38,631 nt of DNA, from positions 1 through 38,631 of the forward strand of contig JAPLKI010000004.1 of assembly GCA_026388155.1 (NCBI GenBank), given 5' to 3'. Made by a program: the position numbers and the translations under genes. Of the stretch, positions 1 to 38,631 are shown one piece after another. Each line of letters starts with the position of its first letter. Positions within the stretch are counted from its first letter, which is position 1. Below the pieces are notes generated by a model. That model was not told the origin of the DNA. It ran no database searches and saw only the letters and a list, made by a program, of their open reading frames with translations. The DNA is from Elusimicrobiota bacterium. GTDB lineage: Bacteria > Elusimicrobiota > Elusimicrobia > Elusimicrobiales > UBA9959.

Positions 1-256
1 GGGGTCGTCTACCAAGGGCCTATGGCCATCAGACGGCCTCCCGTGGTCCCCCTCCACCCCGTATTGAGGGGTGGAGCCTCCTCTCCGCTACTGGGGCGCA
101 GCGGGCAAACCCGCCGTCACCCCCTCCAATTATTCCCACGACACAATGGTATCCTTACTAACCTTGTTGCACTAGCACCTTGAATGTGCACCCCGACAAG
201 TCGCAGCGAGAGAACGCCTTTAATTTAATATAATTCTAAATAGTCTTAAAAAAACT
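1..256. other. Left-edge intergenic region with hairpins
   Basis: No gene was recognised here. The region holds two clean hairpins: 9-bp arms at 52-60/68-76 (CTCCACCCC with its complement) and a GCGGG/CCCGC stem at 101-105/110-114. It also contains one copy of a dispersed repeat (4-38). A TATAAT at 229-234 could be the -10 of the M16 peptidase operon, but no convincing -35 is seen. The left part may belong to an element that continues outside the window. Confidence 0.5.
4..38 (-). repeat. Dispersed 7-bp-phased repeat, copy 1
   Basis: Read on the minus strand from position 38, this 35-nt stretch aligns without gaps to 20608-20642 and to part of 3305-3348. It starts with GGCCGTC and has CATAGGC as its third heptamer in copies 1 and 2. 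Copies 1 and 2 agree at 19 of the first 21 positions. The shared words fall in a 7-nt phase. Confidence 0.6.
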
Positions 257-268
257 ATGGAGGAGCTG

Positions 269-1807
269 ATGAAAATGTCCTTACTATTGCCGTCTATACT
301 GCTCTGCTGCGCCCCGATTTATGCCGCCGGAGAATCCAAACCCTCGGAGCTGGAAAAGTCAGGCGCCAGTATCGAGAAAGACCCGAAATTTCCGCCGGTG
401 GTTTCCTACACTCTTAAGAACGGCCTCAGGCTGCTTATATTGGAAAAACACTTCGTGCCCACTGTTTCTTTCACCATGATGTTCAAAGTCGGCAATGTCG
501 ACAACGAGCAGGGAAAAACCGGCCTGGCCCATCTTTTTGAGCACATGGCCTTTAAAGGCACTAAAACCATAAATTCCGCCGGCTACGAAAAAGAAAAACC
601 AGCCCTGGACAAAGTGGAAACAGCGGCCGGCGCGGTCATCGCTGAGGAGACGCGCGACAATCCCGATCCGAAAAAGCTGGAAGACCTGCGCAAAGCTATG
701 GCCGCCGCCGAGCAGGAGGCCGACAAACTGACCGTTAAGGATGAATACTGGAAAATTTACAACGAGCTGGGCGAATCGGGCATGAACGCCATGACCTCCA
801 CCGACTATACCGGCTATGTGGTTTCTCTGCCGTCCAACCGCCTTGAAGCCTGGATGACGATAGAGTCCGACCGCTTCAAGAACGCCGTGCTCAGGGAATT
901 TTACAAGGAACGCAGCGTGGTCATGGAAGAGCGGCGCATGGGCGAATCGGACCCGAACCGCCTTATGTGGGAAACGCTTTTCCAGAACGCGTTCAACGCC
1001 CATCCTTATCACAACCCGACTATAGGCTGGATGGACGACCTTAAACGGCTTACCCGCTCCGACGCGGAAAAGTTTTTCAACAAGTTCTACGCCCCGAACA
1101 ACGCTACGCTTGCCGTGGTAGGCGATGTGAAGCCGGAAGAGGTGATAAAGCTGGCGGAAAAATATTTCGTCTCCTGGCCCGCGAAGGAAATCCCGGAACG
1201 GGTTTACACCAAAGAGCCTCCCCAGAAAGCGGAAAAACGGATAAATGTGTTCTTTAAAGCCAAACCCATGCTGCGCATCGGCTATCACAATCCGGGCTTC
1301 AGCAACCCCGACATCTACGGGCTTATAATGGTAAGCGAGGTCCTGTCGAACGGCAAGACCAGCCGCTTCTACAGAAATCTGGTGGAAGGCAAGGAACTGG
1401 CTCTTTACGCGAACTCATATCATTCCACGCCCGGCGACCGCTATCCCTCGCTGTTCATTATTTCGGCGGCGCCCAAAGCCCCGCATACTCTTGAGGAACT
1501 GGAGACCGGAATAAACGAAGAAATAGACAGGCTGAAAAAAGAGCCGCCCACCCAATGGGAACTGGATAAGATAATCAATAATTACGAAGCCGAAATGATA
1601 AAGCAGCTGGAATCCAATTCCGGCCTCGGCATGAGCCTGGCGCACAACCAGGAGATACTGGGCGACTGGAAATACGACTGGACGACCGGCGACGAAATGA
1701 GAAAAGTAAAGCCGGAAGATGTTTCGAAAATAGCCGCCAAATATCTGACCAGAGACAACAAAACGATGGTTTTTCTGATGGAACCCGAGAAACCGGAGGG
1801 AAAATGA
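269..1807 (+). CDS. M16 family zinc metallopeptidase, catalytic subunit (PqqL/insulinase-like)
   Basis: This is an exported or periplasmic zinc peptidase of the M16 (pitrilysin/insulinase) family, 512 residues. The inverted zinc motif HxxEH is intact at about residues 88-92 (HLFEH). A hydrophobic signal peptide with an AxA-like end (YAAG) covers residues 1-20. ATG 269 was preferred to ATG 257 because GGAGG (259-263) lies 5 nt before it and overlaps the upstream ATG. Between the zinc motif and the conserved EAWMTIESDRF-type segment there is a charged, helical stretch (about 110-165) longer than in minimal M16 proteins. The stop codon overlaps the start of the next gene by 4 bp (ATGA), so the two M16 proteins are translationally coupled and probably form a heterodimer, as is usual for small bacterial M16 pairs. 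The substrate cannot be read from the sequence. Confidence 0.93.
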   Translation: MKMSLLLPSILLCCAPIYAAGESKPSELEKSGASIEKDPKFPPVVSYTLKNGLRLLILEKHFVPTVSFTMMFKVGNVDNEQGKTGLAHLFEHMAFKGTKTINSAGYEKEKPALDKVETAAGAVIAEETRDNPDPKKLEDLRKAMAAAEQEADKLTVKDEYWKIYNELGESGMNAMTSTDYTGYVVSLPSNRLEAWMTIESDRFKNAVLREFYKERSVVMEERRMGESDPNRLMWETLFQNAFNAHPYHNPTIGWMDDLKRLTRSDAEKFFNKFYAPNNATLAVVGDVKPEEVIKLAEKYFVSWPAKEIPERVYTKEPPQKAEKRINVFFKAKPMLRIGYHNPGFSNPDIYGLIMVSEVLSNGKTSRFYRNLVEGKELALYANSYHSTPGDRYPSLFIISAAPKAPHTLEELETGINEEIDRLKKEPPTQWELDKIINNYEAEMIKQLESNSGLGMSLAHNQEILGDWKYDWTTGDEMRKVKPEDVSKIAAKYLTRDNKTMVFLMEPEKPEGK

Positions 1808-3216
1808 ACAGTAAAAAATTACTGGCTACTATAGGAGTCAACCTTATGACGCTCGCAATCGCCGCCCCGCTCTTCGCCGTACCGCCCGCGCTCTCAAAAC
1901 TTGACGCGGTTAATTTCAAACCGCCGAAAGGCGCGCGTTACGCTCTTGAGAACGGCATGATAGTTTACATGCTGAAAGACAATACCCTGCCCGTCCTGCA
2001 CATGACCGCAATTATACGCACCGGCCGCATAAACGACCCGAAAGAAAAAATAGGCCTTGGCGATATAACAGCGTCGCTGCTCAAAGACGGCGGCTCGTCC
2101 AAATATAAACCCGACGATATCGACAAAACGCTGGAATTCCTCGGCGCCTCGGTGGAAAGCGCCATGGCCTCGGAAGAGGCGCGCGCCGACATGACGGTTT
2201 TAAAAAAGGACCTGGACGCGGTGCTGGATATCTACGCGGATATCTTAATCAACCCGGCTTTTGACGCGCAGAAATTCAAGCTGAAAAAAGACGAGGCGCT
2301 GGAACTGATAAGCCGCCGCAACGACGACCCCGCCCGCGAGGCGCAGCGGGAGGCCGTCCGCGCTTTCTACGGCCCCGGCCATCCTTACGGCTGGCGCACG
2401 GAGACTGCGACAATAAACGCCATAACCGGCGAAGACATAAAGGCTTATCACGCCAATTATTACAAGCCGAACAATATTATTCTGGCTGTCAGCGGCGATT
2501 TTACGAGCGACGAAGAGATGCTGGCGAAGCTTAAAGAGAAATTCGGCGCCTGGCATAAGGGCGAAGTTAAATTCCCGGTTATCGCCCCGGTGGAGATAAA
2601 GGAAGGCCGCCAGGTGTATTTTATAGACCGGGACATTTCACAAACCTCCATAGTCATGCTGCAGAAAGGCGTAAAGCGCCACGACCCGATAGAATACCCT
2701 TTGAGCGTCACGAATGAAATGCTTGGCGGCGGACTTTCTTCGCGGCTGGCTTCCGAGATACGCTCGCGCAAGGGGCTTGCTTACAGCGTTTACAGCTATT
2801 TTTCAAAAAAACCGGATTATGGCTTTATAAACGCTTCCTGCGGCACGAAGCCGGAGACCTATTCCCAGGCGCTTGCCGAAATGCTCAGCCAGTTCGAGCT
2901 GATAAAAAAGGAGACCGCCCCGGCCGACGAGGTCAAGCGCGCAAAGGATTCCATGATAAATTCTTTTGTTTTCCGCTTCGCCACGCCCTTTGACCTGATA
3001 AGCGAGCGGGCACTTTACGAATATTACGGCTATCCCGCGGATTATCTTGACACTTACGTCGATAATCTTGCAAAAGTGGATCCTGCGGCCGTGATTGAAA
3101 CCTCAAAAAAATTATTCAAGCCCGAAAACGCGCTTATTTTCGTGATAGGGAATTCAAAGAAATTCGACAAGCCGCTCACGGAATTCGGCACGGTGACGGA
3201 GCTGAAGGAAGACTAA
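1804..3216 (+). CDS. M16 family peptidase, non-catalytic partner subunit
   Basis: A 470-residue M16-fold protein with an N-terminal signal peptide (hydrophobic residues about 10-25). The HxxEH zinc motif is absent: the equivalent position reads GLGDITASLLKDGG. The C-terminal half keeps the R/Y region typical of the non-catalytic M16 subunit (EIRSRKGLAYSVYSYF), which in characterised pairs binds the peptide main chain. It overlaps the catalytic subunit by 4 bp, supporting an obligate pair. The downstream spacer is a 7-bp-unit inverted repeat (3227-3372) rather than a clear U-tract terminator. An outer-membrane-linked quality-control role is possible but not shown. Confidence 0.9.
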   Translation: MNSKKLLATIGVNLMTLAIAAPLFAVPPALSKLDAVNFKPPKGARYALENGMIVYMLKDNTLPVLHMTAIIRTGRINDPKEKIGLGDITASLLKDGGSSKYKPDDIDKTLEFLGASVESAMASEEARADMTVLKKDLDAVLDIYADILINPAFDAQKFKLKKDEALELISRRNDDPAREAQREAVRAFYGPGHPYGWRTETATINAITGEDIKAYHANYYKPNNIILAVSGDFTSDEEMLAKLKEKFGAWHKGEVKFPVIAPVEIKEGRQVYFIDRDISQTSIVMLQKGVKRHDPIEYPLSVTNEMLGGGLSSRLASEIRSRKGLAYSVYSYFSKKPDYGFINASCGTKPETYSQALAEMLSQFELIKKETAPADEVKRAKDSMINSFVFRFATPFDLISERALYEYYGYPADYLDTYVDNLAKVDPAAVIETSKKLFKPENALIFVIGNSKKFDKPLTEFGTVTELKED

Positions 3217-3226
3217 AGGATTGTTA

Positions 3227-3372
3227 CATTCAGGCAGACAGAATTCAGGAGTCAGAATTCAGAATGGTGGAATTTTGCTCATCGGTGCGTCCTTATTCTG
3301 ACTAGCCTATGGCTGTGCCGTAACAGACGCTATGCGTATAAGACGGCCTTCTGAATTCTGGCTTCTGGATTC
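3227..3372. repeat. Inverted array of 7-bp units (unit AATTCAG) around an inner repeat
   Basis: The left arm (3227-3262) is made of units ending in CAG, mostly spaced 7 bp (one 8 bp), consensus AATTCAG. The right arm (3351-3371) has three 7-bp units of the complementary type (CTGAATT, CTGGATT and a variant). The 24-nt segments 3241-3264 and 3349-3372 are reverse complements at 21 of 24 positions. Between them lies a copy of the GGCCGTC repeat (3305-3348). The element fills the convergent spacer between the M16 operon and the thioesterase gene, so it may also act as a transcript end. Confidence 0.75.
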
Positions 3373-3384
3373 GCCACACTGATA

Positions 3385-3765
3385 TCAGGCGGCTATTTTA
3401 CTTCTGATCTCCGCAGGCATTTCTTTTATCTTGAAGTCGGGGCCTACGCAGACCATATCGGTCACGGCTTTTGAGATTATTTTTCCGTCCTGATTTTTTA
3501 TTTCATACCCGAACTGAACCCTGATCCCGCTGGTCTCGTTCACCCAGGTCCGGGTTTCCACGATATCACCGTATACCGCGGGCGCCTTGTATTCTATTTC
3601 CTGGCGTTTCACCACGAACCAGATGCCTTCATCCATAAGGGCCTTAACTGACAGGCCGCGCTCCTCCATGTACTCGGTTCGCGCTTCCTCGAGGAATTTC
3701 AGATAATTGCCGTAATAGACCACCCCGCCGCAGTCGGTATCGTAATAGTATATCCGCCTTTTCAT
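3385..3765 (-). CDS. YbgC-like acyl-CoA thioesterase (hotdog fold)
   Basis: A 126-residue single-domain hotdog thioesterase of the YbgC/4-hydroxybenzoyl-CoA thioesterase family, hydrolysing acyl-CoA thioesters in the cytoplasm. The N-terminal signature with the catalytic aspartate (YYYDTDCGGVVYYGNYLKF) is complete and the length is normal. In many bacteria YbgC is linked to the Tol-Pal system, but no tol genes are visible here. It lies 1 nt after yjbQ and is almost certainly co-transcribed with it. The physiological acyl group is not predictable. Confidence 0.9.
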   Translation of the reverse strand: MKRRIYYYDTDCGGVVYYGNYLKFLEEARTEYMEERGLSVKALMDEGIWFVVKRQEIEYKAPAVYGDIVETRTWVNETSGIRVQFGYEIKNQDGKIISKAVTDMVCVGPDFKIKEMPAEIRSKIAA

Positions 3766-3766
3766 T

Positions 3767-4183
3767 TCATTCTCCGATTATCTTCACAAGTATTCTTTTT
3801 TTCCTCTGCCCGTCAAACTCCCCGTAAAATATGGTTTCCCAGGGGCCGAAATCCAATTTTCCGGACGTAACCGCCACCACCACCTCCCGCCCCATGATGG
3901 TGCGCTTAAGGTGCGCGTCACCGTTGTCCTCGCCGGTCAGGTTATGCTTGTAACCGGTTTTTGAATAAGGGGCCAGGCGCTCCACCCACGCGAGGAAATC
4001 AGCGTGCAGGCCGCGTTCATTGTCGTTTATAAAAACGCTGGCGGTTATGTGCATGGAGTTTACCAGACATAGACCCTCTTTTATGCCGCTTTTCGCCAGT
4101 TCCTGTTCCACCTCGGCGGTGATATTTACCACGGCGCAACGTTCATCGGTGCGCACTGTAAGATAAGCTGTGTGCGATTTCAT
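3767..4183 (-). CDS. yjbQ: YjbQ family protein (UPF0047)
   Basis: A 138-residue protein of the conserved YjbQ/UPF0047 family, whose E. coli member has weak thiamine-phosphate synthase activity; the true role is unsettled. The family blocks are present: [14 protein letters not shown] near residues 44-57 and the [11 protein letters not shown] block near 85-95. It is the first gene of a two-gene unit with the thioesterase. The start has no Shine-Dalgarno. On the minus strand a TAGAAT (4191-4196) lies only 7 nt before the ATG, which suggests a leaderless transcript. It is divergent from rpmB across 53 nt. Confidence 0.92.
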
Positions 4184-4190
4184 GAGTAAT

Positions 4191-4196
4191 ATTCTA
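4191..4196 (-). promoter_or_regulatory. -10 box for yjbQ, adjacent to start codon
   Basis: TAGAAT on the minus strand ends 7 nt before the yjbQ ATG (first base 4183), placing the predicted transcript start at or next to the ATG. No good -35 and no Shine-Dalgarno are visible. Confidence 0.45.
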
Positions 4197-4201
4197 CAAA
4201 T

Positions 4202-4230
4202 TTGAGATAGCCCGAATACTTTGCTATAAT
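4202..4230 (+). promoter_or_regulatory. Promoter of rpmB (predicted leaderless)
   Basis: TTGAGA (4202-4207), a 17-nt spacer and a perfect TATAAT (4225-4230) form a near-consensus housekeeping promoter. The rpmB ATG is at 4237, only 6 nt after the -10, so transcription should start on or beside the A of the ATG. Confidence 0.7.
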
Positions 4231-4236
4231 AGGTTC

Positions 4237-4446
4237 ATGGCATACAAATGCAAGATTTGCGGAAAAAAACCCGTGGCCGGCTTTTCATACAGCCACTCAA
4301 ACAGGGCCTCTAAGCGGCTTTTCAAACCCAACCTTCAGAAACAGAAAGTTCAGCTTGACGGACTGGTGCAGTCCGTTTATCTCTGCACTAACTGTATAAA
4401 GAGCGGCAAATCCGTGCGCCCTCTGAAACATCAGAAGAAAGGGTAA
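4237..4446 (+). CDS. rpmB: 50S ribosomal protein L28
   Basis: Ribosomal protein L28, 69 residues, a component of the large ribosomal subunit. The sequence is the zinc-ribbon (C+) version, with CxxC pairs at the N-terminus (CKIC) and near residue 49 (CTNC), and the expected SHSNRASKRLFKPNLQ block. It stands alone rather than with rpmG. The promoter sits directly on the start codon, so the mRNA is probably leaderless. There is no obvious terminator before the coiled-coil gene 303 nt downstream. Confidence 0.96.
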   Translation: MAYKCKICGKKPVAGFSYSHSNRASKRLFKPNLQKQKVQLDGLVQSVYLCTNCIKSGKSVRPLKHQKKG

Positions 4447-4749
4447 AGGATTTCCGCCCCGCTCTTTTGGTTCAATCGCCTGCGCGGAAGATTCCGGCCG
4501 GGGCAGTAAGCCGTGCTTCTTTATTTCTGCGCCATCCACACTACACTTCGCCTTTTCGCCCATGTCCCGCGGCTTCAACAGCGGCCATAATATACGCGGT
4601 CCTATCTCCCCTGACACCGCTGATTAACAATAATTCAATATTTTTAAAACACTCCTTGTTGTATAATTTCCTTAAGACAGAAAATTTTAATCCGTCCGGG
4701 ATTTTAAAGCGTCCCATTTTTTATTTTTATTTTGGCCGGAGGCCGTTAA
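4447..4749 (+). other. Intergenic spacer rpmB to coiled-coil gene
   Basis: No credible gene was seen in these 303 nt. The 3' half becomes AT-rich and contains a perfect TATAAT (4662-4667) with no good -35, a possible promoter for the coiled-coil gene with a leader of roughly 75-80 nt. A GGAGG lies just before ATG 4750. Confidence 0.45.
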
Positions 4750-7700
4750 ATGGAAACCGAACCGAAACTAGATCCTTCAACCATTACAGATGTGGAAACC
4801 GCCAAACTGGCTTTACGCTGGGCCGTGGAAAAAATACACTCCATGCAGGAAGAGCTGGGCCGCCTGCGCGAGGACAACCGCAACAAGGTAACGACCAACC
4901 GCTCGCTCACCGAACAGCTTGACCAGAAAACCGAAGTTTTAAAAAAATGGCAGGGGACCATAAAAACCTGGGAAGAAAACTGGAAAACCCAGACCGCCAT
5001 GGAGACGGACCTAAAGTCCAAGCTCAGGGAACAGATCTTGAATGAAGAAACCGCCAATTGGCGCCAGGCCCGGGCCCAGCTGGAAAAACAGATCCTGGCC
5101 CTTAAAGAAGCGCTGGCCGCAAAAGAGGGAGAAATCGGCCGTCTCAAGCTTAACGTTATTGACGAGCTTAGCAAGTCCTCCGAACTGAAAGAGGAAGAAC
5201 TTAACACTATTCTTAAAAAACAGCAGGATAATCTGGCCGAGCGGGAAACCGCCATGGCGGAGAAGTATGCCCGTTTTGAGCGGGAACTGATTGAAAACCA
5301 GCGTATCGCCGCCGAACAGCAGGAACTCTCCCTGAAAGAAACGTACGAAATAAAAATGAGGGAGTTTTCGAAACTATACGAACAGAAAGAAGCCCAGCTG
5401 GAGAGATTCCGCAAAGAGATAGAGGACCAGCACCTTGCAAAGATGGAAGGCCTGGAGGCGCAAAACCGGGCGCGTCTTGACGCCCTGAGGGCGGAACTGG
5501 AAGCCAGCCGGGCGAAGAAAGCGGAAGAGGCCGAAATCATTCACGCAGACCGCCTGAAATCCCTTGAAACGGCCTTTTCTGAAAAGCAGGCGGAACTGGA
5601 AAACAATTTCAGAGACAGGGAGCTTGAACTTGAAGAAAGCCACTCAAAGGAGCTTGACGCCGCCCGCCTGGCGAGAGAGCAGGAAACAACCGCGCTGCGC
5701 GACCGCATGCAGGCCTATGTGCTCAAGCGCGAGCAGGAATACATCACGCTGCGCCTTGAAATGGAGCGCCAGGTGACGGAACTGGTAAAAAACCGCGAAG
5801 CGGATATTAAGGCCGGCTACCAAAAGAACATTGAGGAAGTCAGGCAGCAATGGAACCGCCTGGCCCTTGAAAATCAGCAAAAACTGGATGCCTTGCTTAA
5901 CGAAAACAACGCCAATTGGAAGGCCCGCTGGGAAAAACGGGAAGAGGAACTGACCGCCGCCAAAGCCGCGGAAATAAGGACCGCTGTCGATAAAGCCCAG
6001 GAGCGGCTTAATCACCAGGAAGCGGCGCTGCGCGAAACGCTGCTCCGCGAACAAAACGAATGGCTGGCGGCCCGTGACGCCGCAATGGCGGAAGTGAAAA
6101 AAGCGCTTGAAAAAAGCCACGCCGAAAGATTTGAAATCGCGCAAAAGAACCTTGAAACCGCCTATCTGGAAAAAGAAAAAACCATGTTTAGCCGGATGGC
6201 CGCGGCGCAGAAAAAGATCCGGGCGAAATGGCAGGCCAGGGAAGAAGAATGGCTGCTTGAAAAAGAGACTGCCGCCAATGAAGAAAGAGAAAAACTTAAA
6301 GCGGAATTTTCCGCCTATCGCCAGACGCTGAAAGAAAAACTGACGCAGGTCGAAGATGAATTAAAGCTTAATTACGCCGAGAAAGAAGAACACCTTGACT
6401 ACTCCGCCAGAGAAGCGCAGAAAAGAAAAGAAGCGGAGCTTTGCGCCGCGTTCGCTAAAAAGGAAGCTGAGGCGAAAACCCGCGCTGAACAGGAAATGCG
6501 CCGCCTGGCCGCCGAAGCCGCCAAAAGCCTGTCCGCCGCCGAGAAAGAACAGGCGCTGGTTCTGGAAGCTCTCAAAAAAGAATTTGAGCGGCAGCAGGCC
6601 GAAAAAGCCGCGGCCTTTGAACAGGAAAAGGCGAGGTTCTTTAAGGCGAATCCCAGCCTGGAAGAAAAACACGCAGCGGCCGTTGAAAACCTTAAAAATG
6701 AATTTGAACAAAGGATGGCGCAAAAAGCCGCCGCCTTTGAAGAGGAAAAGCTGAGGCTCCTTGAGGCCAATTCCGGACTGAAAGAAAAACATGCCGCGGC
6801 CGTTGAAAACATTAAAATGGCGTTTGAACAAAAGCAGGCACAAAAAGCCGCCGCCTTTGAAGAGGAAAGGCTGAAGCTCCTTGAGGAAAATGCCAATCTG
6901 GAAAAAAGACAGGCTGCGCCTGTTGAAAACCTTAAAATGGAATTTGAACAAAGGATGGCGAAAAAAGCCGCCGCCTTTGAAGAGGAAAAGCAAAAGCTAC
7001 TTGCCTCCAAAAACGACGCCGAGGCCGTCTGGGCCGCCAAAGCCGAAGCCCGTGAACTTGAATTTGAGAGCAGACTAAAGGCTGAGCGCTCAAGGCTCGC
7101 CGAGGCCAATAAAGTCAGGGAGACGAACCTGAAAAACCGCGAAGCGGAGATCGAACAGCTTAAAAACGCCAACCAGCAGGAATACAACGAACTGAAGATA
7201 GCGCTCTACCAGGAAATGCAGGGCAAGGAACATGAGCTGTTTTCAAAGCTTGCGGCCGCCAAAGAAGAGATGTATAAGGCGGTGAATGACCGCGGCGCCG
7301 TGATGGACAGGGAATACAACGCGCGCTTAACCCAGCTGCGGGGCAAAGAGACCGAGTTGGCGGAGCGCTTCGAAGAAAAGAACCGGCAGACCCTGGAAGC
7401 GATCAAAAAACAGAAACAGGACGAGTTTGACCGGCTGACGCTGGAGTTCGAGAGCCGCGCCGCGGAACTTGAGAACCGGTTTAAAAACCGCGAGCAGGCG
7501 CTTAACGCGTCCTTCTCCGAGCGCCTTGCAAAAATGGAAGCGGACTTCAGCGGCAAAGAAAAAGAATTTTCGGACGGCCAGGAGAAGGCCCTTGCCAAAC
7601 GGCGGCAGGAACTGGAAACCGCGGCGAGACAAAAAGAAAAAGAGCTTGAAAAAAAGTACTCAGACCTTACCCAAAGCTTCTACACGGAAACCCAGAAAGA

Positions 7701-8145
7701 ATCCACCGCCTGGGAAGGGCAGAAAATGGAGATTTTGAACCGCGAAAGACAGCTGCTTCGCGCGGAGTTTGAAAAAAAAGAGGCGGTCATCAGCCAAAAA
7801 ATGGACGAGGAGCTGTCAGCGCAGCGCCAGCAGCGCGTGAAAATGGAAGTGGATCTGGCCGCCCGAAAAGAAGCGCTTGAAAAGGCTTACTACGCGGAAC
7901 TGGCCCGTTCCCGCGCAACGCTTGACAAGATGCGGGCCGAACTGGAAGGGCGCGCCGTCTCAAGGAACAAGGAACTTGAAGAAGAAAAGAACCGCCTCAC
8001 AATGCTGGTGGCGCAAAAAGAAGAGGAATACATAACGCAGTATCAAAAAAAAGAAGAAGAGCTTCTTCGCTTCTGGGAACAAAAGCAGAAAGAACTGCAG
8101 GAAAAACACGAAAAGGAATTAAAAACCGCCAGGGAAAAGATGTAA
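4750..8145 (+). CDS. Giant coiled-coil protein with internal 40-residue repeats
   Basis: A 1131-residue protein that is almost wholly alpha-helical coiled coil: Glu/Lys/Ala/Gln-rich heptads with virtually no Pro or Gly after the first 60 residues, no signal peptide and no membrane segment. A short non-coiled N-terminus (about residues 1-30) precedes the rod. Residues about 610-755 contain four 40-residue repeats (key words EKAAAFEQEK, QKAAAFEEEK, VENLKxEFEQ), encoded by a 120-bp tandem repeat. The start is supported by GGAGG a few nt upstream. A strong GC hairpin follows the stop codon. It has the look of a filament-forming or scaffold protein (like bacterial intermediate-filament-type or SMC-rod proteins), but no family was recognised and no ATPase head is present. 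Function unknown. Confidence 0.85.
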   Translation: METEPKLDPSTITDVETAKLALRWAVEKIHSMQEELGRLREDNRNKVTTNRSLTEQLDQKTEVLKKWQGTIKTWEENWKTQTAMETDLKSKLREQILNEETANWRQARAQLEKQILALKEALAAKEGEIGRLKLNVIDELSKSSELKEEELNTILKKQQDNLAERETAMAEKYARFERELIENQRIAAEQQELSLKETYEIKMREFSKLYEQKEAQLERFRKEIEDQHLAKMEGLEAQNRARLDALRAELEASRAKKAEEAEIIHADRLKSLETAFSEKQAELENNFRDRELELEESHSKELDAARLAREQETTALRDRMQAYVLKREQEYITLRLEMERQVTELVKNREADIKAGYQKNIEEVRQQWNRLALENQQKLDALLNENNANWKARWEKREEELTAAKAAEIRTAVDKAQERLNHQEAALRETLLREQNEWLAARDAAMAEVKKALEKSHAERFEIAQKNLETAYLEKEKTMFSRMAAAQKKIRAKWQAREEEWLLEKETAANEEREKLKAEFSAYRQTLKEKLTQVEDELKLNYAEKEEHLDYSAREAQKRKEAELCAAFAKKEAEAKTRAEQEMRRLAAEAAKSLSAAEKEQALVLEALKKEFERQQAEKAAAFEQEKARFFKANPSLEEKHAAAVENLKNEFEQRMAQKAAAFEEEKLRLLEANSGLKEKHAAAVENIKMAFEQKQAQKAAAFEEERLKLLEENANLEKRQAAPVENLKMEFEQRMAKKAAAFEEEKQKLLASKNDAEAVWAAKAEARELEFESRLKAERSRLAEANKVRETNLKNREAEIEQLKNANQQEYNELKIALYQEMQGKEHELFSKLAAAKEEMYKAVNDRGAVMDREYNARLTQLRGKETELAERFEEKNRQTLEAIKKQKQDEFDRLTLEFESRAAELENRFKNREQALNASFSERLAKMEADFSGKEKEFSDGQEKALAKRRQELETAARQKEKELEKKYSDLTQSFYTETQKESTAWEGQKMEILNRERQLLRAEFEKKEAVISQKMDEELSAQRQQRVKMEVDLAARKEALEKAYYAELARSRATLDKMRAELEGRAVSRNKELEEEKNRLTMLVAQKEEEYITQYQKKEEELLRFWEQKQKELQEKHEKELKTAREKM
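6590..7010 (+). repeat. 120-bp in-frame tandem repeat (4 copies)
   Basis: Near-identical words of the form AAAAAGCCGCCGCCTTTGA recur at 6601, 6721, 6841 and 6961, exactly 120 bp apart, each encoding a 40-residue coiled-coil unit. The copies differ mainly by single substitutions, indicating fairly recent tandem duplication. 120 bp is 40 residues, which is not a multiple of the 7-residue heptad. Confidence 0.85.
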
Positions 8146-8170
8146 GCCCCCCCGGCCGGAGCCGGGGGCT
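8145..8170 (+). terminator. GC-rich hairpin after coiled-coil gene
   Basis: An AGCCCC...GGC arm pairs with GCCGGGGGCT (8161-8170) directly at the stop codon of the coiled-coil gene. The U-tract is poor, so this is either a weak intrinsic terminator or an mRNA-end stabiliser. Confidence 0.5.
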
Positions 8171-8475
8171 TCCCCTGCCGCAAAAGAAGCCGCAGTCGCC
8201 CCGTGTCATACTTAGCCCGATACTCCCCATACCGCAAATTTTTTCTCTCATTCAATCCCGGGCCTGAAGCACAATCCCCGCGCGACGACAGCTCCACCTT
8301 AAAAACGTAAATTTTGCCCGCTCTTTTTCCAATCAGGAGCCCGGCGGAATCCGCAAGGGCGCATGAACTTTCAGCCGCGAAGCATTTCGCCGGCGCTTGG
8401 AATTTCACTGCCGTCCGGCGATTTTTACGCGGTTGCGGCAATGAAGTTTATTAAGATATAATAAAAAAAGGAAAT
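8171..8475. other. Intergenic spacer upstream of polyamine cluster
   Basis: No gene could be supported here. The minus strand is open for 132 codons (8043-8441), but that frame runs into the coiled-coil gene and resembles no family. The right end holds the candidate promoter of the hss operon. Confidence 0.4.
8433..8462 (+). promoter_or_regulatory. Candidate promoter of hss operon
   Basis: TTGCGG (8433-8438), an 18-nt spacer and a perfect TATAAT (8457-8462). The predicted transcript start (about 8469) lies a few nt before the 25-codon leader ORF. Confidence 0.5.
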
Positions 8476-8553
8476 ATGAACCTGCATTTATCACGACAGC
8501 ACGATTCAGCCCGAAAAATCTCCCGCTTTACCGACGGAGGCGACCATCAATGA
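8476..8553 (+). CDS. Possible 25-codon leader peptide overlapping hss start
   Basis: A short open frame starts at ATG 8476 just after an AGGAAA and encodes 25 residues (begins MNLHLSRQHD, ends GGDHQ, with three Arg and three His). Its TGA overlaps the hss ATG (ATGA), giving perfect geometry for translational coupling. It lies directly downstream of the best promoter. Upstream ORFs controlling polyamine genes are known in eukaryotes; whether this frame is translated or regulatory here is inference. It could be chance. Confidence 0.35.
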   Translation: MNLHLSRQHDSARKISRFTDGGDHQ

Positions 8554-10007
8554 TAAAATTCAATAACAGGATACTCTTCGTGGGTTACGGCGCGGTGGCG
8601 CAGTGCACTCTGCCCATCCTGCTTAAGCATGTTAAACTGCCGGCCAAAAACATTACGGTGATGGATTTCGAGAACCGCTCCGCTGCGCTTAAGACCTGGA
8701 CCGCCAAAGGCGTAAACTTTGTGCGCGACAGGGTTACACGGGACAATCTCGACAGGCTGCTCGGCCGCTATCTTTCCGCGGGCGATGTGCTTATCGATCT
8801 GGCCTGGAATATAGATTGCTGCGAAATCCTGCGGTGGTGCCACGACCGCGGCGTGCTCTACGTCAACACCTCGAGCGAGGTCTGGGACCCGTACGCGGCC
8901 GCTACGGACAAGCACCCGACCGAGCGCACGCTTTACTGGCGTCACATGAACATCCGGCGCATGACCGCGAAGTGGACGAAGGGCGGCCCCACGGCGGTAA
9001 TTGAACACGGCGCAAACCCCGGCCTTATCTCACACTTCACAAAACAGGGGCTGCTTGACATCGGTTCGCGCCTGCTGGCCGACAAGAAAGTCAAGGGCCG
9101 CGCCGCCGACGGGATCCGCCGGCTCATGTCCGAACAGAGTTTTAATCACCTGGCGATGCGGCTGGGCGTAAAGGTCATACATGTCAGCGAGCGCGATACC
9201 CAGATAACCAACAAGCCGAAGCAGGTGGATGAGTTCGTCAACACCTGGAGCGTGGAGGGCTTCCGCGAAGAAGGCATCACCACGGCGGAGATGGGCTGGG
9301 GCACTCACGAGAAGGAACTGCCGGCATTCGCCTACGAGCACAAGGAAGGCCCGAAGAACCAGATCTGCCTGGCGCGCATGGGGATGAACACGTGGGTAAA
9401 CTCCTGGGTGCCTGATTACTGCATACAGGCCATGGTGGTCCGCCATGGCGAGGCGTTCACGATCTCCGACAAACTGACCGTGTGGAAAAACGGCACGGCC
9501 GTCTACCGTCCGACGGTGCACTACGCCTATTGCCCAAGCGACTCCGCCATCGCCTCGCTCAACGAACTGCGCGGCTATGATTATAAGCTGCAGCCGAAAA
9601 TCCGCATTCTGACCGACGAGATAATCCGCGGCTCCGACATTCTTGGCGCGCTGCTGATGGGACACGATTACAACGCCTGGTGGACCGGCAGCGACCTGAG
9701 CATCGGGCAGTCGCGCAGACTCGTGCCGCATCAGAACGCGACCACCATGCAGGTCGCCATCTCGGTGGTGTCAGCGACCATGTGGATGCTTGAGAATCCG
9801 GACCGGGGCGTCTGCGTGCCGGACGACCTGCCGCACGAATACGTCTTAAAGATAGCCAAGCCATACCTGGGCAAGTTTATCTCTATGCCCACGGATTGGA
9901 CGCCGCTGAAGCATTACACCAACGAATTCCTGGGCCACAACAACCCTGCCATCGACCGGAGCGATCCCTGGCAGTTCAAGAACTTCCTTATCACGGATGG
10001 AGATTAA
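8550..10007 (+). CDS. hss: Homospermidine synthase
   Basis: Bacterial-type homospermidine synthase, 485 residues, which uses NAD+ to condense two putrescines (or putrescine plus spermidine) to sym-homospermidine. The N-terminal Rossmann motif (VGYGAVAQCTLP) and the blocks FVNTWSVEGF, ERDTQ and NPDRGV...DWTPL closely resemble my memory of the Blastochloris viridis enzyme, including the overall length (about 480). GGAGG (8536-8540) precedes the start. The gene is followed after 2 nt by a PLP decarboxylase, so the two form one unit that makes the diamine and then the triamine. The related carboxynorspermidine dehydrogenase is the main alternative, but it is shorter and lacks these blocks. Confidence 0.93.
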   Translation: MIKFNNRILFVGYGAVAQCTLPILLKHVKLPAKNITVMDFENRSAALKTWTAKGVNFVRDRVTRDNLDRLLGRYLSAGDVLIDLAWNIDCCEILRWCHDRGVLYVNTSSEVWDPYAAATDKHPTERTLYWRHMNIRRMTAKWTKGGPTAVIEHGANPGLISHFTKQGLLDIGSRLLADKKVKGRAADGIRRLMSEQSFNHLAMRLGVKVIHVSERDTQITNKPKQVDEFVNTWSVEGFREEGITTAEMGWGTHEKELPAFAYEHKEGPKNQICLARMGMNTWVNSWVPDYCIQAMVVRHGEAFTISDKLTVWKNGTAVYRPTVHYAYCPSDSAIASLNELRGYDYKLQPKIRILTDEIIRGSDILGALLMGHDYNAWWTGSDLSIGQSRRLVPHQNATTMQVAISVVSATMWMLENPDRGVCVPDDLPHEYVLKIAKPYLGKFISMPTDWTPLKHYTNEFLGHNNPAIDRSDPWQFKNFLITDGD

Positions 10008-10009
10008 AC

Positions 10010-11200
10010 ATGAACCCGAATCGATTGCAAAAACTGGCCGAAGAGCACGGAACGCCGCTGTTCGTGGTTGACCACGAAGAGATCCGGCGCAACTACGCCG
10101 AGTTCAAGAAATATCTGCCGCGGGTGCAGCCCTATTACGCGGTCAAGGCCAACCCCGACCCCGCCATCGTCAAGACGCTTTACGACGCGGGGGCCAGCTT
10201 CGACGTGGCCTCAATGCCGGAATTCGATATCGTCCACAAGAACATCCAGCATATGCCGCCGAAGCAGCGTCAGGAATGGATATGGGACAAGATCATTTAC
10301 GCCAACCCCATCAAGGCCATTGAGGCCCTGACACAGCTCGACACCTACAAACCGCTGGTAACCTACGATAATTTGGAGGAAATAAAAAAGCTGAAAGAAT
10401 ACGCCCCCAACGCGGGCCTCGCCCTGCGCCTTAAAGTCCCCAATACCGGCGCCATGGTGGAGCTTTCCTCCAAGTTCGGCGCGGATCCGGGGGAAGCGGT
10501 GAACCTTATTTTAGCCGCCGGCCGGGCAGGTTTCACCGTTGAGGGCTTAAGTTTCCACGTCGGCAGCCAGACGACCAACTTTGAAAACTACGTCCAGGCG
10601 ATAAATCTCGCCGCTAACATTTTTAAAGACGTGCGGGCCCGCGGTTACACAAAGATGAACCTTCTGGATATCGGCGGCGGCTTCCCCGCGCCGTATGATG
10701 AATCCGTCAAATCCTTCCGCGTTCTGGCCAAAAGGATCAATACCGAGCTGAACCGGCTTTTCCCGAAGGAAATAGAGATCCTGGCCGAGCCGGGGAGATT
10801 CATGATCGCGACAGCCGCGACTTCTATAGTCAAGATCAACGGCAAGGCGGTGCGCGATGGCAAGCTCTGTTACTATGTCAACGACGGCGTCTACCACACC
10901 TACTCCGGCATTATTTTTGACCATTGTCATTATCATATGAAGGCGTTCCGTAAAGGTCCGGAGCAGGTTTGCGCCGTCTTCGGTCCGACCTGCGATGCGC
11001 TTGACGTGATTTCAATGTCGGAAAATCTCCCCACGGACCTTGAGCTCGGAGAGCTTCTCTACAGCGAGAATATCGGAGCGTACAGCCACGCGTCATCCAC
11101 ATACTTCAACGGTTTCCCTCCCGCGAAGGTGGTACATGTGAACCAGTTCCAGACAAACCGGAAAAACCACAAGACCGCGGGCGCGGCGACGTCCCGCTGA
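10010..11200 (+). CDS. Ornithine decarboxylase-type PLP enzyme (alanine-racemase fold)
   Basis: A fold-type III PLP decarboxylase of 396 residues. Visible features: PLP lysine in YYAVKAN (K46), HVGSQ (about 183-187), the phosphate loop LDIGGGFP, EPGRF (about 260-264), YVNDGVYHTYSG, and the ODC signature FGPTCDALD with the catalytic-type Cys (C328) and substrate Asp. This favours ornithine (or ornithine/lysine) decarboxylase over diaminopimelate or carboxynorspermidine decarboxylase. Product: putrescine (or cadaverine), the substrate of the preceding homospermidine synthase. An in-frame upstream extension to 9896 was rejected because it overlaps hss and lacks a ribosome site; ATG 10010 sits 2 nt after the hss stop. 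Substrate preference between ornithine and lysine is not certain. Confidence 0.88.
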   Translation: MNPNRLQKLAEEHGTPLFVVDHEEIRRNYAEFKKYLPRVQPYYAVKANPDPAIVKTLYDAGASFDVASMPEFDIVHKNIQHMPPKQRQEWIWDKIIYANPIKAIEALTQLDTYKPLVTYDNLEEIKKLKEYAPNAGLALRLKVPNTGAMVELSSKFGADPGEAVNLILAAGRAGFTVEGLSFHVGSQTTNFENYVQAINLAANIFKDVRARGYTKMNLLDIGGGFPAPYDESVKSFRVLAKRINTELNRLFPKEIEILAEPGRFMIATAATSIVKINGKAVRDGKLCYYVNDGVYHTYSGIIFDHCHYHMKAFRKGPEQVCAVFGPTCDALDVISMSENLPTDLELGELLYSENIGAYSHASSTYFNGFPPAKVVHVNQFQTNRKNHKTAGAATSR

Positions 11201-11249
11201 CGCCCGCGACCCGGCCGGCCGGTAAAGCGGGCCAATCCAGGTTTTTTAT

Positions 11250-11322
11250 CCGCCCCCCGGAGAACCGGCGGGGCGGTGCGCTTTTCGGAAATGCCGCCGC
11301 GCTGATTTTCCGGCATTTTTTA
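11250..11322 (+). terminator. Tandem hairpins ending the hss-odc unit
   Basis: A first GC-rich stem (CCGCCCC...GGGGCGG, 11250-11276, closed by CCGG-agaa-CCGG) is followed by a second hairpin AAATGCCG/CGGCATTT (11289-11296/11311-11318) running into T residues, a typical intrinsic terminator. It separates hss-odc from the pyruvoyl decarboxylase gene. Confidence 0.7.
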
Positions 11323-11323
11323 C

Positions 11324-11329
11324 TATAAT
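11324..11329 (+). promoter_or_regulatory. -10 box directly before the pyruvoyl ADC start
   Basis: A perfect TATAAT ends 7 nt before the ATG at 11337. There is no Shine-Dalgarno, so the mRNA is probably leaderless. The -35 region would fall inside the preceding terminator and is not recognisable. Confidence 0.5.
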
Positions 11330-11336
11330 AATAAAC

Positions 11337-11885
11337 ATGGCAATAATGGTCCCCAAAGCGATATTTCTGACAAAAGGTATAGGGCGCCACAAAGAGAAAC
11401 TCTCAAGTTTTGAGGAAGCCCTCAGAGATGCCCAGTTGGCCCGTTTCAATCTGGTGCATGTCTCAAGCATTTTCCCCCCCCACTGCAAGGTGATTCCGAG
11501 GAAAATCGGCCTTCAAAGACTTCGGAGCGGACAGATACTGCACTGCGTGCTGAGCCGCAACGCGGTGAACGAAAACCACCGCCTTATAGCCGCGTCGGTG
11601 GGTCTTGCCATACCGAAAGACCGCGCACATTACGGCTATATCTCGGAGCACCACACTTTCGGGGAAACCGACGAAAAAACCGGAGATTACGCCGAGGATC
11701 TGTCGGCGCTGATGCTGTCGACTATTCAGGGCGTGGAGTTCGGCAGCGAAACCACCTGGGATCAGAAAGAAGAGATCTGGAAGTTAAGCGGAAAGATAGT
11801 TAAAACCACCAACATCACCCAATCCGCCATCTGCACCGAGGGAGTCTGGACTACCGTGGTGGCCGCGGCGGTCTTCGTATTTTAA
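11337..11885 (+). CDS. pdaD: Pyruvoyl-dependent arginine decarboxylase
   Basis: A 182-residue pyruvoyl enzyme that converts arginine to agmatine, the first step of the agmatine route to putrescine. The self-cleavage site is clear in LVHVSSIFPP: cleavage between S43 and S44 would produce the beta chain and an alpha chain starting with the pyruvoyl group. The C-terminal catalytic region ends with TTVVAAAVFVF, as in archaeal and chlamydial members. It is followed by agmatinase, which completes the pathway without urease or agmatine deiminase. The start codon carries a -10 box 7 nt upstream and no ribosome site. Confidence 0.93.
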   Translation: MAIMVPKAIFLTKGIGRHKEKLSSFEEALRDAQLARFNLVHVSSIFPPHCKVIPRKIGLQRLRSGQILHCVLSRNAVNENHRLIAASVGLAIPKDRAHYGYISEHHTFGETDEKTGDYAEDLSALMLSTIQGVEFGSETTWDQKEEIWKLSGKIVKTTNITQSAICTEGVWTTVVAAAVFVF

Positions 11886-11894
11886 CAGCAGGGA

Positions 11895-11963
11895 CTAGCG
11901 TAGAGGGGCTAGGGGTTTAGGGAAGGTATTTCTTTCCCTCTCCCCTCTACGCTAGCCTCTCGC
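11895..11963. repeat. Inverted array of 7-bp units (CTAGCGT/AGAGGGG type)
   Basis: Perfect 14-bp arms (11895-11908 and 11942-11955) sit inside longer 7-bp-phased arms: left 11895-11922, right 11936-11963. The right arm shares the 11-mer CGCTAGCCTCT with the array at 18372-18382 beside the four-helix-bundle gene. It fills the spacer between the pyruvoyl ADC and agmatinase genes, so its hairpin lies inside the likely mRNA. Confidence 0.8.
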
Positions 11964-11976
11964 CACTGTACCTATT

Positions 11977-12846
11977 ATGCTCTTCAAACCGGCAAAAACG
12001 CAGTTCATTCTGCGCAAAAAAATAGATTTCAGCTCCGCCGCCTTCGTGGTGGTGCCGGTTCCTTACGAAAAAACCACTTCTTACGGCCGGGGAACAAAGC
12101 ACGGCCCGAAGGCCGTTATAGACGCCTCCTGGCAGCTTGAGCTGTGGGATGAAGAGACCAAAACCGAAACCTGGAAAAAAGGAATTTTCACCGCAGGCCC
12201 GGTTAATTGCGCCCTGCCTGAAAATAAATTTTTCCCCGCGCTTGAAAACACCGTTGAAAGACTTCTCGCTTCCACTTCCGCTTTGCCCTTTTTTATAGGC
12301 GGCGAGCACAGCATAACCCAGGGGCTCCTGCCCCCGTTCATTAAGCGGCACAAGAACCTTTCCATCCTGCATTTTGACGCGCATGCCGACCTGAGGCCTT
12401 CCTACGAAGGGTCGGCCCACAGCCACGCCTGCGCGGTTTACCCGGCCTCGCGCACCAACAAACTTGTACAGATAGGCATACGCAGCGTAGGCTCGGACGA
12501 GCGGCAGTTCCATAGCGCCGGCGGAGTGAAAACGCATTTGATGCACGAGAACCTGGATTTTAAGAAGCTGGAACGGGATATCCTGCGCGAGTTGACCGGC
12601 ACGGTTTATCTGACCATAGACGTGGACGGCTTTGACCCTTCGGTCATGCCCGGCACCGGCACGCCGCAGCCGGGCGGCTTTATGTGGTACGAAGCCATGA
12701 AACTGTTCAAAGCGGTCTGCATGAAAAAGAAAGTAGTAGGGGTGGATGTGGTGGAAGTCAGTCCGATAAAAAGCACCCCCCTGACCGAATTCAACGCCGC
12801 CAAACTTATCTACCGCCTGATGGGATATCTCAGCGCCAGGCGCTGA
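11977..12846 (+). CDS. speB: Agmatinase (ureohydrolase family)
   Basis: A 289-residue binuclear-manganese ureohydrolase that hydrolyses agmatine to putrescine and urea. All metal-ligand blocks are present: GGEHS (H111), HFDAHADLR (D134, H136, D138) and IDVDGFDP (D215, D217), plus the C-terminal DVVEVSP. Arginase is less likely because the neighbour makes agmatine. The 91-nt spacer after pyruvoyl ADC contains a hairpin of inverted heptamer arrays. Together with hss and odc the product pool leads to homospermidine. Confidence 0.93.
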   Translation: MLFKPAKTQFILRKKIDFSSAAFVVVPVPYEKTTSYGRGTKHGPKAVIDASWQLELWDEETKTETWKKGIFTAGPVNCALPENKFFPALENTVERLLASTSALPFFIGGEHSITQGLLPPFIKRHKNLSILHFDAHADLRPSYEGSAHSHACAVYPASRTNKLVQIGIRSVGSDERQFHSAGGVKTHLMHENLDFKKLERDILRELTGTVYLTIDVDGFDPSVMPGTGTPQPGGFMWYEAMKLFKAVCMKKKVVGVDVVEVSPIKSTPLTEFNAAKLIYRLMGYLSARR

Positions 12847-12847
12847 G

Positions 12848-12986
12848 GATCTGCTGTAGTAAATATAAGGCCCCTTATCGTTAGTTCCCCTCTCACTTAA
12901 TGTTTCCGGACACCCCAGAAAAATTGTAAAAAGTAAGCCGCATCGCCATAATACAAAAAGCGGCGGGGTTTTTATAAATTTTTACA
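12848..12986 (+). repeat. Diverged 3' element, copy 1 (after speB)
   Basis: Starting 2 nt after the speB stop, this segment shares with 14146-14262 an opening GATCTG..TAGTAAA.ATAAG word, a central TTAA.GTTTCC word and an ending AAAGCGG..GG..TTTATAAA. It ends in an intrinsic-terminator-like hairpin (GCCGC/GCGGC, 12937-12941/12960-12964, then GGGGTTTTT). Confidence 0.55.
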
Positions 12987-13233
12987 CAGTCCCTCACGCC
13001 GGACGTTGTCCTGGCGGGTTAGGCTGCGGAGAGTTATTTGTTTTAGTCTTCAGCCGGGGCGGGTTCCATATCTTCATATAAGTCTACCCGTGGGCCCCGT
13101 AATTCTTACAGAAAATCATATCCACGGCGGCTTCCCGGCTTAGGCCGCTGGTCCCGGAAATGCGTCTGATAAGCTGTAACTACTGAGCCACTCGTAAGTA
13201 ATATGAATTTAAAATAATATATAATTTTTTATT
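12987..13233 (+). other. Intergenic spacer upstream of HD gene
   Basis: No gene was seen. The last 35 nt are AT-rich and contain TATAAT (13220-13225), 8 nt before the ATG of the HD gene, again with no Shine-Dalgarno. Confidence 0.45.
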
Positions 13234-14124
13234 ATGCCGACACCGATGCATTCAGTGCAATTTTCCCAGCTGGTTGACATGTATAACCCGGCGGCGGTTT
13301 TTGAAGAGGTCAAAAGCATCTTTGTAAGCTCATATCCCGTCAACGAATTTGAGGACATCAGAAAAGCATACAAGGATTTTATGATCCTTTATGCCGGGAA
13401 ATACCCCGGTTACTGCGCCTGCAACACCCATTATCACGATAAGATGCACGTTACCGATTCGCTTCTTGCAATGGCGAGACTGATAGACGGCTATAACACC
13501 GTCCACAAAAAACTCCCCGTGCAGCTGGTAAAGCTCGGTTTTATAGCCGCCATCTTCCATGACGCGGGCTACATTCAGAGCGTTCACGACATGAAAGGCA
13601 CCGGCGCGAAGTATACCCTGACCCACGTTGAAAGAAGCATTAACTTCATTAAACACTATTTTGCCAAGAACAATTACCGCAAAAACGACGCGCGCATCAT
13701 CTCCGATATGGTCTTATGCACCGATCTAATGTTTCCCATAGAAAAGATCGGGTTCAGAAGTCCTGCCGAAAGGACCGCCGGATTAATGCTCGCCTCCGCC
13801 GATCTGCTGGGCCAGATGGCGTCGAGATGCTATCTGGAGCGGTTGATATTTTTATACAGGGAATTCCGCGAAGGGCACGTGAAGGGCTATTCGTCGGAGC
13901 TGGGGCTGCTGCGCAAAACCATGGATTTCTCAAAATTCATCCAGAAGCGCCTTAAGGTCGTGCTTGAAAACACCGCGCAATACGCTCATTTACATTTTAA
14001 GAAAAAATATCACATCGACAAGAACTTTTACCGCGAGGCGGTGGAAAACCAGCTGAATTATCTGGAAGGCACGGTCTTAAAAAATCCGAAGGAGTACAGG
14101 AAGTATCTCCGCCGCTCAAGATAA
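13234..14124 (+). CDS. HD / cyclic-nucleotide-phosphodiesterase-like phosphohydrolase
   Basis: A 296-residue soluble protein with the pattern of the HD superfamily, closest in layout to PDEase-I type domains. THYHDKMHVTD (H68, H72) resembles the HNxxHAxDV box, IFHDAGYIQ (H109, D110) the HD box, and SADLLGQMASRCYLERL the late Asp box. These residues would hold two metals and hydrolyse a phosphoester; the substrate (cyclic nucleotide or other) is unknown. No sensory domain is attached. The gene is monocistronic, preceded by a -10 box 8 nt from its ATG and followed by a copy of the 3' element also found after speB. Confidence 0.7.
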   Translation: MPTPMHSVQFSQLVDMYNPAAVFEEVKSIFVSSYPVNEFEDIRKAYKDFMILYAGKYPGYCACNTHYHDKMHVTDSLLAMARLIDGYNTVHKKLPVQLVKLGFIAAIFHDAGYIQSVHDMKGTGAKYTLTHVERSINFIKHYFAKNNYRKNDARIISDMVLCTDLMFPIEKIGFRSPAERTAGLMLASADLLGQMASRCYLERLIFLYREFREGHVKGYSSELGLLRKTMDFSKFIQKRLKVVLENTAQYAHLHFKKKYHIDKNFYREAVENQLNYLEGTVLKNPKEYRKYLRRSR

Positions 14125-14145
14125 TGCCCGGCGGGGGAATTTTCA

Positions 14146-14262
14146 GATCTGTAGTAAACATAAGACCCGGACCTTAAGTTTCCAACCGCCTAAAAAAACC
14201 CACAAAAGCATTCCCCTGCCGCTGTAACAGCAAAAGCGGGGTTGGTTTTATAAAATTTTGCA
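14146..14262 (+). repeat. Diverged 3' element, copy 2 (after HD gene)
   Basis: Second copy of the element after speB, starting 22 nt past the HD gene stop. It ends in a hairpin (CCGCT/AGCGG, 14219-14223/14235-14239) followed by GGTTTTATAAAATTTT, which can serve as an intrinsic terminator. Confidence 0.55.
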
Positions 14263-14581
14263 AGGTATCTGTTTACCTGCGGGCGGGACAATCGGACGTA
14301 TCTCAAAATCGGGTGGGGAAATATTTTAGTGAAATTAGTGACGCGATATGCGAACGTTTTATTGATATCCGCCGGGGTGGCGGCGGGTTTATTTGCGGGG
14401 GTTTTCCGGAAGGCGACTTGGTCTTGCAGTCAGGGGAGCCTGAGGATAAGGGCGGCCGCGCTGGCCGACCCGGCCCCCGCAAATAAACCCGCCGACAGGC
14501 CCCAGGCCAATTGTGTGACTAGCGTTAGTTTATAAAGAAAAGGTCGTGTCTGCCTTTTTGCCTCTTACAGAAATCACGGCG
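14263..14581. other. Intergenic region between HD gene and cupin
   Basis: No convincing gene was seen. A GTG-started 68-codon frame (14329-14535) is produced by the inverted repeat and resembles nothing. Near the right end AAAAGG/CCTTTT around 14538-14558 could form a small hairpin terminator. The main feature is the inverted repeat at 14381-14494. Confidence 0.45.
14381..14494. repeat. 21-bp perfect inverted repeat with structured 72-nt loop
   Basis: The arms 14381-14401 and 14474-14494 are exact reverse complements (the left arm begins CGGCGGGTTTATTTG). The loop itself contains two small hairpins: CAGG/CCTG (14431-14442) and CGGCC/GGCCG (14453-14467). Flanking GGGG/CCCC tracts could extend the stem. 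It is not placed like a terminator. Confidence 0.8.
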
Positions 14582-14944
14582 CTATTTTTCACGGCGCACG
14601 GTTTCGTGCGAGAAGGCCGGCAGGCATATGGATATGTATTCCGCGCCGTCCTCTTCAGGCGTTGAATAACACACCCGCTCGCCCGCCTCCATTATAATGG
14701 CCTGCCCGCCGCGCACATCGAAAACTCCGGACGGGGTTTCCACCCTGAGCATTCCCTTCAGGACCAGCGTGTACTCCGAGAAACGGGGATTCTGCGGCGG
14801 CTCTTCCCAGCCGGCAGGACTTACCATGCGGGCCACGCTTATAATAGTGGTTTGGGTACTGACCCGACCTATATATTCCTCGATAACTTTCGGCTTGTTT
14901 CCCGCCGCCTGCACAAGAGTCGGTCCCTTGATAAATATGGACAT
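14582..14944 (-). CDS. Cupin-domain protein
   Basis: A 120-residue small cupin (beta-barrel) protein. The barrel is recognisable from the SEYTLVLKGMLRVETPSGVFDVRGGQAIIMEAGERVCYSTPE-type block, but the metal-binding His/Glu set of classical cupins is thin, so a metal-independent binding role is possible. It resembles the EutQ-like small cupins. It lies 97 nt downstream of the acyl-CoA-dehydrogenase-like gene on the same strand and may be co-transcribed with it. The ligand is unknown. Confidence 0.75.
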   Translation of the reverse strand: MSIFIKGPTLVQAAGNKPKVIEEYIGRVSTQTTIISVARMVSPAGWEEPPQNPRFSEYTLVLKGMLRVETPSGVFDVRGGQAIIMEAGERVCYSTPEEDGAEYISICLPAFSHETVRREK

Positions 14945-15041
14945 AACACCTCCCGCATTCCAACCACGCTTTTTAAGCAGGTATTGTATTTTTTTAGCGG
15001 ACTATTTCAAAATAAAACAATCGCCCGATCGCGGATTCGGG

Positions 15042-16151
15042 TTAAAACGATTCCAGTTTGTCGAATTCGGACACTTTCTTTTTTTCCAGCAGAGGGGCCA
15101 TATCGCGGGCGTAGGAAAAGGGGCCTTTCGGCCAGCCGAAAGCCAGCTTGACGGCGGTCTCTATATCGTATTCGGAGGCCATGATCTCTGAGGCCAGCAC
15201 CCGCGCCTCGGCTATAATAGGGGACAGTATCCGGGTGAAAATCTCCTCTTTTGAAGTCTGTTTCAGGCCAAGGTACTTTATCACATTTGACAGTATCGGG
15301 TTTTCACCCACTATTTTACCATCCGCATAAATATAAAACCCTATGGTGGACTTGCGGCCCAGCTGGCCGTACTGCACCAGCCGCAGTTCGGTGGCTGAAG
15401 GCGCCAGGCGCTCCGGAGAGCCAAGCGCCGCGTATATTTCCTGCGCCGCCTTATAATCTTCGTCCAGACCGATAAAATCCACGGTCTCAAAGGGGCCGAA
15501 AGGCAGCTGCCCCACTTCTTTGAAAGCGGTGTCTATCGCGTAAGGGCTGCCCTTCCCCTCTTCCAGAACCTTGAATGCGTTAAGGATAAACGGCCTGAGC
15601 AGCCGTTCCACTATCTGGCCCGGATTATCTTTCACTATAACCGGGGTCTTGTTTATCTTTCGCAGTAAATTCAGACAGGCCTCAAGCGCGCCGTCGCCGG
15701 TGCGGTTTGTTTTGACAAGTTCTACCAGCGGGTTTGAGCGCACAGGCCGCACGAAGTTAAAACCCACCGCCAGTTCCTCCGGCAGTTCGGTATTTTCAAG
15801 AAGCTTTTTAAGCGGAGTCACCGAGCAGTTCGCGGCCACAATGCAGGAGGACTCCATCACTCCTTTCAGTTTCGCGAAACACATCTTTCGGTCTTCCATG
15901 TCACGGGACATGGTTTCTATTACAATATCCGCCCCTTTAAACTGGGCGAGATCCTGTATCCCCTCAATATTTGAAAATAATTCGCTTTTTCCTTCGCGCG
16001 AAAGCGTCCAGCTTATTTTGGCCAGCGCCACATTCAGACTGTCTTTGAAATCATCGTAAATGCGCACCTGAAATCCATTTTGTAAAAAAATTTCCGCCAA
16101 AGCCGTGCCTGCGGCGCCTGAACCGACAATACCTATAGCCTTTATTTCCAT
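15042..16151 (-). CDS. 3-hydroxyacyl-CoA dehydrogenase-like protein with altered active site
   Basis: A 369-residue protein with the full 3-hydroxyacyl-CoA dehydrogenase architecture: an NAD-binding Rossmann fold (GSGAAG, residues 10-15), then two copies of the C-terminal helical domain (about 178-275, with GPFETVDFIGLDE and LGRKSTIGFYIY, and about 305-360). The family's catalytic His in LHFFNP is replaced by Asn (GFNFVRP, N132), and the conserved Asn of the GxxVNRLL motif by Glu (QIVERLL, E182). The dehydrogenase reaction is therefore doubtful; another NAD-dependent hydroxyacid reaction or a binding role is possible. No thiolase or hydratase genes are nearby. A GGGAG ribosome site precedes the start. 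Confidence 0.85.
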   Translation of the reverse strand: MEIKAIGIVGSGAAGTALAEIFLQNGFQVRIYDDFKDSLNVALAKISWTLSREGKSELFSNIEGIQDLAQFKGADIVIETMSRDMEDRKMCFAKLKGVMESSCIVAANCSVTPLKKLLENTELPEELAVGFNFVRPVRSNPLVELVKTNRTGDGALEACLNLLRKINKTPVIVKDNPGQIVERLLRPFILNAFKVLEEGKGSPYAIDTAFKEVGQLPFGPFETVDFIGLDEDYKAAQEIYAALGSPERLAPSATELRLVQYGQLGRKSTIGFYIYADGKIVGENPILSNVIKYLGLKQTSKEEIFTRILSPIIAEARVLASEIMASEYDIETAVKLAFGWPKGPFSYARDMAPLLEKKKVSEFDKLESF

Positions 16152-16166
16152 ATCAACTCCCTTTTA

Positions 16167-16287
16167 GCCGGATAAAGACTGCCATACGCCATAAGGGCGC
16201 TGCGCCCGCCATAAGCCATATGCCAGAGGCCATAAGCTATAAGGAAACTCCTGAAAAAGCATATGGTATACGGCTTATCGCAATGGC
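16167..16287. repeat. Inverted array of 7-bp units (GCCATAA)
   Basis: The left arm (16181-16242) has seven 7-bp units close to GCCATAA, interrupted by a 13-nt perfect palindrome (GGGCGC-t-GCGCCC, 16195-16207). The unit phase extends left to GCCGGAT (16167). The right arm (16260-16287) carries four degenerate units of the complementary TTATGGC type. It fills the spacer between the dehydrogenase-like gene and the unknown membrane protein. Confidence 0.75.
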
Positions 16288-16298
16288 TGTATCTATTG

Positions 16299-17897
16299 TT
16301 ACCCCACCGATACTTCCTCAATGCGCCTTATGCCGGCCTTGTTAAGCACTATCCTTATGCGGTCGTAATGCACGCTTTCCCTGCCGGCCTTTGAGGCGTA
16401 AATATATTTAAGCACCAGGTTCACATGATAAACCCTGGGACAGGAAATAATTTTTATCCCGCCGGAGGCGGGGTCGACCACGGGGTAATCCACCTCCGGA
16501 TCGTCGGCCTGCTTTGTAAAATTCTCAATACTGAAGCGCATTATGTCGTTCAGATCTTTGCGGCGGTCATGATGAGCACGTATCCGTTCGGGGTACAGGC
16601 GTATCTCTTTTTTGTATTTGAAAACGCGCTCCGGCTTGCCGTCTTCGTCTATGGAGGTGATGTCGTCAACGCGCCTCAGGCGCGAAATATCGGCCGGCAC
16701 ATGCCGCTCGGGCATGAAAGTGAACGCCTCTTTAAGCAGGCCTATGCGCTTGCCGGTGGAGGGGTCAAGTATGCTTATCTTCCGATCGGAGGTCCAGCGC
16801 GTGAGATTTTTCGAAAAAAGCACTTTCAGCCAGTCCTTTATGCGGTCCTTGAACATATAGCTTATCACCACGGCAAACAGGAAAGGCAGGCTGTTCATGG
16901 TGTAGCGGTTCTGAACGTAAAAGCTGATCAGCACGGCGAACAGCATGGCGAGGCCCGCCGCCATGCTGAACAGCACCTGCGTGAGGGTTTCCCATTCTGA
17001 GGTCTCGGTTTTAAGGTAGAGAACGCTTGAAATAAATTTTTTCAAAACTCCGCGGCGGTAAATAATAACCTCGTTGCCGGTTAAATTTTCGAGCACCGAG
17101 GGGTAATTCATAGCCGCTCTGTAGCGCCCCTGCGCCACTATAACCGATACAAGTTCGTCCTCCGTCTCCTTAAGCCCTTCCCGCTCGCTTACATTTTTCC
17201 TGAGCGCGTCAAGCACCAGGGTCAGGTATTCCTCAATTATCAAACTGACATATTCGTCAAAAAAAGCGAAGGTTTCTTTTATTACCGTAGGCACGGCGGG
17301 ATCGGCAACCGAGCTTTTAAGCACGGCGACAGCCGTGATCAGCTGCCTGATCTCGGCAAGAAAATTCCGCAGGCTCTCGGGCACGAATAATTGCTTTGGC
17401 TGGTCCCGCCCTTTTGGATCCGGAATCCCCGGACCAAAAGAGCGGGGCTGCTCGGCATTTTTGGCGCCGTAGGTTTTAAAGCCCTCAATAAGCGCCTTGG
17501 CGTAGTCGCGGGTCTCGCCCCTTATAACGCAGCCCAGCAGCTTGAACTCGTCATAAACGGTTTTCACAAGCTCGCGGTCCTTTGAGCCCGCAAGTATAAG
17601 CGACAACTTTTCTTTTATGCGCGTAAGCGGAGAGGTTTCAAGCGACGGATCGCAGATCTTTGAGAGGCTTACCTTTGGGGTTTTAAAACGGATATAGCGC
17701 TGTATATCGTTATAAAAATTTTCCTTTGAATAGGAATGCGGCCCGATATTAAGCGCCTTGGGCACAAAAAAATATGTCTCAACCGAATAGGTGCTCTCCA
17801 GGCCCGCGTCAAGGTCGATATCCAGCTTTATCTCAAAGCGGTGCCGGTCGTGGAATTGCACGCGCGAGTCAAAAATATCGTTTTGGTCTTCGATCAT
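16299..17897 (-). CDS. Unknown protein with two central membrane segments
   Basis: A 532-residue protein of no family I recognise. The N-terminal ~300 residues are soluble and helical, with a region rich in aromatic and charged residues (FHDRHRFEIKLDIDLD near the start). Two adjacent hydrophobic segments at about 306-326 and 331-348 predict a membrane hairpin, so both large domains would face the same side, probably the cytoplasm. The C-terminal ~180 residues contain HHDRRKDLNDIMRFSIENFTKQ and a beta-rich end. Its ATG overlaps the stop of the upstream four-helix-bundle gene (ATGA), so it is translationally coupled to it. Function unknown. Confidence 0.8.
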   Translation of the reverse strand: MIEDQNDIFDSRVQFHDRHRFEIKLDIDLDAGLESTYSVETYFFVPKALNIGPHSYSKENFYNDIQRYIRFKTPKVSLSKICDPSLETSPLTRIKEKLSLILAGSKDRELVKTVYDEFKLLGCVIRGETRDYAKALIEGFKTYGAKNAEQPRSFGPGIPDPKGRDQPKQLFVPESLRNFLAEIRQLITAVAVLKSSVADPAVPTVIKETFAFFDEYVSLIIEEYLTLVLDALRKNVSEREGLKETEDELVSVIVAQGRYRAAMNYPSVLENLTGNEVIIYRRGVLKKFISSVLYLKTETSEWETLTQVLFSMAAGLAMLFAVLISFYVQNRYTMNSLPFLFAVVISYMFKDRIKDWLKVLFSKNLTRWTSDRKISILDPSTGKRIGLLKEAFTFMPERHVPADISRLRRVDDITSIDEDGKPERVFKYKKEIRLYPERIRAHHDRRKDLNDIMRFSIENFTKQADDPEVDYPVVDPASGGIKIISCPRVYHVNLVLKYIYASKAGRESVHYDRIRIVLNKAGIRRIEEVSVG

Positions 17898-18334
17898 AGT
17901 TTCACGTCAGAGGATAGCGTAGTGACTCTGGCCTGTCGCGGGCCTCTGGCGTAGTCCGCGACTGAGAGGCGAGCGGTGAGAGACCTCATCATTGCGCATG
18001 TCATTTTTTGGATTTCCGTTATCGTGCTTTTCACAGCTTCACCCCTGTCAGACTTTTCAGTGTACCCCAAATTCCCGGCGATTTCCATAAAAGTATCCAG
18101 CTCCGCCAGCGAACCGCTGGCAATATTAAGGAAGTGCAGGAACTCTTTGGTGCCGCTTCGCGTCCAGCCCTCCGCTATATTGGCCGGCACGGAAGCCGCC
18201 GCCCTGCGCATCTGGTTCACCAGCCCAAACCTTTCCTCTTGGGGAAAAACACCGCTTAGTGCATAAACATCTCTGGTAAGAACAATACCTTTTTTCCAAA
18301 CCTCAAGTTCCTTATAACTCCGTATCTTCCCCAT
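17894..18334 (-). CDS. Four-helix-bundle protein of the S23 / Avd-like family, with repeat-encoded tail
   Basis: A 146-residue small helical protein of the S23 (23S rRNA intervening-sequence) / Avd-like four-helix-bundle family. The family signature is clear: YKELEVWKKGIVLT near the N-terminus, then FGLVNQMRRAAASVPANIAEG (about 36-56) and KEFLHFLNIASGSLAELDT. Relatives usually end shortly after the last helix (here IQKMTCAMMRSL, about residue 119). The remaining ~26 residues are encoded by an array of 7-bp repeats (17908-17984), so the C-terminus looks like a read-through into repeat DNA. A second array (18346-18394) lies just upstream. Known relatives bind nucleic acid in diversity-generating retroelements or are carried in rRNA insertions; no reverse transcriptase is visible here. 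Confidence 0.88.
   Translation of the reverse strand: MGKIRSYKELEVWKKGIVLTRDVYALSGVFPQEERFGLVNQMRRAAASVPANIAEGWTRSGTKEFLHFLNIASGSLAELDTFMEIAGNLGYTEKSDRGEAVKSTITEIQKMTCAMMRSLTARLSVADYARGPRQARVTTLSSDVKL
17908..17984. repeat. 7-bp-unit array inside the 3' end of the four-helix-bundle gene
   Basis: Eleven consecutive 7-nt units, including GAGAGGC, GAGCGGT and GAGAGAC at 17964-17984 and TAGCGTA at 17915. Internal complementarity includes GTCGCGG/CCGCGAC (17935-17941/17956-17962). The GAGAGGC side is complementary to the CTAGCCT/CTGCCTC side of the array upstream of the same gene. Confidence 0.65.
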
Positions 18335-18345
18335 AAGTTCCCCCT

Positions 18346-18394
18346 TCCTTCCCCAACCGCTAACCCCTCGCCGCTAGCCTCTGCCTCTCCCCTA
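18346..18394. repeat. 7-bp-unit array upstream of the four-helix-bundle gene, covering the xerD stop
   Basis: Seven 7-nt units such as CTAACCC, CTCGCCG, CTAGCCT and CTGCCTC. The last unit contains the complement of the xerD stop codon (18392-18394). It shares CGCTAGCCTCT with the solo inverted array at 11950-11960. Confidence 0.7.
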
Positions 18395-19279
18395 CTTATC
18401 CGGGTGATATTTATTGTGCGCGTTCTTCAGGTCGCCTTTGTCTATGTGCGTGTAAATCTGCGTGGTGTTAAGGCTTGAGTGACCCAGCATCTCCTGAACG
18501 GAACGCAGATCCGCCCCCGCCTGCACCAGATGGCTCGCGAAGGTATGCCTGAAAAGGTGCGGATGGGATTTAATACTTACCTCCGCCTCTTTACCGAGGT
18601 TTAAAATATCCTTCCATATCTGCACGCGGCTCAGATGACGGCCGCTTTTGTTAAGAAAAAGCTCCGCGTCGGAGCCCTTTGCGCCGAACTTGAGTTCCCG
18701 GGCCTCAAGATAATTTTTAAGAGTTCCAAGCGCGGCCTGGTTTACGGGCACTATGCGCTCTTTTGACCCCTTGCCGAACACCCTCAGCCACCCGCTTTGG
18801 AAGTTAACGGACTCAAGCCTTAGCGTAAGCAGTTCCGTTATCCGTATGCCGGTGGAGTAAAGCAGATCCACGGCGGCCGCCGTGCGCAGGCGCGCGAAGT
18901 TGTTTCCGGCGGGCCTGGACAGCAGTTTCTCCATGTCGCGGCGGTCCAAAAACCTGGGCACCTTTTGCGCCAGCCTGGGCGCGCGGAAGTTTTTAGTAGG
19001 GTCTTTTTTCGCCTTGCCCTCAAGCAGCAGGAACCTGTAAAAAGCGCGCAGAGCCTCCGTTTTGCGGAATATGGAAGAGGCCTTAAGCCCCTTTCCGCTT
19101 TTAAGGGACCAAAAATATTCCTCTATGAAAGGCGCCTCGGCCGCCGCCGGGTCGGTTTTGCGTTTTTCGCAGTGGAGCAGAAAAGCGTCCAGATCGCCCG
19201 CGTAAGCCAGGCAGGTGTTCTTTGAAAGCCCCCGCTCCACCGAGAGGTGTCTGTAGAATATTTTAGCCAGTTCGAGCAT
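18392..19279 (-). CDS. xerD: Tyrosine recombinase XerC/XerD-type
   Basis: A 295-residue tyrosine site-specific recombinase with the length and architecture of XerC/XerD: an N-terminal SAM-like core-binding domain (residues about 1-85) and a C-terminal catalytic domain. All six catalytic positions are visible: R146 (TGIRITELL), K171 (GKGSKER), H241 and R244 (HLFRHTFASH), H267 (LGHSSL) and the nucleophile Y276 (IYTHID). Its expected role is chromosome dimer resolution at dif; no dif site was identified here. It lies next to recA, and its stop codon lies inside a heptamer repeat array. XerC versus XerD was not resolved. Confidence 0.92.
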   Translation of the reverse strand: MLELAKIFYRHLSVERGLSKNTCLAYAGDLDAFLLHCEKRKTDPAAAEAPFIEEYFWSLKSGKGLKASSIFRKTEALRAFYRFLLLEGKAKKDPTKNFRAPRLAQKVPRFLDRRDMEKLLSRPAGNNFARLRTAAAVDLLYSTGIRITELLTLRLESVNFQSGWLRVFGKGSKERIVPVNQAALGTLKNYLEARELKFGAKGSDAELFLNKSGRHLSRVQIWKDILNLGKEAEVSIKSHPHLFRHTFASHLVQAGADLRSVQEMLGHSSLNTTQIYTHIDKGDLKNAHNKYHPDK

Positions 19280-19290
19280 TTTAGGACAGG

Positions 19291-19393
19291 AATCAGTAAC
19301 CAGTGACCGGTATCCAGTAACCAGTATAAAAGTTGAGTATAAAATTCACCGATTAATTAAATTATACTGGTTACCGATAACTGATTACCGGTT
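19291..19393. repeat. Inverted array of 7-bp units (AACCAGT), xerD-recA spacer
   Basis: This is the clearest array. Five contiguous 7-bp units at 19291-19325 have consensus AACCAGT. After a 40-nt AT-rich centre, four contiguous units at 19366-19393 have consensus ACTGGTT, its exact reverse complement. Units within an arm differ by one or two bases. The 12 nt next to the centre are perfectly paired and the outer units pair imperfectly. The transcript would form a long hairpin just after recA. Confidence 0.9.
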
Positions 19394-19403
19394 ACCATTG
19401 TTT

Positions 19404-20477
19404 TTACTTTTTTACCTTCTCTTTTTTCTCCGCTGGTTTTTCCTCCGGTTTCTCCGCGGGCGGCTCATCCGCGGGTTTAGCGCCGGGCAGAAGGAACTTG
19501 CCCCTCAGTTCAGCCTCTAATTCGGCGGCTTTATCCTTGTGTTCTTTAAAGTACAGCTTGGCGTTTTCGCGGCCCTGACCTATGCGCTCGGTCTTGTAAA
19601 TGAACCAGGTCCCGCTTTTTTCAAGCAGGCCGGTCTCAACGCCCATGTCGATAAGGCAGCCCTCGGTGGAAATGCCGAAGCCGTTCACCATTTCGAATTC
19701 GGCATTGCGGTAAGGGGGAGCCACTTTGTTCTTTACCACCTTCACGCGTATGCGCGCGCCGGTTACCACATCTCCCTGCTTTATGGTTTCTATCTTTCTT
19801 ATGTCCATGCGTATGGATGCGTAGAACTTCAGCGCAAGCCCCCCCGGAGTGGTTTCAGGGCTGCCGAACATAACGCCTATCTTATGGCGGAGCTGGTTTA
19901 TGAAAATAACCGAGGTTTTGGTGGAGGACACTATGGAAGTGAGTTTTCTTAGCGCCTGGCTCATCAGGCGGGCCTGCAAACCCACGTGGGCGTCGCCCAT
20001 TTCACCCTCTATTTCAGCCTTGGGAACCAAAGCGGCCACCGAATCTATAACGATAATGTCAATAGCGCCCGAGCGCACCAGCTTTTCGGTTATCTCAAGC
20101 GCCTGCTCGCCCGAATCGGGCTGCGAGATGAGCAGGTTATCAATGTCCACGCCTATTTTTTTGGCGTAAAGCGGGTCAAGCGCGTGCTCGGCGTCTATAA
20201 AAGCGGCGAGCCCCCCCTTTTTCTGCGCCTCGGCTATAACATGCAGCATCAGCGTGGTCTTGCCCGAAGATTCCGGGCCGTAAATTTCCATCACGCGGCC
20301 GCGCGGCAGGCCGCCCACTCCAAGGGCCAGGTCAAGCGACAAAGCGCCAGTGGGAATGGTTTCTATCTTCATCCTTGAGGCCCTGTCACCCAGTTTCATA
20401 ATGGCCTCTTTGCCGAAACTTTTCTCTATCTGCGCCAGCGCCACATCAAGCGCCCTTGTTTTATCTTCTTTTGACAT
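19404..20477 (-). CDS. recA: Recombinase RecA
   Basis: The RecA strand-exchange ATPase, 357 residues, for homologous recombination and SOS induction. Walker A is GPESSGKT (about 67-74), the Walker B region is [13 protein letters not shown], and the DNA-binding loops are normal ([36 protein letters not shown]). The C-terminal tail is rich in Pro, Lys and Glu ([15 protein letters not shown]) rather than strictly acidic. A GGAGG site precedes the ATG. The putative promoter upstream has its -35 inside a palindrome that may be a repressor operator. Confidence 0.97.
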
Positions 20478-20517
20478 AAAACCTCCGATTTTTTATTTGA
20501 CACTCGCTGGTGCCATG

Positions 20518-20545
20518 GTTATAGCTTAGCACACGAACGCGACAA
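20518..20545 (-). promoter_or_regulatory. Putative recA promoter
   Basis: On the minus strand, TTGTCG (20540-20545) and TATAAC (20518-20523) are separated by 16 nt, about 40 nt upstream of the recA start. Confidence 0.55.
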
Positions 20546-20559
20546 CGGTCTGTCGCGTT
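20536..20559. promoter_or_regulatory. Palindrome over the recA -35 (candidate SOS operator)
   Basis: AACGCGACA and TGTCGCGTT form a perfect 9-bp inverted repeat with a 6-nt centre. The -35 hexamer lies partly inside it, as expected for a repressor site. It does not match the E. coli (CTG-N10-CAG) or Bacillus (GAAC-N4-GTTC) LexA boxes. It could also form a hairpin. Confidence 0.5.
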
Positions 20560-20865
20560 GCTTTTGCCTTTTTTTCCATAAAATCGACAAATCGCAATAC
20601 TCGTGTAGGTGCCGTATCAGGGCCTATGGCTCTCAGACGGCCAATGTTATGTTAACCTAGATATTATAAGAAAAATCAGCCCCGGTCGGCGAGATTAAGA
20701 TTAAACCACTATAGTTTCAGTATTCTGTCAGGAAAACTTGCATGCAGTCTTTTTGTCGGTCTTATATTTCACCGCCCGATTGGAAACCGGCTTTCTTTCA
20801 TGGCTTTTACTATTTTACAGTCCGGGGCAAGCGTTCCCTTTTGCCGCGGGTCCAATACAATTTTT
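20560..20865. other. Intergenic region between recA promoter and pbpC
   Basis: No gene was seen. It contains one copy of the dispersed GGCCGTC repeat (20608-20642) and AT-rich sequence. Nothing resembling a strong terminator for pbpC was recognised. Confidence 0.4.
20608..20642 (-). repeat. Dispersed 7-bp-phased repeat, copy 2
   Basis: Read on the minus strand from 20642, it starts GGCCGTC and has CATAGGC as third heptamer. It matches copy 1 (4-38) at 19 of the first 21 nt and the copy at 3314-3348 at 26 of 35 nt, all without gaps. Confidence 0.6.
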
Positions 20866-23010
20866 TTATTTTATCACCGTGAACCGGACCTGGCCGGACT
20901 TGACCGGCCGGCCTTCGCGCGTAAGCGTGAAATAAGCCGTGTGCCTGCCGGGTTCCAGCGCCCAGGCCACGCTGGGTCCCCGCTCCGGTAATTCGCGCGA
21001 GTCCACCCGCCACACTATTTCCCCCTCAAAGACGGAAGACTTTAAAAAAAGCGCCTGAGCCGCGCGCGGCGTCTGCGGGTCAAACCGGAAAATATCGCCG
21101 TCCTTCGGGAACTTTACCGACGGTCTTCCCGGCGGCGGGCCGGGCGCTGCCTGAGCCTGCGGCGGGCCGTGCTCGCGGCACTGCGCCGACGGCATATTGC
21201 CGGCGGTAAACGCCTCCTCCATTGTGGCGGGGCAGAAAGCCGAAGGCAGCAGCCCCGACACCGGGCAAACCCGCGCCGTTTTCACGCCCAAAGGCCTTTT
21301 GAAAGGCGTTGAGGGGTATAGTTTGTGCATTTCAAGCGCCACTTCTTTAAGCACGGGGGCCGCGCCCGTAATACCCGAAACCTTGCGCATGGGACTGCCG
21401 TCAAAATTGCCCACCCAAACCCCCACGGTCCACTCCGGCGTATAACCCACGGCCCAGTTGTCGCGGTAATCCTTGGTCGTGCCGGTTTTGGCGGCGATGT
21501 CAAAGGGCAGGTTAAAGGCCGAATTCACGCCAAAGGCCGGGGCCCTGGCCGAATTATCGGAAAGGATATTGGTTATTATATAGGCCTCGCTGCGGCCTAT
21601 GGCGCGGCGCGCGGGCTCCCCCCCGGCGCCGTTCAGGTCGAACCTGACCGGCAGCCAGATGCCGCCGCGCGCCAAAGAAGCGTAAGCGTTCACCAGCTCC
21701 AGCAGGGTAACTTCGCCATTACCCAGCGCCAACCCCTCGCCGTAAAATTCCGCGGGTTTAACCAGCGAGGCGAACCCGAAGTCATGCAGTTTTGAGAGGA
21801 AAGCCGGCACGCCGGTTTTCTCCGCCGTGCGCACCGCCGGCACATTGTAGGAGCAGGCCAGCGCCTCGCGCAGGCGCACTTTGCCGTGGTAGGTCTTGTC
21901 GTAATTCAGCGGGCTGTGGCCTCCGGCCGCGTAAAGCGGCTCGTCCTCAATAATATCCGAGGCCTTGGCGCCTTTTGAAAGCGCCAAAGCGTATAAAAAA
22001 GGCTTAAGGGCCGAACCCGGCTGGCGCGGCGAGATTACGCCGTCCACCTGGCCGGAATTAACGGCGTCAAAAAAATCGTTGGAGCCTACCCAGGCGATTA
22101 TCCCGCCGTCGGAGTTATCAAGCGCCAGCACGGCGCCGTTGGTGACATGGTTGCGCGCGCTTAAAACCGCTAAATGGTTTTTAAGGGCGACTGCCGCGTG
22201 CTCCTGAATACGCTGGTCGAGCGTTGTGCGTATCCTGCCCGCGCCGGCCGGCGTATGTTTAAGCGCAAAATCCGAGAACTGCGGGGCCTCGAAATATTTC
22301 TGCCGCTCTTTCACGCTGATCTTTTCGGCAAGGGCCAGGCGATAGTTCTCTTCGTCCAGCAGGCCGAAGTCAAGCATCCGGCGCAAAATAAGGCGCTGGC
22401 GGGCCAAAGCGTCAAGCGGATGCCTGAAAGGGTCGTAATTTACCGGCGACTTGGGTATGCCGGCAAGCAGGGCCGCCTGCGCCAGGCTCACATCCCTGGC
22501 CGGCAGGCCGAAATAGGTTTGGGCGGCCGCTTCAATGCCCGTGGAGGAATTGCCGTAGGAAACGCTGTTAAAATAACCTTCCAGTATTTCCTCTTTACTG
22601 TGGCCCGACTCAAGGCGGAAAGCGGAAAGCATCTCCGAGAGCTTGCCGAATATGGTCCTTGGCCTGGGTTCAAGCGCGCGGGCCAGCTGCTGCGTTATGG
22701 TGGAGGCGCCCGACACCGTGCGCCCGTTCTTTGAATTCTGCCAGAAAGCGCGCGCCACCGAACGGAAGTCCACCCCGGGATGGGAAAAAAACCGCTTATC
22801 CTCAGCCGTCACGGTGGCAAGCGCCAGCCAGGGAGAAATATCCTGAAGTTTCACCGGCGCGCAGCGGGCCGCGGCCGCTCCGTCAAGATAGGCGCGCAGA
22901 GGCCGCCCATAGCGGTCGGTTATTTCGGTGGAAGCCTTAGGCGCAAAATCCGAGCCCGCGGCCGGCGGCAGCAGCGCCAGCATTAGCAGCACTTTGGATA
23001 TTAGTGGCAT
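20866..23010 (-). CDS. pbpC: Penicillin-binding protein 1C
   Basis: A bifunctional class A peptidoglycan synthase, 714 residues, with PBP1C layout: a signal/anchor (about residues 1-20), a GT51 glycosyltransferase (EDKRFFSHPGVD with the catalytic Glu, GASTITQQLAR), a transpeptidase domain (SxxK in GSALKPF, SYN, KTGTT) and a C-terminal ~90-residue PBP_C (BiPBP_C) domain with PSVKFPKDGDIFRFDP. It polymerises and crosslinks glycan strands at the outer face of the inner membrane. In many genomes pbpC pairs with an alpha-2-macroglobulin (yfhM) gene, which is absent here. It may be transcribed ahead of recA, but the 388-nt gap argues for separate units. Confidence 0.93.
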   Translation of the reverse strand: MPLISKVLLMLALLPPAAGSDFAPKASTEITDRYGRPLRAYLDGAAAARCAPVKLQDISPWLALATVTAEDKRFFSHPGVDFRSVARAFWQNSKNGRTVSGASTITQQLARALEPRPRTIFGKLSEMLSAFRLESGHSKEEILEGYFNSVSYGNSSTGIEAAAQTYFGLPARDVSLAQAALLAGIPKSPVNYDPFRHPLDALARQRLILRRMLDFGLLDEENYRLALAEKISVKERQKYFEAPQFSDFALKHTPAGAGRIRTTLDQRIQEHAAVALKNHLAVLSARNHVTNGAVLALDNSDGGIIAWVGSNDFFDAVNSGQVDGVISPRQPGSALKPFLYALALSKGAKASDIIEDEPLYAAGGHSPLNYDKTYHGKVRLREALACSYNVPAVRTAEKTGVPAFLSKLHDFGFASLVKPAEFYGEGLALGNGEVTLLELVNAYASLARGGIWLPVRFDLNGAGGEPARRAIGRSEAYIITNILSDNSARAPAFGVNSAFNLPFDIAAKTGTTKDYRDNWAVGYTPEWTVGVWVGNFDGSPMRKVSGITGAAPVLKEVALEMHKLYPSTPFKRPLGVKTARVCPVSGLLPSAFCPATMEEAFTAGNMPSAQCREHGPPQAQAAPGPPPGRPSVKFPKDGDIFRFDPQTPRAAQALFLKSSVFEGEIVWRVDSRELPERGPSVAWALEPGRHTAYFTLTREGRPVKSGQVRFTVIK

Positions 23011-23059
23011 TGAGAGTTAAACCAAGCAGACAGAATTCCGACTACTTCCTTATTTCCTT

Positions 23060-23944
23060 CTACTCGCAATAAAAATCATGTTCGGCAAAAGTGTTTAAAG
23101 TTATCTTGTAATCATCCCTTATGCTTAAAACTGTTTTCGGAAGCGTTTTTTTATCCGCCGGTCTATGATAGGCGGAAAAGGATAAAACAGGCTTATATTT
23201 CCTGATAATCCTTCCCGCCCCGGATAAAACGTTTTCTTCGTATCCCTCCACGTCTATTTTTATAAAACCCACCCTGCCGCTGATAAAACTGTCCAGAGCG
23301 ATGACCTTTATATCCCGCGTATTTTTATACCGGATATTTTTATTCACGGCGATATCGCTCCCCTCTATCATCGCCGAGCCTTCCCCCCCGATATTGTATT
23401 TTATCCTTACAGTGTCCGTTTTCTTTCCCAAAGCGATATTCACGGGCACGATCATCTTTTCCAAATGATTGAGGTTTATGTTCTTTTTCAATATTTCATA
23501 CGTTTCGCTGACCGGTTCAAAAGCGTAAATTTTTTTGGCGCCGCATGCGTAAGCGTATAAAGAAAAAATGCCGATATTGGCCCCGGCATCTATAACCACG
23601 GTGTTTTTGAGGTTCACAACGTTATATTGGTTGTCTTTTATAATTGAACTTATGTCGCGGATGAAATTCCCCAGGTCTTTGGGAACCATGAGGAATACTC
23701 TTTTTTTATTTTTGAATTTAATTTCTATCTTTTCAGGGGCCATTCCCATAATTTTTTTAATGGCCTTGTCGCATAACAGCTTGGACGAATAGCCGCCGGC
23801 GGAGGAACCGGTTATACGCGGGATATTCTGCCTGATACGATGTACGGTATTAAAAGCATGCTGGTCCAATTCCTTGGGATTCCCTTTGTTGTCGTACAAA
23901 ATCATCCTGATTTTGCGGCCGTTCCTGTCTGTTATTCCCGCCAT
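23060..23944 (-). CDS. FkbM family methyltransferase
   Basis: A 294-residue SAM-dependent methyltransferase of the FkbM family, usually O-methylating sugars of surface glycans or natural products. Motif I is VVIDAGANIGIFSLYAYACG (about 112-131), followed by the acidic YAFEPV, the NIALG loop, and the family-specific FIKIDVEGYEENVLSGA and LSFSAYHR. There is a basic N-terminal extension of ~75 residues. A GGGG-type ribosome site precedes the start. No polysaccharide cluster surrounds it, but two GT-C-like membrane proteins lie close by, so a glycan substrate is plausible. Confidence 0.88.
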   Translation of the reverse strand: MAGITDRNGRKIRMILYDNKGNPKELDQHAFNTVHRIRQNIPRITGSSAGGYSSKLLCDKAIKKIMGMAPEKIEIKFKNKKRVFLMVPKDLGNFIRDISSIIKDNQYNVVNLKNTVVIDAGANIGIFSLYAYACGAKKIYAFEPVSETYEILKKNINLNHLEKMIVPVNIALGKKTDTVRIKYNIGGEGSAMIEGSDIAVNKNIRYKNTRDIKVIALDSFISGRVGFIKIDVEGYEENVLSGAGRIIRKYKPVLSFSAYHRPADKKTLPKTVLSIRDDYKITLNTFAEHDFYCE

Positions 23945-24171
23945 AGTCCGATCCCCTTTTTCCGCGGTGAAAGAAATTATTTTATCACATTTTCCCCTCC
24001 CGCATTTTTTATGGCGATCCCCAGAAACTTCCCAAAAGATTTTTTGGCGGCATAACTTTTTGTATCATATAGCGGTGGGGGCTTGTTCGCGCGACCTTTT
24101 GGCAGGCATCGGAAGTTTCAGGCGCGGGAGAACCCGCGACAACCGCTCTTTTTTCCCGCAGAACAAAGACG

Positions 24172-25995
24172 ATGTTTACGATCCGCAATAATATTTCCGA
24201 CGCACCGGCTGAAAGCCGTTTTTTTACGGGTTTAACGCCTTATGTGTGCCTTTTGCTGTTGATAAGCGTCGTTTACGCGCATGCGGTTTTTTTTGGTTTC
24301 TCATATCTTGACGACAATAACCTGATCCTTGATAATTTTCACTTTCTGGGAGATCTCTCCAACTTTTTTAAGGCTTTCCAGCGGGATGTTTTTGGCGCGG
24401 CGAACGAATTTTATTACAGGCCGCTGATGACCATATCGCTGATGATAGACGCCCGGTTCGGCGGCACGGCGCCATGGGCTTATCACCTCACCAACATATT
24501 GATACATTCCGCCTCTTCATGCCTGCTCCTGGTCCTTCTGCGCCGGCTCGGCTGCGCACGGTTCCCGTCGTTCTTATGTTCGGCTTTTTTCGCCGTTCAT
24601 CCGGCCCTGTGCCAGGCGGTCGCCTGGATCCCGGGCAGGAACGACTCCCTGCTGGCGCTTTTCATCCTTCCGGCTTTCATCTTCTTCATCGATTACGCCG
24701 CGCAGAGAAAAACCCTCCATCTGGCGCTGCATCTTTTGTTTTTTTTACTCGCCCTGCTCACAAAAGAGACCGCTCTGGTTTTGCTCGTCTTATGCCCTTT
24801 GTACATGCTTCTGATTGCGCGGAAACGTATTTTCGAACCGCGCAACCTGCCGGTTTTTATCGGGTGGACAGCGGCAGCCTGCGGATGGTTTATTCTCCGT
24901 AAAGCGGCTTTCCTGCATCCTGTCCAATACGCGCCGGAGTATATGTTACGGTCTTTTTTCACGAATCTGCCCGCCGTTATGCTGTACACAGGCAAGTTTT
25001 TATTCCCGTTCAATCTTTCCGTTCTTCCGATTTTGCGCGATAACACCCCGATTTACGGATATATCGCATCGGCTCTTATTTTCATGCTTTTATATTGTTC
25101 AAAAAATGCGGACAGGAAGCGCGCGGCTTTCGGATTGTTATGGTTTCTGCTTTTCCTGCTGCCCGGCTTTCTGCGGCCTAATTCCGATCTGCCGGCCGAT
25201 TTCATAGAGCACAGAATGTATGTGCCGGCTCTGGGGTTTATCCTTCTGCTGCTTGAGACAAACGCGGTAAAAAACCTTGTTTTCGGCAAAAACCCGGGCA
25301 CGTTCCTTGCGGGACTGATACTGGTTTTATTTTCCGTTATTAACGTTTTCTACAGCGCCAACTTTAAGAATTCATACAATTTCTGGAACAACGCCGTGAC
25401 ACATTCACCGGAGTATCACCTGACCCAGTGCAATTTCGGCCTTGAACTGGCGATGAAGGGCGACTTAACCCATGCCATAGAGCATTATCAGGAAGCATTG
25501 AAACTTAATCCCGCTTATCCAGATGCTCACAATAATCTCGGCATCGCGTTGGCCAAACAGGGGAAGTTTGAACAAGCTGTTTTGGAGTACAGGGAGGCAT
25601 TGCGGTTGAACCCGTACCTGGCGGAAACACACGATCAATTGGGGCTTGCCTTAAGCGCTCAGGGTAAAGTGGACGAGGCTGTCGCGCATTATCGCGAAGC
25701 ATTGCGGCTCAAGCCGGACGATGTGGAAGTTCATAATAACTGGGGACTTGCTTTAAGCGCTCAGGGCAAAACCGAGGAAGCTATAGCGCATTACCGCGAA
25801 GCATTGCGGCTTAAGCCGGACCTGGCGCCGGTTCATAATAACTGGGGCATGACTCTGGCTTACTCCGGCAGGATGGATGAGGCTATACAACATTTCCGTG
25901 AAGCCCTTAAAATTCTCCCGAATTACGCGACTGCCCGAACAAACCTGAACACAGCTTTGAAGGTAAAACAGAAAAGCCATAGCCGCGGACAATAA
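24172..25995 (+). CDS. GT-C-like polytopic membrane protein with C-terminal TPRs
   Basis: A 607-residue protein with about nine to eleven hydrophobic segments (residues ~25-400) followed by five TPR units (about 415-595). The N-terminal luminal loop carries an Asp pair (FSYLDDNN), then YYRPL, HLTNILIH and the HPALCQAVAWIPGRND block typical of TMTC/GT-C lipid-linked mannosyl-transferase relatives. Such proteins transfer sugars from polyprenyl-phosphate donors in the periplasm; here activity is inferred. The TPR units repeat at the DNA level with a 102-bp period (25597, 25699, 25801), indicating recent duplication. It is paralogous to the gene at 30395-32146. It converges on glgB across a highly structured spacer. 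Confidence 0.82.
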   Translation: MFTIRNNISDAPAESRFFTGLTPYVCLLLLISVVYAHAVFFGFSYLDDNNLILDNFHFLGDLSNFFKAFQRDVFGAANEFYYRPLMTISLMIDARFGGTAPWAYHLTNILIHSASSCLLLVLLRRLGCARFPSFLCSAFFAVHPALCQAVAWIPGRNDSLLALFILPAFIFFIDYAAQRKTLHLALHLLFFLLALLTKETALVLLVLCPLYMLLIARKRIFEPRNLPVFIGWTAAACGWFILRKAAFLHPVQYAPEYMLRSFFTNLPAVMLYTGKFLFPFNLSVLPILRDNTPIYGYIASALIFMLLYCSKNADRKRAAFGLLWFLLFLLPGFLRPNSDLPADFIEHRMYVPALGFILLLLETNAVKNLVFGKNPGTFLAGLILVLFSVINVFYSANFKNSYNFWNNAVTHSPEYHLTQCNFGLELAMKGDLTHAIEHYQEALKLNPAYPDAHNNLGIALAKQGKFEQAVLEYREALRLNPYLAETHDQLGLALSAQGKVDEAVAHYREALRLKPDDVEVHNNWGLALSAQGKTEEAIAHYREALRLKPDLAPVHNNWGMTLAYSGRMDEAIQHFREALKILPNYATARTNLNTALKVKQKSHSRGQ

Positions 25996-26021
25996 ATCGT
26001 ATTTATAAACCTGCTCCCGCA

Positions 26022-26207
26022 TTAACCTGAAAGTTTCAGTTGAAACTTTCCCTTCGCGGCGCTCAGGTGCGCTTCGCGCGGCATACACCTTCGCAAATTC
26101 TGCGCGCAATGCGCTTGATTTGCGACCCGCAAAGCGGGGAATCCTGCATATTTTTATTCCTTATGTTTTTAAATGAGAATAACCTTGAACTGCAGGATTT
26201 AGGTTAA
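26022..26207. ncRNA. Compact multi-hairpin element (candidate structured RNA or mobile DNA element)
   Basis: An outer stem TTAACCT/AGGTTAA (26022-26028/26201-26207) encloses five successive hairpins: 26029-26050 (10-bp arms GAAAGTTTCA), 26065-26090 (AGGTG/CACCT with inner GCGC), 26091-26125 (TCGCAAAT/ATTTGCGA with inner GCGC), 26126-26138 (CCCGC-AAA-GCGGG) and 26140-26199 (AATCCTGCA/TGCAGGATT). Several helices abut with no gap, as in a multi-way junction. It lies between convergent genes, so it may be a terminator region, a non-coding RNA or a palindromic element. The strand is unknown. Confidence 0.5.
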
Positions 26208-26223
26208 AGCCGTCCGCCCTCCG

Positions 26224-28131
26224 CTACAACTTAAAAAACACGATGGAAAGGGGAGGCAGCGTCACTCTGAGGGAATAAGGACGCCCGTGCGAGGCGAAAG
26301 GTTCGGCGTTTGCGCCGCCCAGGTTCCCCATTCCGCTCCCCCAATAAGCCGCGGCGTCGCTGTTAAGGATTTCTTTCCAGAAACCGCCGCGCGGCACGCC
26401 GATCCGGTAATTGAACCGCGGCACGGACGTGAAATTGCAGGCCGCCAGGATCATGTCCCCCTCGCCCGCGCCTTTGCGCAGAAAAGCCAGCACGCTTTGC
26501 TGTGAATCATTCGCGTCGACCCATTCAAATCCGGCGGGGTTGCAGCTAAGTTCGTAGAGCGCGGGCTCGGCCCGATAAAGAAGGTTGAGATCTTTAACCC
26601 AGTTCTGCATTCCGGAGTGGGGCTTGAATTCCGTTAAGTGCCAGTCCAGGCTCCGTTCGTGGTCCCACTCGGTCCATTGCGCGAACTCGCCGCCCATAAA
26701 AAGAAGTTTTTGCCCCGGCTGGGCGAACATGGTCCCGTATAAAAGCCTTAAATTCGCGAATTTTTGCCATACATCGCCGGCCATTTTATCCAGCAGCGAT
26801 CTTTTGCCGTGGGCCACTTCGTCATGAGACAGGGGCAGGACAAAATTCTCGCCGAACGCGTAGAGCATGCGGAAGGTGAGGGCGTTATGATGGTACTTCC
26901 GGTACACCGGGTCTTTGGACAAATACTGGAGCGTGTCATGCATCCAGCCCATATCCCACTTCATTCCGAAGCCCAGCCCGCCGATATAGGTCGGGCGCGA
27001 AACCCCCGGCCAGGCGGTGGATTCCTCGGCGTAGGTCTGTACGTCCGGGTAATTCTTATAAACGACGCGGTTGAATTGCTGCAGGAAAGCGATAGCTTCC
27101 AGGTTTTCGTTCCCGCCGTGGCGGTTCGGTATCCACTCGCCGGGCTTGCGCGAGTAATCCAGGTACAGCATGGACGCCACCGCGTCAACCCGCAGCCCGT
27201 CAACGTGATACCTGTCCAGCCAGAACAGGGCGCTGCTGAGCAGGAAACTGCGCACCTCGTTGCGCCCGAAGTTGAAAATGGAGCTGTTCCAATCCGGATG
27301 CACGCCCTGTTTGGGATCGGCGTGTTCATAGAGATGCGTGCCGTCAAAATATTCAAGGCCGTGCGCGTCTGCCGGGAAATGCGCGGGCACCCAGTCAAGT
27401 ATAACGCCGATGCCGTTCCGGTGAAGCTGGTCTATCAGGTACATCAGGTCCTGGGGGCTGCCGTAACGGCTGGTGGGAGAAAAATACCCGATGGTCTGAT
27501 AACCCCATGACCCGTAAAAAGGGTGTTCGGTAACGGGCATCAGCTCCACATGCGTAAAACCCATCTGTTTCACGTACGCCGGCAACTGCGCCGCCATTTC
27601 CCGGTAGGTGAGCGGCCTGTTTCCCTCTTCGGGAACGCGCCGCCAGGAACCCGGATGTACCTCATAGATAGAAACGGGGCTTTTCAGGCCGTTGGCCCGG
27701 CCCCGGGTTTCCATCCATTGGCTGTCATTCCAGCCGTAATCAAGCGACCAGACCACGGACGCGGTTTTTGGAGGGACTTCGGAAGTGAACGCCAGCGGAT
27801 CCGCTTTTTCCCCGTGAAAGCCGGCGTATTTTGAAACAATGTGGTATTTATAATTGCAGCCCTGTTTGACTCCCGCGATAAAGCCTTCCCATATGCCGGA
27901 ACTGGCCCTCTCTTTCAAAGCGTCCCGTGTTTTGTTCCAGCCGTTGAAGTCGCCCATCACGTAAACCGCCATAGCGTTGGGCGCCCAGACCGCGAAGCGG
28001 GTTCCCTCAACCGGTCCGCCAATCACCGGATGCGCGCCGAACTTTTCATACAGCCGCACATGATTACCCTCGTTAAAGAGGTAAATATCCTGATCGGTAA
28101 GCGATTGCGCGCCGCTCTCAAGTTTTTTCAT
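26224..28131 (-). CDS. glgB: 1,4-alpha-glucan branching enzyme
   Basis: Glycogen branching enzyme (GH13), 635 residues, forming alpha-1,6 branches in alpha-glucans. Domains in order: CBM48 N-domain (about 30-115, [21 protein letters not shown]), TIM barrel with [18 protein letters not shown], the nucleophile region [17 protein letters not shown], the acid/base [10 protein letters not shown] and the LSHDEV block, then the C-terminal beta domain. It lacks the extra N-terminal module of long (about 730-residue) GlgB. It is alone, with no glgA or glgC beside it. The ATG is preceded by TAAAAT at 6 nt and no Shine-Dalgarno, a weaker leaderless candidate. Confidence 0.95.
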
Positions 28132-28160
28132 GGTCTTATTTTATCCGCTTGGTCAAGTCA

Positions 28161-28249
28161 GCGCTGAAGCGCTAGAAGCTTTGAAGCGCTGAAGGAAGAA
28201 TTTACAAGCTTTTAAACTTCAGCTCTTCAGCGCTTCAGACTTCAGAGCT
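28161..28249. repeat. Inverted array of 7-8-bp units (GCGCTGAA)
   Basis: The left arm (28161-28194) repeats GCGCTGAA-type words at 7-9-bp spacing. The right arm (28217-28249) repeats CTTCAG with spacings of 8, 8 and 7. A 13-bp core (28182-28194) has an exact reverse complement at 28225-28237. It lies between the secreted protein gene and glgB. Confidence 0.75.
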
Positions 28250-28279
28250 AAGCCGGGGGCCAGGTCAGCCGGCGGAAGA

Positions 28280-29218
28280 TCAATCGTCAGTAGTGATCCC
28301 GTCAAAAAATTTTTCATTTAGAACAGTGTCTTCAGGCGGGGGCCCGTCCGGCTCTGTCGTCAGGCGTTTCCAGAGCTTTGGGTTGAGCATGGTGCCCGTG
28401 GTCAGCATTTTCTGGTCGGCCGAATAGATAACGCTGCAATCGCGCTTGTACGGCATATCCGGACAGCCGAACTGGTCGAAAACGGCGTAGCGGTAGTCAA
28501 AACCGCCGGCGCCGGCGGCGGCCCCGCCCTGGGAAGAAAAATATTTGAAACCGACGACGCTTGAATTGTACTCAGGCTGGATCTCTCCTTTAAGGTTTAT
28601 ATAGCCGATGAACGTGACGGCATGCCCGGTGCCGGTGGTGCGGTTGATATTGATGAATGAGCCCGGTTTCAGTTTATCAAACGCCGTCCTCTCGCCCATG
28701 CCGAAATTGATGAGGGCGTCCGCGGTGCCGTAAGATTTGAACTGCGGGTTCACCCAGATATGCCCCTTGAGGTCGGTTACGCTCAAACCCTCAAAGCTTG
28801 TAATTGGAAGGTAGTCATAAATGGAGTAGTCCCCCGTCTCCTGCGCGTAGAGCTGATAGGCGGTAAGAATGATCTCCATCTGGGCGGCCACGCACATGGT
28901 GCGCGGCGCGTGTGTGGCCGGGATAGTGCCGTAAGTGTGATAGCGGATGTCGTGCGTAAGGACCGAGTGGATATCGTAGCCGAGGAGCGAGTACCTGGCG
29001 TTAAGAAAGTCCACAGCTTTCAGGATATAGGCGTTAAAGTACCGCTCTGCCGGCTGTGAAGATTCGCGCGCAGGGATCGGGGCGATTTGCCCGCCGGCCG
29101 GAGCAAGAGATATGCCTCCGATATAGTCCAGGCTGATGTTTTCAAGCGCGAACGGCTGTTCCGCCGCGCAATTGCCGGCGGAGAAAAAAAACAACACAGG
29201 GGCAAAAAACTTTATCAT
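28280..29218 (-). CDS. Secreted putative cysteine-peptidase-like protein
   Basis: About 312 residues with an N-terminal signal peptide (MIKFFAPVLFFFSAGNCAAE). I chose ATG 29218 rather than the longer frame start at 29329 because the signal peptide then begins at residue 1. A Cys-His arrangement as in papain-like/C39 folds is visible: PRTMCVAAQMEI (C109) starting a helix and GTGHAVTFIGY (H199) in a strand, spaced about 90 residues. I do not recognise a named family, so catalysis is inferred. The gene is divergent from a clear papain-type peptidase gene across 113 nt, so the two may act together outside the cytoplasm. Confidence 0.6.
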   Translation of the reverse strand: MIKFFAPVLFFFSAGNCAAEQPFALENISLDYIGGISLAPAGGQIAPIPARESSQPAERYFNAYILKAVDFLNARYSLLGYDIHSVLTHDIRYHTYGTIPATHAPRTMCVAAQMEIILTAYQLYAQETGDYSIYDYLPITSFEGLSVTDLKGHIWVNPQFKSYGTADALINFGMGERTAFDKLKPGSFININRTTGTGHAVTFIGYINLKGEIQPEYNSSVVGFKYFSSQGGAAAGAGGFDYRYAVFDQFGCPDMPYKRDCSVIYSADQKMLTTGTMLNPKLWKRLTTEPDGPPPEDTVLNEKFFDGITTDD

Positions 29219-29331
29219 CGCAAATCCCGGACAGGACTGTCTGGATTTTATTATACAAATTGCAAATCCTTTTTTTGTATTATACACTAAAGAAGAACCT
29301 TTGTGGATACTGCAGCTTAACGGAGGCAAAA

Positions 29332-30288
29332 ATGTTCAAGAAATGGCTCATAGCAATAACGGCCGGCGCGTCACTCTTCGGTGTGCGGGCTGTGGCCGCG
29401 GAACAGGCGGATTTCAACCAGGGAATGGACGTTAAAGGCATCATAGACACACTTCAGGTCAAGTTTGAGATGCCCGGCTTCCCCAGGGGTCTCTCGGACA
29501 CTTTCCAATCAGCTTCCGAAAGGAAGGTCCACGCGAAAGGACTTATAAAAAAGGACCTTCCAGCGATCTATTGGCAGAAGTTCCAGTACCGCAATGTGCA
29601 GATCCCGGGCGTTTTAGATCTGCGCGCGAATCTGACGCAGATAGAGAATCAGGGCTATTGCGGAAGCTGCTGGGCCTTCAGCCTTACGGCCACCCATCGC
29701 GACGGACACGCGCTTGCCGGAAAAGATCCCGGCCGGCTTTCCCAGGAATGGCTGGTTGACAATTCTACCGAGGCCGCGGGCTGCAAAGGCGGCTACTTTG
29801 ATTCGGCGAACGACTTCGTGGAACCCGGCGGACAGCCGCTCTGGAGCGCCTGTCCCTACAAACAAGGCTCCGGCAAATGCCCGGTCGCGCTCCCGCTCGC
29901 CGCGCATATAACCGGCTGGCACATGTTCGGTGAAAAAGGCCAGGGCACGACCGTGCAGGAGATAGAAGCTTATATGGCCACCACCGGCAGCCCCGTATCG
30001 ATCGGCGTAGCGGCGGCGGCCGGCAGTTGGGAAAATTACAGCGGCGGCATTTACAATGCCTGCACCTCAGGCGAATTGGACCACATGATCAACATCGTGG
30101 GTTGGGACAACGAGGGCGCCGCGTTCGACGCAAACGGCAACCTCCCCCCCGGCAAAGGCATCTGGATCCTGCGCAACAGCTGGGGCAAGTCGTGGGGTGA
30201 GAATGGCTATATGCGCACCAAAATGACCGACGCAGCCGGAAAGAGATGCAATGCCGTGGCGGAAGAGGCCGCTTACTTCGACTTTTAA
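29332..30288 (+). CDS. Secreted papain-like (C1A) cysteine peptidase
   Basis: A 318-residue exported C1A peptidase. It has a signal peptide (about 1-23, ending AVAAEQ), a short propeptide-like region (to about 93), then the mature domain with the oxyanion Gln and catalytic Cys in NQGYCGSCWAF (Q107, C113), GCKGGYFDSANDFV, the catalytic His in LDHMINIVGW (H251) and the Asn in LRNSWGKSWGENGYM (N282). All catalytic residues are present. ATG 29332 was preferred because GGAGG lies at 29322-29326 and the signal peptide then starts cleanly. The gene ends in a strong terminator. Papain-type enzymes are relatively uncommon in bacteria. Confidence 0.92.
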   Translation: MFKKWLIAITAGASLFGVRAVAAEQADFNQGMDVKGIIDTLQVKFEMPGFPRGLSDTFQSASERKVHAKGLIKKDLPAIYWQKFQYRNVQIPGVLDLRANLTQIENQGYCGSCWAFSLTATHRDGHALAGKDPGRLSQEWLVDNSTEAAGCKGGYFDSANDFVEPGGQPLWSACPYKQGSGKCPVALPLAAHITGWHMFGEKGQGTTVQEIEAYMATTGSPVSIGVAAAAGSWENYSGGIYNACTSGELDHMINIVGWDNEGAAFDANGNLPPGKGIWILRNSWGKSWGENGYMRTKMTDAAGKRCNAVAEEAAYFDF

Positions 30289-30309
30289 ACTGTCACCTGC
30301 ACAATGACG

Positions 30310-30346
30310 CAGCGGCGGAAGGCATTTGCCTTCCGCCGCTGTTTTT
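30310..30346 (+). terminator. Intrinsic terminator of the papain-like gene
   Basis: Perfect 15-bp arms (30310-30324 and 30327-30341, CAGCGGCGGAAGGCA and its complement) are followed by TTTTT. Confidence 0.92.
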
Positions 30347-30394
30347 AACCCCGCCTCAAATAATTTTTGCGAATTCAACCGGCAGAAATGAGTG

Positions 30395-32146
30395 TTATCT
30401 CCCCACTTTTTCCCCCAGCCTTTTCAGGTTTGCTATGGCGGCGGCGTTTGACGGGTCCGTCACTAGGGCTTTTTTCCACTTTGCTTCGGCCTCCCTCAGG
30501 TTCCCCTTTTCGGCCGCCAGCGTTCCGAGCGAGGTGAGCGCCCGCGGATCGTAAGGGTCCAGAGACAGGGCTTTCAGGTAAAGATCTCCGGCATCCGCTT
30601 TTTTCCCGGCTATCAGTTTAAATTCCGCGAGATAATCCATGGCATTGGTGTAGTCGGGATATTTTTTAAGCGCATCTTCAAGGACGAGCGCTGCTTTGTC
30701 CGGATCGCCGGAATGTTCATACACCGCCGCCCTGTTGTAAAAAGTTTCTTTTAAGGGATTCCCGCTGCTGAGTTCGGCGTCCAGTATTTCCCCGGCTTCC
30801 TTAAGGCGGCCGAGCCTCGCCAGCACAAGCGCAAGGCTGTTCAGGTGTATTTCGGTCGGCTCCCGCCTTACCACCGGTATCAGCAGCCCCAGCGCTTTTT
30901 TATAATCCCCCAGCAGATAGTATTCCCGCGCGAGATTGTGCATGGCCTGATAGGACACGGTATGTTTCAGGGCATGCTCGTAAATTTTTATGCTTGAGCC
31001 GCGCAAAGCGGTGTTAAGATTTCCTTCGTACACGTAAAAAAGCAGCAGCGCGCAGACCGCGGCGGCGGCGGTTTTTTTTGCGGCGGCGCCGCGACAGGCG
31101 GCTTTTTCGTACAGCAGGGCTACTCCAAGAAACAGCGCGAAGTTGCAGGGATACACCCAGTGGTCAAGCATATAATCGTTTCTTGTGCTTATGAGGATGG
31201 GCAATTTCGGGGCCAGCGCGGCCAGATACCAGCCCGCCAGAAAAAGCGACAGGCGGTGCCTGCGCAGCAACGCCGCCGCGATGGCGGCGTAAAGAGCCAG
31301 AAAATAAAAAGACGCTCCCGCCCCGAAATCCGGCTGCATATGATGCGAATGCAGATTGAACGGCACCAGCGAATTGCCGAGGTACAGGAATATGATCTTG
31401 GGGAGTTTCAAGAGCGTGGCCGCGGCGGTCCAAGCTATGCCGTCGGATTTCAGCACCGAAAATCCCACGGCGTATTCCCTCAGATACAGATACGGGGGGA
31501 CCATGGCGAGAAAGGGGATAAGTTTAAGATATTCTCTCCTGTTCTCCCGCCTGGCGAACAGGGCCAGCGCGGTCAGCGCCGGCGTTATGACGCCGGATTC
31601 CTTGGAAAGCATAGCCAGCGCGAAACAAACGAGCGAGAGCGCGTAGCGCAGGCGGCCTTTTTTCAGGAACAAAAGAACGGACAACAGGGAAAAAGAGAGC
31701 GTCATAACCTCCGCTCTTCCGGCTATCACTATCAGTTGCTCCACTACGGCGGGGTTCGAGGCGAACAGCGCCGAGGCTATAAACGCGACGACCGCGGAAA
31801 ATCCGAGTTCAAGCGCCAGCAGAAAAACCAGGCAGGAATTCAGCAGGTGGAAAAACAGGTTGGTCAGGTGATAGCCGAAAGGGTTTAGTTTCCAGACGGT
31901 GAAGTCCACGGCGTTGGAGACGGATTGCAGAGGGCGGTAATAGTCCAGCCCCTGGTTGAACACGTCGCTGGTGAAATGGTGTCTGAGGTTCGCCGGCGAC
32001 CAGCTGCGTATGTTTACGTTGGCGACTATCATCTGCGGGTCGTCCCAGATGAAGCCGAGACGCAGCGTGCCGGCAAAAGAGGCGAGTCCGGCCGCCACGA
32101 TCAGCGCTATAAGCGGGGCCTTTCCTGCGGTTAATATCTTTCTCAT
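30395..32146 (-). CDS. GT-C-like polytopic membrane protein with C-terminal TPRs (paralogue)
   Basis: A 583-residue paralogue of the protein at 24172-25995 with the same layout: a first luminal loop with FIWDDPQMI, YYRPLQSVSN, HLTNLFFHLLN, NPAVVEQLIVIAGRAEV, about ten hydrophobic segments to about residue 360, then four or five TPRs (about 385-575). It fits the TMTC/GT-C group of polyprenyl-phosphate-sugar-dependent transferases; the substrate is unknown. It converges on the papain-like gene, whose terminator lies 50 nt beyond its own stop. The sequences have diverged, so the duplication is old. Confidence 0.82.
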   Translation of the reverse strand: MRKILTAGKAPLIALIVAAGLASFAGTLRLGFIWDDPQMIVANVNIRSWSPANLRHHFTSDVFNQGLDYYRPLQSVSNAVDFTVWKLNPFGYHLTNLFFHLLNSCLVFLLALELGFSAVVAFIASALFASNPAVVEQLIVIAGRAEVMTLSFSLLSVLLFLKKGRLRYALSLVCFALAMLSKESGVITPALTALALFARRENRREYLKLIPFLAMVPPYLYLREYAVGFSVLKSDGIAWTAAATLLKLPKIIFLYLGNSLVPFNLHSHHMQPDFGAGASFYFLALYAAIAAALLRRHRLSLFLAGWYLAALAPKLPILISTRNDYMLDHWVYPCNFALFLGVALLYEKAACRGAAAKKTAAAAVCALLLFYVYEGNLNTALRGSSIKIYEHALKHTVSYQAMHNLAREYYLLGDYKKALGLLIPVVRREPTEIHLNSLALVLARLGRLKEAGEILDAELSSGNPLKETFYNRAAVYEHSGDPDKAALVLEDALKKYPDYTNAMDYLAEFKLIAGKKADAGDLYLKALSLDPYDPRALTSLGTLAAEKGNLREAEAKWKKALVTDPSNAAAIANLKRLGEKVGR

Positions 32147-32165
32147 CGTTTAAAAAATCAGACCT

Positions 32166-32199
32166 GGCACACAAATAAAAATAAAGCTGCCAGTGTGCC
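32166..32199. other. Hairpin between GNAT and GT-C genes
   Basis: GGCACAC/GTGTGCC (32166-32172/32193-32199) competes with the overlapping pair CTGGCA/TGCCAG (32164-32169/32188-32193). It lies downstream of the GNAT gene and upstream of the GT-C gene and could be a terminator or an operator. Confidence 0.4.
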
Positions 32200-32277
32200 C
32201 GCCCCCTCCGGAACCCTTCCTTATGATGCTGTAATGGCGCTTCAAAGACTATATTACAATACTGCGCAGGCGCCGTC

Positions 32278-32850
32278 TCAAGGCCGGCTGTTATATTCCC
32301 TGCCGCACTTCTTCGGCCACTCTTCTTTCAGTACCGCGTAGACCGCGTCGTCAGCCCAGATCTTGCCGGTCCAGAAGCTTTTGTTAAAACAGCCTTCTTT
32401 CCTCATCCCGATGCGCTCCAGCAATTTTACAGATTTCTTGTTCCGCGGGTCCACCGAAGCCGTGATCCTGTGTTTATGCAGTTCCAGAAATAAATAATCG
32501 ATCACGCAGGCGACCGCTTCCGTGGCATAGCCTTTCCCCTGGTATTCCGGAGCAAGGGTATATCCCAACTCCGCCTGCTGATTTTCCTTATCCTTGAAAT
32601 GGATCGCCATATCCCCTATCAGCCTGCCGCTCTCTTTTTCCAGCACGGCGAGCTGATACCAGGTCAGGGGAGTGTCCGGCTTTAAGCCGGCGGTGAGCTC
32701 TATGAGGCGGCGAGTATGCCGCAGGCTCTTCATTGACCCCTGATATTTACTTACCTCCGGCCTGGACCGGTATCCGAAAATAACCTCGGCATCGGAAGGC
32801 CGCACGGTCCTCAGCAACAACCTTCCGGTCTTTAACTCTATCCCTTTCAT
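32278..32850 (-). CDS. GNAT acetyltransferase (RimJ/RimL type)
   Basis: A 190-residue acetyl-CoA-dependent N-acetyltransferase of the RimJ/RimL subfamily. The N-terminal GRLLLRTVRPSDAE, the acetyl-CoA loop LAPEYQGKGYATEAV and the late HKHRITASVDPRNKKSVKLLERIGMRKEG block are all present. Such enzymes modify protein N-termini, antibiotics or small amines. The start overlaps the stop of the YcaQ-type gene (ATGA), so the two are coupled. The substrate is unknown. Confidence 0.9.
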   Translation of the reverse strand: MKGIELKTGRLLLRTVRPSDAEVIFGYRSRPEVSKYQGSMKSLRHTRRLIELTAGLKPDTPLTWYQLAVLEKESGRLIGDMAIHFKDKENQQAELGYTLAPEYQGKGYATEAVACVIDYLFLELHKHRITASVDPRNKKSVKLLERIGMRKEGCFNKSFWTGKIWADDAVYAVLKEEWPKKCGREYNSRP

Positions 32851-33923
32851 CCCGCCTCCGCCCGCAAATTCAGGAATGTCTCCAGACGGCCGATTTCCGA
32901 TTCCAGTTCTGAACGGAAATTTTTATCGCCGGGGCGTTTCGCTATGAATCCCAGCTCCACATTCAGACGTTTTCCGGCGACGCGCGCGTTCGCCCAGCCG
33001 ATAACGCTGTCGCCCCACAAGAGCGGCATGGCGTAATAGCCGCGCAGCCTTTTGGCGGACGGCGTGTACGCCTCGAATCGATAGGGCCATTTCCAAAAAT
33101 GCTCGAACCGCCTCCTGTCCCATACCAATGGGTCAAAAGGAGCAAGAAAACGCACGCGCCCCGGCGCCGCCAAAGCCGGCATTTTGACCGGCGGAAGAAA
33201 GTAATTGAGACCGTCCGCCGTTTCTTCCCTGAGTTCCCCGGTTCTCACCATGCCCGACAACACCGCGCACGCGCCGCCGAAGCCGGGAAAAGAGCGGCGC
33301 AGCAGCGGCGCCGTTAAAGTTTGAAGCGTTTTTTCAGGAACAGGCGCGAGAATATTTACGACCGCAAGAACGCGCTTTCGCAGACGCTCAGCCGGAGGCA
33401 GCTGTTCGGAGCGCGGCGTCGCCGCCGCATAGATCCGTATACCGTTCTCGCGCCGGGCGATCCGAAGGAAGCCGCGATAGTGCAGGTTGTCAAGCGCGTG
33501 TGTGGTCGCTTTGGAATTTCCGCCCCAGGCGTTTATTACGCGCCTGCTTCCGAAATGTTTTTCCAGCTGCGCGGGATGCGTTTCTCCTGTTTCACGCACC
33601 TTTTCCAGGATCTTTCTTTCCAGAGCGTTCAATTCCGCCGCTTGCCGCGGATGCAGCAGCCGCCATGTTTCCCGCGACACAAAGCCGTAAGCGTATAAAT
33701 AGTCCTCTTCAATGTCGAGCGCCGGATACCGCCGCTCGAGGTCGCCGGCGCGATACCCCCTGACCCTGTGGCGCAGTATCAGATCCTGCGCCCGCGCCGG
33801 CGCGCGGATAGGATCGGCCTGCACGAATCCCAGCCTGCGGATCGCGGCCTGCAGCGTGACCGGCTTGAACAATGAGTTGGCTATCGCGTAGCTGCGTAAT
33901 CGCCGCAACTTTTCCGTAGTCAT
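32847..33923 (-). CDS. Winged-helix DNA glycosylase of the YcaQ/AlkZ family (HTH_42)
   Basis: A 358-residue protein of the HTH_42 family, whose studied members (AlkZ, E. coli YcaQ/AlkX) remove bulky alkylated bases and unhook interstrand crosslinks. The N-terminal helix carries the catalytic-type motif FVQADPIR (Q35-x-D37), i.e. the QxD version seen in YcaQ rather than the QxQ of AlkZ. Also visible are LAPFDPLVWDRRRFEHFWKWPYRFEAYTP and KLRGYYAMPLLWG, standard late blocks. It heads the unit with the GNAT gene. Assignment to the family is firm; crosslink repair is inferred. Confidence 0.87.
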   Translation of the reverse strand: MTTEKLRRLRSYAIANSLFKPVTLQAAIRRLGFVQADPIRAPARAQDLILRHRVRGYRAGDLERRYPALDIEEDYLYAYGFVSRETWRLLHPRQAAELNALERKILEKVRETGETHPAQLEKHFGSRRVINAWGGNSKATTHALDNLHYRGFLRIARRENGIRIYAAATPRSEQLPPAERLRKRVLAVVNILAPVPEKTLQTLTAPLLRRSFPGFGGACAVLSGMVRTGELREETADGLNYFLPPVKMPALAAPGRVRFLAPFDPLVWDRRRFEHFWKWPYRFEAYTPSAKRLRGYYAMPLLWGDSVIGWANARVAGKRLNVELGFIAKRPGDKNFRSELESEIGRLETFLNLRAEAG

Positions 33924-33933
33924 GAAAACCCCG

Positions 33934-34242
33934 CTATTTTGCCGGAAAGCGCTGGATGAGGACGCCGTTTTTTTTGATCTCTTTGCGGAAAGACTTGCCG
34001 ATAACCGCCCAGTCTACTATCTCAACCCTGAAAGGCAGGCCCGCGGCGGCAAACGCCGCTGAAAGGCTGTCAAGCCGCGACGCGACAAGCGGGTGATCCG
34101 TCATTACCACAAGGTCCAGGTATGAATGCGTCTTAGCCGTACCCTCTACCCTTGCGCCATAGACCAGCACATCGAATTCCCGCACATGCCCGGCAAGTAT
34201 CCCCTTCACCTTTCGAAGATAATTCGGTTTTAAATCGATCAT
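33934..34242 (-). CDS. Minimal nucleotidyltransferase-like protein with a degenerate motif
   Basis: A 102-residue protein of the small nucleotidyltransferase (MNT-like) group. The motif reads VLVYGARVEGTAKTHSYLDLVV: the usual GS is GA, and the first catalytic Asp of the SDxDL pair is Tyr (SYLDL). The second Asp and a later acidic strand (FRVEIVDW) remain. MntA-type proteins pair with HEPN toxins, but no HEPN partner is adjacent. It may be inactive, or an orphan antitoxin. A GGAAAA site lies upstream of the ATG. Confidence 0.75.
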   Translation of the reverse strand: MIDLKPNYLRKVKGILAGHVREFDVLVYGARVEGTAKTHSYLDLVVMTDHPLVASRLDSLSAAFAAAGLPFRVEIVDWAVIGKSFRKEIKKNGVLIQRFPAK

Positions 34243-34363
34243 AGTTATATTTTCCTTTATACGCCCTTTCTAATTTTCTAGCAAATGCCCGCCGCCATAG
34301 CAAGCAAAACCTGGCCCGCAAGCCGCATTGCCGCGATTTTTTAACATGTATGACTTTTAATTT

Positions 34364-35818
34364 TTAGTTTTGGCGTGAGTAAGGGATTTTTATACGTTCC
34401 TCCAGCCATTGTTTGTTAAATTTCAGGTTGTACTGGTCGTACTTTGCCGAGCGGTCGGGGCAGACGGCAAGCGCGGCCTTATAACAGGCAACGGCCTCGT
34501 CTCTCTTATGTAACAGGTCCAAAATCAGGCCCTGCCATGTCAGCGCTTTCCAGTTCGCATTTTGGGGCTCAGCGCATTTCCCGGTGTTTTGAAATGCGAA
34601 CAACGCTTTATTGTAGTATTTGCCGCCGTAAAGCATTATTCCCAGATGTTCCCAGGCGGCAATGTCCGTCATCACAGTTTTTTTAGCCTCCTCAAACAAG
34701 GCGGGAACCTGCTCATCAAATTCAAGCGGGCGGCCTTCAATTTTTCCGATTATCTCCGGGGGCCATGTCATGCGGCTGCCGGACCGGACATACAGGTTTT
34801 CAGAATTTTTTGCCGACCTGGCCGTGAAGTCCCGCAAAACTTTAAAAAATTTTTCCGGCTCGTCCGCAAAAGGCGAGTGTGCGGATTTTTCAAAAACGAC
34901 CATTTCAGCGCCGGGATGATTGGCTTTGAGTATTTCTGGTTTCTTTTCATCCCAGGTAAGGTCATTTTCTGATTCCACAAGGAGAGTCGGTATTTCAAAG
35001 TCCTTAAACTTGCCTGTCAGATCTATCCTGCGCGCATCCATTGCCATTGCTGAGTTAAAGCTCTGCGATGGTCTCCATTCGTATAATACAATCCTTGCCA
35101 TTTCTTCTTTGGAAGGTTTATAGTAATCCTGCTTTTTCCAATCGCCGTTTAAAAGGTTGTTATATATGCGCGCTTCGGACGATATATTTTTCTCTTCACT
35201 TATGGCCGCCATTTTATCCCGCTCCTCTTTGGATATTAAATCGTGCTGTCGTGATTTTTCAAAATAAGGTTCAGCCATGCCGGGCGAAGCGGTGACAAGA
35301 ATAAGTCCCGCGACATTGCCGGGATATTCCAGCACATAGCACTGAGCCAGAAAGCCGCCGTATGAGTGCCCCAGCACAAGCCATTTATTTATGCTCAGTT
35401 TTTTTCTTAAAGCTTCAATATCGCGCACAGCCTGCCGTATGCTGTATTTTGCCGTTGAATCATCATAATCCGACTGCCCAGTGCCGCGCTGGTCAAAATA
35501 AATGACCCGTGCGAAGTCTTTGGCCTTTGAAAAGTAAGGGTGGAATATGTGGTGTGTGCAGCCGGGGCCGCCGCTTATAAGCAAAAGCGCCGGGCCACTG
35601 CCTTCTTCCTCATAATAAAGTTTTCCGTCGTCTATATCTATTTTTTCCCGTTTTAATCCGGGAATTATATCGCAAAGCGGCGGTATATGGAGGACTTCTT
35701 TAATTATTCCTTTTTCAATATGCACTTTGCGGTCAAACGCGGTTTCCCTCTTCGTGTTTCCCGCAAATGCAACAACAAACATAAACATGCCCGTAAAAAA
35801 TATCGGTATTTTTCTCAT
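34364..35818 (-). CDS. Exported alpha/beta hydrolase (proline-iminopeptidase-like) fused to TPRs
   Basis: A 484-residue protein with a signal peptide (about 1-20, MFMFVVAFAG), an alpha/beta hydrolase domain (about 45-340) and a C-terminal TPR region (about 385-475). The hydrolase has the proline-iminopeptidase-like ISGGPGCTHH oxyanion block, YFDQRGTGQSD, the nucleophile elbow LGHSYGG, the acid region VESENDLTWDEK and the terminal FEKSAHSPF with the catalytic His. Peptidase or esterase activity outside the cytoplasm is likely; the TPR fusion is unusual and suggests a bound partner. The neighbours give no pathway. Confidence 0.87.
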   Translation of the reverse strand: MRKIPIFFTGMFMFVVAFAGNTKRETAFDRKVHIEKGIIKEVLHIPPLCDIIPGLKREKIDIDDGKLYYEEEGSGPALLLISGGPGCTHHIFHPYFSKAKDFARVIYFDQRGTGQSDYDDSTAKYSIRQAVRDIEALRKKLSINKWLVLGHSYGGFLAQCYVLEYPGNVAGLILVTASPGMAEPYFEKSRQHDLISKEERDKMAAISEEKNISSEARIYNNLLNGDWKKQDYYKPSKEEMARIVLYEWRPSQSFNSAMAMDARRIDLTGKFKDFEIPTLLVESENDLTWDEKKPEILKANHPGAEMVVFEKSAHSPFADEPEKFFKVLRDFTARSAKNSENLYVRSGSRMTWPPEIIGKIEGRPLEFDEQVPALFEEAKKTVMTDIAAWEHLGIMLYGGKYYNKALFAFQNTGKCAEPQNANWKALTWQGLILDLLHKRDEAVACYKAALAVCPDRSAKYDQYNLKFNKQWLEERIKIPYSRQN

Positions 35819-35921
35819 AATGACGGGGGAGGCCGTTTATTTTTTACCCGCGGATTTCAGTGTTTTTGCCTTGACACAAGCTCCGTCCGGAGTTCTTTCT
35901 GCCGCCGGATGTCGGACTTAT

Positions 35922-35954
35922 AATAGCCGCCAAGCTCCTGATTAAGCGGCTATT
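35922..35954 (-). terminator. Hairpin downstream of ccsA
   Basis: Perfect 9-bp arms (AATAGCCGC, 35922-35930, and its complement 35946-35954) lie 40-75 nt past the ccsA stop. The U-tract on the minus strand is weak. Confidence 0.5.
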
Positions 35955-35996
35955 TAATATCTTCCAGCCGCTCCGGACTTATTATTCTGCTAATTT

Positions 35997-36767
35997 CTAC
36001 CTGTAAGAATGCAGCGGGCTATGCAGCTTTGGCATCAAATTGACCAGCAAAAATGTCGTAAGCAGCGCAAGAAAAGCGCACACATGCGCAACGCCGGTAT
36101 ATTTTCGCGGCGGCAGCGTCATCTTACAGCGGAAATAAATGACATAAAGCAGCCAGGTGATCAGTGACCAGGTTTCTTTGGGGTCCCACGACCAGTAACC
36201 GGCCCAGATCTGGTCAGCCCAAAGCGCCCCTGAAAACAACCCGAAAGTCATCAGCGGGAACGCAAATCTAAGTATATGGCAGGATACTTTATCGCATTCA
36301 TCCGCCTCTGGAAGTCTCTGGAGTCTTTTGTTGAAGAAAGCGGCCGCACTCAGCAGGAATGCGATAGTTGCCGCGGCATAAGAAAGCATATACGAGATAA
36401 CGTGCGGGATAAACCATACTGATCGAAGAGCGGGGGATAAGCGCCAGCCTTCATTTCTTTCCATAAAAACCGCAACAATGACCGGTAACGCCGCCGCGAA
36501 GGTAAAATAGCCGGCTAACCGATACATCTTTTTGCGCATAATGATCACCAGATACAAAGGCAGGAAGCAGGCGCTTAAAACCATCATTACCTGGGGGAGA
36601 TTACCCAGCGGCGGACTGCCGGAGAGCCTCCAGTTATATAAAATGGCGGACAGATCCAGAAGCGAGCCTGACAGGAAAAGCGCCATACTGACGCGCCTTT
36701 TTCCGAGGAAAGCGAAGGAAAAAAGATAAAAGCCGAGTGAGGTTATAAGAAGATCGTTCATTGTCAT
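35997..36767 (-). CDS. ccsA: Cytochrome c biogenesis protein CcsA (system II)
   Basis: A 256-residue polytopic membrane protein of the CcsA/CcmC haem-handling family. The tryptophan-rich WWD-type motif is clear (WADQIWAGYWSWDPKETWSLITWLLY), with conserved His residues in HVISYMLSYAAATIAF and VAHVCAFLALL. Seven to eight hydrophobic segments are present. It exports haem and, with ResB/CcsB, attaches it to apocytochrome c in the periplasm. Its start overlaps the resB-like stop by 4 bp. Confidence 0.93.
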   Translation of the reverse strand: MTMNDLLITSLGFYLFSFAFLGKRRVSMALFLSGSLLDLSAILYNWRLSGSPPLGNLPQVMMVLSACFLPLYLVIIMRKKMYRLAGYFTFAAALPVIVAVFMERNEGWRLSPALRSVWFIPHVISYMLSYAAATIAFLLSAAAFFNKRLQRLPEADECDKVSCHILRFAFPLMTFGLFSGALWADQIWAGYWSWDPKETWSLITWLLYVIYFRCKMTLPPRKYTGVAHVCAFLALLTTFLLVNLMPKLHSPLHSYR

Positions 36768-37417
36768 TTTTCGCCGCGGTTAATCATATTTTCCGGCAAA
36801 CCGAAATAAAATATTATCGCTATAGCGAGCGTAAGAATAAGCATTCCGACTATGACTATCCTTCTCCCCGGATCCCTGCGCACCGTGATCCCCGCATAAC
36901 CGAGCGACTGCGGATCGAATGATGTCAGGTAAAAACGCCAGCCGTTAAAACTAGCCGGTTTATTCAGCAGCATTTCCCGCTCAACGGCCGGGCTGCCGGG
37001 AATAATGAAGCGCAATGTCGCTTTGTACTGCCCAGTATTATCGCGGGCTATTTCCAATTTTTTCAATGCCAGGCTGAAACCCAGGCTGACGATCCCTTTA
37101 TCCTTAAAAGCAAATTCGCTGACCGTATATCTTTCATCTGCCGGCAGTTCAAAAGAGGACTTGACCTCTTTTATGGCTGAAACCCCCGAACCGATCAGGA
37201 TAAGTATCGCGCCCAGATGGGCCGCATGTACGGGGGCATGGCGTAATTTGAACTTCAGCCTTAAGGAGCGTATCAAAAGTGACAGTCCGAGGAGTATCGC
37301 CAGAATAACAAAGACCGGCGTTTTGAAGATAACGGTTTGGGCACCGCCGTCCACGGGGATCGCTCCCGCAAGCATGAATAGCACCAGCGCGGCTAAAACA
37401 GGGATTTCAAATATCAT
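36764..37417 (-). CDS. resB: ResB-like cytochrome c biogenesis protein (short form)
   Basis: A 217-residue partner of CcsA: an N-terminal pair of hydrophobic segments (about 5-55), a third near 80-95 (APVHAAHLGAILILIGSG), a periplasmic domain and a final membrane segment (about 190-208). The ResB-family block LNKPASFNGWRFYLTSFDPQSLGYAGI followed by DPGRRIVIVGM is typical. It is much shorter than classical ResB (400 or more residues), as in compact system II operons. Coupled to ccsA by a 4-bp overlap. No cytochrome c gene is visible in the window. Confidence 0.85.
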   Translation of the reverse strand: MIFEIPVLAALVLFMLAGAIPVDGGAQTVIFKTPVFVILAILLGLSLLIRSLRLKFKLRHAPVHAAHLGAILILIGSGVSAIKEVKSSFELPADERYTVSEFAFKDKGIVSLGFSLALKKLEIARDNTGQYKATLRFIIPGSPAVEREMLLNKPASFNGWRFYLTSFDPQSLGYAGITVRRDPGRRIVIVGMLILTLAIAIIFYFGLPENMINRGEK

Positions 37418-37448
37418 TTAGCGTATAACCCTTCAAATATTCAAGTTT

Positions 37449-38631
37449 TTATGGCTGTGATTTTTGCTTTCTCTTTTGTTGCAGAGTCTGGGTTAAGTTA
37501 TTGCGCGCTTCCGGGAAGTTCGAATCCAGTGTCAGTGTTTTCTGAAAATACGCAATGGCTTCATCAAGTTTTCCCAGTTGTCCCAGGGCGCACCCTAAGT
37601 TATTATATGCTTGCGCATAGTCCGGCTTCAATCTAATTGCCTCGGTAAGCGGCGGCAGGGCTTTTTTTAGTTCGCCCTGCGCTATCAGGGTAAACCCCAG
37701 ATTGTTATGCGCTTCAGCATAGTTCGGATTTAATCTGATCGCTTCCTCAAGATGAAAGAGAGCTTCCTTATACATAGCCGCGTTTTGCGTCCTTATTTTC
37801 ACTGAGTCCGGAGCGGGCCCGAATTGTTCTTTAGCGCGTAGGAGCTCTTCGGCGCGCATGGCCTGCGTTGTTAAAACAAGACCCAGCTCATTGTGAGCCA
37901 TAAAATCAGTAGGGCCTATTCTAACCGCTTCAGTAAATTGTACGGCAGCCTCCTCCAACTTATCCTGTTTTTGCAGCGCTTCCCCCATCATAAGATGCGC
38001 GTAGGCGTTTTTAGGATTTATAGACACGGACTTGCGGGCCGCCTGCACCGCGCTGGTATAATCATTGGCGAAGAGGAATTGTTTAGCGGCTCTTGCGAAA
38101 GACACGTCATCAATGAACTGTTCATGGATTGTTTTTAGCGCGCCGGACCCGGCATTAACGAATTCCGGGATATTGGCGGCCCGGTCCGGCGAGGTTAACC
38201 GCTCCAGAAGGACGGGGGGCGTATCGTTGCCCTGTTCGTCAATATGGGTGAGGAAAAGCTGCGTGTACGGGCCGTTGGCCTTGGAAGAGAACACCAGCCA
38301 TTTCCCGTTGGGCGACCAGCTGTGCCAGGAATTCATAAGCGCCCTGTTGCATTGCATCTTCCGGGCCCCGCCTCCGGCCGCGGGCATAATGTAGAGCTGG
38401 CTGTCAGGCTGCAGCAGCATGAAACTTCCGGCTTTACAGAACACTATCCATTTTCCGTCGGGGGAATATCTCGCGAAGTAGTTGCTCATCCCGTTGCCGG
38501 AGGCGCCCGCAAGCGGTTTCGCCTCCCCGCCTTTTCCGCCGTTGAACGGGATCCGGTAGAGGTCGAACAGGAAAGTCTTCCCCTCTTTGAGAAATTCCGC
38601 GGCGTCTTTATCGCTCAGCAGCACCTTATTG
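37449..38631 (-). CDS. PD40 beta-propeller / TPR protein (5' end beyond the window)
   Basis: A partial gene: the frame is open to the right edge, so the start lies outside the window; an internal GTG at 38624 is not a supported start. The visible ~393 residues begin with TolB/PD40-type propeller blades (FARYSPDGKWIVF, HSWSPNGKWLVFSS), followed by a linker and five to six TPR units (about 190-385), among them NPKNAYAHLMMGEAL, NPNYAEAHNNLGFTL and KPDYAQAYNNLGCAL. The combination suggests a periplasmic or surface scaffold. It ends 31 nt before resB on the same strand, so it may head the cytochrome c maturation unit. Confidence 0.82.
   Translation of the reverse strand, partial: NKVLLSDKDAAEFLKEGKTFLFDLYRIPFNGGKGGEAKPLAGASGNGMSNYFARYSPDGKWIVFCKAGSFMLLQPDSQLYIMPAAGGGARKMQCNRALMNSWHSWSPNGKWLVFSSKANGPYTQLFLTHIDEQGNDTPPVLLERLTSPDRAANIPEFVNAGSGALKTIHEQFIDDVSFARAAKQFLFANDYTSAVQAARKSVSINPKNAYAHLMMGEALQKQDKLEEAAVQFTEAVRIGPTDFMAHNELGLVLTTQAMRAEELLRAKEQFGPAPDSVKIRTQNAAMYKEALFHLEEAIRLNPNYAEAHNNLGFTLIAQGELKKALPPLTEAIRLKPDYAQAYNNLGCALGQLGKLDEAIAYFQKTLTLDSNFPEARNNLTQTLQQKRKQKSQP

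What the first reader, a model, noticed from the sequence alone, without database searches (positions are those of the whole stretch)
17894..18394. S23/Avd-like four-helix-bundle gene flanked by heptamer arrays: candidate REP/RAYT-like system
The small four-helix-bundle gene has an array at its 3' end (17908-17984) and another just upstream (18346-18394). The two are partly complementary (GAGAGGC side against GCCTCT side) and share CGCTAGCCTCT with the solo array at 11950-11960. A gene framed by the repeat that also occurs alone elsewhere is the classic layout of an autonomous copy with non-autonomous derivatives. S23-type proteins are known from mobile-looking rRNA insertions and, as Avd, from retroelements, so a role in repeat spread is plausible but untested.
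Basis: inference. Interest (0 to 1): 0.82.

Follow-up and report, generated by a model that had tools for sequence, protein, structure and literature searches.

The report
Small mobile elements with repeat-array ends
A tiny bacterial gene of unknown function (S23, "four helix bundle protein") turns out, in many phyla, to be the only gene of a small inserted DNA element whose two ends are mirror-image arrays of 7- or 8-base repeats, and genomes that carry it are littered with gene-less copies of those ends, which points to a family of mobile elements with no recognisable transposase.

Summary
The window's S23 gene (17894-18334, minus strand) is real (PF05635, TIGR02436) and has inverted repeat-rich flanks, but this copy is degenerate and alone proves little. 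Its relatives are decisive. Of 131 S23 loci, 77 have period-7 or -8 arrays on both sides in inverted orientation; 6 of 2,472 control positions do. Unit sequences differ between loci but share an oriented NNNNNAG pattern. Gene-less ("solo") arrays are about twelve times denser in 12 S23-bearing relatives than in 12 S23-less ones, without overlap, and resemble the S23 arms of their own genome. Cyanobacterial plasmids 91-98% identical show the ~420-bp element present or absent at exact sites, once with a clean 5-bp target duplication. S23 evolves under purifying selection. DGR Avd proteins, the same fold, lack arrays; reverse transcriptase is absent from several S23-rich genomes; RAYT counts do not predict arrays. 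Closest known: the 23S-rRNA intervening sequence, whose Coxiella copy has GACAGAT heptamers before S23. Shown: a mobile-type element. Inferred: that S23 binds the arrays and drives spread. The strand-transfer chemistry is unknown.

The parts
17894..18334 (-). S23 / 23S_rRNA_IVP four-helix-bundle gene (146 aa), the only ORF of the element
   Evidence: Pfam PF05635 117.9 bits, TIGR02436 116 bits; closest family proteins L029 (54%) and L014 (52%)
18335..18394 (-). upstream arm (degenerate): GGGGAGAGGCAGAGGCTAGCGGCGAGGGGTTAGCGG on the gene's strand
   Evidence: aligns with the solo array 11887-11926 and with the arm of the S23 homologue L014 (score 20)
17908..17984 (-). downstream arm (degenerate, rearranged), overlapping the 3' end of the ORF
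   Evidence: 16-nt inverted match to the upstream arm
11890..11960 (.). solo inverted array, unit family GCGTAGA/GGGGCTA, same family as the window S23 arms
   Evidence: inverted repeat 25 nt, 84%; match to the S23 arm; same-genus G001 has a different-unit hairpin at this site
3239..3372 (.). solo inverted array, unit CAGAATT
   Evidence: dozens of dispersed similar copies in G001 and G002; S23-bearing version with this unit in G001 (L279)
16187..16299 (.). solo inverted array, unit GCCATAA, same unit as the S23 element L003 elsewhere in this genome
   Evidence: about 48 similar copies in G002 but one in G001; no array at this site in G001 and an 8-mer hairpin in G002
19287..19396 (.). solo inverted array between recA and xer, unit CCAGTAA
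   Evidence: inverted repeat 34 nt, 76%; conserved in G002; S23-bearing versions with this kind of unit in G015 and G006 (L297, L292)

Best explanation
The S23 gene of the window is a worn copy of a small transposable element. An intact element is about 420-450 bp: a 5' arm of tandem 7-nt (or 8-nt) units, one ORF (S23), and a 3' arm that is the inverted copy of the 5' arm, inserted mostly between genes of an operon. Arms without the gene are non-autonomous, MITE-like derivatives. The mechanism I consider most likely: the pentameric S23 protein binds the repeated NNNNNAG units (cruciform or single-stranded hairpin DNA, or the RNA hairpin), brings the two ends together, and lets the element or gene-less arms insert elsewhere, probably with host nucleases and replication supplying the chemistry. 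Unit copy number changes by heptamer gain or loss and drifts in concert, so each S23 lineage keeps its own unit. Shown: architecture, dependence of arrays on S23, shared units within a genome, precise insertion. Inferred: binding, trans-mobilisation, and who cuts the DNA.
For: Both-arm inverted arrays at 77/131 S23 loci versus 6/2472 controls, across many phyla and at 11/11 cyanobacterial plasmid copies examined. The two arms match each other inverted (5-mer cosine 0.44) but not directly (0.09) nor to other loci (0.04). Oriented unit motif NNNNNAG in 49 independent 7-mer families; AG>CT in 76/85 upstream arms. Solo arrays 17.7 vs 1.5 per 100 kb in S23+ vs S23- genomes, 12 vs 12 without overlap, p=1.4e-5; rho 0.83 with S23 number. 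Solo units resemble the S23 arms of the same genome (0.104 vs 0.040, permutation p=0.0002); G025 has one S23 with 8-mer arms and all 7 solo arrays are 8-mers of that unit. Solo arrays have inverted partners 74/136 vs 4/136 null. Arm similarity follows protein identity within Elusimicrobiota (r=0.31) and across phyla (r=0.14), p=0.0005 each. Presence/absence at exact sites: empty AAAAAGTAATTAAC vs filled with GTAAT duplicated; pNsp plasmids; coxM|coxS 5-23 nt without and ~450 nt with the element. dN/dS 0.10-0.14.
Against: No catalytic motif is known in S23. Only one insertion gave a clean 5-bp duplication; at the pNsp site it is at most 4 bp or absent, and other sites have small flank changes. 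Two predictions failed: the second S23 genes of G016 (L124) and G020 (L298) do not carry the units of those genomes' orphan solo arrays. Several solo families in G000 (AGCGAAT, CAGAATT, CCAGTAA) have no cognate S23 in that genome. No binding or transposition was tested. The co-occurrence genomes are related and are not fully independent samples.
Confidence: 0.68

Rival explanations
1. S23 is a passenger. The inverted arrays are the real mobile or foldback element, moved in trans by another transposase (for example RAYT/Y1 or another IS), and S23 is cargo or a silencer that protects the hairpin.
For: S23 has no known catalytic motif; a 5-bp duplication is typical of transposases; many arrays lack the gene.
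Against: S23 is the only ORF between the arms, is conserved under purifying selection, and its presence and number predict array density while Y1_Tnp does not; RVT_1 is absent from S23-rich genomes. Other transposases were not screened.
Confidence: 0.17
2. Arrays arise locally by replication slippage or template switching in intergenic hairpins. S23 binds and stabilises them or their RNA, so that genomes with S23 accumulate them; the gene spreads by homologous recombination between arrays rather than by transposition.
For: Arms differ by whole heptamers (L318 lacks exactly 14 nt present in L301); units differ between orthologous sites within one genus, as expected for fast local turnover.
Against: The whole element appears at sites that are array-free in 97-98% identical plasmids; dispersed copies of one unit family number in the tens per genome and differ sharply between species (48 vs 1 for GCCATAA).
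Confidence: 0.12
3. Regulatory reading: the arrays are host RNA-processing or translational control hairpins and S23 is their RNA-binding regulator, with no mobility.
For: Arrays sit between operon genes; RNase III cuts the corresponding stem of the Coxiella intervening sequence (PMC4990558); MacGregor proposed translational control for TAACTGA arrays (PMC4679880).
Against: Sites and units are not conserved even within a genus; presence/absence in near-identical plasmids; no common function of neighbouring genes.
Confidence: 0.05
4. Chance or base-composition artefact.
For: The window copy on its own is weak.
Against: Control periods 5, 10, 11, 13 are near zero; 77/131 vs 6/2472.
Confidence: 0.01

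Closest known systems
23S rRNA intervening sequence (IVS) encoding S23p, e.g. Coxiella burnetii (PMC4990558)
   Same: Same protein family, similar size (428 nt), terminal inverted repeats forming a stem, and tandem heptamers (GACAGAT) just upstream of the S23 ORF with strain-variable copy number; called a selfish element, with mobility suggested by Ralph and McClelland 1993 as cited there.
   Different: Located in rRNA helices and excised from RNA. The elements here lie between protein genes, their arms are arrays on both sides with locus-specific units, and they come with many gene-less derivatives. The paper treats the heptamers as a local feature.
REP/RAYT and REPIN systems
   Same: One gene copy with many dispersed gene-less palindromic derivatives of matching sequence in the same genome.
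   Different: RAYT is a Y1 HUH transposase with fixed-sequence REP ends; S23 is an unrelated four-helix bundle, and ends are arrays of freely differing 7/8-nt units. Y1 genes do not track the arrays.
Diversity-generating retroelement accessory protein Avd (bAvd, PF22296)
   Same: Same fold and remote homology (15 of 20 S23 proteins hit the Avd model).
   Different: Avd sits beside a reverse transcriptase and lacks arrays (L006 in this genome, L023); S23 elements need no reverse transcriptase.
Heptanucleotide repeats described in bacteria (TAACTGA arrays of Beggiatoaceae, Cyanobacteria and Bacteroidetes, PMC4679880)
   Same: Intergenic heptamer arrays, patchy across phyla, indels in 7-nt steps, origin unexplained; related to the window's CCAGTAA family.
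   Different: Described as direct repeats with a possible regulatory role; the paper has no mention of S23.
MITEs and foldback transposons
   Same: Short, inverted ends, gene-less copies mobilised in trans (proposed here).
   Different: Known ones depend on a recognisable transposase; none is encoded here.

Membership tests
PF05635 / TIGR02436 four helix bundle (S23) protein | profile match above curated cut-off | tested here: met
   117.9 bits vs 33.8; 116 vs 24; PDB relatives 2gsc, 2rld
23S rRNA IVS | inserted in a 23S (or 16S) rRNA gene | tested here: not met
   the window element lies between xer and a protein gene; other copies lie in cox, cas, nrd and tra operons
23S rRNA IVS | S23 ORF between complementary ends | tested here: met
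   77/131 loci; window copy only weakly
23S rRNA IVS | RNase III excision | not testable with these tools
   needs RNA work
REP/RAYT | Y1 transposase encoded between the REP ends | tested here: not met
   the only ORF is S23; Y1_Tnp number does not predict arrays
REP/RAYT | gene-less derivatives share the ends of the gene-bearing copy of the same genome | tested here: met
   0.104 vs 0.040, p=0.0002; G025 and G010 strongest; L097 shares a 30-nt identical arm
DGR / Avd | reverse transcriptase next to Avd | tested here: not met
   no RVT_1 in S23-bearing G002, G006, G003, G011, G012; the true Avd of this genome (L006) is a separate locus beside an RT
Insertion sequence / MITE | presence/absence with target-site duplication | tested here: inconclusive
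   presence/absence shown; clean 5-bp GTAAT at one site; at the pNsp site at most 4 bp or none
Insertion sequence / MITE | recognisable transposase | tested here: not met
   the window ORF matches only PF05635 in Pfam

The most novel reading that the evidence does not exclude
S23 is itself the mobility factor of a bacterial transposable-element class that uses no known transposase, recombinase or reverse transcriptase, recognises ends by a repeated 7/8-nt spacing and lineage-specific unit rather than a fixed sequence, and is the source of many of the unexplained heptanucleotide repeat arrays of bacterial genomes, the 23S rRNA intervening sequence being a special case.
Probability: 0.45. Interest if true: 0.95.

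Novelty: categorically new. Interest (0 to 1): 0.88.

Why it matters
It gives a concrete candidate function to a widespread small bacterial protein of unknown role (S23, "four helix bundle protein"). It ties together three puzzles: what S23 in rRNA intervening sequences does, where intergenic heptamer arrays come from, and how a mobile element can spread without a known transposase. It is directly testable with cyanobacterial or Flavobacterium laboratory strains.

Tried and rejected
Alignment A1 was too diverse for the collection scan, so subgroup A2 was used; its 80 loci are biased to that subgroup and to Bacteroidota. Retroelement link: rejected because RVT_1 is missing in S23-rich genomes. 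RAYT link: rejected by lack of correlation. Prediction that orphan units in G016 and G020 would be explained by their second S23 genes: failed. A 5-bp duplication at the pNsp site looked likely first but more empty sites did not support it. Cas6|cas4 in Anabaena sp. 90 vs Dolichospermum (99% id) is not a simple empty site; nrdB/nrdA had no close empty plasmid; S23 is absent from the phage collection. Nine literature searches found no paper linking S23 genes outside rRNA with heptamer arrays; the library is open-licence papers only, so prior description elsewhere cannot be excluded. For the novelty label I weighed "new variant of a known kind" because of the rRNA intervening sequence; I chose the stronger label because a defining feature of every known element family tested failed.

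Full report
What is in the window. The reported gene is real: ORF 17894-18334 on the minus strand, 146 aa, PF05635 at 117.9 bits and TIGR02436 at 116 bits. Its flanks hold a partly complementary pair (17965-17980 / 18367-18382, 88%) and share CGCTAGCCTCT with the solo hairpin at 11890-11960 (positions 11950 and 18372). Periodicity at this copy is weak, and the arms match each other only at about the 1-3% level of two null distributions. The window's clear arrays are elsewhere: 3239-3372 (CAGAATT), 16187-16299 (GCCATAA), 19287-19396 (CCAGTAA), each an inverted pair between genes.

Other S23 genes of the same genome. The genome (3.36 Mb, 25 contigs) has six PF05635 hits. L001, L002 and L003 have 7-nt arrays, L004 8-nt arrays, on both sides and inverted to one another, each with a different unit: GTGTAGA, CTTAGAA, GCCATAG, GGGTCTGA. 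The sixth, L006, is a DGR Avd (PF22296 82 bits vs PF05635 45), lies beside a reverse transcriptase and has no arrays.

Family-wide test. In 61 relatives 20 have S23-family hits; in 150 genomes of the phylum 44 do. A scan of 84,980 species gave 80 loci, from Elusimicrobia, Omnitrophota, Bacteroidetes, Chloroflexi, Planctomycetes, Patescibacteria, Cloacimonadota and others. Flanks scored at least 11 in 47/80 (upstream) and 54/80 (downstream), nearly all period 7 or 8, against 94 of 1628 control stretches in the same loci, many of which are themselves period-7/8 arrays. With a strict test (both sides periodic and mutually inverted), 77 of 131 S23 loci pass and 6 of 2472 control positions do. The two arms of a locus resemble each other only when one is inverted (0.44 vs 0.09), and not the arms of other loci (0.04). 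Units from 49 independent 7-mer families align to NNNNNAG better than column-shuffled units (2.65 vs at most 2.22 bits), with AG in the 5' arm and CT in the 3' arm. The 18 8-mer families do not clearly exceed their null (3.25 vs at most 3.29 bits). Period is a property of the element: 66 loci are 7-nt, 24 are 8-nt, and L028 is 10-nt on both sides.

Arrays depend on S23. Sampling 12 S23-bearing and 12 S23-less relatives (20-239 kb each, S23 loci masked), 7/8-nt arrays occur at 17.7 and 1.5 per 100 kb, without overlap (p=1.4e-5); control periods are near zero. S23 number correlates (rho 0.83), Y1 transposase number does not (0.18). Solo arrays resemble the S23 arms of their own genome (0.104 vs 0.040; permutation p=0.0002). 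G025 has one S23 with 8-nt arms and all seven sampled solo arrays are 8-nt arrays of that unit; G010's GAGGGAT arms recur in about half of its solo arrays. In G004 a solo hairpin shares 30 identical bases with the arm of the S23 element one gene away. About half of solo arrays (74/136) have an inverted partner within 160 nt, against 15 direct and 4 in the null. The window's CAGAATT hairpin has dozens of similar copies in both same-genus genomes, its GCCATAA hairpin about 48 in G002 but one in G001. Orphan solo families also exist, and two predictions about them failed.

It inserts. In the cox operon, coxM and coxS are 5-23 nt apart in most relatives and about 450 nt apart with an S23 element between them in G000, G002 and G004 (580 nt in G007). 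In cyanobacterial plasmids, found by tblastn, all 11 S23 genes examined have inverted 7-nt arrays. Three filled plasmids and six empty ones share a 97-98% identical backbone: empty AAAAAGTAATTAACAAATAATTATG, filled AAAAAGTAAT-[AAATCAGAATTCAGGAG ... S23 ... CTCCTGAGTTCTTCTTT]-GTAATTAACAAATAATTATG, a clean 5-bp duplication. A second site (Nostoc pNsp_a and pC052_D filled; pNsp_c, pNsp_b and pC052_B empty) is as precise but has at most a 4-bp duplication. A truncated element (L319) and a gene-less array (L317) occupy sites that are filled in relatives. L301 and L318, the same insertion, differ by exactly two heptamers. The same S23 lineage (78-81% nucleotide identity) sits in different gene contexts in L301, L307 and L310, with dN/dS 0.10-0.14.

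Turnover. Within the window's genus, orthologous intergenic sites carry different array families or none in each species, while flanking genes are 79-88% identical. Sites are thus reused, which suggests preferred targets or replacement of one array by another; this is not explained.

How it probably works. The protein family is known from a crystal structure as a homopentameric ring of four-helix bundles (Xanthomonas S23p, 2GSC, and PMC4990558). A ring meeting a ladder of units spaced 7 or 8 nt is a natural way to recognise ends by spacing rather than by one fixed sequence; this is inference. I propose that S23 pairs the two arms and promotes insertion of the element or of gene-less arms, host enzymes doing the cutting. 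The evidence shows insertion and S23 dependence, not the biochemistry. Co-variation of arm unit and protein fits recognition but would also arise from linkage alone.

Relation to the known. The rRNA intervening sequence is the closest relative: same protein, similar size and stem, and in Coxiella GACAGAT heptamers before the ORF, a unit that fits the AG pattern. Mobility was suspected but not, in the papers I could search, linked to genome-wide arrays. TAACTGA and other heptamer arrays were reported without a source. REP/RAYT is an analogy of layout; Avd is a fold relative with a different job.

Noticed in passing
G000:C17 (L006:1459-1812) with RT at G000:C17:45666-46307: A diversity-generating retroelement (bAvd plus reverse transcriptase) in the window's genome; it served as the array-free control. 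L006:2419-2508 also carries a run of about 22 AGGC tetranucleotides.
   Followed up: partly
L022, L013, L026: The 3' array is read in frame from S23 into the N-terminal signal-peptide-like stretch of the next gene, so array units seem to supply part of a signal peptide.
   Followed up: no
L058 and L061, between xer and the next gene: S23-less relatives carry an unrelated inverted repeat (GGCAGGGGACGCTGATGACTATA...) at the same intergenic site, possibly a RAYT-type REP element.
   Followed up: no
window 3217-3384, 11886-11976, 16152-16298, 17894-18394 versus G001/G002 (L055, L056, L339-L344): Orthologous intergenic sites hold different array families in each species of one genus, so the same sites are occupied again and again.
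   Followed up: partly
L305, L306, L322: S23 elements sit inside CRISPR operons of cyanobacterial plasmids (cas6|cas4 of type I-D, cas10|cmr3 of type III-B).
   Followed up: no
L085 and L100, coxL|coxM gap: Arms extended by tandem duplication of a longer block (about 37-50 nt holding several heptamers), a second level of repeat growth.
   Followed up: no
L028 (G002:C33:44131): An S23 element whose arms are 10-nt repeats (GCAACGGAAG) on both sides.
   Followed up: no
window 6602-6991 and 25640-25887: Coding tandem repeats of 120 bp and about 102 bp inside long ORFs.
   Followed up: no
window 16299-17897: 532-aa protein beside the S23 gene with no Pfam match, conserved next to xer and recA across the family.
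   Followed up: no
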